Part shown: positions 1-64,000 of the stretch, one piece after another | Position numbering within the stretch: position 1 is the first letter of the stretch | How the letters are laid out: the number at the start of each line of letters is the position of its first letter | Source of the DNA: Dyella sp. 2HG41-7 | Lineage (GTDB): Bacteria > Pseudomonadota > Gammaproteobacteria > Xanthomonadales > Rhodanobacteraceae | Length of the DNA: 64,000 nucleotides | Assembly: GCF_021390675.1 (NCBI RefSeq) | Contig: NZ_JAJEJV010000004.1 | Coordinates: 1,364,001-1,428,000, forward strand | Reading direction: 5' to 3' | The notes under the pieces: model-generated | What the model was told of the DNA's origin: nothing | Databases searched by the model: none | Seen by the model: the letters and a program-made list of their open reading frames with translations, nothing else | Position numbers and translations under genes: made by a program

Positions 1-1259
1 ACGTCGCGCGTCCCAAGAGCAACGGCTACCGTTCGCTGCATACCGCGGTCATCGGCCCGCACGGCAAAACGCTGGAAGTGCAGATACGCACGCACGAGAT
101 GCATCGCGCCAACGAGCTGGGCGTCGCCGCGCATTGGCGTTACAAGGAAGGCGGCAGCGGCGATGCGGACTTCGAAGCGAAAATCGCCTGGATGCGCAAG
201 CTGCTCGAACCGCGCAACGACGACGGCGAGCTTGCCGCCGAATTGCAAACCGAGCTGCTCGAAGATCGCGTCTACGTGCTGACGCCGCGCGGCGAAGTGG
301 TCGACATGCCGCACGGCGCCACCGTGCTCGATTTCGCGTATCACGTGCACACGGAAGTCGGTCATCGTTGCCGCGGCGCCAAGGTCAACGGACGCATCGT
401 GCCGATGACGTTTCAACCGCACAGTGGTGATCGCGTGGAGATTCTCACCACCAAAATCGCCGAGCCGCGACGCGACTGGTTGTCGCCGCATCACGGCTAT
501 CTGCACACCAGCCGCGCGCGCGACAAAGTGCGGGCATGGTTTCGTCGCAGCGCGCACGAGGCCAATCTCGCGGCCGGTCGCACCATGCTGGAGCGCGAGT
601 TGAAACGGCTGGCGCTACCGGATGTCGATATCGCCAAATTGCCGCCGTTGTTCCATCTGCAAACGCAGGACGAATTGCTGATCGGACTCGCCCTCGGCGA
701 AATCAGCGGCGGGCAGGTGGCGCGCGTGTTGCAGGAGTCGCAGCAACCGGCCGAAACATTGCCCAGCGTGCCCGTGGCGCCGGTGCGACCGACCGTGTTC
801 GATCACAGCGCCATCACAATCGAAGGCGTCGGCAATTTACTTACCGTGCTGGCGCATTGTTGCCAGCCGTTGCCGGGCGATCCGGTGCGGGGGTTCATCA
901 CCCGTACGCGCGGCATTTCGGTTCATCGCGCCAACTGCGCCAGCTTGGCGCGACTGGCGCGGCGCGATCCGGATCGAGTGATCGACGTCAGCTGGGGGCG
1001 CGCCTCTGCGCAGGCTTACGAGGTGACCATTCAGCTCAACGGCTACGACCGTAAAGGGCTGCAAAAGGATGTGGTGGGCGTGATCAGCAACGCCAACGTC
1101 GGCATCATTGCGTCCTCCAGCCGGCTGTTTGCGCGCACTGCCGAGGTGGAAATGCATTACACCCTGCGCGTGCGGGACTTCGAGCAACTTTCCACCTTGC
1201 TGGACCGCCTGTCGGCGCTGCCCAATGTGGTGGAGGCGCGAAGGGTGGGGGCGGGCTGA
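1..1259 (+). CDS. relA: RelA, (p)ppGpp synthetase, 3' part (5' end outside window)
   Basis: The frame is open from base 3, so only the C-terminal ~418 residues are visible. The fragment opens in the synthetase domain with NGYRSLHT and VQIRT, followed by ELGVAAHWRYKEG, a form typical of RelA rather than SpoT. A TGS domain follows at fragment residues ~88-150 (VYVLTPRGEVVDMPHGATVL), and an ACT domain closes the protein at ~340-415. RelA makes the alarmone (p)ppGpp from ATP and GTP/GDP on stalled ribosomes; the TGS and ACT domains contact tRNA and ribosome. The hydrolase-like N-terminus that would settle RelA versus SpoT lies outside the window, so the name rests on synthetase-region similarity. 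The next gene starts 130 bases downstream. Confidence 0.95.
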   Translation, partial: VARPKSNGYRSLHTAVIGPHGKTLEVQIRTHEMHRANELGVAAHWRYKEGGSGDADFEAKIAWMRKLLEPRNDDGELAAELQTELLEDRVYVLTPRGEVVDMPHGATVLDFAYHVHTEVGHRCRGAKVNGRIVPMTFQPHSGDRVEILTTKIAEPRRDWLSPHHGYLHTSRARDKVRAWFRRSAHEANLAAGRTMLERELKRLALPDVDIAKLPPLFHLQTQDELLIGLALGEISGGQVARVLQESQQPAETLPSVPVAPVRPTVFDHSAITIEGVGNLLTVLAHCCQPLPGDPVRGFITRTRGISVHRANCASLARLARRDPDRVIDVSWGRASAQAYEVTIQLNGYDRKGLQKDVVGVISNANVGIIASSSRLFARTAEVEMHYTLRVRDFEQLSTLLDRLSALPNVVEARRVGAG

Positions 1260-1389
1260 CGCAGCATTTTTCGTGCCTTTACCGCGCGTGTGCGCGGAAA
1301 AATGACGTTCCTGAACGCAACTTTTCGCTGTCAATCCGTGTCCACACCGCAATGCTAAGCTGAACATATCGACTTGAGCTCGCGAGCAT

Positions 1390-3168
1390 ATGAGCGGAAA
1401 CCGCACTCCTAACGACCCGCGCAATCCCGGGCGTACCGAACCGACGCTGGGCAATCTGGATCAACTGGATCGCCCGCTCCCGCGTGTCGATCTCGACGAT
1501 GGACTGCCACAGATCAGAGTGGAGCCCATTTATCAGCGCAATCATCACAACCAGCCGCCGGAAGACGACTACGATCCGCGGCCGCCGCGCCGCTGGAAAA
1601 TACCGCTGCTGATTGGCGTGGCGGTGGTGCTGGCGGTCGTCGCGGGTATGTGGATCAACGAAAGCCGTTTGCGCGGCATGGTGCCGCGCACCGATTTCGA
1701 CAATGTGCTTCATCGTGCGCAAGTCGCCTTGCAGCAAGGACATCTGGACGGCACCGACGGCAGCAGCGCGCGCGAGTTGTTCGAAGCTGCGCGCGCGCTG
1801 GAGCCGGACAACGATTCGGCGCGCCAGGGTCTCAACGACGTAGGCCGTGCGGAAATCGCGCGCGCCGATGCCGCGTTGCAGGCAGGCAAAATCGGTGAAG
1901 CCAGCGACGCGTTGACCAATGCGCGCGAATTGCTTGGTGGCGGCAGCGATGTGGATCGTCTCTCCGAAGCTATCGCCAAAGCACAAGTGTCGACGGGTCA
2001 CACGGATACGTTGATCACGCAAGCCCAGCAAGCGCTCAGTGACGACAAGCTCGATGGTCCCGACGGCGCCGCCGCGCTTTACCAGCGCGTGCTTTCGGCT
2101 GAACCGGATAACGCGGTGGCGCGACATGGCTTGGACCAAGTCGGCGATGCGATGGCCGCGCAAATTCAAAAAGCGCTGGCCGCCAACGATGTCGCCACGG
2201 CGGCATCTGAAGTCGATCGACTGGCTGCGATTTCGCCCAACAATTCGCAACTGCCGACGCTGCGCGCATCGCTTTCCGCACAGCAGGCGCAAGCGGGCAA
2301 TGCGCTTACCGATGCCATCAACGAGGGTAACGATGCGTTGCGTGCAGGACGCATCAGCGGCGACGGCAACGACACCGCGTTGGCGCATTACAAAGCGGCG
2401 TTGGCGATCGATCCGAATAATGCGCAGGCAAAAGCCGGGCTGGGTCAGGTGGCCGAAGCGTTGATCGTGCAAGCGAATGCAGCGATCGACGCGGGCGACG
2501 CCGATCACGCGAAGCAGTTGCTCGATCAAGCCGAAGCGTTTGCGCCTCAATCGGCCGATCTGATCGCCGCGCGTGCGCGCTTGCAACGTCCTGCATCGCA
2601 GCCTGTGCAGCCCTCGCCGCAGCACATGCCCCCGACCAATACGATTGCGAAAGCCGATGTGGCGACGAAGTCGGATCAACGTTCGGACGACGAAGGCGAC
2701 ACGACGCCGCCCGTGGCGTTGACGGGACAGCAGCAAATCCAAGTGGCCGATATGGTGCAGCGTGCGCGACAAGCGGCGGCGCGCGGCGACATCATGTCGC
2801 CGCCGGGCAATTGCGCGTACGACCTTTATCGCGGCGCACTGTCGATCGACGGCAACAATCCTGAAGCCTTGTCCGGCCTGCAGGCATTGCCTGGTCTGGT
2901 GCAGCGTCAATTCAACGATGCGCTGCGCGGCGGCAATCTCGCCAAAGCCGGCAGTCTGCTCGATGCGCTGGACAATCTGTCACCCGGCGACACGGTATTG
3001 GCGATATCCAGTCAACGCTTGGCGTCGGCCTGGTTTGACCAAGCCGAACAACAGCTCGACAGCGGCGACCGGAATAACGCCGCGGGCTCGCTCGAACAAG
3101 GACGCCGGTTGTCGCCGAACGATCAGCGTGTGCAGCAGCTTCTCGCTCGCATGCAGGGCGGTCGATGA
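1390..3168 (+). CDS. Single-pass membrane protein with four TPR-like repeat units
   Basis: This is a 592-residue protein with a polar, proline-rich N-terminal tail (~70 residues, DDYDPRPPRR before the membrane) and one transmembrane segment at about 71-89. The rest is a large helical, Ala/Asp-rich region, probably periplasmic. Four related units begin near residues 119, 221, 322 and 469, each starting with a Gly/Asp-rich turn (LDGTDG, LDGPDG, ISGDGND, MSPPGN) and continuing as a TPR-like helix pair ending in (E/D)P(D/N)N. I do not recognise a named family. TPR-type repeats usually mediate protein contacts, so a scaffold role at the inner membrane is an inference. Its stop overlaps the next start as ATGA, so the two genes are probably translationally coupled. 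Confidence 0.85.
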   Translation: MSGNRTPNDPRNPGRTEPTLGNLDQLDRPLPRVDLDDGLPQIRVEPIYQRNHHNQPPEDDYDPRPPRRWKIPLLIGVAVVLAVVAGMWINESRLRGMVPRTDFDNVLHRAQVALQQGHLDGTDGSSARELFEAARALEPDNDSARQGLNDVGRAEIARADAALQAGKIGEASDALTNARELLGGGSDVDRLSEAIAKAQVSTGHTDTLITQAQQALSDDKLDGPDGAAALYQRVLSAEPDNAVARHGLDQVGDAMAAQIQKALAANDVATAASEVDRLAAISPNNSQLPTLRASLSAQQAQAGNALTDAINEGNDALRAGRISGDGNDTALAHYKAALAIDPNNAQAKAGLGQVAEALIVQANAAIDAGDADHAKQLLDQAEAFAPQSADLIAARARLQRPASQPVQPSPQHMPPTNTIAKADVATKSDQRSDDEGDTTPPVALTGQQQIQVADMVQRARQAAARGDIMSPPGNCAYDLYRGALSIDGNNPEALSGLQALPGLVQRQFNDALRGGNLAKAGSLLDALDNLSPGDTVLAISSQRLASAWFDQAEQQLDSGDRNNAAGSLEQGRRLSPNDQRVQQLLARMQGGR

Positions 3169-3998
3169 CGGTATTGGTGTTTGGCGCGAGCAGCCAGATC
3201 GGGCAGTTTCTGCTGCCGCTGCTTGCTGCTCGCGGTGAGCCCGTCGTTGCGATAAGCCGTTCCGCTCGCGCGTCGACGCACGGGGAGACGTGGCTGACGG
3301 GACATCTGCCCGACGCGGTGCCGGCGGTCGACGATATCTCCGCCATTTTCAGCTTCGGCCCGTTGCATCCGTTCGCGCATTGGCTCGGCCGCGCGTCGCT
3401 GCCGCACGCGCCGCGCGTCGTCGTGACCAGTTCGATGAGCGCGGAAAGCAAGCGCGTTTCCGAAGTGCCTGCCGAACGCGAACTTTCGCAGCGGCTGCGC
3501 GACGGCGAAAACGCGGTCTCCGAAGCCTGTGCGAAACACGGCAGCGAATGGACGGTGCTGCGACCCACGCTGATCTACGGCGCCGGCTTGGATAAAAGCC
3601 TCACTCCGATTGCCCAGCGCGCGATGCGCACGCGGCTTTTTCCGTTGCCGGCAGGGCGCGGCATGCGTCAGCCGGTGCATGCGCAAGACCTTGCCTACGC
3701 GGCGCTAGCGGCGTTGGATATCGCGGCGTCGGCGGGAAAGATTCTTCCGATCGGCGGCGGCGAAAGGTTGCCGGTGAGCGAAATGTTCGCGCGTGTGCGC
3801 CGCAGTTTGCCGGTCGACACGCTTCTTTTGCCGGTGCCCGGATGGCTGCTGCACCTCGCGCGCCGCAGCGCCGGGCGTTTGCGTGGTCCGTTGAGCCGTC
3901 TTGAGAGCGATCTCATCGCCGACAATACGGAAGTGACGCGCATCCTCGGCGTTCAGCCGCGCCCCTTCCGGCCGGATGTCGATTGCTGGCATCCGTGA
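3165..3998 (+). CDS. NAD(P)-binding Rossmann/SDR-type epimerase-like protein
   Basis: This 277-residue protein starts MTVLVFGASSQIG, a Rossmann-fold dinucleotide-binding loop at residues 7-13 (GASSQIG). It keeps the extended-SDR order: a strand ending VVTSSMS near the middle and then LRPTLIYGAGLD, as in nucleotide-sugar epimerases. I see no YxxxK catalytic pair after the SSMS strand, so it may be an atypical SDR that binds NAD(P) without classical dehydrogenase chemistry. The start overlaps the stop of the upstream TPR protein (ATGA), implying coupled expression. The substrate cannot be told from sequence. Confidence 0.85.
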   Translation: MTVLVFGASSQIGQFLLPLLAARGEPVVAISRSARASTHGETWLTGHLPDAVPAVDDISAIFSFGPLHPFAHWLGRASLPHAPRVVVTSSMSAESKRVSEVPAERELSQRLRDGENAVSEACAKHGSEWTVLRPTLIYGAGLDKSLTPIAQRAMRTRLFPLPAGRGMRQPVHAQDLAYAALAALDIAASAGKILPIGGGERLPVSEMFARVRRSLPVDTLLLPVPGWLLHLARRSAGRLRGPLSRLESDLIADNTEVTRILGVQPRPFRPDVDCWHP

Positions 3999-4136
3999 GG
4001 GTTCGCGTGAATTGCCCGTAGAAAAGCCCCTCCCGGGCCGTGCGGCGTCATTTGCAGCAAGGTTGCGTTCATCTGGCCGCTGGGTGACAGGCCCTAGCAT
4101 TGCCGTACCGCCCCTCCACTCACTGGAACCCCCGCG

Positions 4137-6476
4137 TTGGACTTTCTGAGCCGAATTCGATCGATCGCAAGCGCTATCTGGCCGTGGGTGCGCATTCCGT
4201 TCTGGGTCTGCACGGGTTTGTTTTTCGGGTTTCTGCTCCCGTACTCGCTGATTCTCAATAAACGCGTGCAGGATCGTTTCAGCGATCTGGTCTTCGCCGT
4301 TCCGACACGCGTCTATTCGCAGCCTTTGCGGCTTGCGCCGGATGTGCCGATGACACCGGCCGCGCTGGAAGTCGACCTTACGTTCTCCGGCTACGTCGCC
4401 GACGGTCGTGGCGATGTGCCGGGCAGCTGGTCGAAGAAGGGCAACGTCTACTTCATTTCGTCGCGCGGCTACGCCGGCCCAGATGGCGGCGAATTGCCCA
4501 AGCATATTCGCGTGGTGCTCGGCAGTGGCATCGTGCAGTCGGTGACGGATCTAGGCGCCGGCAAATCCATCAACGAAACGCATCTGGATCCGGGCCGCAT
4601 CGCCACAGTGTACGGCGCCAAGCAAGAAGATCGTCGCTTCGTGCAATTGAACGACGTGCCGCCCTTGCTGATCGGCGGTTTGCAGGCGGTTGAAGATCGC
4701 GATTTCAAGCATCACATCGGCGTGGATTTCACGGCGATTCTTCGCGCGGCGTTCGCCGACCTGCGCGCCGGGCACACGGTGCAAGGTGCGTCCACGCTCA
4801 CGCAGCAATTGGTGCGCAATCTGTTCTTGAATCGCGAACAGACGATGGGGCGCAAGTTGAACGAAGCGCTGATGTCGATTCTGCTGGAGATGCACTACAG
4901 CAAATCGCGCATTCTCGAGGCGTATATCAACGAAGTGTTTCTCGGTCAGCAGGGCAGTCAAGCGGTGCATGGGTTCGCCGCCGCGTCCGAGTTTTATTTC
5001 GGTCGCCGACTGGAATATTTGCGTCCGCAGGAAATCGCCATGCTGGTCGGCTTGGTGAAAGGACCGAGCCAGCTCGATCCGCGTCGCTATCCGGATCGCG
5101 CGCTGGCGCGCCGCAATCTGGTGCTGGATCAATTTGTGACCACAGGATTGCTGACGCCGCAGCAAGCGCACGCCGCGCAAGCCACGCCGCTCGGTGTGAT
5201 TGCCGACGGCCAGCTGCCGCACGATCGCTTCCCGGCGTTTATGGAGTTGGTGCGACAGCAGATCACCAACGATTTCGACGAAGACACGCTTAAACAAGGC
5301 AATTTGTCGATCTTCACCACGCTCGATCCGGCCACGCAGCTTTACACCGAGCAGGCGATCGATACGGCGATCAAGGGTCTGGGCAAACGCAGCGACGATA
5401 CGCAGGCCGCCGCGGTGATTACCGATTCCAAAACCGGCAGCGTGCTCGCCGTGGTCGGCAGCAAGTTTGCGGACGAGCAAGGCTTCAATCGCGCCCTGGA
5501 CGAACGCCGACCGATCGGTTCCACCATCAAGCCGTTCGTCTATCTGGTCGCGCTAACGCAGCCCGATCGATTCAATCTCGCCACACCATTGGACGACTCG
5601 CCGATCAGCATGCGCCAACCCGACGGCACGCCGTGGACGCCGCATAACGACGACAACCAAAGCCACGGCATGGTGCCGATGGTGGACGCGCTGGCGTATT
5701 CGTGGAATCTCGCCACCATCCATATGGGCCTGGAAGTAGGCGTACCGCGCATCAAGGCGTTTTTGGATTCGTTCGGATTGGAACCGATCCAACCCGGCCC
5801 GTCGCTCCTGATTGGCGCGATCGATCTGGCGCCGATCCAGGTAGCGCAGCTCTACCAGTATCTGGCGTCCGACGGACATGCGCTGCCGTTGCTTTCGGTC
5901 AGCGGCGTGGTCGACGGCAACGGCCACACGATCAAGCGCTACGAAGTGGAAAGCGGCAAGGGCGAATATCAGCCCGCCGTGCGCCTGGTGACCTGGGCGA
6001 TGCAGCAAGTGGCGACGTATGGCACAGCGCACTCCTTGGCCGAATCCAGCCTGGCGTATCTGCATGCGGCGGGTAAGACGGGCACCAGCAACGAACTTCG
6101 CGACAGCTGGTTCGCGGGCTTTACCGGCGATCGCCTGGGCGTGTTCTGGATGGGACGCGACGACAACAAGCCCAGCCACTTGTTCGGCGCCACCGGCGCG
6201 CTGCGTGCGTGGCAGGAATTGTTCCGCAAGCTGCCCACCGTACCGCTGTCCGCAGCGCCCGGCGAAGGCTTGGAAATGGCGTGGATCAATCCTGCCGACG
6301 GCAAGCGCAGCGACCCGCAGTGCTCGGGCGCCAAGCAGGTGCCGGTGATTGCCGGTACGCTTTCCACCGATTCGGAAGGGTGTTTCTGGCAAAAAATCGG
6401 TAACCTCTTCGGCTCCGGCCAGAGTGCGCAAGCGCCCTCCGGCACCGCCCCCACTAATGTCAGTACCCAACAATGA
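4137..6476 (+). CDS. mrcB: Penicillin-binding protein 1b, bifunctional transglycosylase/transpeptidase
   Basis: This 779-residue class A PBP polymerises lipid II and crosslinks peptidoglycan at the inner membrane. The start is TTG, after which the frame runs directly into a short cytoplasmic tail and one transmembrane helix (~16-40). The GT51 domain has the catalytic Glu in EDRDF (E186) and the second signature QGASTLTQQLVRNLFL. The transpeptidase domain has SxxK at S462-T-I-K465, SxN at S522-W-N and KTG at 647-649. The N-terminal UB2H-like region (~50-130) marks it as PBP1b type. The stop overlaps the start of the lipoprotein gene at 6473 (ATGA), which fits a synthase-activator pair. Confidence 0.97.
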   Translation: MDFLSRIRSIASAIWPWVRIPFWVCTGLFFGFLLPYSLILNKRVQDRFSDLVFAVPTRVYSQPLRLAPDVPMTPAALEVDLTFSGYVADGRGDVPGSWSKKGNVYFISSRGYAGPDGGELPKHIRVVLGSGIVQSVTDLGAGKSINETHLDPGRIATVYGAKQEDRRFVQLNDVPPLLIGGLQAVEDRDFKHHIGVDFTAILRAAFADLRAGHTVQGASTLTQQLVRNLFLNREQTMGRKLNEALMSILLEMHYSKSRILEAYINEVFLGQQGSQAVHGFAAASEFYFGRRLEYLRPQEIAMLVGLVKGPSQLDPRRYPDRALARRNLVLDQFVTTGLLTPQQAHAAQATPLGVIADGQLPHDRFPAFMELVRQQITNDFDEDTLKQGNLSIFTTLDPATQLYTEQAIDTAIKGLGKRSDDTQAAAVITDSKTGSVLAVVGSKFADEQGFNRALDERRPIGSTIKPFVYLVALTQPDRFNLATPLDDSPISMRQPDGTPWTPHNDDNQSHGMVPMVDALAYSWNLATIHMGLEVGVPRIKAFLDSFGLEPIQPGPSLLIGAIDLAPIQVAQLYQYLASDGHALPLLSVSGVVDGNGHTIKRYEVESGKGEYQPAVRLVTWAMQQVATYGTAHSLAESSLAYLHAAGKTGTSNELRDSWFAGFTGDRLGVFWMGRDDNKPSHLFGATGALRAWQELFRKLPTVPLSAAPGEGLEMAWINPADGKRSDPQCSGAKQVPVIAGTLSTDSEGCFWQKIGNLFGSGQSAQAPSGTAPTNVSTQQ

Positions 6477-7006
6477 CCATGTCGCTCCGTCGTTCGCTAC
6501 GCCTTATCGCACCGTTCGTTCCCGTTCTGCTGCTTGCGGCCTGCGCGCAAAATTCGCCGGAAGCGGACAAGCCGTCGCCGATCAAATCCAATGCGGCGAT
6601 GGTGGCCGACATCCAGGCTGCCGGCGAACGCGATAAATCGGTGATCAATGTGCATCCGTTGAGCGATCCGGGAATCGCCGCGTTGCAAGACGGTGCGCAT
6701 GCCGATATTCGTAACGGCCAATATCCCGCAGCGGCGACCAAGCTCGATATGGCGTTGAAGCGTGATCCCGAAGCGCCTGCGGTGCTGCAGGATCGTGCGG
6801 AAGTGGCGATTTACATGAACGACTATTCGTTGGCCGAGAAATTGGCGCGTCAGTCGTGGACGCTGGGTTCCAAGCAAGGCCCGCTGTGCGCGCGCAACTG
6901 GCAAACCGTGCTGGAAATCCGCACACGCGCGAACGATTCCGCCGGTGTCGCTGAAGCGAGCAAAGGTCTGGGCGAATGCCACGAAGCCGGCGTGCAGCGT
7001 CTCTGA
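6473..7006 (+). CDS. TPR lipoprotein, candidate PBP1b activator (LpoP-like)
   Basis: This 177-residue lipoprotein has a signal peptide with lipobox L-A-A-C and lipidated Cys24. Residue +2 is Ala, so Lol sorting to the outer membrane is expected. After a ~40-residue disordered linker, two TPR-like helix pairs follow (IRNGQYPAAATKLDMALKRD, then the NDYSLAEKLARQSW region). Known biology: in Pseudomonas aeruginosa and relatives that lack LpoB, a TPR outer-membrane lipoprotein, LpoP, activates PBP1b. The ATGA overlap with mrcB, lipobox, linker and TPR fold together make this the likely cognate activator. The functional assignment is inference; lipoprotein status is clear from the sequence. An alternative start is Met3 (6479). 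Confidence 0.85.
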   Translation: MTMSLRRSLRLIAPFVPVLLLAACAQNSPEADKPSPIKSNAAMVADIQAAGERDKSVINVHPLSDPGIAALQDGAHADIRNGQYPAAATKLDMALKRDPEAPAVLQDRAEVAIYMNDYSLAEKLARQSWTLGSKQGPLCARNWQTVLEIRTRANDSAGVAEASKGLGECHEAGVQRL

Positions 7007-7014
7007 TGTAATCG

Positions 7015-8148
7015 ATGAGTCACGAAAAACCACGGATTGGACTGGTCGGCAGTCAGGGTTCTTACGGACGCTGGCTCCGTCGATTTTTTGAAGATCGCAT
7101 GGGTTTGCACGTCGTTGGGCGAGACCCAAGCGGCGATACGGTGCTGACCGAGCGCGCGTTGATCGAAGCGGTCGACGTGTTGATTTTCTGCGCGCCGATT
7201 CGTCAAACGCCCACCGTCATCCGCCACTACGCGAAACAGGCTGCGGGTATCGGTCGCGCGCAACTTTGGATGGATATCACGTCCATCAAAGTGGCGCCGG
7301 TCACTGCCATGCTGGCGTCGCACGCGGAAGTCGTCGGCTTGCATCCGATGAGCGCCGCGCCCAAGTCGCCCACGTTGCGCGGCCGAGCGATGGTAGTGTG
7401 CGAAGCGCGTCTGGATGCATGGCGGCCATGGCTGGAACGTTTTCTTGCCGCGACCGAAGCCGAATGCGTGCGCGCCGATGCGGATCGGCACGATCGCGTC
7501 ATGGCGCTGGTACAAGGCATGGTGCACGCGACGCATATGGCGCAAGGCGCGGTGTTGCGCGATCTGGCGCCGGCAGTGGGCGGTCTCGACGGCATTCGTC
7601 CCTTCAGTTCGGTGGGCTACGAATTGGACAACGCGGTGACGCGCCGCATTCTTGCCAGCAATCCCACCATTTATCAGGACATCCAATTCGAGAACCCGTA
7701 CGTCGAACCGATGCTGGAGCGATTGGCGACGCATATGGGAGCGTTGTGCCGTCTCGTAAGCAGGGGCGACGATGCGGCGCGAGAAGAATTGCGGAAAAAA
7801 CTGCTCGATGAAAGCCGCGCCTATGTCGGTGATCAAGCGCTGGCCGAAGGCAGCTACGCGTTCGAACGTCTCGGCTATTTGCTGGCCGATTTGCACGAGC
7901 CGCGCTACATCAGCGTGTTTCTTCCGTTGGATAAGCCTGGTTCGTTGCGTGCGTTGTTGTCGGTGTTCGAAGAGCGCGACATAAATCTGGATTCGATCCA
8001 TTCCTCGCGCAGCGCGGAAGGCGAATTGCTGTTTCGCATCGGCGTCGATCGGCACTGCGATATTGCGAAGCTAAGCGACGCGATGGTCGCGATAGAAAGC
8101 GAGCGTATCGGCCGCGTCGTCGACGCGGCCGATACGAACAGGCCCTAG
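7015..8148 (+). CDS. tyrA: Prephenate dehydrogenase with C-terminal ACT domain
   Basis: This 377-residue protein converts prephenate to 4-hydroxyphenylpyruvate using NAD+, a step in tyrosine synthesis. The Rossmann loop is at residues 9-18 (GLVGSQGSYG). GLHPM carries the conserved prephenate-dehydrogenase His-Pro, and the helical dimer domain follows (QGMVHATHMAQG). An ACT domain at ~302-370 (SVFLPLDKPGSLRALLSVF) suggests feedback control by an aromatic amino acid. No chorismate mutase domain is fused, unlike E. coli TyrA. It starts 8 bases after the lipoprotein stop, so it may be co-transcribed. Its TAG stop lies inside the decamer CAGGCCCTAG (8139-8148) and overlaps the stop of the convergent MAPEG gene. 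Confidence 0.93.
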   Translation: MSHEKPRIGLVGSQGSYGRWLRRFFEDRMGLHVVGRDPSGDTVLTERALIEAVDVLIFCAPIRQTPTVIRHYAKQAAGIGRAQLWMDITSIKVAPVTAMLASHAEVVGLHPMSAAPKSPTLRGRAMVVCEARLDAWRPWLERFLAATEAECVRADADRHDRVMALVQGMVHATHMAQGAVLRDLAPAVGGLDGIRPFSSVGYELDNAVTRRILASNPTIYQDIQFENPYVEPMLERLATHMGALCRLVSRGDDAAREELRKKLLDESRAYVGDQALAEGSYAFERLGYLLADLHEPRYISVFLPLDKPGSLRALLSVFEERDINLDSIHSSRSAEGELLFRIGVDRHCDIAKLSDAMVAIESERIGRVVDAADTNRP

Positions 8149-8531
8149 AACAGCGGCGTCAGCAACATCACGATGCCGACGATGCTGACGGTCCAGATCG
8201 CCGTGCGCAGATACGGAATGCCCAACGCGTAGACCGGCACATAAACCAGGCGCGCCCAGAAATAAAGTTGTGCGCCGAGGACGGTCGCCGCGGTATGCCG
8301 TTGCAGTAAATACCCGGCCAGCACGACCGCAGCGAACAGCGCGAAGGTCTCCATAAAATTGGCGCGTGCGCGCTCCAGTCTCCCGGCTACGCCCACTAAC
8401 GAGCCTCCGGCGTCGCGCGGACTGGCGGCGAAACCCAACCCCCGCTGCCCAAGCATGCCGGTGGCGGCGATCATGACTTGTACCAGGCCCAGCACGACAC
8501 TCCAGGCAAGCATCTGCAATTCGACGTTCAT
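8145..8531 (-). CDS. MAPEG-family small membrane protein
   Basis: This is a 128-residue integral membrane protein with about four hydrophobic helices. It has the MAPEG-family pattern: helix 1, then RARANFMETFALFAAVVLAG with conserved Arg/Asn/Glu, then AQLYFWARLVYVPVYALG before the last helix. MAPEG members include microsomal glutathione transferases, but bacterial short forms are mostly uncharacterised and glutathione activity should not be assumed. It converges on tyrA and the two stop codons overlap within CTAG at 8145-8148. It diverges from the helicase gene to its right. Confidence 0.88.
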   Translation of the reverse strand: MNVELQMLAWSVVLGLVQVMIAATGMLGQRGLGFAASPRDAGGSLVGVAGRLERARANFMETFALFAAVVLAGYLLQRHTAATVLGAQLYFWARLVYVPVYALGIPYLRTAIWTVSIVGIVMLLTPLF

Positions 8532-8643
8532 GGCTTAGCTCCTTATGGCGGTGATGTGGCAACGCACTTCCGCAGCTATTCGCGTCTGCAGGCGGGAGGT
8601 TACACCGGTTCCCCGTACGTCGATGCTGCGCGATACTGACGGC

Positions 8644-10614
8644 ATGACCGACCACGATGACATCGGCGCGTTGCTTGGCGCCGACGGCCCGTTCGCCCGC
8701 GAGTTGCCGAACTTCGCACCCCGTCCAGCGCAGCAGGCGATGGCGCGTGCGGTCCGGCACGCCATTGCCGAGTGCGAAACCCTGATCGCCGAAGCTGGCA
8801 CAGGCACGGGCAAAACCTATGCGTACCTCGTGCCGGCCCTGTTGTCGGGCGAGCGCGTGATCGTTTCGACCGGAACCAAGGCGCTGCAGGATCAGTTGTT
8901 CTTCCGCGATCTGCCGAAAGTGCGTTCGGTGTTGGGTGCTCGACTGAAAACCGCGTTGCTGAAAGGCCGTGCCAATTACCTGTGTCTGTATCGACTCGAT
9001 CAAACAGTGCGCGAAGGAGCGAGTTTCGATCGCACTCAGGCGCAGCATTTGGCGGCGATTCGTGCATGGTCGGCGCGCACGCGTCGCGGCGATCGCATGG
9101 AACTGGCCGAAGTGCCGGAAGATTCGTCGCTGTGGATACGCGTCACCTCCACGCCGGAAAATTGCCTGGGCGTGGAATGTCCGTTCTACGACGACTGCCA
9201 CGTCGTGACTGCGCGGCGCGAAGCACAGGAAGCGGACCTGGTGGTGGTGAATCATCATCTGTTGTTCGCCGATCTTGCGTTGAAGCAGGAAGGTTTCGGC
9301 GAAATTCTTCCCGGTGCGCAGGCGTTTATTCTGGACGAAGCGCATCAGATTCCCGAATTGGCTGGGCAGTTCTTTTCGCAAAGTTTGAGCGCGCGCCAAC
9401 TCACCGAGCTGGCGCAAGATGCGTTGGCGGAATGCGACGGCATCACCGGCGCTATCGGCTTGCTGCTCGAACCCGTTGAGGCGTTGCAGGAAACCGTGCG
9501 CAAACTGCGCTTGACGCTCGATGCATTGCCGACGCGCGGTTCGTTCCATGAACTTCTGCAGCGCGATGGCGTGCAATCGGGTCTGCGCGATCTGGCGGAA
9601 TTGCTCGCCGCATTGACCGATGTGCTCGCGTCGCAGGCCGAACGTTCGCGCGGCTTTATGAATGTGCACGAGCGTGCAGCGAGTTTGACGGAACGTCTCG
9701 ACCGCATCATCGAAGAACATTCCGAACAAGATGTGCGCTGGTACGAATTGTTTCCGCGCGGATTCGCGCTGCATGCCACGCCGCTCGATCTCGCCGGGCC
9801 GTTACGCGCAATGCGCGAGCGCACGCATGCGGCGTGGATACACACGTCGGCAACGTTGTCGGTTGCAGGACAGTTCGATCACTTCGCGCGGCAGCTTGGT
9901 CTGGACGATCCGCAGACATTGAGCCTCGAAAGTCCTTTCGACTATGCGCAGCAAGCGGTGTGCTACATGCCGGAAGGCTTGCCCGATCCGGCTGCGCGCG
10001 ATTACACCGATCGCGTGATCGACGCGGTGATGCCGGTGTTGGAAGCATCCAACGGCCGGGCCTTCCTGTTGTTCACGTCGCATCGCGCCTTGCGTCGAGC
10101 CGCCGATTTGCTGGCTGATCGCGTGCCTTGGCCGTTGTTCGTGCAAGGCACCGCGCCGCGTCATCAGTTGTTGGAAGACTTCCGTGCCAGTGGCCACGGC
10201 GTACTGCTTGGCGCGGCCAGTTTTTGGGAAGGCGTCGACGTCGCCGGTGAAGCCTTGTCGGTAGTAATGATCGACAAGCTGCCGTTCGCCGCCCCGGACG
10301 ATCCGGTGTTGCAGGCACGCCTGGAAGCATTGGAGCAGGCGGGCATCAACCCGTTTATGGGGTGGCAGGTTCCTTCGGCTGTCATTGCGCTCAAGCAGGG
10401 CGCGGGACGCCTGATCCGCGATGTCCATGATCGCGGCGTACTGGTGTTGTGCGATCCGCGTCTGACCACCAAGGGTTACGGCAAGTTGTTTCTCAATAGT
10501 TTGCCGCCGATGCCGCGAACGCGGGATGTCGGGGAGGTCCGACGCTTCTTCGACCACTTATCGCCCGAACCAGAAGCTACGGAGCGTGATAGTTTCACCG
10601 GCGCAGGAAGCTAG
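8644..10614 (+). CDS. yoaA: YoaA/DinG-family iron-sulfur ATP-dependent DNA helicase
   Basis: This is a 656-residue XPD-like superfamily 2 helicase. The start was placed at ATG 8644 (MTDHDDIG); the frame extends upstream but the extra residues look non-coding. Walker A is at 49-58 (AEAGTGTGKT) and DEAH at 231-234. Four cysteines positioned for a 4Fe-4S cluster are C114, C174, C179 and C185. C-terminal helicase motifs include GAASFWEGVDV and QGAGRLIRD. Such helicases unwind DNA 5' to 3' in repair; E. coli YoaA works with the clamp-loader subunit HolC. Length (E. coli YoaA 636) and the N-terminal sequence favour YoaA over DinG. The TAG stop forms the first bases of an inverted-repeat element at 10613. 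Confidence 0.93.
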   Translation: MTDHDDIGALLGADGPFARELPNFAPRPAQQAMARAVRHAIAECETLIAEAGTGTGKTYAYLVPALLSGERVIVSTGTKALQDQLFFRDLPKVRSVLGARLKTALLKGRANYLCLYRLDQTVREGASFDRTQAQHLAAIRAWSARTRRGDRMELAEVPEDSSLWIRVTSTPENCLGVECPFYDDCHVVTARREAQEADLVVVNHHLLFADLALKQEGFGEILPGAQAFILDEAHQIPELAGQFFSQSLSARQLTELAQDALAECDGITGAIGLLLEPVEALQETVRKLRLTLDALPTRGSFHELLQRDGVQSGLRDLAELLAALTDVLASQAERSRGFMNVHERAASLTERLDRIIEEHSEQDVRWYELFPRGFALHATPLDLAGPLRAMRERTHAAWIHTSATLSVAGQFDHFARQLGLDDPQTLSLESPFDYAQQAVCYMPEGLPDPAARDYTDRVIDAVMPVLEASNGRAFLLFTSHRALRRAADLLADRVPWPLFVQGTAPRHQLLEDFRASGHGVLLGAASFWEGVDVAGEALSVVMIDKLPFAAPDDPVLQARLEALEQAGINPFMGWQVPSAVIALKQGAGRLIRDVHDRGVLVLCDPRLTTKGYGKLFLNSLPPMPRTRDVGEVRRFFDHLSPEPEATERDSFTGAGS

Positions 10615-10879
10615 GGCCTGATCGCACTATTTGCGTGGCCCGCGCCGGGAGCTGTTTGCGCGCCAGCCAAGGAAGAGCGAGGGAGTGTACGTCCGTACAC
10701 GACTGAGCGATGACGCCGGGTGGCGGGCAAACAGACCCGGCCCTACGGGTTGCCGTTGAGTGGCCGCCATGCGGCAGCGCGCGGCTTGGCTTGACAGCCA
10801 GTCACGCCAGCGCCGCACACTACCACCTGACGGCCACTCAACGGCAACGCGGGCTACGCAAATAGTGCGAACAGGCCCT
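10613..10879. repeat. Cloverleaf-type inverted-repeat element, copy 0 (267 bp)
   Basis: Terminal inverted repeats of 31 bp (10613-10643 and 10849-10879, 2 mismatches) begin AGGGCCTG and contain CGCACTATTTGCG. Directly inside the left repeat sits hairpin A (arms 10644-10664 and 10722-10741, imperfect, sharing CTGTTTGC/GCAAACAG), with an apex hairpin GTGTACG-TC-CGTACAC. A minimal central stem CC-TAC-GG (10742-10748) follows. Hairpin B has perfect 18-bp arms (10749-10766 and 10831-10848) and an apex TGGCT/AGCCA. All three inner stems abut each other and the terminal stem without unpaired bases. Its layout matches the elements at 15046 and 18687, though the sequence differs. No ORF or transposase is inside. 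It begins within the yoaA stop codon and fills most of the yoaA-transporter gap. Confidence 0.8.
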
Positions 10880-10975
10880 AACGGGTTTTGCATACGTATT
10901 CAGGCGGACAAGGAGAGGGGACGGTACGCAGAATCGTCCACGACTTGAAACCATCATGCGGGGAGCATGATTCCG

Positions 10976-12412
10976 ATGCATATAAACACCAATACAGAGA
11001 AAAGCGCGGGACAAGGGGAAGAAGCACGCACCACGGCGCGAGTCGTGTTGATTGCCGCTGCGGCGGCGATCGGCGGATTTTTGTTCGGCTTCGATACGGC
11101 CGTGATCAATGGCGCGGTTGATGCGGTGCGGCATGGATTTGGCCTGGGCGCCGGTCAAATCGGTTTTGCAGTGTCGTGCGCGTTGTTGGGCTCGGCGGTT
11201 GGCGCGTGGTACGCGGGTCCGCTGGCGGATCGATTGGGGCGCGTGCGCACCATGCAAGTTGCGGCGTTGTTTCTGGTGATGAGCGCGCTGGGTTCCGGCC
11301 TCGTGCACGGCGTGTGGGATTTGATGTTCTGGCGCGTGATCGGCGGTATCGGCGTCGGCATGGCGTCGGTGATCGCGCCGGCTTATATCGCCGAAGTGTC
11401 GCCGGCGAACGTGCGTGGTCGCTTGGGTTCGATGCAGCAGTTGGCGATCGTGCTCGGCATCTTCGTCGCGTTGTTGAGCGATGCATGGCTTGCCAGCACC
11501 GCAGGCGGCGCCGCGCAGAAACTTTGGTTCGGCTTGGAAGCGTGGCGCTGGATGTTCCTGGTCGCCACGGTGCCCGCGCTTATTTACGGTGTGATGGTGC
11601 TGGGCGTGCCGGAGTCGCCACGTTATCTGGTGGCGCGCGGACGTCCGGCCGAAGCGCGTGTGGTGCTTGCGAAGGTGTTGGATCTGCACAGCGATCACGC
11701 GCTGGATGCCAAGATCAACGACATCGCGCATAGCCTGAAAGTGGAATATCGGCCGAGCTTGCGCGACTTGCGCGGTCCTCGCGCCGGTTTGCTGCCAATT
11801 GTGTGGGTGGGCATTCTGCTTTCGGTGTTCCAGCAGTTTGTCGGCATCAATGTGATCTTCTATTACTCGTCCACGCTTTGGCATTCGGTGGGTTTCAGCG
11901 AGGCGGATTCGTTCTCGATCACGGTGGTCACCTCGATCGTCAACGTGCTGGTGACGCTGGTGGCGATTGCCTTGGTCGACAAGATCGGGCGTAAACCGCT
12001 GCTGCTGATCGGTTCGGGCGGCATGGCGATTACGCTGGCGATGATGGCCTGGTGTTTTTCGCAAGCGACCGGTAGCGGCGCGACGCTGAGTTTGCCGGCG
12101 CCTTGGAACATCGTTGCGCTGGTCGCCGCGAATGCCTATGTCGTGTGTTTCGGCCTCAGCTGGGGACCGATGGTGTGGGTGCTGCTGGGTGAAATGTTCC
12201 CGAACAGCATTCGCGCGATTGCGTTGGCGGTGGCGGCGGCCGCGCAGTGGATTGCGAACTTCGTCATTACCAGCACATTCCCGTGGCTGGCGGAACTGGG
12301 TCTTACGTTTGCGTATGGCTTGTACGCGCTGTTCGCGTTCCTGTCGCTGCTATTCGTGATGCGCTCCGTGCGCGAAACGCGCGGCATGGAATTGGAAGAT
12401 ATGCACGCGTAA
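10976..12412 (+). CDS. MFS sugar:proton symporter (sugar porter family)
   Basis: This is a 478-residue inner-membrane transporter with 12 predicted helices. Sugar-porter signatures are present: GFLFGFDTAVINGA in helix 1, DRLGRVRTM after helix 2, PRYLVARGR before the central loop, QQFVGINVIFYYSSTLW in helix 7, and DKIGRKPLLLIG. These match XylE/GalP/GLUT-like proteins that move hexoses or pentoses with H+. The actual sugar cannot be assigned. I chose ATG 10976 because GGGGAG lies 10 bases upstream; ATG 10967 is in frame but too close to it. It is monocistronic, preceded by the repeat element and followed by a terminator shared with hemE. Confidence 0.93.
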   Translation: MHINTNTEKSAGQGEEARTTARVVLIAAAAAIGGFLFGFDTAVINGAVDAVRHGFGLGAGQIGFAVSCALLGSAVGAWYAGPLADRLGRVRTMQVAALFLVMSALGSGLVHGVWDLMFWRVIGGIGVGMASVIAPAYIAEVSPANVRGRLGSMQQLAIVLGIFVALLSDAWLASTAGGAAQKLWFGLEAWRWMFLVATVPALIYGVMVLGVPESPRYLVARGRPAEARVVLAKVLDLHSDHALDAKINDIAHSLKVEYRPSLRDLRGPRAGLLPIVWVGILLSVFQQFVGINVIFYYSSTLWHSVGFSEADSFSITVVTSIVNVLVTLVAIALVDKIGRKPLLLIGSGGMAITLAMMAWCFSQATGSGATLSLPAPWNIVALVAANAYVVCFGLSWGPMVWVLLGEMFPNSIRAIALAVAAAAQWIANFVITSTFPWLAELGLTFAYGLYALFAFLSLLFVMRSVRETRGMELEDMHA

Positions 12413-12421
12413 TTCGATATG

Positions 12422-12451
12422 TGCGTCCCTGTCGCCGCCGACAGGGACGCA
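12422..12451. terminator. Bidirectional hairpin terminator between sugar porter and hemE
   Basis: A perfect 13-bp stem (12422-12434 with 12439-12451, starting TGCGTCCCTG) closes a CCGC loop and is followed by TGCGTTTTA. It lies exactly between two convergent genes, so it probably stops transcription from at least the plus-strand gene. The U-tract is short. Confidence 0.65.
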
Positions 12452-12457
12452 TGCGTT

Positions 12458-13528
12458 TTATGTCGCGCGAAGCAAACGGCTGAACGAGTGCACCTCGTCC
12501 ACCAACACCTTGACGTGTTCGGGATCGACTTCGGGCGTCACGCCGTGCCCCAGATTGAACACGTGCCCCGGGTTGTTGCCGTAACTGTCGAGCACACGAT
12601 GGACTTCGCGGCGAATCACATCGGGACTAGCGCGCAACACGGCGGGATCGAGATTGCCTTGCAGCGCGACTTTTCCATGGACTGCGCGGCGTGCGTCGCC
12701 AATGTCGATGGTCCAATCCACGCCGAGCGCGGCGCAGCCGGTATCGACCATCTCGACGAGATGCGCATTCGCGCCTTTCGAAAAAAGGATTACCGGTACA
12801 TCGCGCGTATGGACGTTCGCCTTGAGCGCGGCCACGACTTGCGACAGATAGCGCAGCGAGAATTCGCGAAACGCCGTGGGACCCAGTAAACCGCCCCAGG
12901 TGTCGAATACCATCAACGCCTGCGCACCCGCAGCGGCTTGTGCAATGAGATAGGCGGAAACGGAGCGCGCCAAGGTATCCAGCAGCGTGTGCGCCAAAGC
13001 CGGATCGTTCCAACACATCGCTTTGGCGGTGGCGAAATCGCGCGAACCTTCGCCTTCCACCATATAACAGGCCAGTGTCCACGGGCTGCCGGAAAACCCG
13101 ATCAGCGGCACGCGGCCGGCGAGTTCGCGGCGGATCACGCGCACGGCGTCCATCACGTAACGCAGCTCGGTTTCCATATCCGGCACGCCGAGCCGTTCCA
13201 CGTCGGCGCGCGTGCGCACCGGTCGCGCAAACTGCGGACCTTCGCCTTGCGCGAACGATAGGCCCAGGCCCATCGCATCTGGAATGGTGAGAATGTCCGA
13301 GAACAGAATCGCCGCATCCAGGTCGAAGCGTTCCAGCGGTTGCAGCGTGACTTCGCACGCCAGCTCGGGATTTTGGGCCAGCGCCATAAAGCTGCCGGCC
13401 TTGGCGCGCGTGGCGCGGTACTCGGGCAGATAACGGCCCGCCTGGCGCATCACCCAAACCGGCGTGGCGTCGACGGGCTCGCGGCGCAGGGCGCGCAGCA
13501 AGCGATCATTCTTGAGGGGGGTATCCAT
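12458..13528 (-). CDS. hemE: Uroporphyrinogen decarboxylase
   Basis: This is a 356-residue cytosolic enzyme that decarboxylates the four acetate side chains of uroporphyrinogen III to give coproporphyrinogen III in haem synthesis. The N-terminal signature [16 protein letters not shown] is present, with the conserved Arg pair and Asp ([12 protein letters not shown]) that coordinate the pyrrole nitrogens. The family motif [16 protein letters not shown] and the C-terminal [13 protein letters not shown] are intact, and length is normal. The start ATG at 13528 is 3 bases from the WGR protein stop, so the two are likely co-transcribed, as part of an aroK-aroB-WGR-hemE string. Confidence 0.97.
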
Positions 13529-13531
13529 GAT

Positions 13532-13795
13532 TTATCGGCGTCCGTGAGGGCCATCGAGCCCCTGGGCAAACATCACGCGATAGCCGCGCTTGAGCTGGGC
13601 ATCGCGCACTTTTTCGAAGGCGGCGATGGCTTCGTCGCGTTCCAGGTATTGGTCGCGCTTGAGCGTGGCGCGGCCGCCTTGCGTGCCGGACTCGCGATAA
13701 AGCGTCCAGCCGCCGAGCAGATCCTGCTCCAGCACGATCTGGACATAGCGCGGCGGTTCGGCCGAGGCTGGCATGGTTTGCAAATAGAGGCGCAT
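13532..13795 (-). CDS. Small WGR-domain protein
   Basis: This 87-residue protein is nearly all one WGR domain: RYVQIVLEQDLLGGWTLYRE, then the GTQGGRATLKR core and a helical tail. WGR domains occur in PARPs and in many small bacterial proteins; nucleic-acid binding is plausible but unproven here. I chose ATG 13795 (MRLYLQTMPA), which begins at the first conserved residues; the longer frame (from 13822) looks non-coding. It sits tightly upstream of hemE and downstream of aroB on the same strand. Confidence 0.82.
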   Translation of the reverse strand: MRLYLQTMPASAEPPRYVQIVLEQDLLGGWTLYRESGTQGGRATLKRDQYLERDEAIAAFEKVRDAQLKRGYRVMFAQGLDGPHGRR

Positions 13796-13932
13796 GGCGT
13801 CCCTGGTTAACGATACGGCCACAACGCCGCAGATCGGTCATTTTAGATGGGAGGCGGCTTGCTAGCGAGGGCGACCGCACGAAGCCCTTATCGGCCGTTG
13901 AGGAAGGGTAGGGAAATGGCGTCGGCCGGTCG

Positions 13933-15039
13933 TCAGCGCCCGACGCACGCCTCGCGCAGCAGGGCAAGCACATCCGCTTCGTCGACACCCGAGACGATTT
14001 CCGCGCGCCCGATGCCGCGCCACAGAATCAGCCTCAACGTGCCGGCCGTGTTCTTCTTGTCCAACCGCATCAAAGCCAACAGATGATCGGCGTCGAAGCC
14101 GGCTGGAACGGTGGTCGGCAACCCGATCGCCGCCAACAGGCCCACAAGGCGCTGCGTGTCGTCAGTCGCGCTCATGCCGAGCCGTTCGGACAGCCGCGCT
14201 GCCAGCACCATGCCTACCGCGACACCTTCGCCATGCAGCAAGGTCGTGTATCGACCGGCCGTTTCCAGCGCATGCCCGAACGTATGCCCGAGGTTGAGCA
14301 GGGCGCGCTCGCCTTGTTCGGTTTCGTCGCGCGCCACGACGCCGGCTTTGTAGCGAACCTTGGTCGCAATCGCCTGGATAAGCGCTGTTTCTTCGCGTGC
14401 GGCCAAGGCGGCGGCGTTTTGCTCCAGCCATCCGAAGAACGGCGCATCACCGATCGCCGCGCCTTTGACGACTTCCGCCATGCCGGCGCGATATTCGCGT
14501 GCGGGCAGGCTATCCAGCGTACCGATATCGGCCACGACCGCGCGCGGCTGGTGAAACGCGCCGACGAGATTCTTGCCAGCAGGTAGATTGACGCCGGTTT
14601 TGCCGCCGACAGATGAATCGACCATCGACAGCAAGGTGGTTGGCATCTGAATGAAATCGATCCCTCGCATCCAGCATGCTGCCGTGAAGCCCGCAAGATC
14701 GCCCACAACGCCGCCGCCCAATGCGATCACGCAGGCATCGCGCGTTGCGCCGAGCTTGCTCAGCGCTTCCAGCGCCGAACCGACATTGGAGAAACTTTTG
14801 TGCGCTTCGCCGTCGTCGAGTAGGAACGAGGACCAGTGCAAACCATCCAGTCCACGCGCAACCCGCTCCAGATACAACGGCGCGACCGTGCTGTTGCTGA
14901 TTACCATCGCATGTTTCCCGCGCAGCGCAGCGCGCCAGCGTGCGTGATCGTCCAACAAGCCGCGGCCGATCCAGACGGGATAACTGCGTTCGCCGAGCGT
15001 AACGGTGATGGTTTCTTGCGGCGTGGTCGTGCTCATCAT
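13933..15039 (-). CDS. aroB: 3-dehydroquinate synthase
   Basis: This ~368-residue NAD- and metal-dependent enzyme converts DAHP to 3-dehydroquinate, the second shikimate step. It has ALGGGVVGDLAGF for NAD binding, a lysine in GGKTGVNLPAGKN, and metal ligands in RAGMAEVVKGA, NLGHTFGHALE and LLHGEGVAVGM. The start is ATG 15039 or the adjacent 15036. The frame stays open through the neighbouring repeat to ATG 15078, giving a possible N-terminal extension encoded by the left terminal repeat. That extension is not part of the enzyme fold. No clear Shine-Dalgarno precedes either start. aroK lies upstream across the 288-bp element. Confidence 0.96.
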   Translation of the reverse strand: MMSTTTPQETITVTLGERSYPVWIGRGLLDDHARWRAALRGKHAMVISNSTVAPLYLERVARGLDGLHWSSFLLDDGEAHKSFSNVGSALEALSKLGATRDACVIALGGGVVGDLAGFTAACWMRGIDFIQMPTTLLSMVDSSVGGKTGVNLPAGKNLVGAFHQPRAVVADIGTLDSLPAREYRAGMAEVVKGAAIGDAPFFGWLEQNAAALAAREETALIQAIATKVRYKAGVVARDETEQGERALLNLGHTFGHALETAGRYTTLLHGEGVAVGMVLAARLSERLGMSATDDTQRLVGLLAAIGLPTTVPAGFDADHLLALMRLDKKNTAGTLRLILWRGIGRAEIVSGVDEADVLALLREACVGR

Positions 15040-15045
15040 GCGGTT

Positions 15046-15333
15046 GGGGTGCTCTGACTCATTTTGCGTAGGCGTCATGATGTCCAGAAGGCTCGCACGC
15101 AGTGTTGCGCGGCGTAGGGCAGACTGGCCGTCTGTTCAAGGCGCGCAACACTGCGTGCGAGCCTTCTGGGCATCACCCCACTTAGTATATCAATGCGATG
15201 GGGCCGGCCCTGTTTGTCCGCATACCTTCGGTCCGTTGGTTCAACAGACGGCCAGTCTGCCATCACCAACGGCCCTGTGGTCTGCGAACAAACAGGGCCG
15301 GTGACGCCTACGCAAAATGAGTCAGAGCACCCC
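15046..15333. repeat. Cloverleaf-type inverted-repeat element, copy 1 (288 bp)
   Basis: Perfect 32-bp terminal inverted repeats (15046-15077 and 15302-15333) read GGGGTGCTCTGACTC at the outer end. Hairpin A follows at once (15078-15110 with 15143-15175; 33 bp with one T-G pair, the inner 26 bp perfect), with apex CAGAC-TGGCC-GTCTG at 15120-15134. A central stem CCCC/GGGG (15176-15179, 15200-15203) closes a 20-nt AT-richer loop. Hairpin B (15204-15222 with 15283-15301, one mismatch) holds an inner 8-bp stem (15233-15240, 15265-15272) and apex CAGAC-GGCCA-GTCTG (15245-15259). No base is unpaired at the four-way junction. The right repeat contains the aroK stop codon; the left repeat ends 6 bases from the aroB start. 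No protein-coding content is recognised. Confidence 0.9.
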
Positions 15334-15864
15334 TCGATTCCAGGTTTTATCGATCAATGTGAAACAACGCTCGCTCGCCAAGGCAACGCCTTCGTGCTCG
15401 TGGCCGGGCGGAATGATGAGATCGGCGATCTCCTCATAAAGCGACGTGCGTGCGGCGGCCATGGCTTCCAGTTTGCGATGGCGATCAGCGTCGGCGAGCA
15501 ACGGGCGCGACGTATCGTGTGCAAGTCGATGCAATTGCAGCGACACGGTGGCCTGCAACCACACCACATAACCGCGCTCACGCAGGCTGCGGCGATTGTC
15601 CGGGTCGAGCACCGCGCCCGCGCCGCTCGCCAGCACCACGCCGCTGCGATCGCTACATTCGTCGAGCAACGCGCGCTCGCGACGGCGAAATCCGGCTTCG
15701 CCCTCGACGTCGAAGATGGTGTTGACCGAAACGCCGGTCACGCGTTCGATTTCCTGGTCGAGATCGAGAAACGGCATGTGGTAACGCGCGGCAAGCTGGC
15801 GGCCGATCGAGGTTTTGCCGGCGCCCGTCGGCCCGATCAGAAAGAGGTTGCGCGAAGGATTCAT
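15322..15864 (-). CDS. aroK: Shikimate kinase
   Basis: This 180-residue P-loop kinase phosphorylates shikimate at the 3-hydroxyl with ATP. Walker A is GPTGAGKTS near the N-terminus. The shikimate-binding FLDLDQEIE and GEAGFRRRE follow, then LASGAGAVLD (usually GGG in the family) and the lid Arg in TSRPLLAD. ATG 15864 gives the normal N-terminus (MNPSRNLFLIG). The last codons, Gly-Val-Leu-stop, lie inside the right terminal repeat of the 288-bp element, so the element appears to have supplied the present C-terminus and stop. It sits upstream of aroB on the same strand. Confidence 0.95.
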   Translation of the reverse strand: MNPSRNLFLIGPTGAGKTSIGRQLAARYHMPFLDLDQEIERVTGVSVNTIFDVEGEAGFRRRERALLDECSDRSGVVLASGAGAVLDPDNRRSLRERGYVVWLQATVSLQLHRLAHDTSRPLLADADRHRKLEAMAAARTSLYEEIADLIIPPGHEHEGVALASERCFTLIDKTWNRGVL

Positions 15865-15912
15865 GTGAGGATAGTAGCAGGGGAACGAAATCGAGCCCCT
15901 ACAGGTGAATGG

Positions 15913-16776
15913 ATGTCCGAACGTGTTTTGATAGCCGGTTGCGGCGATCTGGGCGAGCGTGTGGCGCGTTCGCTGCTGGCGCGCGGCGATGAGGTTTATG
16001 CGATTCGCCGGCATCCGCCGGAAGATGGTGGAGCGATCCGTTGGCTGTCGGCGGACCTGACCCGGCCTGAGACTTTGATCGCGTTACCGAGGCACATCAC
16101 CCAACTTGTCTTTGCGCCGGCGCCGGACGCGCGCCAACAGGAACGCTATCGCGCCGTATTTCTCGACGGATTGCGCAACGTGCTCAATGCGCTCGACGCA
16201 TCTGAACTACGCAGGTCGTTGTTGGTTTCCTCCAGCGCCGTTTATGGCGAACACGGCGGCGATTGGGTGGATGAGTCCACGCCGCCCGCACCGTTGAGCT
16301 TCAACGGCGAGGTCTTGTGGGAGGCGGAGCGAATGCTGGCGGCGCGCGCGACGGAGTCGGTCGCGTTGCGGCTAGCGGGGCTTTACGGGCCAGGACGCAC
16401 GCAGTTACTCGACCGATTGATGGCGGCCCAGGCGAGGGCGCCGCGCACGGCACCGCATTGGGCCAATCGCATCCATGTGGATGATGCGGCCGCGGCGATC
16501 GCGCATCTGTTGGCGTTGCCCCACGCGGAGCAGGTTTATGTCGGTGTTGATGACACGCCTTTGCCGCTGCACGTTTTCTACGACGATCTCGCCGCAAAAA
16601 TCGGTGCGCCGCCCGTACCCGAAGGGCCGGCGCCCACCGCAGTGGGCAGCAAGCGGCTCAGCAATGCTCGGCTTCGAGCCTCCGGCTTTTCCATGATGTG
16701 GCCCGATGCGCGCGACGGTTACGCGCAGATGCTAAGAAGCATGCAATCGTCCATCTTGCCGGCGCGTCAGGATTGA
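15913..16776 (+). CDS. NAD-dependent epimerase/dehydratase-like SDR protein
   Basis: This 287-residue protein starts MSERVLIAGCGDLGERVA with a Rossmann loop at 9-14 (GCGDLG). It then shows the extended-SDR order: LLVSSSAVYGEHGG with the active-site Ser and Tyr, and LRLAGLYGPGR near the middle. The following E-A-E-R segment lacks an obvious YxxxK spacing. It resembles the YeeZ-type single-domain epimerase-like proteins whose substrate is unknown. The start was set at ATG 15913; upstream open frame runs through the repeat element and antisense to aroK and is not coding. It diverges from aroK and overlaps the tail of the convergent regulator by 10 bases. Confidence 0.87.
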   Translation: MSERVLIAGCGDLGERVARSLLARGDEVYAIRRHPPEDGGAIRWLSADLTRPETLIALPRHITQLVFAPAPDARQQERYRAVFLDGLRNVLNALDASELRRSLLVSSSAVYGEHGGDWVDESTPPAPLSFNGEVLWEAERMLAARATESVALRLAGLYGPGRTQLLDRLMAAQARAPRTAPHWANRIHVDDAAAAIAHLLALPHAEQVYVGVDDTPLPLHVFYDDLAAKIGAPPVPEGPAPTAVGSKRLSNARLRASGFSMMWPDARDGYAQMLRSMQSSILPARQD

Positions 16777-17516
16777 TTTCCGCCGGATAGCACCGACGCG
16801 ATGCTTCGGGCGTGCGTCTCGGCTGTTTGCGACGTGAGATTTTCTTCGATGCCGTATTTGATCAGGTCGGCATCGCGGGTGATGCCGAGTTTGCGCATTG
16901 CGCTCATTTTTTGCGTGCTTACCGTTTGCTTGCTGCGGTTGAGATGTTCGGCGATTTCGCTGATGGTAAATCCGGATACGAAAAGCCGCACCACTTCCAA
17001 TTCACGCGTCGACAAATGGCGTGTGCGCGATGCGGACGCACCACCGTGAATACTATGCCGGTGCACCACGGTTTCGATGCTGGGCGATAAATAGCGCTTG
17101 CCCGCAAGCGAGGCGTAGAGCGCGGTGGTGAGATATTCCAGCGAATCGGCTTTGCTTACGATGCAATTGATGTCTTGCGCAAGCAACGAACGGATCACAT
17201 TGGCGTTGTTCATCACCGTTAGGGCGATAAGGCGAATTTGCGGGTAACGCTGCTTCAGCAGTCCGAACAAGGTAATGCCGTCGCCATGGCGGCCGCCCGG
17301 CATCGCGTAATCGGAAACGATCACGTCCACCGATTGATTCTCCAGCAGATCCATCAGGGACGTGGAATTGGCGGCCGAGCCGACGATGGTCAGATCAGGC
17401 TGATCTTGGAGTTCGTGGGTGAGGCCCGCCAACAACAGCGGATGGTCGTCTGCGATAACCACGCGGATGATGCGTTCGCTGGACGGTTTTTTTTCGTTGA
17501 CCAATTTCGTGGACAT
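16767..17516 (-). CDS. LuxR/FixJ-type response regulator
   Basis: This 249-residue regulator has an N-terminal receiver domain (~17-135) with acidic pocket Asp-Asp in VVIADDHPLLL, phospho-Asp in VIVSDYAMPGG and a Lys in the VSKADS loop. A C-terminal LuxR helix-turn-helix follows at ~170-230 (LSTRELEVVRLFVSGFTISE). The receiver resembles RcsB/NarL-type regulators. No partner kinase is adjacent, so it is an orphan in this window. An A/T-rich upstream region of 300 bases with a perfect short palindrome at 17729-17743 may be its control region. Targets are unknown. Confidence 0.9.
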   Translation of the reverse strand: MSTKLVNEKKPSSERIIRVVIADDHPLLLAGLTHELQDQPDLTIVGSAANSTSLMDLLENQSVDVIVSDYAMPGGRHGDGITLFGLLKQRYPQIRLIALTVMNNANVIRSLLAQDINCIVSKADSLEYLTTALYASLAGKRYLSPSIETVVHRHSIHGGASASRTRHLSTRELEVVRLFVSGFTISEIAEHLNRSKQTVSTQKMSAMRKLGITRDADLIKYGIEENLTSQTAETHARSIASVLSGGNQS

Positions 17517-17816
17517 GATGCTGCGCAGCTCAATGAATACGGTTCGTCGGCGCTGGTGGCGCTGCGAATAAGCGGCAGCGTTGCAGCGACCTACGCTCGT
17601 GCTAAGGGAAGAGTTTCGGCGTTTGGTGTAGTGACAAAATACGTGGCCGGCCGTGTGATTTCCGTACGGCGTCGTGCGGGACTTTGCTGTGGATCGATTA
17701 TGGTCGGGCCGCCGATTCGGGCAATAGAACTTTTCCGAAAAGTATCGAGCCGATGCGGAAAGTGTCGTGTGTTGTTCGCGCGCAAGTTATGTTTGCGGCG
17801 CGCGTCGCCTAACAGA
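17517..17816. other. 300-bp intergenic region upstream of the response regulator
   Basis: No convincing gene is present; the plus-strand open frame crossing it runs antisense to both neighbours. The part at ~17630-17790 is less GC-rich than its surroundings and carries the palindrome at 17729-17743. A promoter for the minus-strand regulator probably lies here, but I cannot name a -35/-10 pair with confidence. Confidence 0.5.
17729..17743. promoter_or_regulatory. Perfect 7+1+7 palindrome, possible operator
   Basis: ACTTTTC-C-GAAAAGT is a perfect inverted repeat about 210 bases upstream of the LuxR-type regulator start, in a locally AT-richer stretch. Its symmetry fits a dimeric repressor or regulator site; the protein that might bind is unknown. 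Confidence 0.3.
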
Positions 17817-18647
17817 TCAACTGTGGTTGAGACCCAATACGCGATGATGGGTGTCGTACTCCACACAGGTATCGGCGAGGACAGGCAACGTCGCTAGTGC
17901 ATGCCGGCTGAGCCGTTCGAAGTGAGCGAGGAAGCGTTTCATGGCCTGCGCGTCCATCGCCAGCGGCGCCCCACGCGCCAGCAGCGCTTTTTCCGTTTCG
18001 CTGCGCCAGTCGCGCACGACTTCCCAATTCGGAGCTTGCAGCACGATCAGCGCATCCAGCTTGCGCCAAAGGGGTTGATAGGTGCGCAGTTGTTTGTTGA
18101 CCCAGTGGCGCCAACTTCCATCCGAGTCTTCGGTGCGTTCCAATTCGTTGACCGGTTCTTCCAGTGCGCTTTCCAGTTGCGGGCGCAGTCCCAGCGCCCA
18201 GCCTTCCACCACGACCAGACGGGGCGGTCGGGTCACGCTCGGCCATTTGGACGGCGGCATGCGCGTGTCGCGTCCCTTGTCGAAGCGCGGCCAGGTTACG
18301 GGGAATTTTTCCGAGGCGTGGGGCAGGGCAAGCAAAACCGACAGCAGCAGTTCGATCTCATGCGTGCCAGGCACGCCGCGGGTACGCAGCAAGGGGTGAA
18401 TTTGATGGGCCAGCGCCTCGCGTTCGCTGCGCGAGTAATAGAAGTCGTCCAGGGAAAGCACTTCGGTCGGCCAGTCGCGGTGCTCGGCTTGCGTTTTGAT
18501 CACACGCGCCAAGGTACTCTTGCCGCTTCCTTGCAAACCTGAGAGTCCGAGCACATACGGCCGGTGCGTTCGCGCGATGCGCCCGGCGTAATGATCCAGC
18601 AGGTGCCCGGCTAGGGCCTGATTCTGCGTGCTAGCATCATCCTTCAT
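17817..18647 (-). CDS. P-loop kinase, glycerate-kinase/YggC-like
   Basis: This ~276-residue protein has Walker A GLQGSGKST and the kinase segment LSLDDFYYSRSERE, with the conserved DDFY of uridine/pantothenate/glycerate-type kinases. VVVEGWALGLRP (Walker B-like) and a C-terminal HALATLPVLADTC helix follow. It matches the E. coli YggC / plant D-glycerate 3-kinase / yeast Tda10 group. Activity on D-glycerate is plausible but not shown by sequence alone. ATG 18647 (MKDDAS) is used; a GTG at 18674 is in frame and would add nine residues. The gene reads away from the 289-bp repeat element and pdxH. Confidence 0.83.
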   Translation of the reverse strand: MKDDASTQNQALAGHLLDHYAGRIARTHRPYVLGLSGLQGSGKSTLARVIKTQAEHRDWPTEVLSLDDFYYSRSEREALAHQIHPLLRTRGVPGTHEIELLLSVLLALPHASEKFPVTWPRFDKGRDTRMPPSKWPSVTRPPRLVVVEGWALGLRPQLESALEEPVNELERTEDSDGSWRHWVNKQLRTYQPLWRKLDALIVLQAPNWEVVRDWRSETEKALLARGAPLAMDAQAMKRFLAHFERLSRHALATLPVLADTCVEYDTHHRVLGLNHS

Positions 18648-18686
18648 CGCGACATCATGACGTGCACCTGCCACGATTCAAGCCCT

Positions 18687-18975
18687 GGGATGCTCTGATC
18701 CATTTTTCGCAGGCGTCATGATATCCAGAAGGCCCATTCGGCGTGTTGCGTGGTGCCGGGAAGACTGGCCGTCTTGCCAAGACGCGCGGCACGCCGAATG
18801 GGCCTTCTGGATATCACCCCGTCGTTTACAATCAATCTGTTGGGGCCGGCCCTGTCTGTCCGCATCCCTTCGGTCCGTCGGCTCGACAGACGGCCAGTCT
18901 GCCTTCACCGCCGTCCCTATGGGCTGCGAACAGACAGGGCCGGTGACGCCTGCGAAAAATGGATCAGATCATCCC
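18687..18975. repeat. Cloverleaf-type inverted-repeat element, copy 2 (289 bp)
   Basis: This diverged copy of the 15046 element is in the same orientation. The 32-bp terminal repeats (18687-18718 and 18944-18975) have one mismatch. Hairpin A has perfect 27-bp arms (18719-18745 with 18790-18816), and its apex is AAGAC-TGGCC-GTCTT (18761-18775). The central stem is CCCC/GGGG (18817-18820, 18842-18845). Hairpin B has 19-bp arms (18846-18864, 18925-18943; one mismatch at the same place as copy 1) with apex CAGAC-GGCCA-GTCTG (18887-18901). As in copy 1, there are no unpaired junction bases. The right repeat ends one base before the pdxH ATG. The divergent promoters for the kinase and pdxH must lie in or beside it. 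Confidence 0.9.
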
Positions 18976-19563
18976 ATGCTCAAGCCCGAGATTCTTGACA
19001 CTTTCAATACACTGCTCGACCAGGCCGTCGCCAGCGGCGACCCCGAGCCGACCGCCATGAACCTGTCCAGCGTCGATGCCGCAGGCCGTGTCAGCTCGCG
19101 CATCGTACTGCTGAAAGGGGTCGACCAGCGTGGGTTCCGCTTCTTCACCAACTACGAAAGCGACAAGGGCACGCAGCTGAACGCCCACTCGCAGGTGGCG
19201 CTGTGCTTCCACTGGAAGCGGTTGCGCGAAGGTGTGCAGGTGCGGGTGGAGGGTTTGGCGCGCAAAATGTCCGCCGAAGAATCCGATGCATACTTCGCCA
19301 CCCGTCCGCGCGGCAGCCAGATCGGCGCGTGGGCATCGCTGCAATCGCAAACGCTGCCCGCCCGCGAGACGTTCGAGCAGCGCGTGGCGCACTTCGAGCA
19401 GCAGTATGCCGATCGCGACGTGCCGCGTCCGCCGCACTGGGGCGGTTACGTGGTGGAGCCGGATATGATCGAATTCTGGTACGGCGCCAATTTCCGGTTG
19501 CACGAGCGCATGCGCTGGGATCGTCACGGTCAAACCTGGACCAGTCGGCTGTTGTACCCCTAA
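18976..19563 (+). CDS. pdxH: Pyridoxamine 5'-phosphate oxidase
   Basis: This 195-residue FMN-dependent oxidase makes pyridoxal 5'-phosphate from its amine or alcohol form. It shows SSRIVLLKGVDQRGFRFFTN (FMN/substrate site), LCFHWKRLREGVQVRVEG, ATRPRGSQIGAWASLQS and the C-terminal ERMRWDRHGQTWTSRLLYP, the intact family signature. Length is slightly short of E. coli PdxH (218) at the N-terminus, as usual in this group. ATG 18976 directly abuts the repeat element and has no visible Shine-Dalgarno. The frame is open upstream through the right terminal repeat to GTG 18943, so an N-terminal extension is possible. yjbQ follows 10 bases after the stop. Confidence 0.95.
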   Translation: MLKPEILDTFNTLLDQAVASGDPEPTAMNLSSVDAAGRVSSRIVLLKGVDQRGFRFFTNYESDKGTQLNAHSQVALCFHWKRLREGVQVRVEGLARKMSAEESDAYFATRPRGSQIGAWASLQSQTLPARETFEQRVAHFEQQYADRDVPRPPHWGGYVVEPDMIEFWYGANFRLHERMRWDRHGQTWTSRLLYP

Positions 19564-19573
19564 GGAGCGCACC

Positions 19574-20014
19574 ATGAGCCGAGCCACGCCTGCGGAACAT
19601 GTTGCGCAAAACGCATTCACCGTCCACACGCGCGGCCGCGGTTTCAGCGAAATCACCGACAAAGTGATGCAACTGGTATCCGCCAGCGGCGTGCAGACCG
19701 GTATCGTGAACGTGTTTACGACGCATACGAGTTGCTCGCTTTTGATCAGCGAGAACGCCGATCCGGCGGTGCGCTCCGATCTGGAACGTTGGTTTACCCG
19801 CGCGGTGCCGGACGGCGATTCGATCTTTGAACACGACGCCGAAGGCCCCGACGATATGCCTGCGCATGTGCGCGCCATTCTTACCGGCGTGAGCCTGACC
19901 CTTCCTGTGCATGGCGGCAAACCGCATTTGGGTACGTGGCAGGGGATTTACCTTTGGGAACACCGGGTGGATCCGCATCAGCGCAAGGTAATGGTTACGG
20001 TGTTCGGGCATTAA
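19574..20014 (+). CDS. yjbQ: YjbQ/UPF0047 family protein
   Basis: This 146-residue protein has the compact UPF0047 fold signature: VFTTHTSCSLLISENADP with the conserved His and Cys, then SLTLPVHGGKPHLGTWQGIY near the end. E. coli YjbQ has weak thiamine-phosphate-synthase activity; the physiological role of the family is unsettled. The gene is 10 bases after pdxH and 12 bases before the next gene, forming a likely three-gene operon. A GGAG Shine-Dalgarno precedes the ATG. Confidence 0.92.
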   Translation: MSRATPAEHVAQNAFTVHTRGRGFSEITDKVMQLVSASGVQTGIVNVFTTHTSCSLLISENADPAVRSDLERWFTRAVPDGDSIFEHDAEGPDDMPAHVRAILTGVSLTLPVHGGKPHLGTWQGIYLWEHRVDPHQRKVMVTVFGH

Positions 20015-20026
20015 CGTATTGGTCGC

Positions 20027-20836
20027 ATGGCACAGAACGATTCCTTTCCGCAACGCATTGTCTGCCTCACCGAAGAGCCCACCGAGGTTCTCTACGCGCT
20101 GGGCGAAGAAGACCGCATCGTCGGCATCTCCGGCTTCACCGTTCGTCCGCCGCGCGCGCGGAAGGAGAAGCCGAAGGTATCGGCTTTCACCAGCGCAAAG
20201 GTCGGAGAAATTCTCGCGCTCGAACCGGATCTGGTGATCGGTTTTTCCGATATCCAGGCGGATATTGCGCGCGAGTTGATTCACGCGGGCATCGAGGTGT
20301 GGATCAGCAATCATCGCAGCGTGGATGGCATTCTTGCGTACATTCGTCGACTCGGTGCGATGGTTGGCGCCTACGAAAAAGCCGAGCGTTACGCGCAGCG
20401 CGCCGAAGCGCATCTCGCCCAAGTGCGCGCGGCCGCGGCGGCGTGGCCGAAGCGGCCGAAGGTTTATTTTGAGGAGTGGGACGAGCCGATCATCACCGGC
20501 ATTCGTTGGGTAGCTGAATTGATCGGCATCGCCGGCGGCGAAGATTTATTCCCCGAGCTTGCGCGCGAATCGCTGGCTAAGCACCGCATATTGGCGGACG
20601 GCAGCGAGGTGATAAAACGCGCGCCGGACATCATTCTCGGCTCCTGGTGCGGCAAGCGTTTTCGCCCCGAGCGCGTCGCGGAGCGACCGGGATGGAAGGC
20701 GATTCCCGCCGTGCTGCACGGCGATATGCATGAAATCAAATCGCCGATCATTCTGCAGCCAGGGCCTGCTGCGCTGTTCGACGGGTTGGACGCCCTTCAT
20801 GCCGTGATGGCCGATTGGGTCGCCCGTCAGCGTTGA
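20027..20836 (+). CDS. BtuF/FhuD-like substrate-binding domain protein without signal peptide
   Basis: This 269-residue protein has the periplasmic-binding-protein class III layout of BtuF: N-terminal lobe RIVCLTEEPTEVLYALGEED, GEILALEPDLVIG, a long connecting helix, and a C-terminal lobe with VYFEEWDEPIITG and PDIILGSWCGK. It starts MAQNDSFPQRIV and has no signal peptide, so it is predicted to be cytoplasmic unless a start has been missed; upstream is the yjbQ stop. No ABC permease or ATPase is nearby. It belongs to the group often called cobalamin-binding protein, but ligand and role are unknown. The stop overlaps the tail of the convergent gene by 10 bases. Confidence 0.82.
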   Translation: MAQNDSFPQRIVCLTEEPTEVLYALGEEDRIVGISGFTVRPPRARKEKPKVSAFTSAKVGEILALEPDLVIGFSDIQADIARELIHAGIEVWISNHRSVDGILAYIRRLGAMVGAYEKAERYAQRAEAHLAQVRAAAAAWPKRPKVYFEEWDEPIITGIRWVAELIGIAGGEDLFPELARESLAKHRILADGSEVIKRAPDIILGSWCGKRFRPERVAERPGWKAIPAVLHGDMHEIKSPIILQPGPAALFDGLDALHAVMADWVARQR

Positions 20837-21387
20837 GGTTGCTTCGCGTTCGGCAGGCACGGCGCCGCCATGCGCATGAGCGCGCGGCTTTGCGTGGAAT
20901 CCGGCTGGAAATGCGCCACTAACGGCGGGGTCTGGATGTTGTTGCTGTTCTGAATCCACGTAAACGTGACGCCCGGCTTGCTCAGCAACGCGGCCGCGCG
21001 CACCACGGAATTTCGTCGTTTCGACGTCGTGCTGGCGCCGAACACAAACACGCCGTGACCTTCAGCGCTGTACCAACCGGATACGGCGACAGGTGCGAAG
21101 GATTGTTGGCCTATGCGGAACTGCGCGCTCGGTTGGTGCGATGCCGGCGCGCCGGGACCCTCGAATGCATCGAAGGGAAATTCGGGGGCGTTGTCGCTGG
21201 TCAACGCCAGCATCAAAGAAAGTGCGCCGCCCGATCCTTGCGTGCACATCAACGTAAGCCACGCCGGATGTTCGCCGCTTGCGGTGGTGACAGTGCCATG
21301 CACGATCACCTGCGGCGGTTCAGACGGCGCCGCTCCGCATGCGCCGGATGCAAGGCCCAGGCATAGCAAGAGCGAGTGCTTGCGCAT
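20827..21387 (-). CDS. Hypothetical exported protein
   Basis: This 186-residue protein has an N-terminal Sec signal (MRKHSLLLCLGLASGACG). The Cys in SGAC is not a good lipobox because position -3 is Ser, so a lipoprotein is possible but not favoured. The mature part is mostly beta-strand in character with a serine- and alanine-rich middle, and two further cysteines (TLMCTQ and APCLPN) could form a disulfide. I do not recognise the family. It lies just downstream of yggT on the same strand and converges on the BtuF-like gene. Confidence 0.7.
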   Translation of the reverse strand: MRKHSLLLCLGLASGACGAAPSEPPQVIVHGTVTTASGEHPAWLTLMCTQGSGGALSLMLALTSDNAPEFPFDAFEGPGAPASHQPSAQFRIGQQSFAPVAVSGWYSAEGHGVFVFGASTTSKRRNSVVRAAALLSKPGVTFTWIQNSNNIQTPPLVAHFQPDSTQSRALMRMAAPCLPNAKQPQR

Positions 21388-21392
21388 ACGCG

Positions 21393-21968
21393 TTACCCCA
21401 TTCGCGCCAATTCGTTACCGAAATCCAACAAGGGCGCCACCAACAGCATGCGCGCCAGCAGTAAGACGATCACCACGACCGTCGGCGAAAAGTCGATATT
21501 TCCCACCACCAGCTTGCCGCGCAGCGGACGCAGCACCGGTTGCACGATCGTTCCGGCGAGGCGGATCAAGGGATGGTACGGGTCGGCGGAAAACATGCTG
21601 AGCAGGGACCAGCCGAAAATCACCACGATGTAGAATAGCAGCACAAAGTCGATCACATCGGCGATGGAGAGCACCAGCACGCCCGACCACGACGGATCGA
21701 GACCGAACAAGGCGTAGATCAATACGCGCTCAAGCATCAAGGTGAACCACAACACCAGCAATGCAGCGAAATTGAAGCGCCGCCAATTCGGCAATACACG
21801 GCGCATGGGCGCCAGCACCGGATTGGTATAGCGGTAGACAAACTGGCTAAGCGGATTTTGAAAGTCGGCGCGATTGGCTTCGGCCAGCAAGCGAAATAGA
21901 AAGAGCGTTGCGACCGCGCCGAACACAACCTGGATCACCATCGCTAACGCTTTGAGCAGATATTCCAT
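21393..21968 (-). CDS. yggT: YggT-family integral membrane protein
   Basis: This 191-residue protein carries two YggT domains, each with a pair of hydrophobic helices and the motif NP(V/L)LAPMRR or QPVLRPLRG between them. Known YggT proteins are small inner-membrane proteins of uncertain function, linked in some bacteria to osmotic or ion tolerance and to division-site genes. The start is 3 bases from the proC stop, so proC-yggT is an operon, the order also found beside pilT in Pseudomonas. Confidence 0.9.
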   Translation of the reverse strand: MEYLLKALAMVIQVVFGAVATLFLFRLLAEANRADFQNPLSQFVYRYTNPVLAPMRRVLPNWRRFNFAALLVLWFTLMLERVLIYALFGLDPSWSGVLVLSIADVIDFVLLFYIVVIFGWSLLSMFSADPYHPLIRLAGTIVQPVLRPLRGKLVVGNIDFSPTVVVIVLLLARMLLVAPLLDFGNELARMG

Positions 21969-21971
21969 CGA

Positions 21972-22793
21972 TTATTCCTTATCCAGAGCAGCGGCAAGCT
22001 CTTCGCCGCGACGTGTGGCGGCGGCCACCGCTCGCGCGACGACGCGCGGAAGCTGGTCGGCGCCGAAGCTTTCGAGCGCGGCCTGCGTGGTGCCGTTGGG
22101 TGAGGTGACGCGTTGGCGCAGCGTCGATGGCGCTTCGTTGCTTTCCACCAGCATGCGGCCAGCGCCCAGGCAGGTTTGGGCTGCGAGAATGCGTGCCGTC
22201 TCGCGCGGCAGCCCTTGCGCCACGGCGGCGTCTTCCAGCGCTTCGACCAGCGCGAAGAAATACGCGGGGCCGGAACCGGAGATCGCCGTGACGGTATCCA
22301 TCTGCGCTTCGTCGTGAATCCAGCGCGTGGTGCCGACGGCGTCCAGAATATGTTGCGCTTGTTCGCGCTGCTGGGGCGTTACGCGAAGATTGGCGCACAA
22401 GCCGGTGGCGCCTGCGCCGATCAACGCCGGCGTGTTGGGCATGCAGCGGACGATCGGCAACAAATTGCCGAACCAGCGCTCCAGTTGATCAATGCGCACG
22501 CCGGCCGCGATGGAAATCATGAGCGGCCGGTTGCGCTGCAAGGTATCGCGAAGTTCTGCATGGATGGCCGGCATGATCTGCGGTTTCACCGCAAGCACCA
22601 GCACATCGGCGTCCGCCGCGGCTTGCCGGTTATCGGCAAAGGTAGCGACGCCAAAATCGCGCCCGAGGCTTTCGCGCGATTGCGCCTGCGGTTCGGCGAC
22701 GCGCAGGTTGGCGGCGGGCACGCCGGTCTTGATCAGGCCGCCGATCAGGCTGCGCGCCATGTTGCCGCCGCCGATGAATGCGATACGTGTCAT
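21972..22793 (-). CDS. proC: Pyrroline-5-carboxylate reductase
   Basis: This 273-residue enzyme reduces pyrroline-5-carboxylate to proline with NAD(P)H. The N-terminal Rossmann motif is IAFIGGGNMARSLIGG, VLAVKPQ precedes the linker, and the substrate-binding signature TAISGSGPAYFFALVEALED lies near residue 165. Length is normal. It heads the proC-yggT pair. In many gammaproteobacteria yggS separates proC from pilT; no yggS or remnant is visible here. Confidence 0.97.
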   Translation of the reverse strand: MTRIAFIGGGNMARSLIGGLIKTGVPAANLRVAEPQAQSRESLGRDFGVATFADNRQAAADADVLVLAVKPQIMPAIHAELRDTLQRNRPLMISIAAGVRIDQLERWFGNLLPIVRCMPNTPALIGAGATGLCANLRVTPQQREQAQHILDAVGTTRWIHDEAQMDTVTAISGSGPAYFFALVEALEDAAVAQGLPRETARILAAQTCLGAGRMLVESNEAPSTLRQRVTSPNGTTQAALESFGADQLPRVVARAVAAATRRGEELAAALDKE

Positions 22794-23188
22794 TGCAGTG
22801 AGCTAGTCCGGGTCATGCGGGGGTTTATACCTTACTGGACGTCGGGGAACGGGGAATAGGGATCGGGCGGTGTAAGGCAGCCGGTGGCGCAGCGCCAAGC
22901 ATGGCGATCCGGAAAACGTGAAACAACGGCAGGCACATAACCCGCTGCAATCGCGATGTTTCCCGTTCCCTGTTCGCGTTTCCGGCTTTTTCTGTGCTTA
23001 GGCCCGCATTTAGGCAAGAGCAAGACTGGCTGGCCGCCCCGTGTCGCGAGTAGTATCGGAGTGGCTGCACGGGATCGGGGGAATGGTGGGCTGGCAAGCC
23101 GCGCCGGAACGTCTATCCGGATGACCTACCGTCGTCCAGTTTGTGGCATGCACTTCCATATAGACGATCGGTTGAGGGGAAACATCCG
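22794..23188. other. 395-bp intergenic region between proC and pilT with imperfect inverted repeats
   Basis: No gene is supported. The stretch at about 22842-22990 holds REP-like material: a GGGGAACGGGGAATAGGGA block answered by TTCCCGTTCCCTGTTC, and imperfect arms near 22909-22924 and 22971-22984 (CCGGAAA...TTTCCGG). GGCGC-A-GCGCC also occurs at ~22886-22896. The divergent promoters of proC and pilT should lie here. I looked for a sigma-54 (-24/-12) site before pilT and did not find one. Confidence 0.5.
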
Positions 23189-24226
23189 ATGGACATCGCC
23201 GAACTGCTTGCCTTCTCGGTGAAGAACAAGGCGTCCGACTTGCATCTGTCTGCGGGCCTGCCGCCGATGATTCGCGTGGACGGCGACGTGCGCCGCATCA
23301 ATATTCCGGCGCTGGATCACAAAGCAGTGCACTCGCTGATTTACGACATCATGTCGGACAAGCAGCGCCGCGACTATGAAGAATTCTTCGAGACCGACTT
23401 CTCCTTCGAGATTCCCGGTCTGGCGCGCTTCCGCGTCAACGCGTTCAATCAGAACCGCGGCGCGGGCGCGGTGTTCCGTACCATTCCTTCCGAGGTGCTG
23501 ACGCTGGACGACTTGGGCTGCCCCAAGATCTTCCGCGAATTGATCGAGCAACCGCAGGGTTTGATTCTGGTGACGGGCCCGACCGGTTCGGGCAAGTCGA
23601 CCACGCTCGCGGCGATGGTCGATCACATCAACAAGAACGAATACGGTCACATCCTCACCATCGAGGACCCGATCGAATTCGTGCACACCTCGCAAAAGTG
23701 CCTGGTCAACCAGCGCGAAGTGCACCGCGACACGCACGGCTTCAACGAGGCGCTGCGTTCGGCGCTGCGCGAAGACCCGGACTTCATCCTGGTGGGCGAG
23801 TTGCGCGACCTGGAAACCATCCGACTGGCGCTCACCGCTGCGGAAACGGGCCACTTGGTGTTCGGCACGCTGCACACCAGCTCGGCGGCTAAGACCATCG
23901 ACCGCATCATCGACGTGTTCCCGGCTGGCGAAAAGCCGATGGTGCGCTCGATGTTGTCGGAATCGCTGCGCGCGGTGATTTCGCAGTCGCTGCTGAAGAA
24001 AGTGGGCGGCGGCCGTATGGCGGCGCACGAAATCATGGTGGGCATACCCGCCATCCGCAACCTGATCCGCGAGGACAAGGTTGCGCAGATGTATTCCTCG
24101 ATCCAGACCGGCCAGCAGTACGGCATGCAGACCCTGGATCAAAACCTGCTCGATCTGGTGAAGCGCGGTTTGATCGCGCGTCAGCAGGCGATCGGTTATG
24201 CAAAGAACAAGGAAGTGTTCAAGTAA
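23189..24226 (+). CDS. pilT: Type IV pilus retraction ATPase PilT
   Basis: This 345-residue hexameric AAA-like ATPase depolymerises pili and powers twitching motility. It starts MDIAELLAFSVKNKASDLHL at ATG 23189, with GAGGGG about 8 bases upstream. Walker A is at ~130-138 (GPTGSGKST), the Asp box is ILTIEDPIEF, Walker B is DPDFILVGELRD, the His box is TGHLVFGTLHTSSAAKTIDR, and the C-terminal AIRNLIRE signature is required for retraction. Its paralogue pilU follows 108 bases downstream. Confidence 0.98.
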   Translation: MDIAELLAFSVKNKASDLHLSAGLPPMIRVDGDVRRINIPALDHKAVHSLIYDIMSDKQRRDYEEFFETDFSFEIPGLARFRVNAFNQNRGAGAVFRTIPSEVLTLDDLGCPKIFRELIEQPQGLILVTGPTGSGKSTTLAAMVDHINKNEYGHILTIEDPIEFVHTSQKCLVNQREVHRDTHGFNEALRSALREDPDFILVGELRDLETIRLALTAAETGHLVFGTLHTSSAAKTIDRIIDVFPAGEKPMVRSMLSESLRAVISQSLLKKVGGGRMAAHEIMVGIPAIRNLIREDKVAQMYSSIQTGQQYGMQTLDQNLLDLVKRGLIARQQAIGYAKNKEVFK

Positions 24227-24334
24227 CACGGAAAGGGGCAGACGTAGAGGTATCGAAGCGGCACACTTTTTGTTCGCTTTTACCGCTCTTTCGTTTCCCG
24301 TTTCCGTTCCCGGCAGTTCCCATGGGGGCACGTT

Positions 24335-25507
24335 ATGAGCAGCGAATTCGACTTCACCTCGTTCCTGAAATTGATGGTCCACAAGAAAGCGTCGGACCTG
24401 TTCATCACGGCCGGTGTGGCGCCGTCGATGAAGGTGCAGGGACGCATCGTGCCCATCACGCAAAGCCCGTTGTCGGCGCAGCAGTCGCGCGACATGGTGA
24501 TCAACGTAATGACGCCCTCGCAGCGCGAGGAGTTCGAAAAGACGCACGAATGCCAGTTCGCGATTTCCGCGCAGGGCGTGGGCCGCTTCCGCGTGTCGTG
24601 CTTCTACCAGCGCAACTGCGTAGGCATGGTGCTGCGCCGGATCGAGTCGAAGATTCCGACCATCGAAGAATTGAGCCTGCCGCCGGTCATCAAGCAATTG
24701 GCGATGACCAAGCGCGGCATCATCATCTTTGTGGGTGCGACCGGTACCGGTAAATCCACCTCGCTGGCGGCGATGGTCGGTTATCGCAATCAGAATTCGA
24801 CCGGCCACATCATCACCATCGAAGACCCGATCGAATACGTGCACAAGCACGAAGGCTGCATCATCACGCAGCGCGAGCTGGGCATCGATACGGACAGTTG
24901 GGAAAACGCGCTGAAAAACACGCTGCGTCAGGCGCCCGACGTGATCCTGATCGGCGAAGTGCGTACGCGCGAGACCATGGAGTACGCGATCAACTTCGCC
25001 GAAACCGGTCACTTGTGCTTGTGCACCTTGCACGCCAACAACGCGAACCAGGCGATCGATCGCATCCTGCACTTCTTCCCGGAAGATCGTCGCCAGCAGT
25101 TGTTTATGGATTTGTCCTTGAACCTCAAGGGAATCGTGGCGCAGCAGCTTATTCCTACGCCCGACGGCAAGGCGCGTCGTGTCGCGATGGAAGTGATGCT
25201 GGGTACGCCGCTGGTGCAGGACTACATCCGCCAGGGCGAGATCCACAAGCTGAAGGAAGTGATGAAGGAATCCACCAACCTGGGCATGATGACCTTCGAC
25301 CAGTCCCTGGTGCAGCTCTATCACGCTGGCGAAATCAGCTACGAAGACGCATTGCGCCACGCGGACAGCTCCAACGAAGTGCGCTTGCGCATCAAGCTGG
25401 CGCAGGGTGGCGATGCACATACCTTGTCGCAAGGTTTAGAAGGTGTGGAGCTCGAAGAGGATCGCTCCAACCAGAACGGCCTCGGCGGCGGATTCTTGCG
25501 GCGCTGA
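24335..25507 (+). CDS. pilU: Type IV pilus retraction ATPase PilU
   Basis: This 390-residue PilT paralogue acts with PilT to increase retraction force. Motifs are Walker A GATGTGKST, Asp box ITIEDPIEY, Walker B DVILIGEVRTRETMEYA and the His box TGHLCLCTLHANNANQ, followed by a long C-terminal tail. Compared with PilT it has a longer C-terminus after the ATPase core and VQDYIRQGEI in place of AIRNLIRE, as expected for PilU. It ends just before a strong bidirectional terminator. Confidence 0.97.
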   Translation: MSSEFDFTSFLKLMVHKKASDLFITAGVAPSMKVQGRIVPITQSPLSAQQSRDMVINVMTPSQREEFEKTHECQFAISAQGVGRFRVSCFYQRNCVGMVLRRIESKIPTIEELSLPPVIKQLAMTKRGIIIFVGATGTGKSTSLAAMVGYRNQNSTGHIITIEDPIEYVHKHEGCIITQRELGIDTDSWENALKNTLRQAPDVILIGEVRTRETMEYAINFAETGHLCLCTLHANNANQAIDRILHFFPEDRRQQLFMDLSLNLKGIVAQQLIPTPDGKARRVAMEVMLGTPLVQDYIRQGEIHKLKEVMKESTNLGMMTFDQSLVQLYHAGEISYEDALRHADSSNEVRLRIKLAQGGDAHTLSQGLEGVELEEDRSNQNGLGGGFLRR

Positions 25508-25526
25508 AACGCGTCGTTTCTGCAAG

Positions 25527-25554
25527 AAAAAAGGAGCCTTGCGGCTCCTTTTTT
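25527..25554. terminator. Bidirectional Rho-independent terminator
   Basis: A 12-bp stem (25527-25538 with 25543-25554) with core GGAGCC-TTGC-GGCTCC is flanked by six A and six T. It gives a U-tract in both directions and so serves both pilU (+) and the convergent lipoprotein gene (-). Confidence 0.93.
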
Positions 25555-25574
25555 GTTGCTTCTCTGGTTACCGA

Positions 25575-27347
25575 TTACTTCAGTTCGGTATGCGTGGTGA
25601 TGACCAGGCCCTTGTCTTCCATCCGCACTCGCGAACCAATGGCCTTGATGTGCGCGGCTTCCGACTCCATCGCCGCAAATTGCGCCTTGGTGCTGGCGAC
25701 GGCTGCGTCGGCGCTCTTCTGGTCGTTCTGCGGATCGGCGCCGCTGGGATTCATCGTGGCGCTCATCGCCGCGGCGTTTTCGGCGCGCTGTTCCAGCATA
25801 TGGATCCAGTTGCCGTACATGTCGCCGTCCAGATGCAAGCGCAGCAGGTCGCCGGCGTCGCCGCCGGGTTGCGTCATGACGTCCGCCAATTTGCTGTCTT
25901 CATTGGCGCCGACGGCGATGCCGACGGATTTGGTGCCCAGCGCCGCCCAACCCGATTCGCCCAGTGCGTTGGTGAGCTGAGCGGGCAACGCCACCGGTTT
26001 GCCGTCGTTGCTGAGCTTGAGGCCGCTGAGCAACGGGCTGGTGACTTGCGCCATCGCCACGAGGCCCGCCGGATTGTTGGTGCCGACGACCACGCGACCA
26101 GCCACTTTCGGCATGCCGCCATTGGGATTGGCGGCGTAGCTATCGATGGCGATATGCAGGCCGAGCAAATCGCCGATCGGCGGCACGGCCGCTTTCTGCA
26201 TGCTGTCGCCGAGGTTGCTGAAGGTCTCGTTGAGATTTTCCAGCAGGGGGCAGGTAAACGGCTTGGCGGCGACGGCGTCGGCCTGCGCGCTCCAGAATGC
26301 GCGCATCTGGACCATCGGCAGCGCCACGCTCATCTCGAACGGTGCGGTGTGATCGGCGCCCAGGCCCGGCAATTCGACTTTCAGTCCGCTGAAGGCGCTG
26401 ACGATGTCGCTGGCCAGCGAGACGTCGAAACGCATGTCGCGATGCTTTTCATCCAGCGTGGTGTAACCCAAGCTCATGTTGGGCATGCGGGCGGCGATGC
26501 GGGACGCTTCGGCCTGGCAGCTCGCCGGAACCTGCAGCAGGTTGGTGACCGGTTCGCCCGTCTTGGCCGATTCGCTTTCGGCGCGCGTTTTCATCAGTGC
26601 TTGAGCGAGCGGATCCTGTCCGCCGAACGCAAGCGGCAGCAGGCGGGTGAAATCAACTTCGCCCACCGCCCATTTTGCGTAGTCCTTGGACTTGGCCAGA
26701 TCGGTCAGGCGATCGGTGTCTTGCAAGCTCTTGCTCGGGCGATCAAGGCCCAAGGCCTGACGCAGAAGAGGCTGCGAAGCGTCTTCCGGCAACACCGCCA
26801 GCACGGCCTGCTTGCCGACGACCGCGATGATGAACTGCAGATGCGATGCCGGCGCCGCGTAACGCTGGTAACTCTGCGTGCCGATGGTTACGGCATCGAA
26901 CTTCTTGCCGTAGTCGTTCTGGAGTTTCGCGACAAAGCTGTTGAACGCGTTGGCATCTGCCAGCTGCATGCGCAATACCGGCGACAGGCCGACGCCGTAG
27001 AGCGCCATGTAACCCTTGGGATCGACGCCGGTTTCCTGGAGCAACTGTTCGGTGGTCTTGCCGTCGAATTCGCTGGCAACTGTGCGCAGGTATTTCGCCA
27101 TGTCCGGATCGTTGGCGGCGACCTGGTCGGCCTGTGCTTTCATCTGCGCCACTTGCGCAGGCATTTCCGCATCCACCTGCGCGAAGATCGCCTGGCGCGT
27201 GTCGCTGTCCAGCACATCGAGATTGGCCATGACATAGGGGGTGTCCGCCGGCACGAAAGCCAGAGGGGCATCCTTGTCCTTGTGCGAGCAGGCGGCCAGC
27301 ATCAAGCCGGACATCGCCAGCGCAAGCACGCGCTTGGTCATACGCAT
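25575..27347 (-). CDS. Large hypothetical lipoprotein
   Basis: This ~590-residue protein has a lipoprotein signal peptide: lipobox L-A-A-C with Cys20 when started at ATG 27347, and Ser at +2, so outer-membrane sorting is likely. GGGG lies 6 bases upstream of that ATG; ATG 27353 and 27341 are in-frame alternatives. The mature protein begins with FVPADTPYVMANLD and has several repeats of a beta-alpha pattern, suggesting two similar halves (LLGLHIAIDSYA, GTKSVGIAVGANED). I do not recognise a characterised family. It converges on pilU across a shared terminator and is separated by ~110 bases from pyrB. Confidence 0.85.
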   Translation of the reverse strand: MRMTKRVLALAMSGLMLAACSHKDKDAPLAFVPADTPYVMANLDVLDSDTRQAIFAQVDAEMPAQVAQMKAQADQVAANDPDMAKYLRTVASEFDGKTTEQLLQETGVDPKGYMALYGVGLSPVLRMQLADANAFNSFVAKLQNDYGKKFDAVTIGTQSYQRYAAPASHLQFIIAVVGKQAVLAVLPEDASQPLLRQALGLDRPSKSLQDTDRLTDLAKSKDYAKWAVGEVDFTRLLPLAFGGQDPLAQALMKTRAESESAKTGEPVTNLLQVPASCQAEASRIAARMPNMSLGYTTLDEKHRDMRFDVSLASDIVSAFSGLKVELPGLGADHTAPFEMSVALPMVQMRAFWSAQADAVAAKPFTCPLLENLNETFSNLGDSMQKAAVPPIGDLLGLHIAIDSYAANPNGGMPKVAGRVVVGTNNPAGLVAMAQVTSPLLSGLKLSNDGKPVALPAQLTNALGESGWAALGTKSVGIAVGANEDSKLADVMTQPGGDAGDLLRLHLDGDMYGNWIHMLEQRAENAAAMSATMNPSGADPQNDQKSADAAVASTKAQFAAMESEAAHIKAIGSRVRMEDKGLVITTHTELK

Positions 27348-27460
27348 ATTCATCCCCAACAGTGTTGTTTTACCGCGACATTATGCCCGTTTTGACGCGT
27401 TGACGGGTTGTATGCGCGGTGTATGTCCCTTCGTTGCGGGGAAAAGGTAGCGATGTCGGA

Positions 27461-28387
27461 TCAGCGCGCCAGCATTTCGTACAGCACGGCCATGCGCACG
27501 AACACGCCGTTGCCCACCTGTTCGAGGATGCGCGACTGCGGTCCGTCGGCCACTTCCGACGCGATTTCGATGCCACGGTTGATCGGTCCGGGATGCATGA
27601 CCATGCAGCCGCGCGCCGCCGTCGCCAAGCGTCGGCTGTCCAAGCCGTATTCGCGAAAATAAGCTGCTTCGTCAGGTAGGTCGATGCTGGCCATGCGCTC
27701 TTTTTGCAGGCGAAGCATGATCGCGACGTCCGCGCCTTCGATCGCTTTGTCGAAGTTGTCATAAAACTTGCACGCCGGAAATTCTTCCTGGTCGGGCATT
27801 AGCGGAGCCGGGCCGCACAGGCGGACTTCCTTGGCGCCAAGCTTGGTGAAGGCGTGCACGTCCGAACGCGCGACGCGCGAATGTTTCACGTCGCCGCAGA
27901 TCACCACCGTCAGCTGGCTGAAGTCCGGCCGATGCTGGCGAACGGTCAGCGCATCGAGCAAACCCTGTGTGGGATGCGCGCGATTGCCGTCGCCCGCGTT
28001 GACCACCGAGACGCCGCTCATCGCGTGACGCACGAGTTCGTCGGGCGTGCCGGAGACTTTGTGGCGCACCACGATGGCGTCCAGATGCATCGCTTCGAGC
28101 GTGTGCAAGGTGTCGAACAACTCTTCGCCTTTGGCGGTGGACGAGAAGCCGATATCGAAGTTGATCACGTCCGCGCCTAAGCGACGCGCGGCCAGTTCGA
28201 ACGAGGTGCGCGTGCGCGTGGACGGTTCGAAAAACAGATTGAGAATCGTGCGCCCGTTGAGCAGATCCAGTTTGCGCGTGCCGTGCGCACACGCGTCGCG
28301 CATGATGATGGCGCGGTCGAGCAGCCGTTCGATGCAATCGCGCGAGAGGTTTTCCAGCGTGGTGAGGTGGCGCAGGCGTGGGATCAT
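27461..28387 (-). CDS. pyrB: Aspartate carbamoyltransferase catalytic subunit
   Basis: This 308-residue enzyme joins carbamoyl phosphate and aspartate, the first committed step of pyrimidine synthesis. Carbamoyl-phosphate binding is shown by FFEPSTRTRTSFELAARRLG, and HPTQGLLDALT and MLRLQKERM are present. ATG 28387 starts the normal N-terminus (MIPRLRHLTTLENLS); the frame extends upstream into ruvX but those residues are not conserved. It is the last gene of gshB-tonB-algH-ruvX-pyrB. Pseudomonas has pyrR between ruvX and pyrB and an inactive pyrC' after pyrB; neither is present here. Confidence 0.96.
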   Translation of the reverse strand: MIPRLRHLTTLENLSRDCIERLLDRAIIMRDACAHGTRKLDLLNGRTILNLFFEPSTRTRTSFELAARRLGADVINFDIGFSSTAKGEELFDTLHTLEAMHLDAIVVRHKVSGTPDELVRHAMSGVSVVNAGDGNRAHPTQGLLDALTVRQHRPDFSQLTVVICGDVKHSRVARSDVHAFTKLGAKEVRLCGPAPLMPDQEEFPACKFYDNFDKAIEGADVAIMLRLQKERMASIDLPDEAAYFREYGLDSRRLATAARGCMVMHPGPINRGIEIASEVADGPQSRILEQVGNGVFVRMAVLYEMLAR

Positions 28388-28430
28388 GGTGACCGTGTGA
28401 GTGTTTTTGTTGTTGGCGTAAAAGGCGGAA

Positions 28431-28862
28431 TCATGCTGCGTTGGCTCCATCCTGCAGCCAACGTTCGAGAATCACGGCAGCAGCTTCGGCATCGATCTGC
28501 GCGGCGTCGCTGCGGCGTTTCAATCCTGCGGCGCGCGCTTCGGCAAAGCGCTGCGCGGCTTCGCGCGAACTGTGACGTTCGTCGACGAAGGTGACCGGAA
28601 GGCGATAGCGTTCGTGCAAGCGGTCGGCAAAGCGGCGCGCGCGTTGGCTGGCGGCTTGTTCTTCGCCTTCGAGCGTGAGCGGCAAACCGACGACGAGCGT
28701 ATCCGGCAGCCATTCCCCGCGCAGCGTATCCAGCGCGGCCCAATCGGGCGCGTCGTTGCGCATGGGGATGGTGGTGATGGCGCGTGCGCTGCTAGTGACA
28801 CGATTGCCGACCGCGACGCCGATAAGCTTGCTGCCGACGTCGAAGCCGAGCACGCAGCTCAT
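28431..28862 (-). CDS. ruvX: RuvX/YqgF Holliday-junction-resolvase-fold protein (rRNA processing)
   Basis: This 143-residue protein has the RNase H-like fold of the YqgF family: GFDVGSKLIGVAVG with the first catalytic Asp, LVVGLPLTLEG, TFVDERHSS with the second acidic residue, and DAAQIDAEAAAVILERWL at the end. In E. coli YqgF contributes to 16S rRNA 5'-end processing; junction resolution is not established in vivo. Its start overlaps the algH stop (ATGA, 28859-28862), so the two are coupled. Confidence 0.94.
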   Translation of the reverse strand: MSCVLGFDVGSKLIGVAVGNRVTSSARAITTIPMRNDAPDWAALDTLRGEWLPDTLVVGLPLTLEGEEQAASQRARRFADRLHERYRLPVTFVDERHSSREAAQRFAEARAAGLKRRSDAAQIDAEAAAVILERWLQDGANAA

Positions 28863-29428
28863 GCGTGGCCCGCGTAGCCAGGAAGTTGCAACGGGTCGAT
28901 GCCGACCAGGCCGGCCGCGGCGCTCCAGCGCTCCTCCAGCGGTGTGTGGAACACCACGCGCTCGCTGGCATCGGCGGTGAGCCAAGTGTTGTCTTTCAAT
29001 TCCTGCTCGAGCTGGCCTGCGCTCCAGCCCGAATAACCCAGCGCCATCAGCGCCAGACGCGGGCCTTCGCCAGCGGCCATGGCGACCAGGATGTCGCGTG
29101 ACGTGGTGACCGACCAGTCGCCGTTGATGCGATAGCTCGATTCCCAATGCCCGTGTTCGCGATGCAGAACGAAACCGCGTTCCTGCTGCACCGGACCGCC
29201 GATCAACACCGGCGCATCGGCCAGTTCGGGATCATTGCAGTTGAGTTTCATCTGCGCGAGCACGTCGCCGAAGCGATATTCGGAAAGCTGATTGACCAGC
29301 AGGCCGACCGCGCCGTCTTCGTCGTGCTGACAGACAAACGCCACGCCGCGCGAAAACGGGGGCTCGGCCAAGCTGGGCATGGCGATCAGGAATTGGCCGG
29401 CAAGGGACTGGGGCGTCTTCATCTGCAT
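28859..29428 (-). CDS. algH: YqgE/AlgH family protein
   Basis: This 189-residue cytosolic protein has the UPF0301 signature: LAGQFLIAMPSLAEPPFSRG, VCQHDEDGAVGLLVN, VLIGGPVQQERGFVLH and LALMALGYSGWSAGQLEQE. AlgH was named for an effect on alginate in Pseudomonas; the molecular activity is unknown. The gene is coupled to ruvX (ATGA overlap) and lies 119 bases below the tonB gene. ATG 29422 is an alternative start two codons in. Confidence 0.93.
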   Translation of the reverse strand: MQMKTPQSLAGQFLIAMPSLAEPPFSRGVAFVCQHDEDGAVGLLVNQLSEYRFGDVLAQMKLNCNDPELADAPVLIGGPVQQERGFVLHREHGHWESSYRINGDWSVTTSRDILVAMAAGEGPRLALMALGYSGWSAGQLEQELKDNTWLTADASERVVFHTPLEERWSAAAGLVGIDPLQLPGYAGHA

Positions 29429-29547
29429 GGGGCCATTGTAAGCGCTGCGCGGTGTCGCGTCTGCGGCAAAAAACGGGCGTTCAGTATCGCGCGCGACGCT
29501 GTTACGACAGCGTTACGACTGCTGGTAATGCGCGCGCTGCTGCGCTT

Positions 29548-30414
29548 TCAGCGTGTTTTGAGCACGTCGCCCGGTTGGAACTGCCACGTGCGGGAGATGT
29601 ACAGGATATCCACTTTTTCTTTGCTGTCCGGCGGCAGCGGCGGAAACGGCGCGCAAAGTTTCACGATGTTGATGGCGGCTTTGTCGAGCACGTCGTGCCC
29701 CGAACTTTGGGTAACGTCGATGCTGTAAACGCTGCCATCACGATTCAGACCGACGGTAAGAATCACGTCGCCATGCACCTGCTGTTCGCGCGCCTGTTCG
29801 GGGTAATTCAAGTTGCCGACGCGCTCGATGCGATTGACCCAGCCGTGCATGTAGGCGGCGTAGGCGTACTCCTTGGTGCTCGCCGAGATGAACTTCTTGT
29901 GCGGTCGTTTGGCGTAGGCTTGGCTTTGCTTGCTCACTTCGGCGGCGAGTTGCGCGGCTTGTTGTTCGATGCGCGCTTCGCTGTCGCTGGCGGTGTCCGG
30001 GGTGTCGCGCGCGTCTTTGGCGGTATCGCTGCGCACGGCGAAACTGGATTGCCCGGACGTGGTGAGCATGCGTTGGTCGGTCGCCTGTTGCGGCGTGGGC
30101 GTCGCAGCCGCGACCACTTGCGGCGCCGTACCCTGGGTTGGCAGAGGCAACAATCCCGAGAACGGCTGCGAGGGCCGACTGGCCTTGTCGCTGTCGCCAC
30201 CGCCACGGTTGTTGGCTTGCCCCAAAAAGTCGGCCTTGTCCGGCGATTCGTTGTTGGCGACATTCACCAGGGTGACGTCGAGCGTCGGCAGCGCCGGACG
30301 CGTGGCCACATAGCCGATGCCGATGCCGAACAGCAGCAAGCCGTGGACCAGCAGCGAAAAAATAAAGGTAGCCCCGATCTTGTTGTCGCCGGGGCGTTGG
30401 GCAACGGCATTCAC
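29548..30414 (-). CDS. TonB-family energy transducer (TonB3-like by synteny)
   Basis: This 288-residue protein has a short cytoplasmic tail, one N-terminal transmembrane helix (~13-37), a long Ala/Gln/Pro periplasmic spacer and a C-terminal TonB domain at ~195-285 (NLNYPEQAREQQVHGDVILT, then LNRDGSVYSIDVTQSSG). The start is GTG 30414, overlapping the gshB stop as GTGA. No exbB/exbD is present nearby. In Pseudomonas aeruginosa the gene at this position between gshB and algH is tonB3, reported to be needed for twitching motility; the neighbouring pil-chp cluster supports the same link here. That function is inferred from position. Confidence 0.88.
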   Translation of the reverse strand: MNAVAQRPGDNKIGATFIFSLLVHGLLLFGIGIGYVATRPALPTLDVTLVNVANNESPDKADFLGQANNRGGGDSDKASRPSQPFSGLLPLPTQGTAPQVVAAATPTPQQATDQRMLTTSGQSSFAVRSDTAKDARDTPDTASDSEARIEQQAAQLAAEVSKQSQAYAKRPHKKFISASTKEYAYAAYMHGWVNRIERVGNLNYPEQAREQQVHGDVILTVGLNRDGSVYSIDVTQSSGHDVLDKAAINIVKLCAPFPPLPPDSKEKVDILYISRTWQFQPGDVLKTR

Positions 30415-31379
30415 GCTTGGGATGGCCTGCTTTCGATGGCGTCAAACAACATGCCGGCGATATTAAGCCCGAACTGATGGTCCAGTTCGCGGGCGCAGGT
30501 CGGCGATGTGACGTTGATCTCGGTCAGGTAGTCGCCGATCACGTCCAACCCGACAAAGCGCAGGCCGCGACGGCGCAGCTCGGGGCCAATTTCGGCGGCG
30601 ATCCAACGATCGCGGTCGCTCAACGGCACGCCTTCGCCGCGTCCGCCCGCCGCGAGATTGCCGCGAAATTCGTCGCCTTGGGGAATGCGCGCAAGCGCGT
30701 ACGGTACCGGTTCGCCGTCGATCATCAGTATGCGTTTGTCGCCGGCGCTGATTTGCGGGATGAATTTCTGCGCCATGGCGAAGTGACGCCCTTCGCCGTG
30801 CGGACCGCCGGCGATCAGCGTTTCCAGCATCGAGTTGAGGTTCTTGTCGCCCGATTGGACGCGAAAGATGCCCCGGCCGCCCATGCCGTCCAGCGGTTTG
30901 AGCACCGCGTCGCCGTGCTCAGCCACGAATCGGCGCAGTTCCGCCGGATCGCGCGCCACCAGGGTGGGCGCCATGCACTGAGGGAAGTGCATGGCGAAGA
31001 TCTTCTCGTTGCAGTCGCGCAGGGCTTGCGGGTCGTTGATGACCTGCACGCCGCCGTGCTGGGCGACGTCCAGCACCATCGTGTCGTAGAGGAATTGGGC
31101 ATCGACCGGGGGATCTTTGCGCATCAGTACAACGTCCAGCTCGCGCAGGTCCGTCCAGCGTGCATCGCCCAGGGTGAACCAGCCGGACGGGTCATCCTTG
31201 ACGGTCAGCGGACGCAGACGCGCCCACGGGGCGCCATCGCGCAGGGCTAGATCGCCCTGTTCCATGTAGTAGAGCCGGTAGTCGCGGCGGGCCGCTTCCA
31301 GCAACAGGGCGAAGGTGGTGTCCTTGGCGATCTTGATACTGCTGATGGGATCCATCAGCACGGCGACCGAACGGGGCAT
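30411..31379 (-). CDS. gshB: Glutathione synthetase
   Basis: This 322-residue ATP-grasp enzyme joins gamma-glutamylcysteine and glycine. Signatures: VLMDPISSIKIAKDTTFALL at the N-terminus, LMRKDPPVD, VLKPLDGMGGRGIFR (ATP-grasp lysine and glycine loop), AQKFIPQI and INVTSPTCARELD at the end. ATG 31379 begins the standard N-terminus (MPRSVAVLMDP); the upstream open frame is not conserved. It is first in the five-gene minus-strand operon and diverges from pilG. Confidence 0.97.
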   Translation of the reverse strand: MPRSVAVLMDPISSIKIAKDTTFALLLEAARRDYRLYYMEQGDLALRDGAPWARLRPLTVKDDPSGWFTLGDARWTDLRELDVVLMRKDPPVDAQFLYDTMVLDVAQHGGVQVINDPQALRDCNEKIFAMHFPQCMAPTLVARDPAELRRFVAEHGDAVLKPLDGMGGRGIFRVQSGDKNLNSMLETLIAGGPHGEGRHFAMAQKFIPQISAGDKRILMIDGEPVPYALARIPQGDEFRGNLAAGGRGEGVPLSDRDRWIAAEIGPELRRRGLRFVGLDVIGDYLTEINVTSPTCARELDHQFGLNIAGMLFDAIESRPSQA

Positions 31380-31722
31380 GGCGATTCTGACGACGGGGTG
31401 GGGTGTGCATGTTCGCCGAGGTCGTCCCCGCCTCACAAGGTAGGGAGGGTGGGACGGAAGAGACAAGCCCTTGTCCGATCGTGGGGCCGGGCGGGACGCC
31501 TCTTCACATTTGTTATCGCGATTTTCGCGTTAAGAGTTGTTGCTGTAACGTTTTTTCCTTGACGGAGGACTATGCTAGGCAGTAAACAGCAACGACGGAT
31601 GTCCCGGCGAAGATCGGGCGCCATTGACGTGTTTACGCAGGATTTTTCATTCGCATTCGGTGCCGGCCGTTCCGCGCGCTGGGTGTTGTACCTGAGCCTG
31701 GGGCAGGCAGCAGGGGGGTTAA
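31380..31722. other. 343-bp divergent promoter region between gshB and pilG
   Basis: No gene is supported. The gshB-proximal half is G-rich. The middle (31505-31580) is AT-richer and holds CGCGATTTTCGCG and TTTTTTCCTTGACGG, the likely place for promoters. A short open frame from 31572 lacks coding features. A strong GGGGGG Shine-Dalgarno at 31712-31718 belongs to pilG. Confidence 0.5.
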
Positions 31723-32127
31723 GTGAACTTGAACATAGGTACGAACGGCCTGGCCGGTCTGAAAGTCATGGTTATCGATGACTCCAAGACTATCCGCCGT
31801 ACGGCGGAAACCTTGCTGAAAAAGGAAGGTTGCGAGGTACTGACCGCTGTCGACGGCTTTGAGGCGTTGGCTAAGATCTCCGACCAAAAGCCGGCGATCA
31901 TTTTTGTGGACATCATGATGCCGCGGCTGGACGGCTATCAAACGTGCGCGCTGATCAAGAACAATCCGCAGTTCCGTTCGACGCCAGTGATCATGCTGAG
32001 CTCGAAGGACGGTTTGTTCGACAAAGCGCGTGGTCGCATCGTCGGTGCCGAACAATATCTCACCAAGCCATTCACGCGCGATGAATTGCTCGGTGCCATC
32101 CATCGACATGTCGCCAGCACGGTTTGA
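31723..32127 (+). CDS. pilG: PilG, type IV pilus response regulator
   Basis: This 134-residue single-domain CheY-like regulator has a GTG start preceded by GGGGGG. Receiver residues are DD in VMVIDDSKTIRR, phospho-Asp in IIFVDIMMPRLDG, Thr/Ser in IMLSSKDG and Lys in YLTKPFTRDE. In Pseudomonas PilG is phosphorylated by ChpA and favours pilus extension and polarity. It is the first gene of pilGHIJ-chpABC, which runs without a break of more than ~110 bases to 43345. Confidence 0.95.
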   Translation: MNLNIGTNGLAGLKVMVIDDSKTIRRTAETLLKKEGCEVLTAVDGFEALAKISDQKPAIIFVDIMMPRLDGYQTCALIKNNPQFRSTPVIMLSSKDGLFDKARGRIVGAEQYLTKPFTRDELLGAIHRHVASTV

Positions 32128-32159
32128 AGCACGTGAAGTACAGCTCTGAAGGGGGAGCC

Positions 32160-32531
32160 GTGGCCAATATTTTAATCATCGACGATTCACCGACCGACGT
32201 GCGCGTGTTCACCACGCTGCTGGAACGGGCCGGTCATCGCGTCGACGCCGTCAACAATGCAGAAGATGGCATCGAGCGGGTGCGCGTGACGCAGCCCGAC
32301 CTTGTCATCATGGACGTCATCATGCCCGGCATGAACGGTTTTCAGGCGACGCGCACGCTGACGCGCGACCCTGCGACCGCGGGCGTTCCGATCGTGATCA
32401 TCACCACCAAGTCGATGGAAACCGATCGTGTGTGGGGTATGCGTCAGGGCGCCAAGGCCTTCATCACCAAACCGGTGAACGAGAAGGAACTGCTGGCATG
32501 CATCGACGAGCTGCTGCCGAACGCGGCGTGA
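32160..32531 (+). CDS. pilH: PilH, type IV pilus response regulator
   Basis: This 123-residue CheY-like regulator starts at GTG 32160 (VANILIIDDSP) with GGGGGA just upstream; the longer frame from 32124 overlaps pilG and reads through that Shine-Dalgarno. The phospho-acceptor Asp is in LVIMDVIMPGMNG, with IIITTKSMETDRVWG and AFITKPVNEKE giving the conserved Thr and Lys. PilH counterbalances PilG in Pseudomonas, promoting retraction or acting as a phosphate sink. Confidence 0.94.
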   Translation: MANILIIDDSPTDVRVFTTLLERAGHRVDAVNNAEDGIERVRVTQPDLVIMDVIMPGMNGFQATRTLTRDPATAGVPIVIITTKSMETDRVWGMRQGAKAFITKPVNEKELLACIDELLPNAA

Positions 32532-32538
32532 GGTGAGC

Positions 32539-33087
32539 ATGAACGCTCCGGTCCTCGCCCAGTCGCCTTTCGAAATTCTGGCTCGCTACGAGCGGCTTTC
32601 GCTTGCGCATGCGTCCGGTACGCAAGAGCGCTTCGAAGCGCCGGGTTTGTGGCGCGGCATCGGTTACCGCGCGGGCAGTCGCCTGTTCGTCAGCGGGATC
32701 GAAGAGATCAACGAATTGCTGGCCGTTCCACCGCTGACCCCCGTGCCCGGCACCAAGCCGTGGCTGCTGGGCGTGGCGAACGTTCGCGGCAATTTGATGC
32801 CGGTTATCGATATGGCGCGTTTTCTGTTTAGCGAACGCACGCAGCACTCCGAGCGCACGCGTCTGCTGGTGGTGCGCCAAGGCAACGGCAACGTGGCGCT
32901 GCTGGTGGACGAAGTGTTCGGACAGCGCACCGTGGACGCCGAACAGCGTCGCGTCGCCGAGCAGGAAGACGATCCGCGCCTGACGCGCTTCGTCGACGAT
33001 CGCGTGGATGTGGACGGGCAGCGCCTGGCGCTGTTCAGCATGGGTAAGTTGGTACGCGCACCTGATTTTCGTCAGGCGGCGGCATGA
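32539..33087 (+). CDS. pilI: PilI, CheW-like adaptor
   Basis: This 182-residue CheW-domain protein (~30-175) couples the receptor PilJ to the kinase ChpA. Visible motifs are VSGIEEINELLAVPPLTPVP, WLLGVANVRGNLMPVIDM and LLVDEVFGQR. ATG 32539 follows GAGGTGAG closely; GTG 32533 is in frame. It is followed by 107 bases before pilJ, a gap with no other convincing gene. Confidence 0.94.
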   Translation: MNAPVLAQSPFEILARYERLSLAHASGTQERFEAPGLWRGIGYRAGSRLFVSGIEEINELLAVPPLTPVPGTKPWLLGVANVRGNLMPVIDMARFLFSERTQHSERTRLLVVRQGNGNVALLVDEVFGQRTVDAEQRRVAEQEDDPRLTRFVDDRVDVDGQRLALFSMGKLVRAPDFRQAAA

Positions 33088-33194
33088 AGGTTGCAGCCGA
33101 GCCAAAGCGGGTGGTGGCCGGCGCAGGGGCGATGCTTCGAATTTTTGGCCTGCACGCGCGGCGTGTGGGTGCGGTAGACGGATGAGGTGAGATC

Positions 33195-35228
33195 ATGAGC
33201 ACTACAGGGGGCGTCGGCAAGGAACGGGGATACACCATCCTGATCGTCTTGCTGGTGGCATTTATCGGCTTTGCCGCGGTCGACTTCGTTTTACTGAACT
33301 TCAAGAACAGCGAAGACCGCCAGGCAATTGCGTTGACCACGCAGATCCAGGTGTTGTCGCAGCAGACGGCAAAGTACGCGCTGGAAGCTTCCGGCGGTAA
33401 CTCCGACTCGTTCGCGGAGCTTGAGAACGCGCGCGACACCATCGATTCGGCGGTGCAACGACTGGTCAATGGCGACGCCAAGACCGGCATGAAGCCGTAT
33501 TCCGACAAAAACGCCACCACCACCGGCCGCTCCGTCAGCAAGCTGGCCGATGCGTGGAAACAGCTCGACGGCGACATCGGCAAGATTCTGTCGAACAAGG
33601 CGGTCGTGCTCGATTCGTCGCAGCGCGCCGACGATCTTTCCAAGCAATTGCCGCTGCTCAACTCCAACATGGAGCAGGTGGTCAACATCCTGCAGCAGCG
33701 CAAAGGCAGCACCGCCGACGAAATGCTGGGCGCTTCGCGTCAGATGTTGACGGGAGACCGCATTATCCGCCGCGTGCAGGAAGTGTTGCAGGGCGGCGAA
33801 TCGGCGCAAGCGTCTGCCGACGGCCTCTCCCGCGACGCGCAGAACTACGGCGAAGTGTTGAAGGGCCTGCTGCAGGGCAACCAGAGCATGGGCGTGCAGC
33901 AGTTGGGCGACGCCAATGCGCGCAAGATTCTGGCGCAGATGCAGGGGGACTGGGACAAGCTGAGCGATCCGGTCGCCAAGCTGGTCGCCGCCGCCAACAA
34001 CCTGGCCGAAGTGAAGAACGCAGGCAACCAGGCTTCGCTGGACTCGCAGAACGTGCTGCTGCGCGCGAACGACCTCGCCGAGCAGATCGGCCAGTTGCCG
34101 CTGCGCCGCTTGTTCCCGAACGTGTGGTGGGGCGTGATCGGTGCGTTGGGCGCCGCGGCCTTCGCCTTCTTGCTGGTTATTCAGTTGATCACCGACCAGC
34201 GTCGCCGCTTCCGCGAGAGTACCGAGCTTAACCAGCGTAACCAGGAGGCCATCATGCGCCTGCTGGACGAAATGGGTTCGCTCGCCGAAGGTGACCTGAC
34301 GGTAAAAACCACGGTGTCGGAAGACATCACGGGCGCGATCGCCGACTCGGTGAACTACGCTATCGACGAGTTGCGCACCCTGGTGACGACGATTAACGAA
34401 ACCTCCGAGCAGGTGTCGTCCTCGGCGCAGGAAACGCAGACCACCGCACGCCATCTGGCGGACGCCGCTCAGAACCAGGCGCATCGCATCAGCAACGCGA
34501 CCACCGCGATCAACCAGATTGCGAGTTCGATGGACGATGTGTCCAAGAACTCCGCCGAGTCCGCCGACGTGGCCGAACGCTCGGTGCAAATCGCCTCGCG
34601 CGGCGCCGAAGTGGTGCGCGAAACGATTTCGGGCATGGACTCGATCCGCGATCAGATCCAGGAAACCTCCAAGCGTATTAAGCGATTGGGTGAGTCCTCG
34701 CAAGAAATCGGCTCCATCGTGGAACTGATTAACGACATTGCCGAGCAGACGAACATCCTCGCTTTGAACGCAGCAATTCAGGCCGCATCCGCCGGTGAAG
34801 CAGGTCGAGGCTTCGCGGTGGTGGCGGACGAAGTGCAGCGACTCGCCGAACGCTCGGCGAGCGCTACGAAGCGAATCGAAACGCTGGTGCAGACGATTCA
34901 GTCCGACACCAACGAAGCGGTGAACTCGATGGAACAAACCACCGCCGAAGTGGTGGCCGGTGCGCGCAAAGCGGAGGACGCCGGTAGCGCGCTGGGCGAC
35001 ATCGAACGCGTTTCGCACGATTTGTCCGCTCTGATTCAAAACATCTCCGCCGCCGCGCGTCAGCAATCCATCGCGGCGACGGATATTTCGCAATCCATGA
35101 ATGCAATTCAGGAAATCACGTCGCAAACGTCGCAGGGCGCAAGCCAGACGGCGGAATCGATTGGTTACCTGGCGCAGTTGGCAAGCGATTTGCGCCGTTC
35201 GGTGGCGCACTTTAAGTTGCCGGGTTGA
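33195..35228 (+). CDS. pilJ: PilJ, methyl-accepting chemotaxis receptor of the Pil-Chp system
   Basis: This 677-residue receptor has transmembrane helices at about 13-34 and 308-330 flanking a PilJ-type periplasmic domain of helical repeats. A HAMP segment follows ([17 protein letters not shown]), then a long coiled-coil signalling domain with the tip [20 protein letters not shown] and [12 protein letters not shown]. It signals pilus attachment or retraction status to ChpA through PilI. No CheR-type methyltransferase gene (pilK) follows, unlike Pseudomonas. Confidence 0.96.
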
Positions 35229-35308
35229 GGCAGGTTGGCACTGGACCATTACAAGAGGGCAACCTCGACGGTTGTGATGCGAAAGGACACAGCCGCTGAG
35301 GGGGGCGC

Positions 35309-38300
35309 ATGAGACTTCAAGACCACATCGATTTCACCACGCTGCAGTGGGTCAAGCCGGAGCTTGACGAGACGCTTGCGCTCGCGCGACAGGCGCTGGA
35401 GTCCTACGTGGACAATCCAGGCGACCGCGACGTTATGCGCCGCTGCGCAGATAACTTGCACCAAGTGCAGGGCACCTTGCGCATGGTCGAGCTGTACGGC
35501 GCGGCGATGGTCGCCGAAGAGATGGAAACGCTCTCCATCTCCTTGCTCGAAGACCACGTACACAACCGCGAAGACGCCTACGCCGCGCTGATGCGCGGCC
35601 TGATGCAACTGCCGGACTACCTCGAACGCCTCTCCAGCGGACACCGCGACGTGCCGGTGGTGCTGCTGCCGTTGCTCAACGAATTGCGCGCCAGTCGCGA
35701 ACAAGATGCGTTGAGCGAATCGGCGCTGTTCACGCCCAACCTCAACGCGCAACTTCCGCCGCACGCACCCGTCGCCGCGGTCAGCAGCGATGCGCATCAG
35801 CGCAAGAGCGAAATCGCCGAATTGCGGTTGCGCTTCCAGCAACAATTGTTGGCGTGGTTCCGCGGCCAGGGCGGCTCGCAACAGCTCGCCGGCATGCGCA
35901 ATACGCTCAATGCGATTGCCTCACGCTGCGTCACCATTCCCGGTCGCCGCTTGTGGTTGATCGCCGCAGGCGTGCTGGAAGGTCTCGACCAGGGCATGCT
36001 CAAGAATTACGCGGCCGACGTGCGCCAATTGATCGGTCGCGTCGATCGCAGCATCCGCCAGTTGCTTGAGCACGGCGAAGACAGCCTGCAGGGCGGCGAC
36101 GCGGACGATCTCGCCCGCAAGCTGCTGTACATCGTTGCGCAATCCAAACAGCGCAGTCCGCAAATGGTGCAACTGGCGCAGACCTACAGTCTCGACAGCC
36201 TCATGCCCGATGCGACCGAACTGGAGCACGCACGCGGCTCCATGGCCGGTCACAACCGCGCATTGCTCGATTCGGTAGCGCGCGCGCTGAAGGACGATTT
36301 GCTGCGCGTGAAAGAAGCGCTCGATCTGTTCCTGCGCCAAAGCGATGCCGATCCGGCGCAGCTGGGCACGCAAGCCGAAGTGCTCGAGCGCGTCGGCGAC
36401 ACGCTTGGCATGCTTGCGCTCAACGTGCCGCGTCGCGTGATCAACGAACAGCGTCGCGTGCTGGAAGAAGTCGCCAATCGCATGCGCAGTCCCGACGAGG
36501 ACTCGCTGCTCGACGTTGCCGGCGCGCTGCTCTATGTCGAAGCGTCGCTGGACGATCACATCGAAAGCCTCGGCGCGGAGAATACGGCGACCGACGAACA
36601 AGCCATGACCATGTTGCCGCGTAGCGAAGCGCGGCACATTCTGGCGACGCTGATGAGCGAGGCCGTCGCCAACACCGGCAAGGTAAAGAACGGCATCGTC
36701 GCCTTCGTCGAATCCGGTTGGCAGCACGATCAACTCGCCGGCATGCCCGAATGCATGGACGAAGTGGCCGGCGCGATGCGCATGCTTACGTCGCCGCGTT
36801 CCGCGCAGATTGCCGAAGGCGTCGGCCGGTTCATCGGCAACGAGCTGTGCATCGACAAGCGCATTCCGAGCACGGCGCAAATGGATCAGCTCGCCGACGC
36901 GATCGCCGCGTTGGAGTATTACCTCGAAGCCGCGCGCGAACATCGCGGCGGTCTCGATCACGTGCTGGATGTTGCCGAGCACAGCTTGGGTGGCCTGGGT
37001 TATTGGCCGCCTCCGCTGGCGAAAGTGGCGCCCGAGCGCGAGCACGACGAACACGTCGAAGCGCATGCGCCCGTACTCAACGAATCGGTCACCGTCGCGC
37101 ATGGCGAAGACGCAACCGCGTTGTTTGTCGGCGGCAACGAATCGATCGCCCCGGCCGCGCACGATGTCACCGGCCTGCATCTGGTCGAAACCGAATCGCA
37201 CGCTCACGCGTTCGACGTCGAGGAAACGCACGACGCCCACGATTGGGTGGAGATCGAAGAGGAAATCGAAGAACAGGTTTCCGGCATCGATCCGCTTGCC
37301 GCGACGGCCGGCTTCCAGGCCAGCACGGAAGGCATCGACGACGATATCCGCGAGATATTCCTGGAAGAAATGCAGGAAGAAATCGGCAATCTGCGTCACG
37401 GACAGCAAGCGTGGCTGGCCGATTCGACGCAGCTGGCCGAACTCACGCCTATCCGTCGTTCGTTCCATACGCTGAAGGGCTCGGGCCGACTCGTCGGCGC
37501 CAGCGTGCTGGGCGAATTCGCCTGGCGCGTGGAGAACATGCTCAACCGCGTGCTCGATGGCACCATCCAACCGCACGAAGGTGTGCAGGCGCTGATCGGT
37601 CACGCCATCGAAGCCTTGCCGCAGCTTCACGCCATGTTGCGCGACGGCACGCTGCCGACCGCGCCGCTCAGCGCCATCATGCAAGCCGCCGATCAGCTAT
37701 CCGCCGGCGAGCAGGCGAGTGTGGAGCAGTTCGTTTCCGCCAGCGGCATGCAGACCATCCGTCATACGGTGCGCCGTCGCGTGCCGCGCACGTCGGCCGA
37801 GCTGATTCCGGTCGCGACGCATACCGATCACTCCGTGGCGGCCGCACAGCCCGCGCCGGAGCCGGTGCATATCGCCGAGACCATCGAAGCGCCGGTATTG
37901 CCGCCGGTCGATCTGGTGTTGCTGGAAATTCTGCGCAGCGAAGTCGCGCAGTATCTGCAGACGATCCGCAACGCCGTCATGTTCGCCGAAGGCGAGCTGC
38001 CGGTCGAAGACGGCTTGCTGCGTGCCGTGCACACCTTGCACGGCGCCATCGCGATGGTCGACATTCCGCTGCTGATTCAGCTGCTCTCGCCGCTGGAAAG
38101 TTTGCTCAAGCGTCTGCGCGCCGCCGCGCAGCCGCTCTCCATCGAAGGTGTGCGCTTGCTGCAGCAAAGCGCGGACGTGGTGGACGAAGTGATGGCGCAA
38201 TTCGATGCGCCGCATCCGCAGTTGCCGGATGCGTCCGCACTGATCGCGCGCCTTACCGAATTGCGCGACCATCAGCCCGAACCGCAGATGGCGCACGTGG

Positions 38301-41239
38301 TGTTCGAACCGCACGCCGAAGAGCCCGCGTCGTTCGAGCCCCCGGCCGAGGTGCACAGCCACGAACCGTCCGAACCTGCGTTGCCGGAGGTTGAAGAATT
38401 CGCAGAAGCGCCGGCAACCGACGACTACACCGCCGAACTGCTCGATGCGCTGAAAGCCGAAGAGCAGGGCGAGGACGCGCCGGTCGAACAGCATCGTGCG
38501 CACGAACCCAGCGCCGAAGACGATGAGTTCGCCGCCCTGCTTGCCAGCCTTGAAGCGCTGGAGCCGGAACAGCACGCGAACGACGAGTCGGTCGAATCGG
38601 CCGAAACGCCTGCTCCGGTCGAGCATCTGTTGGATGTCGACCATGTAGCGGCCAACGAGTCGATCGAAGAACTGCACGAAGCGCCGGTGGAAGAACCCGC
38701 CGCGCACGAAGAAGCGCACGTCGAAGAAACGACTGCAGCGCCCGAGGCCGAAGAAGTCGCCGAAGCCCCTGCAGCCGAAGCCCCGCATCACGAAGAGCCG
38801 CATCAGGAAGAGGTCGTCGCCGAAGACGTTGTGCCGGAAGTAGCCGAATACGTCCCGGCCGGCGAACTAATGAGCTTCAGCCACATCGATCCGGACTTGC
38901 TGGAAATTTTCAGCGAAGAAGCGCGTGAAATTCTCGACGACGCCGACGGTGTGCTGGCGAAGTGGCACGCCGAACCGGCCGATGTTTCGCATATGGCGGG
39001 TCTGTTGCGTGCGTTGCACACACTCAAGGGTGGCGCGCGTATCGCAGGCGTCACGCCGGTGGGCGACCTCAGCCACGCCATCGAAAGTTTGCTTGAACGT
39101 TCGCAGGGCATCGATCCGCAGCGCACCGTTCCGCTGATCGGTACGCTCGAAGCGGCGTTCGACCAGATGCACGGTTTGGTTCAGCGCGTATCGCAAGGCA
39201 AGGCGATTGCGTATCCGCAGAACATGATCGATCGCTTGCAAAGCGACGAGCGCGCAGCGAGAACGCCTGCTGCCGAAGCGCCCGCCCCTGCGGCCGGCGC
39301 GGAACCGATCGCTCCGGTGGAATTGCCGTCGCTGCTGCCCGACGACGACGAACTGCAGCCGGAAGAAAACGCACGCACCGCGCAGGAACAGATCCGCGTA
39401 CGCGCCGATCTGCTCGACAACCTCGTCAACAACGCGGGCGAGGTGGCGATTTATCGCTCGCGCCTGGAGCAGCAGGTTTCGGCCTATCGCTTCAACCTGG
39501 TCGAACTGGAACAAACGGTGTCGCGTCTGCGCAGTCAGCTGCGCATGCTCGAAATCGAAACCGAAGCGCAGATCATCGCGCGCTTCCAGCGCGAACACCG
39601 CGAGGCCGGCATCGGCGTGTTCGATCCGCTCGAACTCGACCGCTTCTCGCAATTGCAGCAGTACTCGCGCGCGCTGGCCGAGTCGGTATCCGACCTTGTG
39701 TCGATTCAAAGCATGCTCGACGAGCTCACCCGTCAGGCGGAAACGCTGCTGATTCAGCAGTCGCGCGTGAGTTCGGAACTGCAGGAAGGTTTGCTGCGCA
39801 CACGCATGTTGCCGTTCGACACTATGGTGCCGAACCTGCGTCGTACGCTGCGTCAGGCCGCGCAGGAAGAAGGCAAGAGCGCGCAGTTGTACGTGGAAGG
39901 CGCGCACGGCGAAATGGATCGCAACCTGCTCGACCGCATCAAGGCGCCGTTCGAGCACATGCTGCGCAACGCCGTCGCGCACGGTATCGAAAAACCGAAG
40001 GATCGCCGTAAAGCCGGCAAATCCGAAGAAGGCGCCGTGCGCATTCGCGTTGCGCGCGAATCCACCGAGGTGGTGGTGCGCGTCAGCGACGACGGCCGCG
40101 GCCTCGACCGCGAGGCCATTCGCAATCGCGCCATCGAACGCGGCCTGCTGCGTCACGAAACGCGTCTGAGCGACGACCAGTTGCTCGCGCTGATCACGCA
40201 GACCGGTTTCTCCACCGCCAGCACCGTCACGCAGCTCGCCGGTCGCGGTGTGGGCATGGACGTGGTGGCCAACGAGATCAAGTCGCTCGGTGGCTCGCTC
40301 GCCATCGAATCGTTGCAAGGCGCAGGTACCACCTTCGTGTTGCGCTTGCCGTTCACCCTCGCGGTGACGCAGGCGATCCTGGTGCGTATCGGTGAGTCGT
40401 CGTTCGCGATTCCGATGACGTCGGTGCAAGGCGTCGCGCGCATCAGCCCCGACGAGCTGGCGCAGCGCATGAGCGAGGAAAACCCGCGCTTCGAATACAA
40501 CGGCGAAGACTACGGCATCTACGATCTTTCCGAATTGCTGGGTCTGGCATCCGGCTTCGCGGGCGACGAAGAACAACTTCCTCTGCTCCTGACGCGATCA
40601 GGCGATCTGCGCGCCGCCATTCGCATCGACGCGGTGATCGGTTCGCGCGAAATCGTGGTGAAGTCCGTCGGTCCGCAGGTGAGTTCGGTGCCCGGCATTC
40701 TCGGCGCCACCATCATGGGCGACGGTTCGGTGCTGGTGATTCTGGATCTGGCGCCGCTGGTGCGTCACGGTCTGGCGCGTCGCGAAAAGCGTCTGGCGGA
40801 AGGTGTCGATCACGCCACGATCGCGCCGGCGTTCGAAGAAGAGCGCGTGCATCCGCTGGTCATGGTGGTCGACGATTCGATCACTATGCGCAAAGTCACC
40901 GGCCGCGTGCTCGAACGCCACGACTACGAAGTGGAAACCGCGAAGGACGGTCTGGACGCGTTGGAAAAACTGCACGAACGCGTACCAAATCTGATGCTGC
41001 TCGACATCGAAATGCCGCGTATGGACGGCTTCGAATTGGCCGAGCAGATGAAGGCCGATCCGCGTTGGCGTCATGTGCCGATCATCATGATCACCTCGCG
41101 TACCGGCGAAAAGCATCGCCAGCGCGCGTTCAACATCGGCGTGGATCGTTACCTCGGCAAACCGTATCAAGAGGCCGAACTGCTTGCTCAGATCAGCGAA
41201 GTATTGGAACAGCGTGCGCAGGAGCCGGTGAATGAGTGA
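35309..41239 (+). CDS. chpA: ChpA, hybrid CheA-like histidine kinase with multiple Hpt domains
   Basis: This 1976-residue hybrid kinase is the hub of Pil-Chp. Candidate phospho-His residues are H51 (HQVQG, degenerate), H720 (HTLKG), H908 (HTLHG) and H1237 (HTLKG). Acidic Ala/Glu-rich linkers separate them, the longest about residues 1000-1185. The CheA core follows: dimerisation helices (LLDNLVNNAGEVAIYRSRL), N-box HMLRNAVAHGIE, G boxes VSDDGRGL and GRGVGMDVV, then a CheW-like regulatory domain. A C-terminal receiver (~1848-1970) has D-D-S and phospho-Asp in LLDIEMPRMDG. It is shorter than Pseudomonas ChpA (~2470) with fewer clear Hpt domains. The last codons overlap chpB by 8 bases. Confidence 0.96.
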   Translation: MRLQDHIDFTTLQWVKPELDETLALARQALESYVDNPGDRDVMRRCADNLHQVQGTLRMVELYGAAMVAEEMETLSISLLEDHVHNREDAYAALMRGLMQLPDYLERLSSGHRDVPVVLLPLLNELRASREQDALSESALFTPNLNAQLPPHAPVAAVSSDAHQRKSEIAELRLRFQQQLLAWFRGQGGSQQLAGMRNTLNAIASRCVTIPGRRLWLIAAGVLEGLDQGMLKNYAADVRQLIGRVDRSIRQLLEHGEDSLQGGDADDLARKLLYIVAQSKQRSPQMVQLAQTYSLDSLMPDATELEHARGSMAGHNRALLDSVARALKDDLLRVKEALDLFLRQSDADPAQLGTQAEVLERVGDTLGMLALNVPRRVINEQRRVLEEVANRMRSPDEDSLLDVAGALLYVEASLDDHIESLGAENTATDEQAMTMLPRSEARHILATLMSEAVANTGKVKNGIVAFVESGWQHDQLAGMPECMDEVAGAMRMLTSPRSAQIAEGVGRFIGNELCIDKRIPSTAQMDQLADAIAALEYYLEAAREHRGGLDHVLDVAEHSLGGLGYWPPPLAKVAPEREHDEHVEAHAPVLNESVTVAHGEDATALFVGGNESIAPAAHDVTGLHLVETESHAHAFDVEETHDAHDWVEIEEEIEEQVSGIDPLAATAGFQASTEGIDDDIREIFLEEMQEEIGNLRHGQQAWLADSTQLAELTPIRRSFHTLKGSGRLVGASVLGEFAWRVENMLNRVLDGTIQPHEGVQALIGHAIEALPQLHAMLRDGTLPTAPLSAIMQAADQLSAGEQASVEQFVSASGMQTIRHTVRRRVPRTSAELIPVATHTDHSVAAAQPAPEPVHIAETIEAPVLPPVDLVLLEILRSEVAQYLQTIRNAVMFAEGELPVEDGLLRAVHTLHGAIAMVDIPLLIQLLSPLESLLKRLRAAAQPLSIEGVRLLQQSADVVDEVMAQFDAPHPQLPDASALIARLTELRDHQPEPQMAHVVFEPHAEEPASFEPPAEVHSHEPSEPALPEVEEFAEAPATDDYTAELLDALKAEEQGEDAPVEQHRAHEPSAEDDEFAALLASLEALEPEQHANDESVESAETPAPVEHLLDVDHVAANESIEELHEAPVEEPAAHEEAHVEETTAAPEAEEVAEAPAAEAPHHEEPHQEEVVAEDVVPEVAEYVPAGELMSFSHIDPDLLEIFSEEAREILDDADGVLAKWHAEPADVSHMAGLLRALHTLKGGARIAGVTPVGDLSHAIESLLERSQGIDPQRTVPLIGTLEAAFDQMHGLVQRVSQGKAIAYPQNMIDRLQSDERAARTPAAEAPAPAAGAEPIAPVELPSLLPDDDELQPEENARTAQEQIRVRADLLDNLVNNAGEVAIYRSRLEQQVSAYRFNLVELEQTVSRLRSQLRMLEIETEAQIIARFQREHREAGIGVFDPLELDRFSQLQQYSRALAESVSDLVSIQSMLDELTRQAETLLIQQSRVSSELQEGLLRTRMLPFDTMVPNLRRTLRQAAQEEGKSAQLYVEGAHGEMDRNLLDRIKAPFEHMLRNAVAHGIEKPKDRRKAGKSEEGAVRIRVARESTEVVVRVSDDGRGLDREAIRNRAIERGLLRHETRLSDDQLLALITQTGFSTASTVTQLAGRGVGMDVVANEIKSLGGSLAIESLQGAGTTFVLRLPFTLAVTQAILVRIGESSFAIPMTSVQGVARISPDELAQRMSEENPRFEYNGEDYGIYDLSELLGLASGFAGDEEQLPLLLTRSGDLRAAIRIDAVIGSREIVVKSVGPQVSSVPGILGATIMGDGSVLVILDLAPLVRHGLARREKRLAEGVDHATIAPAFEEERVHPLVMVVDDSITMRKVTGRVLERHDYEVETAKDGLDALEKLHERVPNLMLLDIEMPRMDGFELAEQMKADPRWRHVPIIMITSRTGEKHRQRAFNIGVDRYLGKPYQEAELLAQISEVLEQRAQEPVNE

Positions 41240-42872
41240 GCAACTCATCGCGGTAGCGTTGCTGTTCGACGATGCTGAGCTGGGTAGTCATCTGCGCACC
41301 GCGCTGTCCGAGCATGGTGCCAAGATCGTGCATGAAGGTCCGGTCAGCAGTTTCGACGAAACCAGCCTGCGACAGGCTGGCCTCAACGTACTGGTGGTCA
41401 ATCTAGACGACTCTGTGGACGACGCTGCACTCGACCGCATCTACGATTTGATCGGCGAGGGCGATATCTCGGTCGTGTTCAACGACGCGCAAGCGAGCCG
41501 CGCTCTGGATGGATGGGATCGTGCGCGCTGGGCGCGTCATTTGGCCGCCAAGGCGCTCAATCACAACAGTATCGATCCACCGCGTCCAGACAATGCGAAA
41601 GCGGTGGAAACGCCGGACGTACCGCTCGAAGACGAGCCGCATGCCGAGCCCATCATGGCGTCGGATCCGGCTGAAGAAGCGGCTGTTGCCAACGCTTCGG
41701 TGGAGGGCGTGGAAGATCAGCCTGCTGAAACATCAGAAACACTGGCCGCCGAATTGGAAGCGTTGCTGGCTTCGCAGGAAGCCACCGACCATGTCGAACA
41801 CGAGTTTGGTTCCGGCCTGAAGTATCGCGCGGAAGACGAATTGGCGCCGCTGCACGATGGGCACTTCGGCGAAGAAGAACGCGTCGAAGCCGCGGCGGTC
41901 GAAGAGGCAGCGCCTGTTTCGCCCGTCGAGCCTGTTCGCGCTCAAACGCCTGAATACGACATCAATCTCGATCACCTCTCGCTCGCTTCGTGGGACGAGG
42001 ACGTGACGCCACCGGCGATTGAAAAAGCATCGTTGGCGCAACAGACCCCGGGCCCTTCCGCACCGGAATGGGGTTTTGTCGAAGAAGAACATTTGACCAG
42101 CGCCCCTGCATCCACGGAAAAGAAGTCGTTCGGCGTCGAAAAAGTAAGCGCCGCCGACTATCTGGCGCCCAATATCGAACACGAGGAAGGCACGCCCCCG
42201 CCGATCGAACTCGGTATGAGCCTGGAGCTGGTATCGATCGAAGAAGCGATCGCGCCGAAGCAGGATTACGAAGCGTTCGAAACGCGCCTGCACGAATTGG
42301 ATACGGCTTTCGCACGGCTGCTGGTGATCGGTGCCGCGCGCGATAGCGATGCGTCGCTGGCGTCGTTTCTCGCTGCGCTGCCCGGTGACTTCAAATTGCC
42401 AATTCTGCTGACGCAGCACCAAGGCTATGGCGCCGCCGAACAACTCGTCACGTCGTTGACCGCGAGTTGCCCGTTGCCGGTGAAGGTCGCTACGGCGGGC
42501 ATGCGCGCGCGCGTCGGCGAAGTCGTGGTTGTGCCGCGCGGGCAGCAAGTGCGCATTACGCGCGACGGCCGTGTCGAACTCAACGCGGCCAACGACGATA
42601 CGAACGAACATTCGCCCTCCATCGATACCAGCTTCACGATGGCGGCAAACATTTTTGGTCGCAACGCTTTGGCGATTGTTTTCGCGGGTCACGCGACGGA
42701 CGCCGTCGCCGGCGCCCAGGCGATTCACGATCGCGGTGGACAGGTGTGGGTGGAGTCGTCGTCCAACGATCACTACGCAGACATGGTCCACGGCGTGATG
42801 GCCGAACGCCTGGCTAGTTTTTCCGGCTCGCCGCAGGAGCTCGCGGTACGCCTGATGGAGGATTTCCAATGA
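41232..42872 (+). CDS. chpB: ChpB-like CheB methylesterase homologue with altered active site
   Basis: This 546-residue protein has an N-terminal receiver-like region (~1-110), a ~230-residue acidic linker and a C-terminal CheB-type fold (~360-545). Known CheB enzymes demethylate receptor glutamates using a Ser-His-Asp triad with the Ser in GAS. Here that loop reads G367-A-A369-R-D, so the nucleophile position is alanine, whereas His396 (TQHQG) and Asp490 (GHATDA) remain. Methylesterase activity is therefore doubtful; the gene may have become a binding or scaffold protein. The N-terminal receiver also lacks an obvious phospho-acceptor environment (LNVLVVNLDDSVDD). It overlaps chpA and, via ATGA, chpC. 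Confidence 0.85.
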   Translation: MSEQLIAVALLFDDAELGSHLRTALSEHGAKIVHEGPVSSFDETSLRQAGLNVLVVNLDDSVDDAALDRIYDLIGEGDISVVFNDAQASRALDGWDRARWARHLAAKALNHNSIDPPRPDNAKAVETPDVPLEDEPHAEPIMASDPAEEAAVANASVEGVEDQPAETSETLAAELEALLASQEATDHVEHEFGSGLKYRAEDELAPLHDGHFGEEERVEAAAVEEAAPVSPVEPVRAQTPEYDINLDHLSLASWDEDVTPPAIEKASLAQQTPGPSAPEWGFVEEEHLTSAPASTEKKSFGVEKVSAADYLAPNIEHEEGTPPPIELGMSLELVSIEEAIAPKQDYEAFETRLHELDTAFARLLVIGAARDSDASLASFLAALPGDFKLPILLTQHQGYGAAEQLVTSLTASCPLPVKVATAGMRARVGEVVVVPRGQQVRITRDGRVELNAANDDTNEHSPSIDTSFTMAANIFGRNALAIVFAGHATDAVAGAQAIHDRGGQVWVESSSNDHYADMVHGVMAERLASFSGSPQELAVRLMEDFQ

Positions 42873-43345
42873 GCGAACAAGATCTGCCGCGCGAAATCCG
42901 CTGCGTGCTGGTGCCGGTCGGCGACCTGCGTCTGTTGCTGCCCAACGCCACCGTGGCCGAAGTGATTACGCTCGCCACGCCCGAGCCGGTCGAAGGTGCC
43001 CCTGAATGGTTGCTGGGACGCATCGCATGGCGCGGTTGGCGCGTGCCGTTGATTTCGTTTACCAAGCTTGCGGGTGCGCAGGAAGGCGACGCGGAACTCA
43101 GCGTGCGCGTGGCGGTGCTCAAGGCGCTGGGCGATAACGCCGATCTACCGTTCGTCGCGGTGTTGACGCAGGGCTTTCCGCGCCTGACGACGCTCAACTC
43201 CGAACTGATCATCCCCACCCACGACGGCAAGCCGTTGCCGCGCGGTGTGAAAGCGCAGGTGTTGGTGCGCGATGACATTGCCGTGATTCCGGATCTCGAA
43301 GGGATCGAAAACGAAGTCTTCGAATTGCTCGCACAAGCGAGCTGA
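42869..43345 (+). CDS. chpC: ChpC, CheW-like adaptor
   Basis: This 158-residue CheW-domain protein shows VLVPVGDLRLLLPNATVAEV, WLLGRIAWRGWRVPLISF and a beta-rich C-terminus. In Pseudomonas ChpC links ChpA to additional receptors. The start overlaps the chpB stop (ATGA), and it ends the pil-chp operon. A 10-bp hairpin follows immediately. Confidence 0.9.
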   Translation: MSEQDLPREIRCVLVPVGDLRLLLPNATVAEVITLATPEPVEGAPEWLLGRIAWRGWRVPLISFTKLAGAQEGDAELSVRVAVLKALGDNADLPFVAVLTQGFPRLTTLNSELIIPTHDGKPLPRGVKAQVLVRDDIAVIPDLEGIENEVFELLAQAS

Positions 43346-43352
43346 TCGATCG

Positions 43353-43378
43353 TCGCCTCGGCCGATTTGCCGAGGCGA
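43353..43378. terminator. Hairpin between convergent chpC and rsmE
   Basis: A perfect 10-bp stem (TCGCCTCGGC with GCCGAGGCGA) with a 6-nt loop lies between two convergent stops. There is no U-tract, so it may be a weak or Rho-assisted terminator. Confidence 0.5.
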
Positions 43379-43389
43379 ACCTCAAGCGA

Positions 43390-44124
43390 CTAGAAATCGC
43401 CGTGCAGCGCCTGCAACGCCGCGAGCGCAGCGAGCCCCGCTGTTTCCGTGCGCAGTATCCGTGGGCCAAGCCGCAAGCCTTTGAATCCCGCATCGCGCAG
43501 CGCGGAAACGTCGCGATCGCCAAGACCGCCTTCGGGTCCGACCACCAGCAATCCACCCGATACGCCGAACGGCACGTCGCGCGCACGGAGCGTGCCTTCT
43601 GGCAATAACGCCATGCGTTGCGCATCGTCGTTGGGCAGGTTTTCCAGCCACGACTGCAACGACTGCGCCGCCGTCACCTCCGGCACGTGAACACGGCCGC
43701 TTTGTTCGCAGGCGCTCGCGGCGACTGCACGCCAATGCAATAAGCGCTTTTCGGCGCGCGATGCATCGAGCTTCACCTCGGAGCGTTCCGTGAACAGCGG
43801 TACGATCCTGGCGACGCCGAGCTCGGTGGCCTTTTGCACGATGAGATCCATCTTTTCGCCGCGCGCAACACCTTGCGCCAACGTAAGTTTGAGCGGCGAT
43901 TCGTTCGCAACTTCTTCGCGACTGTCGATGCGCACCGTCACATCGCGTTTGCCGACGCTGATCAGCGTGGCGGCGTAGTCGTAACCATCGCCGTTGAAAA
44001 CGGTCAGCGTATCGCCGGCGTTCATGCGTAGCACGCGCGCGACGTGCTCGGCGGCCTGCGCAGGCAAAGGCAGCTCGGCGGTTTGCGCCAGCGGTTGATC
44101 GATATGGATACGGGTTGTACGCAT
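43390..44124 (-). CDS. rsmE: 16S rRNA (uracil-1498-N3)-methyltransferase
   Basis: This 244-residue SPOUT-class enzyme methylates U1498 of 16S rRNA with S-adenosylmethionine. An N-terminal PUA-like domain (AAEHVARVLRMNAGDTLTVF) precedes the knot domain with LAQGVARGEKMDLIVQKATE, RSEVK and the SAM-binding GPEGGLGDRDVSAL; LGPRILRTETAGLAAL forms the knot. Length is normal. It converges on chpC. Confidence 0.96.
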   Translation of the reverse strand: MRTTRIHIDQPLAQTAELPLPAQAAEHVARVLRMNAGDTLTVFNGDGYDYAATLISVGKRDVTVRIDSREEVANESPLKLTLAQGVARGEKMDLIVQKATELGVARIVPLFTERSEVKLDASRAEKRLLHWRAVAASACEQSGRVHVPEVTAAQSLQSWLENLPNDDAQRMALLPEGTLRARDVPFGVSGGLLVVGPEGGLGDRDVSALRDAGFKGLRLGPRILRTETAGLAALAALQALHGDF

Positions 44125-44294
44125 AAGCTTTCGATTCGCAACGATTGTTCAGCATACCGCGTGTTGAGGCGGGTATTCAGCCATCTGAACGGCTAATTCA
44201 CCGTTGGCGCTTGCAGTGAACCGAACCTGGTATCAGCATGGTCTAACCCTTGGAGGCTCGCTATTTTCCCCCAATCGCGAGCAAGGAGGTTGCC

Positions 44295-44624
44295 ATGTCC
44301 AAGTCGATGTTAACGGCTGTCGCGCTGGCGTTTGGGTTGGCGACGGCGCTGTCGGTCAATGCTCAATCCGCGCCTGCGGCCGATCAACCTTCCAGCGACG
44401 CCTCGTCGCACGCGAAGGCTGCACCGCGTTCGCCGATCAAGCCAGGCGACCGCAACTGCATACGCGATACCGGCAGCTTGATTCCGCCGAAAAAGGACGG
44501 GTGTTTGCCCGTTACGGGCCGCTCATACGACAAGTCGGAAATCGATGCGACTGGCGAAACGAGGCTGGGGCCGGCGCTGGAAAAGCTGGATCCGGCCATT
44601 GCAGTGCGCGGAAACGGTTACTGA
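44295..44624 (+). CDS. Small exported protein with conserved CxR..GS motif
   Basis: This 109-residue protein starts at ATG 44295, four bases after a perfect Shine-Dalgarno AAGGAGGT. It has a Sec signal (MSKSMLTAVALAFGLATALS, cleavage near VNAQS), a ~30-residue low-complexity stretch, then a compact block NCIRDTGSLIPPKKDGCLP and VTGRSYDKSEI. The two cysteines in that block could form a disulfide. Similar small secreted proteins are common in Xanthomonadales; function is unknown. The very strong Shine-Dalgarno implies high translation. A 13-bp hairpin follows. Confidence 0.78.
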   Translation: MSKSMLTAVALAFGLATALSVNAQSAPAADQPSSDASSHAKAAPRSPIKPGDRNCIRDTGSLIPPKKDGCLPVTGRSYDKSEIDATGETRLGPALEKLDPAIAVRGNGY

Positions 44625-44644
44625 TCGCAACGCTTGCGTCGCGT

Positions 44645-44674
44645 GAGTCGCTCCGGCAAAAGCCGGAGCGACTC
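44645..44674. terminator. Hairpin terminator between small exported protein and bioA
   Basis: A perfect 13-bp stem (GAGTCGCTCCGGC with GCCGGAGCGACTC) closes an AAAA loop between two convergent genes. No strong U-tract follows on either side, so efficiency is uncertain. Confidence 0.55.
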
Positions 44675-44693
44675 ATCGTCTTGCATGGCGGAT

Positions 44694-46058
44694 CTACCCG
44701 CGAACGGCGTACTCAATACCCTCGATGGCCACATCGACAAGATGATCGATGTCAGCCTCGGTCACCACGTAAGGCGGCATAAAGTAGACGATGTTGCCTA
44801 GCGGCCGCAGCAACGCGCCGTTTTCCAAGCCATGAAGATAAACGCGCAAACCGCGTCGTTCTTCGGCGGGGAATGGACTTCGCGTCGCTTTGTCGGCCAC
44901 TAATTCCACCGCAGCGATCATGCCTTGTTGCCTTACGTCGGCGACGTGCGGATGGTCGCGCAGCGGCGCCAAGCGACGTGCCAGATGCGCTGCAAGCGTG
45001 CGATTGCGTTCGAGCACGGGCTCGTCGCGAAAGATCGCAAGCGTTTCCAGCGCCGCGCGACACGCGAGCGGATTGCCGGTATAGCTGTGCGAATGCAGAA
45101 ACGCCTTGCCGGCGCTGTATTCGGCATAGAACGCGTCGTATACACGCTGCGTCGTCATCACAACCGACAGCGGCAACGTGCCGCCCGTCAAGCCTTTTGA
45201 CAGGCACATGAAATCCGGCGCGATGCGCGCTTGTTCGCACGCGAACATCGTGCCGGTACGGCCGAAGCCCACCGCGATTTCATCGGCGATCAAATGCACG
45301 TTGTAGCGATCGCACAGCGCGCGCAATCCGCTGAGATAACTGGGGTGATAGATGCGCATGCCGCCCGCGCATTGCACCAGCGGTTCGACGATCACCGCGC
45401 ACGTCTCGTGCGCGTGACGTTCGAGCAGCTCGCGCATTTGCTCCAGACGGCGTGTCGCGATTTGCTCAGGGGATTCGCCGGGCTCGCCTTCGTACGTATC
45501 GGGCGAAGGCGCGAGAATCGGTGTGAGCAACAACGGCGCATACGTTTTGCGATACAGCGCCACGTCGCTCACCGAAAGCGCGCCGAGCGTTTCGCCGTGA
45601 TAACTGCCGGTAAGCGCGATAAAGCGCGTCTTTTCGCCGTGACCTTGATTGAGCCAATAGTGAAAGCTCATCTTCAACGCCACTTCGATTGCGGCGGAGC
45701 CGTTGTCTGCGAAGAAAACTTTGTCCAAACCTTGCGGAGTGATGTCCACCAGCCGCTCGGCCAGCTCGATGGCGACGGGGTGCGTGAAACCGGCAAAAAT
45801 CACGTGTTCCAGCGTTTTTGCCTGATCAGCCAGTGCCGCGGCGATACGCGGATTCGCATGGCCGAACAAGTTGGTCCACCAGGAACTGATGCCATCCAGA
45901 TAGCGCCGTCCTTGCGCGTCGATCAGCCACGGGCCTTCGCCGCGGACGATGGGCACCATCGGCACGTGCTCGTGATCGTGCATCTGGGTGCAGGGGTGCC
46001 AGATATGGCGGAGGTCGCGTTGGGCGAGGGCGGCGTTGGCGTCGGGGTGATCGGTCAT
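44694..46058 (-). CDS. bioA: Adenosylmethionine-8-amino-7-oxononanoate aminotransferase
   Basis: This 454-residue PLP enzyme transfers an amino group from S-adenosylmethionine to KAPA in biotin synthesis. Seen motifs are IWHPCTQM and ISSWWTNLFGHANP at the N-terminus, GSYHGETLGALSVSD, LIADEIAVGFGRTG (PLP Asp), LSKGLTGG with the Schiff-base Lys, and HSHSYTGNPLACRAAL. ATG 46058 (MTDHPDANA) is chosen; a longer frame to 46097 is unlikely. It stands alone on the minus strand, divergent from gspN with ~70 bases between, and no other bio genes are in the window. Confidence 0.96.
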   Translation of the reverse strand: MTDHPDANAALAQRDLRHIWHPCTQMHDHEHVPMVPIVRGEGPWLIDAQGRRYLDGISSWWTNLFGHANPRIAAALADQAKTLEHVIFAGFTHPVAIELAERLVDITPQGLDKVFFADNGSAAIEVALKMSFHYWLNQGHGEKTRFIALTGSYHGETLGALSVSDVALYRKTYAPLLLTPILAPSPDTYEGEPGESPEQIATRRLEQMRELLERHAHETCAVIVEPLVQCAGGMRIYHPSYLSGLRALCDRYNVHLIADEIAVGFGRTGTMFACEQARIAPDFMCLSKGLTGGTLPLSVVMTTQRVYDAFYAEYSAGKAFLHSHSYTGNPLACRAALETLAIFRDEPVLERNRTLAAHLARRLAPLRDHPHVADVRQQGMIAAVELVADKATRSPFPAEERRGLRVYLHGLENGALLRPLGNIVYFMPPYVVTEADIDHLVDVAIEGIEYAVRG

Positions 46059-46128
46059 CCGGCTATGATCGGGGTAGCAGCGGTGCTGCTCAAGCATCGG
46101 AGGGTCTCGTATTGGATTTAGCGGTTAA

Positions 46129-46902
46129 ATGAAGCGTTGGCTTGCGGTTCTGGTAGCTGGCGCGCTCGCCATGGGGTTGCTGGTGTGGTTTATGCCGGCG
46201 CGCCTGGCCTTGCCTCTGGTGGAATCCCAGTGGCGTGGAGTGCAGTTCGAGCAAGTCAGCGGAACGCTCTGGCAAGGGCATGCAGAGCGGGTTTCGGTGG
46301 CTGGCGGGACGAATCTCGACAGCGTCGCCTGGACACTTTCTCGACGCGCCCTGTTCGGAGATATCCGGCTTGATGTGGACGTGCATCAACCACCGTTGCA
46401 CGTGAGTGGGCATATGCATCGCATTTCCGCCACGCGAACGGATTTCAGCCACGTCGACGTGCAAGTGGACATGGCGATGCTCGGCATGCAGCCCTGGTTG
46501 CGGGGACAGCCGCAAGGTCGGATGGATTTGCATCTATCCAAGGCGCAATTGCAGAGCGGCTGGCCCATGCAGATCGATGCCAGCGGTACGTGGTCCCAAG
46601 CGTCCCTGCACACCACGCATGGCGACGTGCCGCTAGGGACGATGTTGCTGGATATCCAAGGCCAATCAGGCGTCATCCAGGCATCGCTTCACGACGACAG
46701 CAGCGGTCCACTGCGGACGGCTGGACGGCTATCTTTGAGTCCTCTCGGCTGGGATATGGAAATAAACCTCAAGCCACGTAACCGCGATCCGGCCTTGCTG
46801 CGCTGGTTGCACAGCTTCGGCACGCCGAAAGCGGACGGCACGCTCGAACTCCGCTATCGTGGCGGTTTGGCCCAATTGAACGCTGCACCAGGGAAATCAT
46901 GA
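46129..46902 (+). CDS. gspN: Type II secretion protein N-like (GspN)
   Basis: This 257-residue protein has one N-terminal membrane anchor (~4-23, LAVLVAGALAMGLLVWFMPA). The periplasmic beta-rich domain is typical of GspN: VQFEQVSGTLWQGHAERV, LDSVAWTLSRRALFGD and a late LEL-RYRGGLAQLN segment. GspN is an accessory part of type II secretion in some bacteria. No other gsp gene is in this window, so the gene is detached from a main T2SS operon, if one exists. It overlaps hisN (ATGA at 46899). Confidence 0.85.
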   Translation: MKRWLAVLVAGALAMGLLVWFMPARLALPLVESQWRGVQFEQVSGTLWQGHAERVSVAGGTNLDSVAWTLSRRALFGDIRLDVDVHQPPLHVSGHMHRISATRTDFSHVDVQVDMAMLGMQPWLRGQPQGRMDLHLSKAQLQSGWPMQIDASGTWSQASLHTTHGDVPLGTMLLDIQGQSGVIQASLHDDSSGPLRTAGRLSLSPLGWDMEINLKPRNRDPALLRWLHSFGTPKADGTLELRYRGGLAQLNAAPGKS

Positions 46903-47687
46903 ACGATCAACGATGGGATGCGGCGCTAAAAGCCGCGCGCGACGCAGCGGAAGCGGCCGCCGACATCATTCGCCACTACTGGCATCGCGGCGTGGATGTG
47001 GAGATCAAATCCGACGCCACGCCGGTGACAATTGCCGATCGCGAAGCCGAGCAGGCGATTCGCGCGATCCTTGCTTCCGCGTTACCGGACGCTGCGATTT
47101 ACGGCGAGGAGTTCGGTTTGGACGGCGATCGCGACGGTCTGCTGTGGCTGGTCGATCCGTTGGACGGCACCAAAAGTTTCGTGCGGCGCACGCCGTTTTT
47201 CTCCACGCAGATTGCGCTGATGCATCGCGGCGAATTGGTGCTGGGTGTATCGAGCGCGCCGATCTATGGCGAGATCATGTGGGCAAGTGCAGGTGGTGGC
47301 ACGTGGTTCAACGGCGAACGCGTGAAGGTAGCGTCCACCACGGAGATGGCGCAGGCATCGATTTCGACTGGCAACATCAAAACGTTGACGTGCGACGCAC
47401 GCTGGGAGGCGCTCGGGGCGATGATTCGCGACAGCAACCGCATCCGTGGCTACGGCGATTTCTGCCACTACCACCTGCTTGCGCGCGGCGGCCTAGATCT
47501 GGTGATCGAATCGGATGTGAACATTCTCGATATCGCCGCGCTTGCCGTGATCGTGCGCGAAGCCGGTGGCGTGTTCACCGATCTGGAAGGCAAGCCTCTG
47601 AATCTCGACACGCGCAGCGTGCTTGCCGGCACTGCGGCAATCCACGCGCAAGCCTTGCAGCGGCTAGGTTCGTCGGGCGGTCACTGA
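46899..47687 (+). CDS. hisN: HisN-type histidinol-phosphatase / inositol-monophosphatase family
   Basis: This 262-residue member of the Mg-dependent Li-sensitive phosphatase family has metal sites at TPVTIADREAE, GEEFG, and WLVDPLDGTKSFVRRTPFFS; the C-terminal SDVNILDIAALAVIVREAGG closes the site. The TPVTIADRE and RRTP features fit the HisN-type histidinol-phosphatases better than SuhB inositol phosphatases, but sequence alone does not exclude another sugar phosphate. It sits in gspN-hisN-nudE-cysQ-mazG. The next start is 20 bases after the stop. Confidence 0.83.
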   Translation: MNDQRWDAALKAARDAAEAAADIIRHYWHRGVDVEIKSDATPVTIADREAEQAIRAILASALPDAAIYGEEFGLDGDRDGLLWLVDPLDGTKSFVRRTPFFSTQIALMHRGELVLGVSSAPIYGEIMWASAGGGTWFNGERVKVASTTEMAQASISTGNIKTLTCDARWEALGAMIRDSNRIRGYGDFCHYHLLARGGLDLVIESDVNILDIAALAVIVREAGGVFTDLEGKPLNLDTRSVLAGTAAIHAQALQRLGSSGGH

Positions 47688-47707
47688 CACAAGGTACAAT
47701 CCCCAAG

Positions 47708-48265
47708 ATGCCACGCTATCCCATCATCCATGCCACGCGCGATCTCGACACCAGCAGCTTTCTGCGCGTCGAGCAGTTGGATCTGGAGTTTTCCAACGGC
47801 GAGCACCGCACTTACGAACGCCTCAAAGCGCACGGTTTGGGCGCGGTGATCATCGTGCCGATGCAGGACGACGATACCGTATTGCTGATCCGCGAATACG
47901 GCGCCGGCGTGGGACGTTACGAACTCGGCTTGCCAAAAGGTCGTCTCGATCAAGACGAAACGGTCGAGCAGGGCGCCGACCGCGAGCTGAAAGAAGAAGT
48001 CGGCTACGGCGCGCGCAAGCTCACCATCCTGCATAACCTCTCGTTGTCGCCGTCGTATATGACGCATATGGCGCACGTGGTGCTGGCGCAGGATCTGTAT
48101 CCCGAACGTCTGCCTGGCGACGAGCCTGAGCCGCTTGAAGTCGTTCCCTGGAAACTCTCCGAATTGCATACCTTGGTCTCGCGCGACGATGTCACCGAAG
48201 GCCGTTCCATCGCCGCGCTGTTTATGGCGCGCGAATACCTTGCCGGACGCTTGAAACGAACGTGA
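47708..48265 (+). CDS. nudE: NudE-type Nudix hydrolase (ADP compounds)
   Basis: This 185-residue protein has a complete Nudix box G-x5-E-x7-REL-x-EEVG, beginning GRLDQDETVEQGADRE. NudE proteins hydrolyse ADP-ribose, NADH and Ap3A to sanitise nucleotide pools. The N-terminal HATRDLDTSSFLRVEQLDL is typical of the NudE group. The stop overlaps the cysQ GTG start. Confidence 0.92.
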   Translation: MPRYPIIHATRDLDTSSFLRVEQLDLEFSNGEHRTYERLKAHGLGAVIIVPMQDDDTVLLIREYGAGVGRYELGLPKGRLDQDETVEQGADRELKEEVGYGARKLTILHNLSLSPSYMTHMAHVVLAQDLYPERLPGDEPEPLEVVPWKLSELHTLVSRDDVTEGRSIAALFMAREYLAGRLKRT

Positions 48266-49083
48266 GCGATACACCCAACCACAGCTTGTTGCTCGATATT
48301 GGCTTGCTTGCGCGCCGCGCCGGCGACGCCATCATGGCGATCTATCGCGAAGATTTCGACGTCGAATTGAAAGACGACCGCTCGCCGCTCACCGCCGCGG
48401 ACCTCGCCGCGCAAAGCGTCATCGCCGAAGGTTTGGCGAAGATCGATCCGCCGTTGCCGGTGGTGTCGGAGGAAGCGAGTCAGCTGCCGTGGGAGCAGCG
48501 TCGCGAATGGTCGCGTTATTGGCTCGTCGATCCGCTCGACGGCACGCGCGAATTCGTCAAGCGCAACGGCGAATTCACGGTCAATATTGCGTTGATCGAC
48601 GACGGCAAGCCGGTGTTGGGCGTGGTGTTGGCGCCGGTGACGGAAGAATTGTTTGCCGCTGCGCGCGGGCACGGCGCATGGTGGCAAGTGCAGGAAGGCG
48701 GCGAGTGGGAGCGCATTTCCACGCGCGGTTTGGCTAACCCGCCGGTCGCTGCTGGAAGTCGCTCGCACGGCGGTTCGGCGGAAATCACGCTGCGCCGTTT
48801 GCTGGGTGATGAATATCAACTGCACGCACTCGGTTCGTCGCTCAAGTTCTGTCTGATCGCGCGCGGCGCGGCGGATGTCTATCTGCGTCGTGGCCCCACC
48901 AGCGAATGGGATACCGCAGCGGCGCAATGCGTACTGGAAGAAGCGGGCGGCGCCGTGCTCGATCTCACCGGCAAACCGCTGCATTACAACCGCGGCGAAT
49001 CGCTGATCAATCCGGAATTCCTGGCTGTCGGCGACGTCGATATCGACTGGGCGGCGCGCTTGCGCGAAGCGGGCCTGCCGTGA
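48262..49083 (+). CDS. cysQ: 3'(2'),5'-bisphosphate nucleotidase
   Basis: This 273-residue phosphatase converts 3'-phosphoadenosine 5'-phosphate to AMP, removing a by-product of sulfate assimilation. Family metal sites are SPLTAADLAAQ, VVSEEAS and WLVDPLDGTREFVKRNGEFT, with GPTSEWDTAAAQCVLEEAGG near the end. The start is GTG 48262, overlapping the nudE stop (GTGA). It is a second IMPase-fold enzyme in the same operon as hisN. Confidence 0.93.
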   Translation: MSDTPNHSLLLDIGLLARRAGDAIMAIYREDFDVELKDDRSPLTAADLAAQSVIAEGLAKIDPPLPVVSEEASQLPWEQRREWSRYWLVDPLDGTREFVKRNGEFTVNIALIDDGKPVLGVVLAPVTEELFAAARGHGAWWQVQEGGEWERISTRGLANPPVAAGSRSHGGSAEITLRRLLGDEYQLHALGSSLKFCLIARGAADVYLRRGPTSEWDTAAAQCVLEEAGGAVLDLTGKPLHYNRGESLINPEFLAVGDVDIDWAARLREAGLP

Positions 49084-49886
49084 GCACGGCCACGCGCCAC
49101 AGTCTGGCGGACCTGCTCGCCATCATGGCGCGCCTGCGCGATCCGCAACGCGGTTGCCCGTGGGATGTGAAGCAGGATTTCAGCACCATCGCGCCTTACA
49201 CCGTCGAGGAAGCCTACGAAGTCGCCGACGCGATCGATCGCCAGGATTGGCACGATCTGCGCGACGAACTAGGCGATCTTCTGTTGCAGGTGGTTTTTCA
49301 CGCGCAGATGGCGCAAGAGCAGGGGCTGTTCGATTTCGACGACGTCGCGCACGCGATCAGCGAAAAAATGTTGCGCCGTCACCCGCATGTTTTTGGGGAT
49401 GTCACCTACGCCGACCTGGACGAGCAAAAGCGCGCCTGGGACGAGATCAAAGCCAGCGAGCGCGCCGAGAAAGGCGCCGCTCACGACGAGAGCGTGCTGG
49501 CCGGCGTGTCGCGCGGGCAGCCGGAATGGCAGCGCGCCCAGAAGCTTCAGCAGCGCGCCGCCACCGTGGGTTTCGACTGGCCCGACCATCGGCCGGTGAT
49601 CGCCAAGCTGCACGAAGAACTGGCCGAGGTGGATGCCGAATTCCAGGCCGGCGCCGACGCCTCCCGTTTGGAGGACGAGATCGGTGACGTGCTGTTCGTC
49701 GCCGTCAACCTGGCCCGTCACGCCAAGGTGGATTTCGCCCGCGCACTCAAGCACGCCAACGCCAAGTTCGAACGGCGGTTCCGGCGGATGGAGCAGCTGA
49801 CCGCGCAGGACGGCAAGCCGCTGTCCGCGCTGAACCTGGCCGAGCAGGAAGCGCTCTGGCTGCGAGCGAAAGCCGAAGAGCCGTAG
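49080..49886 (+). CDS. mazG: Nucleoside triphosphate pyrophosphohydrolase MazG
   Basis: This 268-residue protein hydrolyses NTPs and dNTPs to monophosphates; E. coli MazG also lowers ppGpp. Two MazG helical domains are visible: WDVKQDFSTIAPYTVEEAYE with DELGDLLLQVVFHAQ, and HEELAEVDAEFQ with LEDEIGDVLFVAVNLARH. The start is GTG 49080, overlapping the cysQ stop. It is the last gene of the operon and is followed by a REP-like hairpin. Confidence 0.95.
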   Translation: MSTATRHSLADLLAIMARLRDPQRGCPWDVKQDFSTIAPYTVEEAYEVADAIDRQDWHDLRDELGDLLLQVVFHAQMAQEQGLFDFDDVAHAISEKMLRRHPHVFGDVTYADLDEQKRAWDEIKASERAEKGAAHDESVLAGVSRGQPEWQRAQKLQQRAATVGFDWPDHRPVIAKLHEELAEVDAEFQAGADASRLEDEIGDVLFVAVNLARHAKVDFARALKHANAKFERRFRRMEQLTAQDGKPLSALNLAEQEALWLRAKAEEP

Positions 49887-49896
49887 CGGTTTTACC

Positions 49897-49935
49897 CCCT
49901 CTCCCCTCCGGGGAGAGGGTTGGGGTGAGGGGCCA
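49897..49935. repeat. REP-like GC-rich hairpin with GGGTTGGGGTGAGGGG tail
   Basis: A perfect 10-bp stem CCCTCTCCCC-TCC-GGGGAGAGGG (49897-49919) is followed by TTGGGGTGAGGGG. This stem-plus-tail pattern is related to the pair flanking the DUF559 gene at 58299 and 58718. It lies directly after mazG and may also act as a transcription stop. Confidence 0.7.
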
Positions 49936-50031
49936 ACCTCGCGACCAGCGGGGATTATTGCGTCAGGCCATTTCAACCAAATCGCCAGACCTCGCATCTA
50001 AGACTTTCGAACACTGCCCGGAGATCTTTCT

Positions 50032-50808
50032 ATGCGTCACGCCCTCGTCTTGCTGGCCTTACTCACCCTGCCGCTGGCTGCCGCCGCGGGGGAATGTCGT
50101 TACAGCGCACCCCGAAACCTGCAAGACAACCTTGCTGGCGTACGCGGCGTGCAAATCGAATTGCACAGTCACGACCTGCATTTGGTTGGCGGCAACAACA
50201 GCGGCGGCCTGCAAATCACCGGTCGCGCCTGCGCCTCCTCGCAATCGGCGCTGGATAACCTGCAAGTCACCTCGCATCGCGAAGGCGACCAGCTCATCAT
50301 CGAAGTCGGCAGCCATCATTCGTTCAATGTGGGCGTCTTTGGCGTCTCGTACGAATATCTGGATTTGCAGGCGCAGCTACCCGCGAACATGCCCGTCACG
50401 CTCAATACAGGCTCGGGCGACGCCTACGTCAGCGGCTTGGCGCAATTGAACGCGCAAACCGGCTCGGGCGATCTGCACGTCAATCACATCAGCGGCGACG
50501 TGTCGATTACGAGCGGCTCGGGCGATATCGAGTTGTCCGACGTCGGCAGCTTGCACGTCGGTTCGGTAGGATCCGGCGACGTGCGCGCACGCAGCATTCA
50601 ACGGGACGCCACCATCGGTACCGTCGGCTCCGGCGATGTGACGCTGGAACATGTCGGCGGCAGCGTGAATGTCAGCACGATCGGTTCAGGCGACTTGGTC
50701 GTCAAAGATGTGCGAGGCAATTTCATCGTCGGCGCCAAGGGCAGCGGCGATGTCACGCATAGCGATATCGGCGGCAAGGTAAGCGTGCCGCACGACGAAG
50801 ACGACTGA
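50032..50808 (+). CDS. Secreted DUF4097-type protein with seven GSGD repeats
   Basis: This 258-residue protein has a Sec signal (1-19, MRHALVLLALLTLPLAAAA), a globular N-terminal part with a possible disulfide (C22 and ACASS), and then a repetitive beta region. Seven GSGD tetrads recur every ~17-20 residues (for example NTGSGDAYV, TVGSGDVTL, TIGSGDLVV), as in the right-handed beta-helix/DUF4097-DUF2807 (GIN) fold. Such proteins are often cell-surface or periplasmic with unknown role. It is monocistronic, convergent with the transporter gene. Confidence 0.85.
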   Translation: MRHALVLLALLTLPLAAAAGECRYSAPRNLQDNLAGVRGVQIELHSHDLHLVGGNNSGGLQITGRACASSQSALDNLQVTSHREGDQLIIEVGSHHSFNVGVFGVSYEYLDLQAQLPANMPVTLNTGSGDAYVSGLAQLNAQTGSGDLHVNHISGDVSITSGSGDIELSDVGSLHVGSVGSGDVRARSIQRDATIGTVGSGDVTLEHVGGSVNVSTIGSGDLVVKDVRGNFIVGAKGSGDVTHSDIGGKVSVPHDEDD

Positions 50809-50813
50809 TCGGC

Positions 50814-51944
50814 TCACGCCAACAGACGTACCGCCAGATACACGAACGGTGCGCAAACCAGCAGAAAAGGCACCGATACTTCGTGAAACAGCCGCATCGC
50901 ATGCGGCTGTTTTGCTAGGCGCAGCGCGATCAGGTTCGCCAGCGAACCGATAACCAGGCCGAAACCGCCCACGTTCACAGCGACCGCAAGCGCCATCGCA
51001 TCCGGTACGCGGTTGAGCAGCAACACGGTCGCCGGTACGTTGCTAATGAGCTGAGAGCTCACGATGCCGCTGAGATAAAGCGCCAGCGGCTGATTGAAAT
51101 CGATCTTGCCGATCGCGCGATCGACGATCGCGAGATCGGCGAAATGTCCCAGGCCAAGAAAGATCGCGGCAAACGTCGCCATCAGAAACCAGTCGATGCG
51201 CACGAGACTGCGCCAGGAAAACAGCGCAAACGGAGCCACCAGCAACAACGCGCCCAGCGGTGCGTGGCCGTGCTCCATCATCAGCACCATCATCGCAAGG
51301 CTCACGAACGAAAGCAGCGCCAACGACGCCGATACCGGGTGACCATCGAGCCGGTCCGCATAGAGCTGCACGCGTTCTTTCGGCAGCCAAATCCAAGTCA
51401 GCGCCGCAACCAGCACAAACATCGCCAATGCGACAGGAAACATGCTGCCGACGAATTGCATGAAGGGAATCTGCGTGTGCTGCCAAATCAGCAGGTTTTG
51501 CGGATTGCCGATGGGGCTGAGCGTGGAACCCGCATTGACGGCGAGCGCTTCCAGAATCGCCATGCGAAGAATCGGCAGATTCGACATACCGCCAATCGCG
51601 ACCGTCAACGGCACGATCAGAAAAAGGCTGACGTCGTTAGTAAGCACCATCGACAGCACGGCCGTCATGCTCACCAACAACAAGCCAACGCCGCGCAACG
51701 AGTGCAGGCGTGCGACCAATGCGCCAGCAAGACGTTGGATCAGGCCGCTATCGCGAATCCCTTGAATTGCGATCAGCAAGCCAAGCAACCCGCACAGCGT
51801 CGGCCATTGCAGCCAACGCTGGTAGCGTGTCCACGGTTGCGGATCGATCACGCCAAGCACCAACGCAAGCGCAGCGAACAACCACAGCAACCATTCGTGC
51901 TTGAGGCGGTTGAGCCAGCTGCTTGCGGCAGCGCTGGCGGTCAT
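50814..51944 (-). CDS. SLC13/ArsB-like anion transporter
   Basis: This 376-residue inner-membrane protein has about 10 hydrophobic helices. The two inverted halves carry the ion-transporter re-entrant motifs: LTNDVSLFLIVPLT with GSTLSPIGNPQNLLIW in the first, and ISNVPATVLLLN with VGGFGLVIGSLANLIALRL in the second. These are typical of the ArsB/CitM/DASS superfamily. The substrate (an anion such as arsenite or dicarboxylate) cannot be assigned, and no ars genes are nearby. The start at 51944 overlaps the gst stop (ATGA); 51950 is an alternative. Confidence 0.87.
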   Translation of the reverse strand: MTASAAASSWLNRLKHEWLLWLFAALALVLGVIDPQPWTRYQRWLQWPTLCGLLGLLIAIQGIRDSGLIQRLAGALVARLHSLRGVGLLLVSMTAVLSMVLTNDVSLFLIVPLTVAIGGMSNLPILRMAILEALAVNAGSTLSPIGNPQNLLIWQHTQIPFMQFVGSMFPVALAMFVLVAALTWIWLPKERVQLYADRLDGHPVSASLALLSFVSLAMMVLMMEHGHAPLGALLLVAPFALFSWRSLVRIDWFLMATFAAIFLGLGHFADLAIVDRAIGKIDFNQPLALYLSGIVSSQLISNVPATVLLLNRVPDAMALAVAVNVGGFGLVIGSLANLIALRLAKQPHAMRLFHEVSVPFLLVCAPFVYLAVRLLA

Positions 51945-52573
51945 GCCCATTCGCTCAAACCTTCCAGCTCATACAATTTTTTCCAGCTCGGACGCGCGCG
52001 CACTAAGTCGGCCAATCGTTTGAGCGCGGGCCATTCTGTTGCTGGACGCGGCATATTGCGGGACCAGCGCATCAGCATCGTGAGCATCAAATCCACGCCA
52101 GAGAAATTCGCGCCAAGCAAATACGGGCCGTGCGCGGCAAGATGCGCTTCCAAATGATCCCAAACCTTGGCAATTTTGCGTTGCAGGGCGGCGCGAAGTT
52201 CGGGCGTGTGTTCGTCGTTGCCGAGCTCCTGCGGATAGAACCAGAGCCGATACGCCGGCATCAACGCGTTGCAAAGGAAAACCAACCATTGCAGCCACGC
52301 TTCGCGCTCGGGTGTTCCCGCAGGCGGGATCAGTTTCGCTTCGGGATGTCGCTCCGCCAGGATCGTTAGCAGCGCGCCCGACTCGTACACCGGCCGGCCG
52401 TCGATCAACAACGTCGGCACCTTGCCGCCGGGATTGAGCTTGAGATACGCCGCGCCGTGTTGTTCGTCCTGATCGAAGTCGACCAGTTCGAGGCGATAGT
52501 CCGCCCCGATTTCCAACAGGGCCTGATGTACAACCATGCTCGCAGTAGCGGGTGAGTAATAAAGGGTGTACAT
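51941..52573 (-). CDS. Glutathione S-transferase
   Basis: This 210-residue cytosolic GST has a thioredoxin-like N-terminal domain MYTLYYSPATASMVVHQALL with the catalytic Ser/Tyr region, NPGGKVPTLL (cis-Pro) and DGRPVYESGALLTILAERHP for the glutathione site, and an all-helical C-terminal domain. It resembles the beta/GstA-like bacterial class. It is coupled to the downstream transporter by an ATGA overlap; whether the pair shares a pathway is unknown. Confidence 0.92.
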   Translation of the reverse strand: MYTLYYSPATASMVVHQALLEIGADYRLELVDFDQDEQHGAAYLKLNPGGKVPTLLIDGRPVYESGALLTILAERHPEAKLIPPAGTPEREAWLQWLVFLCNALMPAYRLWFYPQELGNDEHTPELRAALQRKIAKVWDHLEAHLAAHGPYLLGANFSGVDLMLTMLMRWSRNMPRPATEWPALKRLADLVRARPSWKKLYELEGLSEWA

Positions 52574-52636
52574 GGCTCGCCTTGGATGGGAAGGAAGTGG
52601 GCATCCTACCGCGTTGTCGTCGCATGGTTGGTGGCG

Positions 52637-55120
52637 TTACTCCGCGCGCAACAACCGCATGGGTGGCGTATGCGTCACTTTCCGCGTGCCGGCCAGTCCA
52701 AGCAACATCACGACAATCGCTGCGGCAAGGGCGGACAACGCAAGCGGCACCGGATGCGGCATGAAATCCTTCAGATGAAACACGCTGCGTCCCAGCCACC
52801 ATCCGCCTACCATCGAGCCGAGTGCGGCGGTGACGCCGGCAATCAATCCGAGCAACGCAAATTCGCACGCGGCTGCAATGCGCAGCAGATTGCGTCGCGC
52901 GCCCAGCGTGCGCAAAAGAGCCGCTTCATGACGTCGTTCCTGTCCGCTCGTGGCCAACGCAGCGGCCAATACGAGCGCGCCGGCAAGCAGACTGAAACCC
53001 AGCACCCAACGCACCGCGCCGGTCACGCGTTGCACGATTTCGCGCACGCGGTCGAGCAACGCATCGACATCGACCAGGCTGAGATTGGAATAGTCGCGCG
53101 ATAGCGTTGCCAGTTCCTCGGTGTGACCGCGCGGCAGATAGAAGCTGGCCAGCCACGTATGTGGCAAAGCCGTTGCGTGAGTGGGGTCCATCAGCAGGAA
53201 GAAGTTCACGCGAAACGACGTCCAATCCACATGGCGGAAACTGGCGATGCGTGCATCCACCTGGCCTTCGCCGACGTCGAAACGCATCGTGTCCCCCAGC
53301 TTGAGCGCATACATATCGCGCCACATCGTATCCACGGACACTTCTGGCTGCGAGGGATGCGGTTCAAACCAGGAGCCTGCGATCACGGTGTTGGACGGCG
53401 GCAAATCGTTCGACCAGGACAGGCGAAGCTGGCGATCGCTCCATTCTTTCGCGCGTTCGTCCTTGAACGTCATCGTGTCGATGGGATGGCCATTGATGGC
53501 GGTAAGTTTGCCCACCGCCAACGGCATCATGTTGAGTTGATTGGCGCCGATGCGTTGTAGCGCCTTGCTGAAATCGTCGCGTTGGTCGTCTTGCAGATTC
53601 AGCACGAACCAATTCGGCGTATCGCTCGGCAGTTCCTGGCGCCAACCATCCAACAAGGACGGCGCCACGACGGCCAACAGCAAGAGCGCGGTGAGCCCCA
53701 TGCTGAGCGCAGTGGCTTGCACGATGCTCAGCCCGCGTCGCCGCGCCAACGCCGCCATGCCTAGACGCAACGCGGGGTGACCGCCCGGCGCGATGCGTCG
53801 CGCGAGCCACAGCAACAATGCGGCAAGCAATGCGGCGACCACTGCAACGCCCAGCAGACTGACGGCGAGAATGCCGGCAAGTGTGGCCGATCCGCTGAGA
53901 TTCCAGATCAACGCGAGCGCCACGACGACGGGAATGAGGTAAAGCGCATCGAAGCGACGAATGCGACGCGCCATACTGGCGCGGAACACCGCGACCGGCG
54001 GTATATCGGCAAGCCGCACCAGCGGCGGCAGCGCAAAGCCGACCAGCACCGCAATGCCCATGCCGGCCGCCGCAAGCGAGGGCAGAATCGGCAACACCGT
54101 TGGCACGCCGACGAAAAGCTGGCTGGCGAACATCCATGCGCCTTGCGCAAGGGCGAGTGCCAGCACGACACCCAAAAACGCCGCAGGTATCGCCAAGCCG
54201 GCCATGGTGCCGATCAGTAATGTAAAGACGCGCGCGCGCGAGGTGCCAAGAGCGCGAAGCAGCGATACTTCGCTTGTCTTACGTCTTGCATAGCGTTGCG
54301 AGGCCAGCGCAATCGCTACACCTGACAGCAAGGCAGACAACAATGCAGTAAGTCGTAGAAATGCGCCCGCGCGATCGAACGCGCTGCGCATGCGTTCTTG
54401 CGTTTGCTCCGGCGTAATGAGCTCGCCGCCTTGCGGAAGCGCGGTCGATTGCGCCCATGTGCGCCAGCGCTGAACATCGGCGGGCTCGCCGGCGAGCAAT
54501 AAGCTGTGACGAGCGCGACTGCCAACGCCGAGCAATCCGGCTTGTTCGGCATCATCCAGGCTCATCAAGGCGCGCGGAGCCATCGCTACCAATTCGCCGC
54601 CATCGGGCTCTTGCATCAGCTCGCCGGCAATGCGCAGATCGCGACCGCCGAGTTGGATGCTGTCGCCGACGCGCTTGTTCAACGCCACCAGCGCTCGATG
54701 ATCGAGATACACGCTTCCAGCAGCCGGTGCGTGGCTGACGATTTGCCGGCCTGATGAATCGCTTATCAGCAGCGTGCCGCGCAACGGATACGCGTTATCG
54801 GCCGCCAACACATCCAGCAATTGGCTTTGTTGTTGCGCGAAGGCAACGCTCGGAAAACTTGCCGTTTGCGTGATCGACAAGCCGCGCTGGCGACCCGCAA
54901 CGGCGAATTTGTCGGGAATGTTTTGCGGTGCGGATACACCCAGATCGCCGCCGATCAATTCGGCGGCGCTAGCCAGTACGCCGCGTTCCATGCGCGCGGT
55001 AAGCGTCGCCACCACGCCCAAGGCGACAACAGCAAGCACCAGCGATGCCGCCAGCGTGCGCAGCTCCGGCAAATGCCATTCGCGGCGCAGACTGCGCAAT
55101 GCGAGGAGCAGAATCCTCAT
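52637..55120 (-). CDS. ybbP: YbbP-type ABC transporter permease (FtsX/MacB-like)
   Basis: This 827-residue permease has an N-terminal helix, a large periplasmic MacB-like domain (~45-250), three helices of an FtsX domain (~265-400), a second membrane helix group (~420-480), a second periplasmic domain, and a final FtsX unit (~700-810). Duplicated FtsX architecture is the YbbP pattern. ATG 55120 overlaps the ybbA stop (ATGA). The ybbA-ybbP/tesA divergent layout is the same as in E. coli. The transported or pulled substrate is unknown; a role in moving lipid or lipoprotein-like molecules is inference. Confidence 0.9.
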   Translation of the reverse strand: MRILLLALRSLRREWHLPELRTLAASLVLAVVALGVVATLTARMERGVLASAAELIGGDLGVSAPQNIPDKFAVAGRQRGLSITQTASFPSVAFAQQQSQLLDVLAADNAYPLRGTLLISDSSGRQIVSHAPAAGSVYLDHRALVALNKRVGDSIQLGGRDLRIAGELMQEPDGGELVAMAPRALMSLDDAEQAGLLGVGSRARHSLLLAGEPADVQRWRTWAQSTALPQGGELITPEQTQERMRSAFDRAGAFLRLTALLSALLSGVAIALASQRYARRKTSEVSLLRALGTSRARVFTLLIGTMAGLAIPAAFLGVVLALALAQGAWMFASQLFVGVPTVLPILPSLAAAGMGIAVLVGFALPPLVRLADIPPVAVFRASMARRIRRFDALYLIPVVVALALIWNLSGSATLAGILAVSLLGVAVVAALLAALLLWLARRIAPGGHPALRLGMAALARRRGLSIVQATALSMGLTALLLLAVVAPSLLDGWRQELPSDTPNWFVLNLQDDQRDDFSKALQRIGANQLNMMPLAVGKLTAINGHPIDTMTFKDERAKEWSDRQLRLSWSNDLPPSNTVIAGSWFEPHPSQPEVSVDTMWRDMYALKLGDTMRFDVGEGQVDARIASFRHVDWTSFRVNFFLLMDPTHATALPHTWLASFYLPRGHTEELATLSRDYSNLSLVDVDALLDRVREIVQRVTGAVRWVLGFSLLAGALVLAAALATSGQERRHEAALLRTLGARRNLLRIAAACEFALLGLIAGVTAALGSMVGGWWLGRSVFHLKDFMPHPVPLALSALAAAIVVMLLGLAGTRKVTHTPPMRLLRAE

Positions 55121-55815
55121 GTCAGCGGCTCCAGGCGGCCTTCCTGCAATTCCGCGCGCCGCATGCAACGCTCCGCCAGTTGTAGATCGTGCGTGACGAG
55201 TATCAGTGTAGTGTGGTGATCGCGATTGAGCGCAAACAGCAGGTCGCACACGTGGCGTCCCGTGCGTCGATCCAGATTGCCGGTGGGTTCGTCGGCGAAC
55301 AGCACGCGCGGGCTATGCACGAAAGCGCGCGCAATGGCGACGCGTTGTTGTTCGCCGCCGGAAAGCTGCGCGGGATAGTGTTTGCGGCGCGAACCGAGTT
55401 CGACGGCTTCCAGCGCAGCGCGCGCTTTTTCGCGCGCATCCGGCTGGCCTTCCAGTTCCAGCGGCAACATCACGTTTTGCTCAGCGGTCAATGCCGGCAG
55501 CAAATGAAACGATTGGAAGACGAAGCCGACCAGGCGACGACGCAAATCGGCGCGCGCTTCTTCGTCGAGCTGTTCCAGCGCATGGCCGTCCAGATGAATG
55601 CTGCCGCGCGTCGGTGTGTCCAATCCGGCAAGCAAGCCGAGCAGGGTGGTTTTGCCCGAGCCCGATGCGCCGACGATTGCAAAACTTTCGCCCGCACTTA
55701 CTTCCATGGCGACATTGCTGAGAATATCGAGCCGTCCCTCGGGACCGTTCACCGACTTGCTAACATCGCGCACTGCAAGCACATGTCTTTCATCTACAGG
55801 ACGAGAACCACTCAT
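55117..55815 (-). CDS. ybbA: YbbA-type ABC transporter ATP-binding protein
   Basis: This 232-residue LolD/MacB-type ATPase has Walker [11 protein letters not shown]-loop [11 protein letters not shown], signature [15 protein letters not shown], Walker [10 protein letters not shown] and switch His VTHDLQLAE. With ATG 55815 the start codon overlaps the tesA start codon on the other strand (CATG). An internal GTG or ATG cannot be excluded, but 55815 gives the usual N-terminus before [10 protein letters not shown]. It is coupled to ybbP downstream. Confidence 0.93.
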
Positions 55816-56437
55816 GCGTCGTTTCCTATGTTCGCTTTTGCTGCTTTTGAGTTTCAGTGCGGTACAGGCGTCACCCACGGAAAACGCGCCTGCGAAATCG
55901 TTGGTCGTGCTGGGCGACTCCTTGTCCGCCGCGCACAACATTCCCGTAGAGGCCGGTTGGGTGCATCTGCTGGAAGTACGTCTCAAGCAGATGGAGCCGG
56001 GCTGGACGGTGATCAATGCCAGCATCAGCGGGGATACGTCGGTAAGCGGGCGCAATCGCCTGCCGGGGCTGCTGGCGCAGTACCACCCTCGCGTCGTGGT
56101 GATCGAACTGGGCGCCAACGATGGCTTGCGGGGCCTGCCGTTAAACGAGTTGCGGGCGAATCTCTCAAGCATGATCGACGCGGCCACGAAAAGCGGCGCC
56201 AAAGTGTTGCTGCTGGGTATCGAAATGCCGGTGAATTACGGGCCGCAGTATCGGGACGGTCTGCGCGCCGTTTACGCCGATCTGGCGCGCGAAAAGCACA
56301 CGGCCTTGGTGCCTTTTATGCTGGACGGGGTGGCCTTGAACCCCGCGCTGATGCAGGAAGACGGCCTGCATCCCGTGGCCGCCGGCGAGCCGATCGTGCT
56401 GAACACAATCTGGCCGAAACTTAAACCTTTGTTGTGA
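55814..56437 (+). CDS. tesA: Multifunctional acyl-CoA thioesterase/lysophospholipase TesA
   Basis: This 207-residue SGNH hydrolase has a signal peptide ([19 protein letters not shown]), so it is periplasmic. Block I is VLGDSLSAAHNIP with the nucleophile Ser, block II has the oxyanion Gly, block III is ELGANDGLRGLP with Asn, and block V DGLHP carries the catalytic Asp and His. It hydrolyses thioesters, lysophospholipids and arylesters in E. coli. It diverges from ybbA with overlapping ATG codons. Confidence 0.94.
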   Translation: MRRFLCSLLLLLSFSAVQASPTENAPAKSLVVLGDSLSAAHNIPVEAGWVHLLEVRLKQMEPGWTVINASISGDTSVSGRNRLPGLLAQYHPRVVVIELGANDGLRGLPLNELRANLSSMIDAATKSGAKVLLLGIEMPVNYGPQYRDGLRAVYADLAREKHTALVPFMLDGVALNPALMQEDGLHPVAAGEPIVLNTIWPKLKPLL

Positions 56438-56540
56438 TGAAACGGCCAACACGGTTTCGTTCACTGAAATTCACATCCCTCTTACCACCCCAATTGTTAG
56501 CCTTCACAAATGTGAAGACACCTACAGCGGCGAGGCGAAC

Positions 56541-57272
56541 ATGAGTTCACGTGACGAACATGCGGGGCTGATCCTGTTGGTTGAAGACAACCGTCAGATC
56601 GCGGAAATGGTGGGCGAATTTCTTGAGCGACGCGGCTACTCCGTTGATTTTGCTCAAGATGGCGTCAGCGGACTGCATCTGGCGGTCTCCAACAGCTACG
56701 ACGTGGTGGTGCTGGACCTGATGCTTCCGGGCATCGACGGCCTGGATGTCTGCCGCAAGCTGCGCGGCGACGCCAAGAAGTCGACCCCGGTACTGATGCT
56801 TACCGCGCGCGACACCCTGGAAGACAAGCTCGTGGGCCTGGAAGCCGGCGCCGACGACTACCTGGTGAAGCCCTTCGAAGTGCGCGAGCTGGAAGCCCGC
56901 CTGCGCGCCCTCATCCGTCGCGACCGTCGCCAGGTATCGAGCGAAGTGCTGACCGTGGGCGATATGACCCTGGATACCGCCACCCTGCGCCTGACCCGTT
57001 CGGGCCAGGAACTTACGGTGTCGCCGATCGGCCTGAAGCTGCTGGCGATCCTGATGCGCGAGTCGCCTCGCGTGGTCAGCCGTCGCGATATCGAGCGGGA
57101 AATCTGGGGAGATACCTTGCCCGATTCGGACACGTTACGTTCCCACCTTTACAATTTGCGCCGGGTGATCGACAAGCCATTCGATCGTCCGTTGCTTCAC
57201 ACCATTCATTCGGCGGGTTATCGCCTTGCCGATTTGGATGCAGAGTCGACTCCTATAAGCCACATTGCGTAA
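56541..57272 (+). CDS. OmpR-family response regulator
   Basis: This 243-residue regulator has a receiver domain (~11-125) with acidic EDN, phospho-Asp in VVVLDLMLPGIDG, Thr in LMLTARD and Lys in YLVKPFEVRE. A winged-helix DNA-binding domain follows at ~145-235 (LTVSPIGLKLLAILM ... RSHLYNLRRVIDKPF). It ends 20 bases before the probable start of the kinase, and a TTG inside its end is in frame with that gene. Signal and targets are unknown. Confidence 0.92.
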   Translation: MSSRDEHAGLILLVEDNRQIAEMVGEFLERRGYSVDFAQDGVSGLHLAVSNSYDVVVLDLMLPGIDGLDVCRKLRGDAKKSTPVLMLTARDTLEDKLVGLEAGADDYLVKPFEVRELEARLRALIRRDRRQVSSEVLTVGDMTLDTATLRLTRSGQELTVSPIGLKLLAILMRESPRVVSRRDIEREIWGDTLPDSDTLRSHLYNLRRVIDKPFDRPLLHTIHSAGYRLADLDAESTPISHIA

Positions 57273-57291
57273 TCGCCCGATACAACCATTC

Positions 57292-58275
57292 ATGACCTCG
57301 ACGGGGGCCACATCTACGCGCGCCGTTCGCGCGCGTGGGGGATTTCAACGCCGGTTGCTGCTGATTTTCGGCATGCAACTCGTGGCGGTGGCCGTGGTTT
57401 GCCTAATGGGGTATTACAACGTGGCGCCGGCCAGTGCCGTGCTGCTGCTGATTGTGATCGTAAGCATGTTGACCTGGCTCGCCATGGAACGCGCATGGCG
57501 GCAGGTCAGCACGCTTGCGCAATGGGTGGGAAATTGGAAAGAAGGGCAGGCGGATCTTACTGCGTTACAGCCGGATCGTTTGCGACGAGCGGACAGCGAT
57601 ATCGCCACGTTGGCGCGCGGGTTCCACAACTTCGCCAGTCGCATCGCCGGTTACAACGAACGCGAGCGCAACTTTACACGCGATGCGAGTCACGAGCTGC
57701 GCAGTCCGTTGACGGTGATCAAGATGTCGACGGACATGTTGGCCGACGAATCGGAGCTGAGCGAATTCGGTAAGCGTTCCGTGCAACGCATTCGCCGCGC
57801 CACGCGTGAGATGGAAGCCTTGGTCGAAGCCTTGTTGATTCTTGCGCGCGAAGCCGACAACGGTCAGGGCGAAGTGGATTTCGTGGTGAACGACGTCCTG
57901 CGCGAAGAACTCGCCAACGCGCGCGAAATGTTGCACGGCCATCCGATCGAATTGCGCCTGGAAGAACCGGCAACGTTCGCCTTGCACGGTTCGCCGCGCG
58001 TATTCGCGGTGTTGTGCTGGCAGTTGATTCGACACGCGAGTCAGTACACGGGGCAGGGCGTCGTGCAGGTGACGGTGATGCCTGGCATCGTCAACGTCAG
58101 CGCCACAGCTGGCGCGGAACAGCATCCGCCGGGGCCTGGGCAACAAGGTTTTGAATACGCTATTGCGCAACGTATCAGCGAACGTTTTTCGTGGCCGCTG
58201 AGTTTGCATGTGCAGGGCGGCAATCGATATGTCGCGGAAATTCGGTTTCCGCAGACGCAGCAGGTTTCGCGGTAA
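57292..58275 (+). CDS. Sensor histidine kinase with degenerate ATPase domain
   Basis: This 327-residue kinase has two membrane helices (~22-40 and ~45-65) with almost no periplasmic loop, a HAMP-like segment and an intact phospho-acceptor helix (H134 in DASHELRSPLTVIKMS). The HATPase region is degenerate. The N-box Asn is replaced (LIRHASQYT, His248), the G1 box lacks Asp (VSATAGAE, Ala271), and only the G2-like GPGQQGFEYAIA remains. ATP binding is therefore questionable. ATG 57292 is chosen; TTG 57265 would overlap the regulator gene. It is paired with the OmpR-type regulator. Confidence 0.85.
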   Translation: MTSTGATSTRAVRARGGFQRRLLLIFGMQLVAVAVVCLMGYYNVAPASAVLLLIVIVSMLTWLAMERAWRQVSTLAQWVGNWKEGQADLTALQPDRLRRADSDIATLARGFHNFASRIAGYNERERNFTRDASHELRSPLTVIKMSTDMLADESELSEFGKRSVQRIRRATREMEALVEALLILAREADNGQGEVDFVVNDVLREELANAREMLHGHPIELRLEEPATFALHGSPRVFAVLCWQLIRHASQYTGQGVVQVTVMPGIVNVSATAGAEQHPPGPGQQGFEYAIAQRISERFSWPLSLHVQGGNRYVAEIRFPQTQQVSR

Positions 58276-58298
58276 GCGTCGATTTCCCGCAATCTGTC

Positions 58299-58335
58299 CC
58301 CTCCCCTGCTTGCAGGGGAGGGTTAGGGTGGGGTT
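58299..58335. repeat. REP-like repeat, left inverted copy beside DUF559 gene
   Basis: A perfect 11-bp stem CCCTCCCCTGC-TT-GCAGGGGAGGG is followed by TTAGGGTGGGGTT. It is the inverted counterpart of the copy at 58718-58754 (35 of 37 bases match). It lies 9 bases from the DUF559 stop codon. Confidence 0.85.
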
Positions 58336-58344
58336 GCTCGTTCT

Positions 58345-58683
58345 TTAGCGCGCAACCAAATGCCGCCAAATTTCCTCCAGCACGGCATCCGTTCTGACCA
58401 TCACGTCGTCATTCCAGAACCGCAATACACGATAGCCGCGTGCCTCCAAGACCTGCGTTCGCTTGCCGTCGTATTCGGCGGCATCCACATGCTGGCCGCC
58501 GTCGATTTCAATGATCAGCATGGCTGGCAAGCAAACGAAATCTACAATGTAGCCAGCTATAGGTTGCTGGCGACGAAATTTATGGGTTGCCAAGTTCTTT
58601 TGGCGGAGATGGCGCCATAAGCACCATTCCGCATCTGTGCTCGCAAGACGCAATTGGCGTGCGCGCATCCATTCGTTTCGCAT
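58345..58683 (-). CDS. DUF559 / Vsr-like endonuclease-domain protein
   Basis: This 112-residue protein has the PD-(D/E)XK-like DUF559 pattern: AEWCLWRHLRQKNLATHKFR, QQPIAGYIVDFVC, LIIEIDGGQHVDAAEYD and YRVLRFWNDDVM. The Asp in DFVC and Glu/Gln in IEIDGGQH are the usual catalytic positions. The start is ATG 58683. Function is not established for the family; it is related in fold to the mismatch endonuclease Vsr. It is enclosed between inverted REP-like repeats, so the whole ~456-bp block could be a small mobile or domesticated unit. Confidence 0.88.
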   Translation of the reverse strand: MRNEWMRARQLRLASTDAEWCLWRHLRQKNLATHKFRRQQPIAGYIVDFVCLPAMLIIEIDGGQHVDAAEYDGKRTQVLEARGYRVLRFWNDDVMVRTDAVLEEIWRHLVAR

Positions 58684-58717
58684 GAAGCAAATCCGTTGCT
58701 TGGTCGCTAGATTGTGT

Positions 58718-58754
58718 AACCCCACCCCAGCCCTCCCCTGCAAGCAGGGGAGGG
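58718..58754. repeat. REP-like repeat, right inverted copy beside DUF559 gene
   Basis: AACCCCACCCCAG is followed by the hairpin CCCTCCCCTGC-AA-GCAGGGGAGGG. It is the reverse complement of the 58299 copy with two mismatches. It lies between the DUF559 start and the CoA-transferase stop. Confidence 0.85.
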
Positions 58755-58765
58755 AGCAAAGAGCT

Positions 58766-60121
<1,356 letters not shown>

Positions 60122-60317
60122 GGGATGCCTTCATACAGGGAGAGCCAGTTGCCTAGGATACGACGGATCGATGTCGTGCCACGCCATGTGAAGGCGTACG
60201 GGGCCATAAACCTAGACAGGTCATGCTTCGACGCGGATAGCGGTCGAAAGCCGCATTTTGGGTTGGAGCAGCTCGCTATACTGATCCCCCTGCAACACCG
60301 TTGGGGAGAATGATGGG

Positions 60318-61370
60318 ATGTCCCGTCGCCTTTTTGTCGCATTGCTCAGTTTCGGAATGGCGTTGGTGAGCCACGCCACCACACCGGTTTTGGTAATCCA
60401 TGGTGGCGCGGGCGTCATCAAGCGCGACATGACGCCGGCCAAGGAAAAAGCGGTGCGCGCGGCGATGACGAAGGCGTTGGAAGCGGGTTATGCACAACTT
60501 AAAGCAGGCAAGCCTGCGATCGATGCGGTGACAACCAGCATCGCCGTGCTGGAGGACGATTCCAACTTCAACGCCGGCAAAGGTTCGGTGTTCACCCACG
60601 ACGGCAAGAACGAATTGGACGCCGCGGTCATGGACGGCGAGTCCTTACGGGCTGGGTCGGTCGCTGGCGTGCATCGGGTCAAAAATCCGATTCTGCTGGC
60701 GCGCGCCGTGATGGACCATTCGCCGCACGTCATGCTCGTCGGTGATGGCGCCGAAGCGTTTGCGAAAGAGCAAGGCATCGTGCTGGTCGACCCCTCGTAC
60801 TTCCGCACGGAGGAGCGTTGGCAACAGTGGCAGAAAGTTTTGAAGGACGATGCGGAAAAGCACGCGCGCGCCGGTTCGGACCCGACCCATCACTTCGGTA
60901 CGGTGGGCGCGGTCGCACTCGATAAGGAAGGGCATCTCGCGGCCGGAACATCCACCGGCGGCATGGTCGACAAGCGCTGGGGACGCGTTGGCGATTCGCC
61001 CATCATCGGTGCGGGTACTTACGCCAACGCGCAGTGCGCCGTTTCCGGCACGGGTTGGGGCGAGTTCTACATGCGCACCGTGGCCGCGCACGAAATCTGC
61101 ATGCGCGTTTCCATGCTTGAGGAACCCGTGCAGCGCGCGGCGGCCGAAGTGATCAATCAGGAAATCCCATCGATGGGCGGTAGCGGCGGCGCAATTGCGC
61201 TGGATACGAACGGCAACATTGCCATACCGTTCAATACCGACGGCATGTATCGCGGCTGGATCGGCGCGGACGGTATCGCGCACGTGGCGCTCTACGATGA
61301 CGAGCCGGATCCGTCGAACCATCCGCCGGCAAGCGCAACATCGTCGGCGGATGCTTCAACGAACAATTAG
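60318..61370 (+). CDS. Exported isoaspartyl peptidase / L-asparaginase (Ntn hydrolase)
   Basis: This 350-residue protein has a signal peptide (MSRRLFVALLSFGMALVSHA), so the enzyme is predicted to be periplasmic, unlike cytosolic IaaA of E. coli. The Ntn-hydrolase precursor is cleaved before Thr195 in HHFGTVGAVALD; the TSTGGMVDKRWGRVGDSPII region binds substrate, and the N-terminal VIHGGAGVI is typical. It acts on isoaspartyl dipeptides or asparagine. A ~20-residue Ser/Ala/Pro tail ends the protein. The gene is monocistronic; GGGGAG precedes the start. Confidence 0.92.
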   Translation: MSRRLFVALLSFGMALVSHATTPVLVIHGGAGVIKRDMTPAKEKAVRAAMTKALEAGYAQLKAGKPAIDAVTTSIAVLEDDSNFNAGKGSVFTHDGKNELDAAVMDGESLRAGSVAGVHRVKNPILLARAVMDHSPHVMLVGDGAEAFAKEQGIVLVDPSYFRTEERWQQWQKVLKDDAEKHARAGSDPTHHFGTVGAVALDKEGHLAAGTSTGGMVDKRWGRVGDSPIIGAGTYANAQCAVSGTGWGEFYMRTVAAHEICMRVSMLEEPVQRAAAEVINQEIPSMGGSGGAIALDTNGNIAIPFNTDGMYRGWIGADGIAHVALYDDEPDPSNHPPASATSSADASTNN

Positions 61371-61380
61371 CGACAGCGTT

Positions 61381-61968
61381 TCAGTTGCTGCTTTGCGGAC
61401 GCTCGCGCACCGGATGTTTGCTGAGTTTGCGCTGCAAGGTGCGGCGATGCATGCCGAGGCGTCGCGCGGTTTCGGAGATATTGCCGTCGCATTCGGTAAG
61501 CACGCGCTGGATGTGTTCCCACTCCAGGCGACGTAGCGCGAGAGGCGCTTCCGGCGCATCCAGCACTTCGTCTTCGCCCTGGTGAGGGCTGTCGCCTTCG
61601 AGCAGCGCGCGCACCACGGCATCCGCATCGACGGGCTTGGCCAGATAATCGTGCGCACCACGCTTGATGGCTTCGACGGCTGTGGCGATCGACGCGTAGC
61701 CGGTCAGCAGCAGGATGCGCATATCGGGCATGAGTTCGTGCAGCTCGGGAATCAGGCGCAAGCCGTTTTCTTCGCCGAGCTTCAAGTCGAGCACGCAATG
61801 TTTCGGCTGATGACGTCGGGTGAGGGCGCGCGCTTCGTCGGCGTTGACGGCGCTAATCACTTCGAAGCCGCGTGACGCGAGCGCTCGGCTGAGCACGCGC
61901 ACGAAGGTGGCATCATCATCGACGACGAGCAGTGGGCGTGCCGCGCCGGTTGGATTTGGGGAACTCAT
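61381..61968 (-). CDS. regA: RegA/PrrA-type response regulator
   Basis: This 195-residue regulator has a receiver domain (~12-125) with DDD pocket and phospho-Asp61 (CVLDLKLGEENGL), Thr in LLLTGYAS and Lys in YLAKPVDAD. A Fis-type helix-turn-helix follows (GNISETARRLGMHRRTLQRK) and a short tail. This is the RegA/PrrA/ActR layout, which controls redox and respiratory genes in proteobacteria. Its partner regB is directly upstream (39 bases). Confidence 0.9.
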   Translation of the reverse strand: MSSPNPTGAARPLLVVDDDATFVRVLSRALASRGFEVISAVNADEARALTRRHQPKHCVLDLKLGEENGLRLIPELHELMPDMRILLLTGYASIATAVEAIKRGAHDYLAKPVDADAVVRALLEGDSPHQGEDEVLDAPEAPLALRRLEWEHIQRVLTECDGNISETARRLGMHRRTLQRKLSKHPVRERPQSSN

Positions 61969-62007
61969 GTGCTGCTTCCGAACTATCTGCCCGGCTAGTT
62001 TACCTTG

Positions 62008-63285
62008 CTAACGCAGCGAAACGGCGGAAAGCGGGAATCTCAGGCGCATTTCCGCACCGTATTCCGTATTCGTGGCGATCAATTCGCCAGCGAGCCGTTC
62101 GGCCGTGGCTTCGGCCAGCGCCAGGCCGATACCCAGGCCGCTCTGTTTGTCGCTTTCCCCGATGGCGGCGGCCGCGCCGGTTGGCGCAAACCCAGGACCG
62201 CGATCACGCACGATCCACTCCAGCCAATCGTCGACTCGGCGAACTTCGAGGGCGACATGGTTGGAGTTTCGCAGCGATGACGCATCGACGGCGTTGTTGA
62301 GCAAGTTGAGCAATGCATGGCGCAGGCCAGGCGGCGTGCGCAGCACGAGATTGTCCAGTTGCGGCGATACGTGCAGCTCCAGCTCCGCTTCGGGGCGCAA
62401 TAGCTGAAAGCGTTCGAGGCAACCGTGGATAAAAGCGGAAAGCGCAATCTGCTCGGGCGCCTGCGACAACTGCGCTTTGCCGAAGGCGACCATCTCACGC
62501 AGGATGGTTCGGCAGCGTTCCACTTGGCCTTCCAGCAATTCCAGATCGTCGTCCAGCGCGGCGTCCGCCGTGTGTTCGCGGCGTAATTCGGGCAGCAGCG
62601 TGCGCATGGTCGACAGCGGCGTATTGAGTTCGTGCGCGGCGCCGGCCGCTTGCGTGGCGATCGCCATGATGCCTTCATCGCGCAACGCGCGTTCGCGGAT
62701 GCGCTGCACTTCCTGTTGTTGCTGACGCACGGCGGTGGCGAGTCGATTGATAAAGAAACCGAGCAGCAACGCTGTGATCACGAAGTTCACGCCCATGCCT
62801 GCCACATGCAACGAGAAGCCGTGATCGCTACTCATCGAGTCGTTTATTGGTAACGGTACATACCAGCGCACCAAGACGAAGTACGCGGCGCCGGCAATCG
62901 CTGCAATGGCGAGCACCGCGCGTACCGACAACGCCGCCGCGCCCAGCGCGATGGGCACCAACAGCAAGGTGATAAAGGGATTTCTTGCGCCACCGGTGAA
63001 ATAGAGCAGATAACTCAAAACGAGCGTGTCTGCGACGATGTGACACACCGTTTCCCACTCATGCACAGCCCAAGGCTGGCGGGTGCGCCATGCGGCGAAC
63101 ACGGCGAAGACGGCAAGCATATCGATGCCGAGCAACAGCGACAGCGTGGGGATATCGATATGCATCCACCACGAGCACACCATCACGGCCATGCTTTGGC
63201 CGGCAATCGCGCACAAACGCAGCCACGCGAGCGTGCGCGTCAGCGCAAACGGTCCAATCGGTTGCTTGAGTTGAAGTTGCGCCAT
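62008..63285 (-). CDS. regB: RegB/PrrB-type redox sensor histidine kinase
   Basis: This 425-residue kinase has about six membrane helices and the quinone-associated loop GGARNPF (98-104). The H box is AHELNTPLST (His218), the redox-box Cys258 lies in VERCRTILREM, the N-box is LLNLLNNAVDAS, and G boxes are DRGPGFAP and GLGIGLALAEA. All features of RegB are present, so it is expected to be an intact quinone/redox-responsive kinase. The start is ATG 63285, and it forms an operon with regA. Confidence 0.9.
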   Translation of the reverse strand: MAQLQLKQPIGPFALTRTLAWLRLCAIAGQSMAVMVCSWWMHIDIPTLSLLLGIDMLAVFAVFAAWRTRQPWAVHEWETVCHIVADTLVLSYLLYFTGGARNPFITLLLVPIALGAAALSVRAVLAIAAIAGAAYFVLVRWYVPLPINDSMSSDHGFSLHVAGMGVNFVITALLLGFFINRLATAVRQQQQEVQRIRERALRDEGIMAIATQAAGAAHELNTPLSTMRTLLPELRREHTADAALDDDLELLEGQVERCRTILREMVAFGKAQLSQAPEQIALSAFIHGCLERFQLLRPEAELELHVSPQLDNLVLRTPPGLRHALLNLLNNAVDASSLRNSNHVALEVRRVDDWLEWIVRDRGPGFAPTGAAAAIGESDKQSGLGIGLALAEATAERLAGELIATNTEYGAEMRLRFPLSAVSLR

Positions 63286-63339
63286 GACCAGCCCGGAGAG
63301 ATTGCGATCCGCCGCATGATACGGCGGATCGCAGGCAGA

Positions 63340-64000
63340 TCATGGCGTATTGAATTCCTCGCTGCGCACGGCGGGCAGCGGGTGATAGTTGGTGGCCGGG
63401 TCCGAATGGCTGGCGGAGAGTTTGTTCATCAGCGGCAGAATGCCGACCGCAATGGCGGTGCAGCCGATGCCCACGAAGCCGAGAATGTTGAACAGGTGCG
63501 TGTAGATGCTCAGCGACTGCAACGGATCGGTAATGTTGTCCGGAATATGCGCGATATTCGCCACCACGCTGCCGAGATATTGCGAGATGCCGACCGCGAC
63601 GTAATACGCGCCCATCATGAAGCCGCCCATGCGATCGGGAACATAGCGCGCAATCATCGCTAGGCCAAGGCCGCTGACCAGCAATTCGCCGAGCGAGTAC
63701 AGGCCGTAACCCCAGACCATGATCCACGACGACACCTGACCGTTCACCGCCCAGCTCGCGCCGAATCCGTACATGAAAAAGCCCAGCGCGACCGCGGCGA
63801 AACCCCACGCGAATTTCGCGGCGATCGAAGGATCTTTGCCGAGCTTGCCGAGCGAGTTGTAGATAAAAACCAACACCGGACTAAGCAGCACGATCCAGAT
63901 CGAGTTCAAGTTCTGGTATTGCTCGGGAATCCAGTTGAACAAATGAATCCCGAAGACGCTAAACGAAAGATCGACGTTGCGCTGAGCGAAAAGATTCAGC
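63340..64000 (-). CDS. POT-family di-/tripeptide:proton symporter, C-terminal part
   Basis: The frame is open to the window edge, so about 219 C-terminal residues are seen and the N-terminus lies outside. Text just inside the edge, LNLFAQRNVDLS, followed by NLNSIWIVLLSPVLVFIYNS, is typical of the second half of proton-dependent oligopeptide transporters. Helices 7-12 follow, including LYSLGELLVSGLGLAMIARY and GGFMMGAYYVAVGISQYLG. It is an inner-membrane peptide importer of the PTR2/DtpT type. Substrate range is unknown. Confidence 0.92.
   Translation of the reverse strand, partial: LNLFAQRNVDLSFSVFGIHLFNWIPEQYQNLNSIWIVLLSPVLVFIYNSLGKLGKDPSIAAKFAWGFAAVALGFFMYGFGASWAVNGQVSSWIMVWGYGLYSLGELLVSGLGLAMIARYVPDRMGGFMMGAYYVAVGISQYLGSVVANIAHIPDNITDPLQSLSIYTHLFNILGFVGIGCTAIAVGILPLMNKLSASHSDPATNYHPLPAVRSEEFNTP

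Follow-up and report, generated by a model that had tools for sequence, protein, structure and literature searches.

A 288-nt cloverleaf-forming element at aroK-aroB of Dyella sp. 2HG41-7 is one copy of a dispersed repeat family with IS5-family ends

The cloverleaf-forming element at positions 15046-15333 of the window (the whole 64,000-nt stretch of Dyella sp. 2HG41-7 DNA analysed here) belongs to an old family of small parasitic DNA elements that is widespread in the soil bacteria Dyella and their relatives. Very probably it is a non-autonomous MITE of the Rhodanobacteraceae with the ends of an IS5-family insertion sequence. It has the features by which a MITE is recognised, namely terminal inverted repeats, dispersed copies with empty sites, no transposase gene inside and a transposon sharing its ends; the dispersal, the empty sites and the transposon back the proposal of a non-autonomous mobile unit that had been made from the letters of this locus. 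The genes on either side are taken here to be aroK and aroB, presumptive names that go back to that sequence-only reading.

Coordinates and anatomy of the element were correct as first described, as seen from RNA and DNA folding and a BLAST self-match (Table 1). The terminal repeats, reported as perfect over 32 bp, match at 100% (query 1-32 vs 257-288), and the minimum-energy fold of the window copy indeed leaves no unpaired junction bases. Folding led to a z of -21.2 as RNA and -23.2 as DNA, and dinucleotide shuffles never folded as well as the element (0/100 as RNA, 0/100 as DNA). The architecture of a terminal stem with two long arms and a linker is unusual. Of the open frames that cross the 288 nt, none is transposase-like by eye. 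In Rfam, no family exceeded the gathering threshold within window positions 14500-19500 and none matched the 15046-15333 copy; two sub-threshold microRNA matches both fall on the second copy at 18687-18975. The idea that arms A and B are inverted duplicates over their whole length was dropped, since equally good scores came from 383 of 1000 motif-preserving shuffles and the likeness is limited to the inner motif. This motif, AGACTGGCCGTCT, was also observed in short solitary matches outside full copies (G000:C4:692413-692425 and 868056-868068).

Table 1. Features of the element and its neighbourhood, in window positions; gene names are presumptive.
Feature	Positions	Strand	Remarks
aroB	13933..15039	-	probable ATG at 15039, minus strand
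Left terminal inverted repeat (A side), 32 bp	15046..15077	+	6 nt from probable aroB start
Arm A, 98-nt hairpin	15078..15175	+	inner motif AGACTGGCCGTCT at 15121-15133 (+)
Linker mini-hairpin, CCCC-20 nt-GGGG	15176..15203	+	from folding
Arm B, 98-nt hairpin	15204..15301	+	inner motif of arm A, inverted sense, at 15246-15258 (-)
Right terminal inverted repeat (B side), 32 bp	15302..15333	+	holds aroK stop codon 15322-15324 (minus strand)
aroK reading frame	15322..16014	-	last three codons and stop come from the element
Second full-length copy, 79% identical	18687..18975	+	abuts ATG at 18976 opening pdxH-like frame

The element is real; it belongs to a repeat family and is not confined to one place. 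BLAST of the window's genome gave 51 matches (17 element-length, 72-100% identity), and in some shorter copies (162-171 nt) these ends enclose a single arm. With the element as query, 15 of 16 genomes of the genus and 22 of 61 genomes overall matched, while the core as query matched 45 of 147 genomes of the family, spanning 13 of its 26 genera; plasmid and phage records gave no match. From 118 loci examined, 19 without a pair of terminal inverted repeats (TIRs) by our rule, five duplicates and five shorter than 250 nt were removed, which left a set of 89 copies (loci L001-L228), mostly from Dyella with a few from other genera. A further 50 loci, 40 from other genera and 10 with a second TIR family, were used for comparison. 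At least 25 of 29 positions of the terminal repeats are paired in 92 of 94 copies, where the finding rule already required 22.

The second TIR family encloses the same core within different ends, of the AAGGCAACGCTGAATAAGTATCGCC type, in G003, G006, G009, G015, G028 and further genera. No partner of these ends was found with a 19-nt pattern at up to one mismatch in 16 genomes, all 42 sites lying in G003, and at the 30 loci inspected no more than 97-292 nt lie between good end pairs (reading frames inspected in three). L040 and L221, and likewise L020 and L210, appear to occupy one and the same intergenic region in different genomes, with elements that differ in their TIR family.

The element ends in GGGATGCTCTGA with TA as its flank, and IS5-family transposons with matching ends occur in two relatives and perhaps in a third. 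The search for partners covered 48 loci with IS5-type transposase family matches in the genus, some of them overlapping, and used the 14-nt MITE end at up to three mismatches. Inward end pairs were detected at nine of the 48, representing five distinct transposon copies, and the other loci are without such a pair. L290, L292, L300 and L307 (G005, G003) have 0-2 changes in GGGATGCTCTGA and the flanks TTA..TAG; L295 (G011) is a transposon copy with one poor end. The open frame of L290 scores 279 bits against NF033581 'IS5 family transposase' (cut-off 140); PF01609 and a portion of PF05598 were also identified in it. In G003, a MITE end is identical over 20 nt to the end of the resident transposon, and the interior of that MITE matches the core. 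All transposon copies examined look damaged: L290 has its N-terminal domain in another frame, L292 an in-frame stop, and both L300 and L307 are truncated. As none of them looks like an intact partner, our confidence in the IS5-type MITE reading was lowered slightly. Ends near contig ends in G012 had also been considered as collapsed transposons; L246 and L248 run into element-like sequence and are probably assembly breaks.

No match to PF01609 or PF05598, the two transposase families by which absence is judged here, was found in the window's genome. It holds 80 end-like sites at up to three mismatches and none of them pairs as a transposon, since the 75 on contig C4 include no inward pair 0.7-3 kb apart and the five on C3 are too distant by position. 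An IS5-type transposase supplied in trans would have moved the copies, and the window's genome may have lost this enzyme or never had it, leaving its copies stranded.

The sites of both window copies were compared with those in relatives. At aroK-aroB, where the sequence-only reading had suggested looking for empty sites, an intact copy is present in 0 of 80 relatives, and the short interval gave no BLAST match in 80/80; a 40-nt element match at L158 lies outside this interval. In L093 (Dyella flava), what is left of a decayed element was recognised by eye in the interval that the window copy occupies; this remnant would reflect either a shared or an independent insertion. The site of the second copy is uninterrupted in six of nine relatives, contains 13-nt end-like scars in two and is not spanned in one. 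Both scars (L261 in G005 and L265 in G004) end in CATCCC, as if an element had once been present and was then deleted.

Target sites of the IS5 family are TA or YTAR, with duplication. Among 88 copies, the modal flanks are CTA or TTA to the left and TAG or TAA to the right, reflecting insertion mostly beside TA, often CTAG or TTAG. Matching flank dinucleotides were found in 30 of 89 copies (18.2 expected by shuffling) and inverted matches in 30 (19.1 expected), and the 46 copies with a non-self-complementary left dinucleotide have matching vs inverted flanks in 4 vs 4 cases. Because inverted matches are equally frequent, a true 2-bp target duplication is not separable from symmetry of the flanks. 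At the best-resolved empty site, that of the second copy, the element was inserted between T and A, and the window's genome shows no duplication there.

The placement of the element between aroK and aroB is not strictly right, as the aroK stop codon sits within the right terminal repeat; the element nevertheless separates aroK from the probable aroB ATG. The C-terminus of aroK reads NRGVL* here, with GVL* encoded by the first 12 nt of the element. In the 12 remnant-free relatives that were inspected, the C-terminus of aroK is of the NRQAA* kind, and its TGA and the probable ATG of aroB overlap. Through an in-frame ATG within the element (ORF to 15078), aroB could become longer by 13-14 residues. 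Next to the second copy, the frame opening at ATG 18976 is presumably pdxH. A 281-aa open frame (window 18718-19563) was also observed, which runs from the A side of this copy in frame through the element into the pdxH-like gene.

Among 63 cases of a gene reading into the element, the stop ends at +1 (TA plus the first G of the element) in 12 and at +12 (as in GGGATGCTCTGA) in seven, the aroK of the window being of the latter kind; these counts refer to the 89-copy set with orthologues unmerged and both sides summed by hand. Calls of gene strand near the copies relied on codon usage as learned from 11 window frames, an earlier and cruder calling having left 57 of 89 uncalled. The B-side gene points away from the element at 63 of 77 called sites (4 uncalled; 89-copy set, orthologues merged). 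This bias is absent in the 50 further loci (23 vs 26, 1 uncalled) and, as it was not replicated, no conclusion was drawn from it. In an aroK-aroB transcript, the element would fold into a long double-stranded structure replacing the stop/start overlap of the relatives, and translation of aroK and aroB would be uncoupled by it. By analogy with known families, the element RNA might offer a substrate for RNase III.

The sequence-only reading had named shared primary sequence without conserved pairing as the outcome that would speak against it. Pairing is conserved: 73 of 116 consensus pairs occur as at least two Watson-Crick types, each in at least two of the 89 copies. Pairing within vs between copies was 0.963 vs 0.787 for the terminal repeats, 0.937 vs 0.809 for arm B and 0.866 vs 0.789 for arm A. 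In the orthologous pairs L002/L031 and L033/L182, whose junctions are equal within about one base (seven other pairs with junctions that are not exact were left out), 222 comparisons gave 18 two-sided Watson-Crick changes, one other two-sided change and 15 one-sided changes, with about three two-sided changes expected under independent change by a hand estimate. From this excess in orthologous copies, pairing has therefore been kept in place after insertion. The cloverleaf shape is retained while the sequence changed.

Mismatches differ between the ends and the arms. The terminal repeats show no bias between G-T and A-C (30:29; pairs at least 80% Watson-Crick), whereas on the A-first strand the ratio is 101:20 in arm A and 30:63 in arm B. 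Mismatches of each arm were then taken on the strand that enters inward from the end of that arm (own-end strand). In the 89 copies, G-T:A-C states on this strand are 18:20 for singletons, 17:11 for states in 2-3 copies (not significantly biased) and 21:2 for states in at least four copies, or 14:2 without pairs under 80% Watson-Crick; this filter is relevant since G-U pairs on one strand are already allowed by the consensus fold. States in at least four copies are 4:3 in the terminal repeats. The 50 further loci gave 13:15 for singletons, 20:3 for 2-3 copies and 16:0 for at least four copies (8:0 after the same filter), again with 4:3 in the terminal repeats. As the copies share ancestry, the states counted here are not fully independent. 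The G-T excess on opposite strands suggests that the arms may act single-stranded, as putative RNA or DNA hairpins.

Template-switch repair of palindromes could keep the stems paired after insertion, as could selection on single-stranded hairpins, or the two together. If long palindromes self-correct by intrastrand template switching in replication, pairing would be a by-product and the element would fold without function, an account to which we give an even chance. Such a mechanism has been proposed (PMC8794818), although the part of that source consulted calls its own evidence for the maintenance of short stems less clear. The strong within-copy pairing of terminal repeats without G-T/A-C bias (30:29) and the restoration of pairing in place in orthologous copies (18 two-sided Watson-Crick changes) agree with it, but the opposite-strand wobble excess of the arms is not predicted. 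Template-switch correction thus agrees with what is seen at the ends, while in the arms the wobble excess points towards single-strand hairpins, RNA or DNA. It is conceivable, though rather doubtful, that arms and linker form a functional single-stranded hairpin module (RNA or ssDNA) for which the IS5-type ends are merely the transport. Each arm would then work on its own-end inward strand, for example as an mRNA 3'-end or processing hairpin for the gene reading in. This would explain why widely shared arm states have a G-T excess (21:2 and 16:0) that the terminal repeats lack, why the same inner motif lies in both arms in opposite sense, and why one core occurs under two TIR families. The copies share ancestry, however, and strand-biased mutation in founder copies may also have produced the excess; no significant bias is seen among states shared by 2-3 of the 89 copies (17:11), and the preference of the arms for opposite strands is inexplicable by a single transcript. 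As to the large structured RNA in the aroK-aroB transcript that had been proposed, no Rfam family matched this copy, but the strand-polar G-T excess of the arms suggests a single-strand constraint, and such an RNA may be formed. That the core is an independent module selected for its structure, with interchangeable insertion-sequence ends as vehicles and one putative hairpin function carried by the arms in opposite sense, we consider unlikely.

Movement by means of folded single-stranded DNA, which had also been proposed, was not borne out: the matching transposons encode an IS5-family DDE transposase, and PF01797 (Y1) had 0 matches in the window's genome, the one genome searched. Transposition through folded ssDNA is not needed. 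For these reasons a REP/REPIN-like element moved by a Y1 (RAYT) transposase on single-stranded DNA is highly improbable, despite the two hairpins sharing a motif in opposite sense and the many dispersed copies, as the ends match an IS5 DDE transposon instead and the arms are without detectable homology beyond the inner motif.

The preferred reading as an IS5-type MITE was compared with known systems. MITEs derived from the IS5 family share the ends, the TA/YTAR-type flanks, the lack of an internal transposase gene and the matching NF033581 transposons, but the Dyella core is not visibly a deleted transposase gene and consists of two long hairpins and a linker. Correia/NEMIS of Neisseria is likewise a small mobile repeat with a terminal stem and TA ends (PMC2229807), and its transcripts have been proposed as RNase III substrates in the sections consulted of PMC2229807 and PMC2649163. 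It differs in its ends and has a terminal stem without arms or linker, as the same part of PMC2229807 says of non-CIR repeats. CIR of Caulobacter and Brucella has two long hairpin arms and a linker, while no terminal stem is implied in the relevant section of PMC2229807; this comparison is by described architecture. RUP of pneumococcus is also a MITE tied to an insertion sequence (IS630-Spn1) by end similarity and TA targets (PMC2229807, in part), but that sequence belongs to another IS family. The Dyella family unites the terminal stem and the two arms, which the consulted part of PMC2229807 treats as separate repeat types. A limited search of the open-access literature found no published description of the element family.

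The family is a natural experiment in which two explanations for the paired stems of small mobile repeats can be told apart, as its terminal repeats behave as palindromic DNA should and its arms as single-stranded hairpins might. A structured core is common to two terminal-repeat types, and at the conserved gene pair aroK-aroB an insertion has taken the place of the stop/start overlap. If the module reading were true, a transcript from either side would meet a working hairpin first, and the element would be a mobile bidirectional device for RNA processing or mRNA protection.
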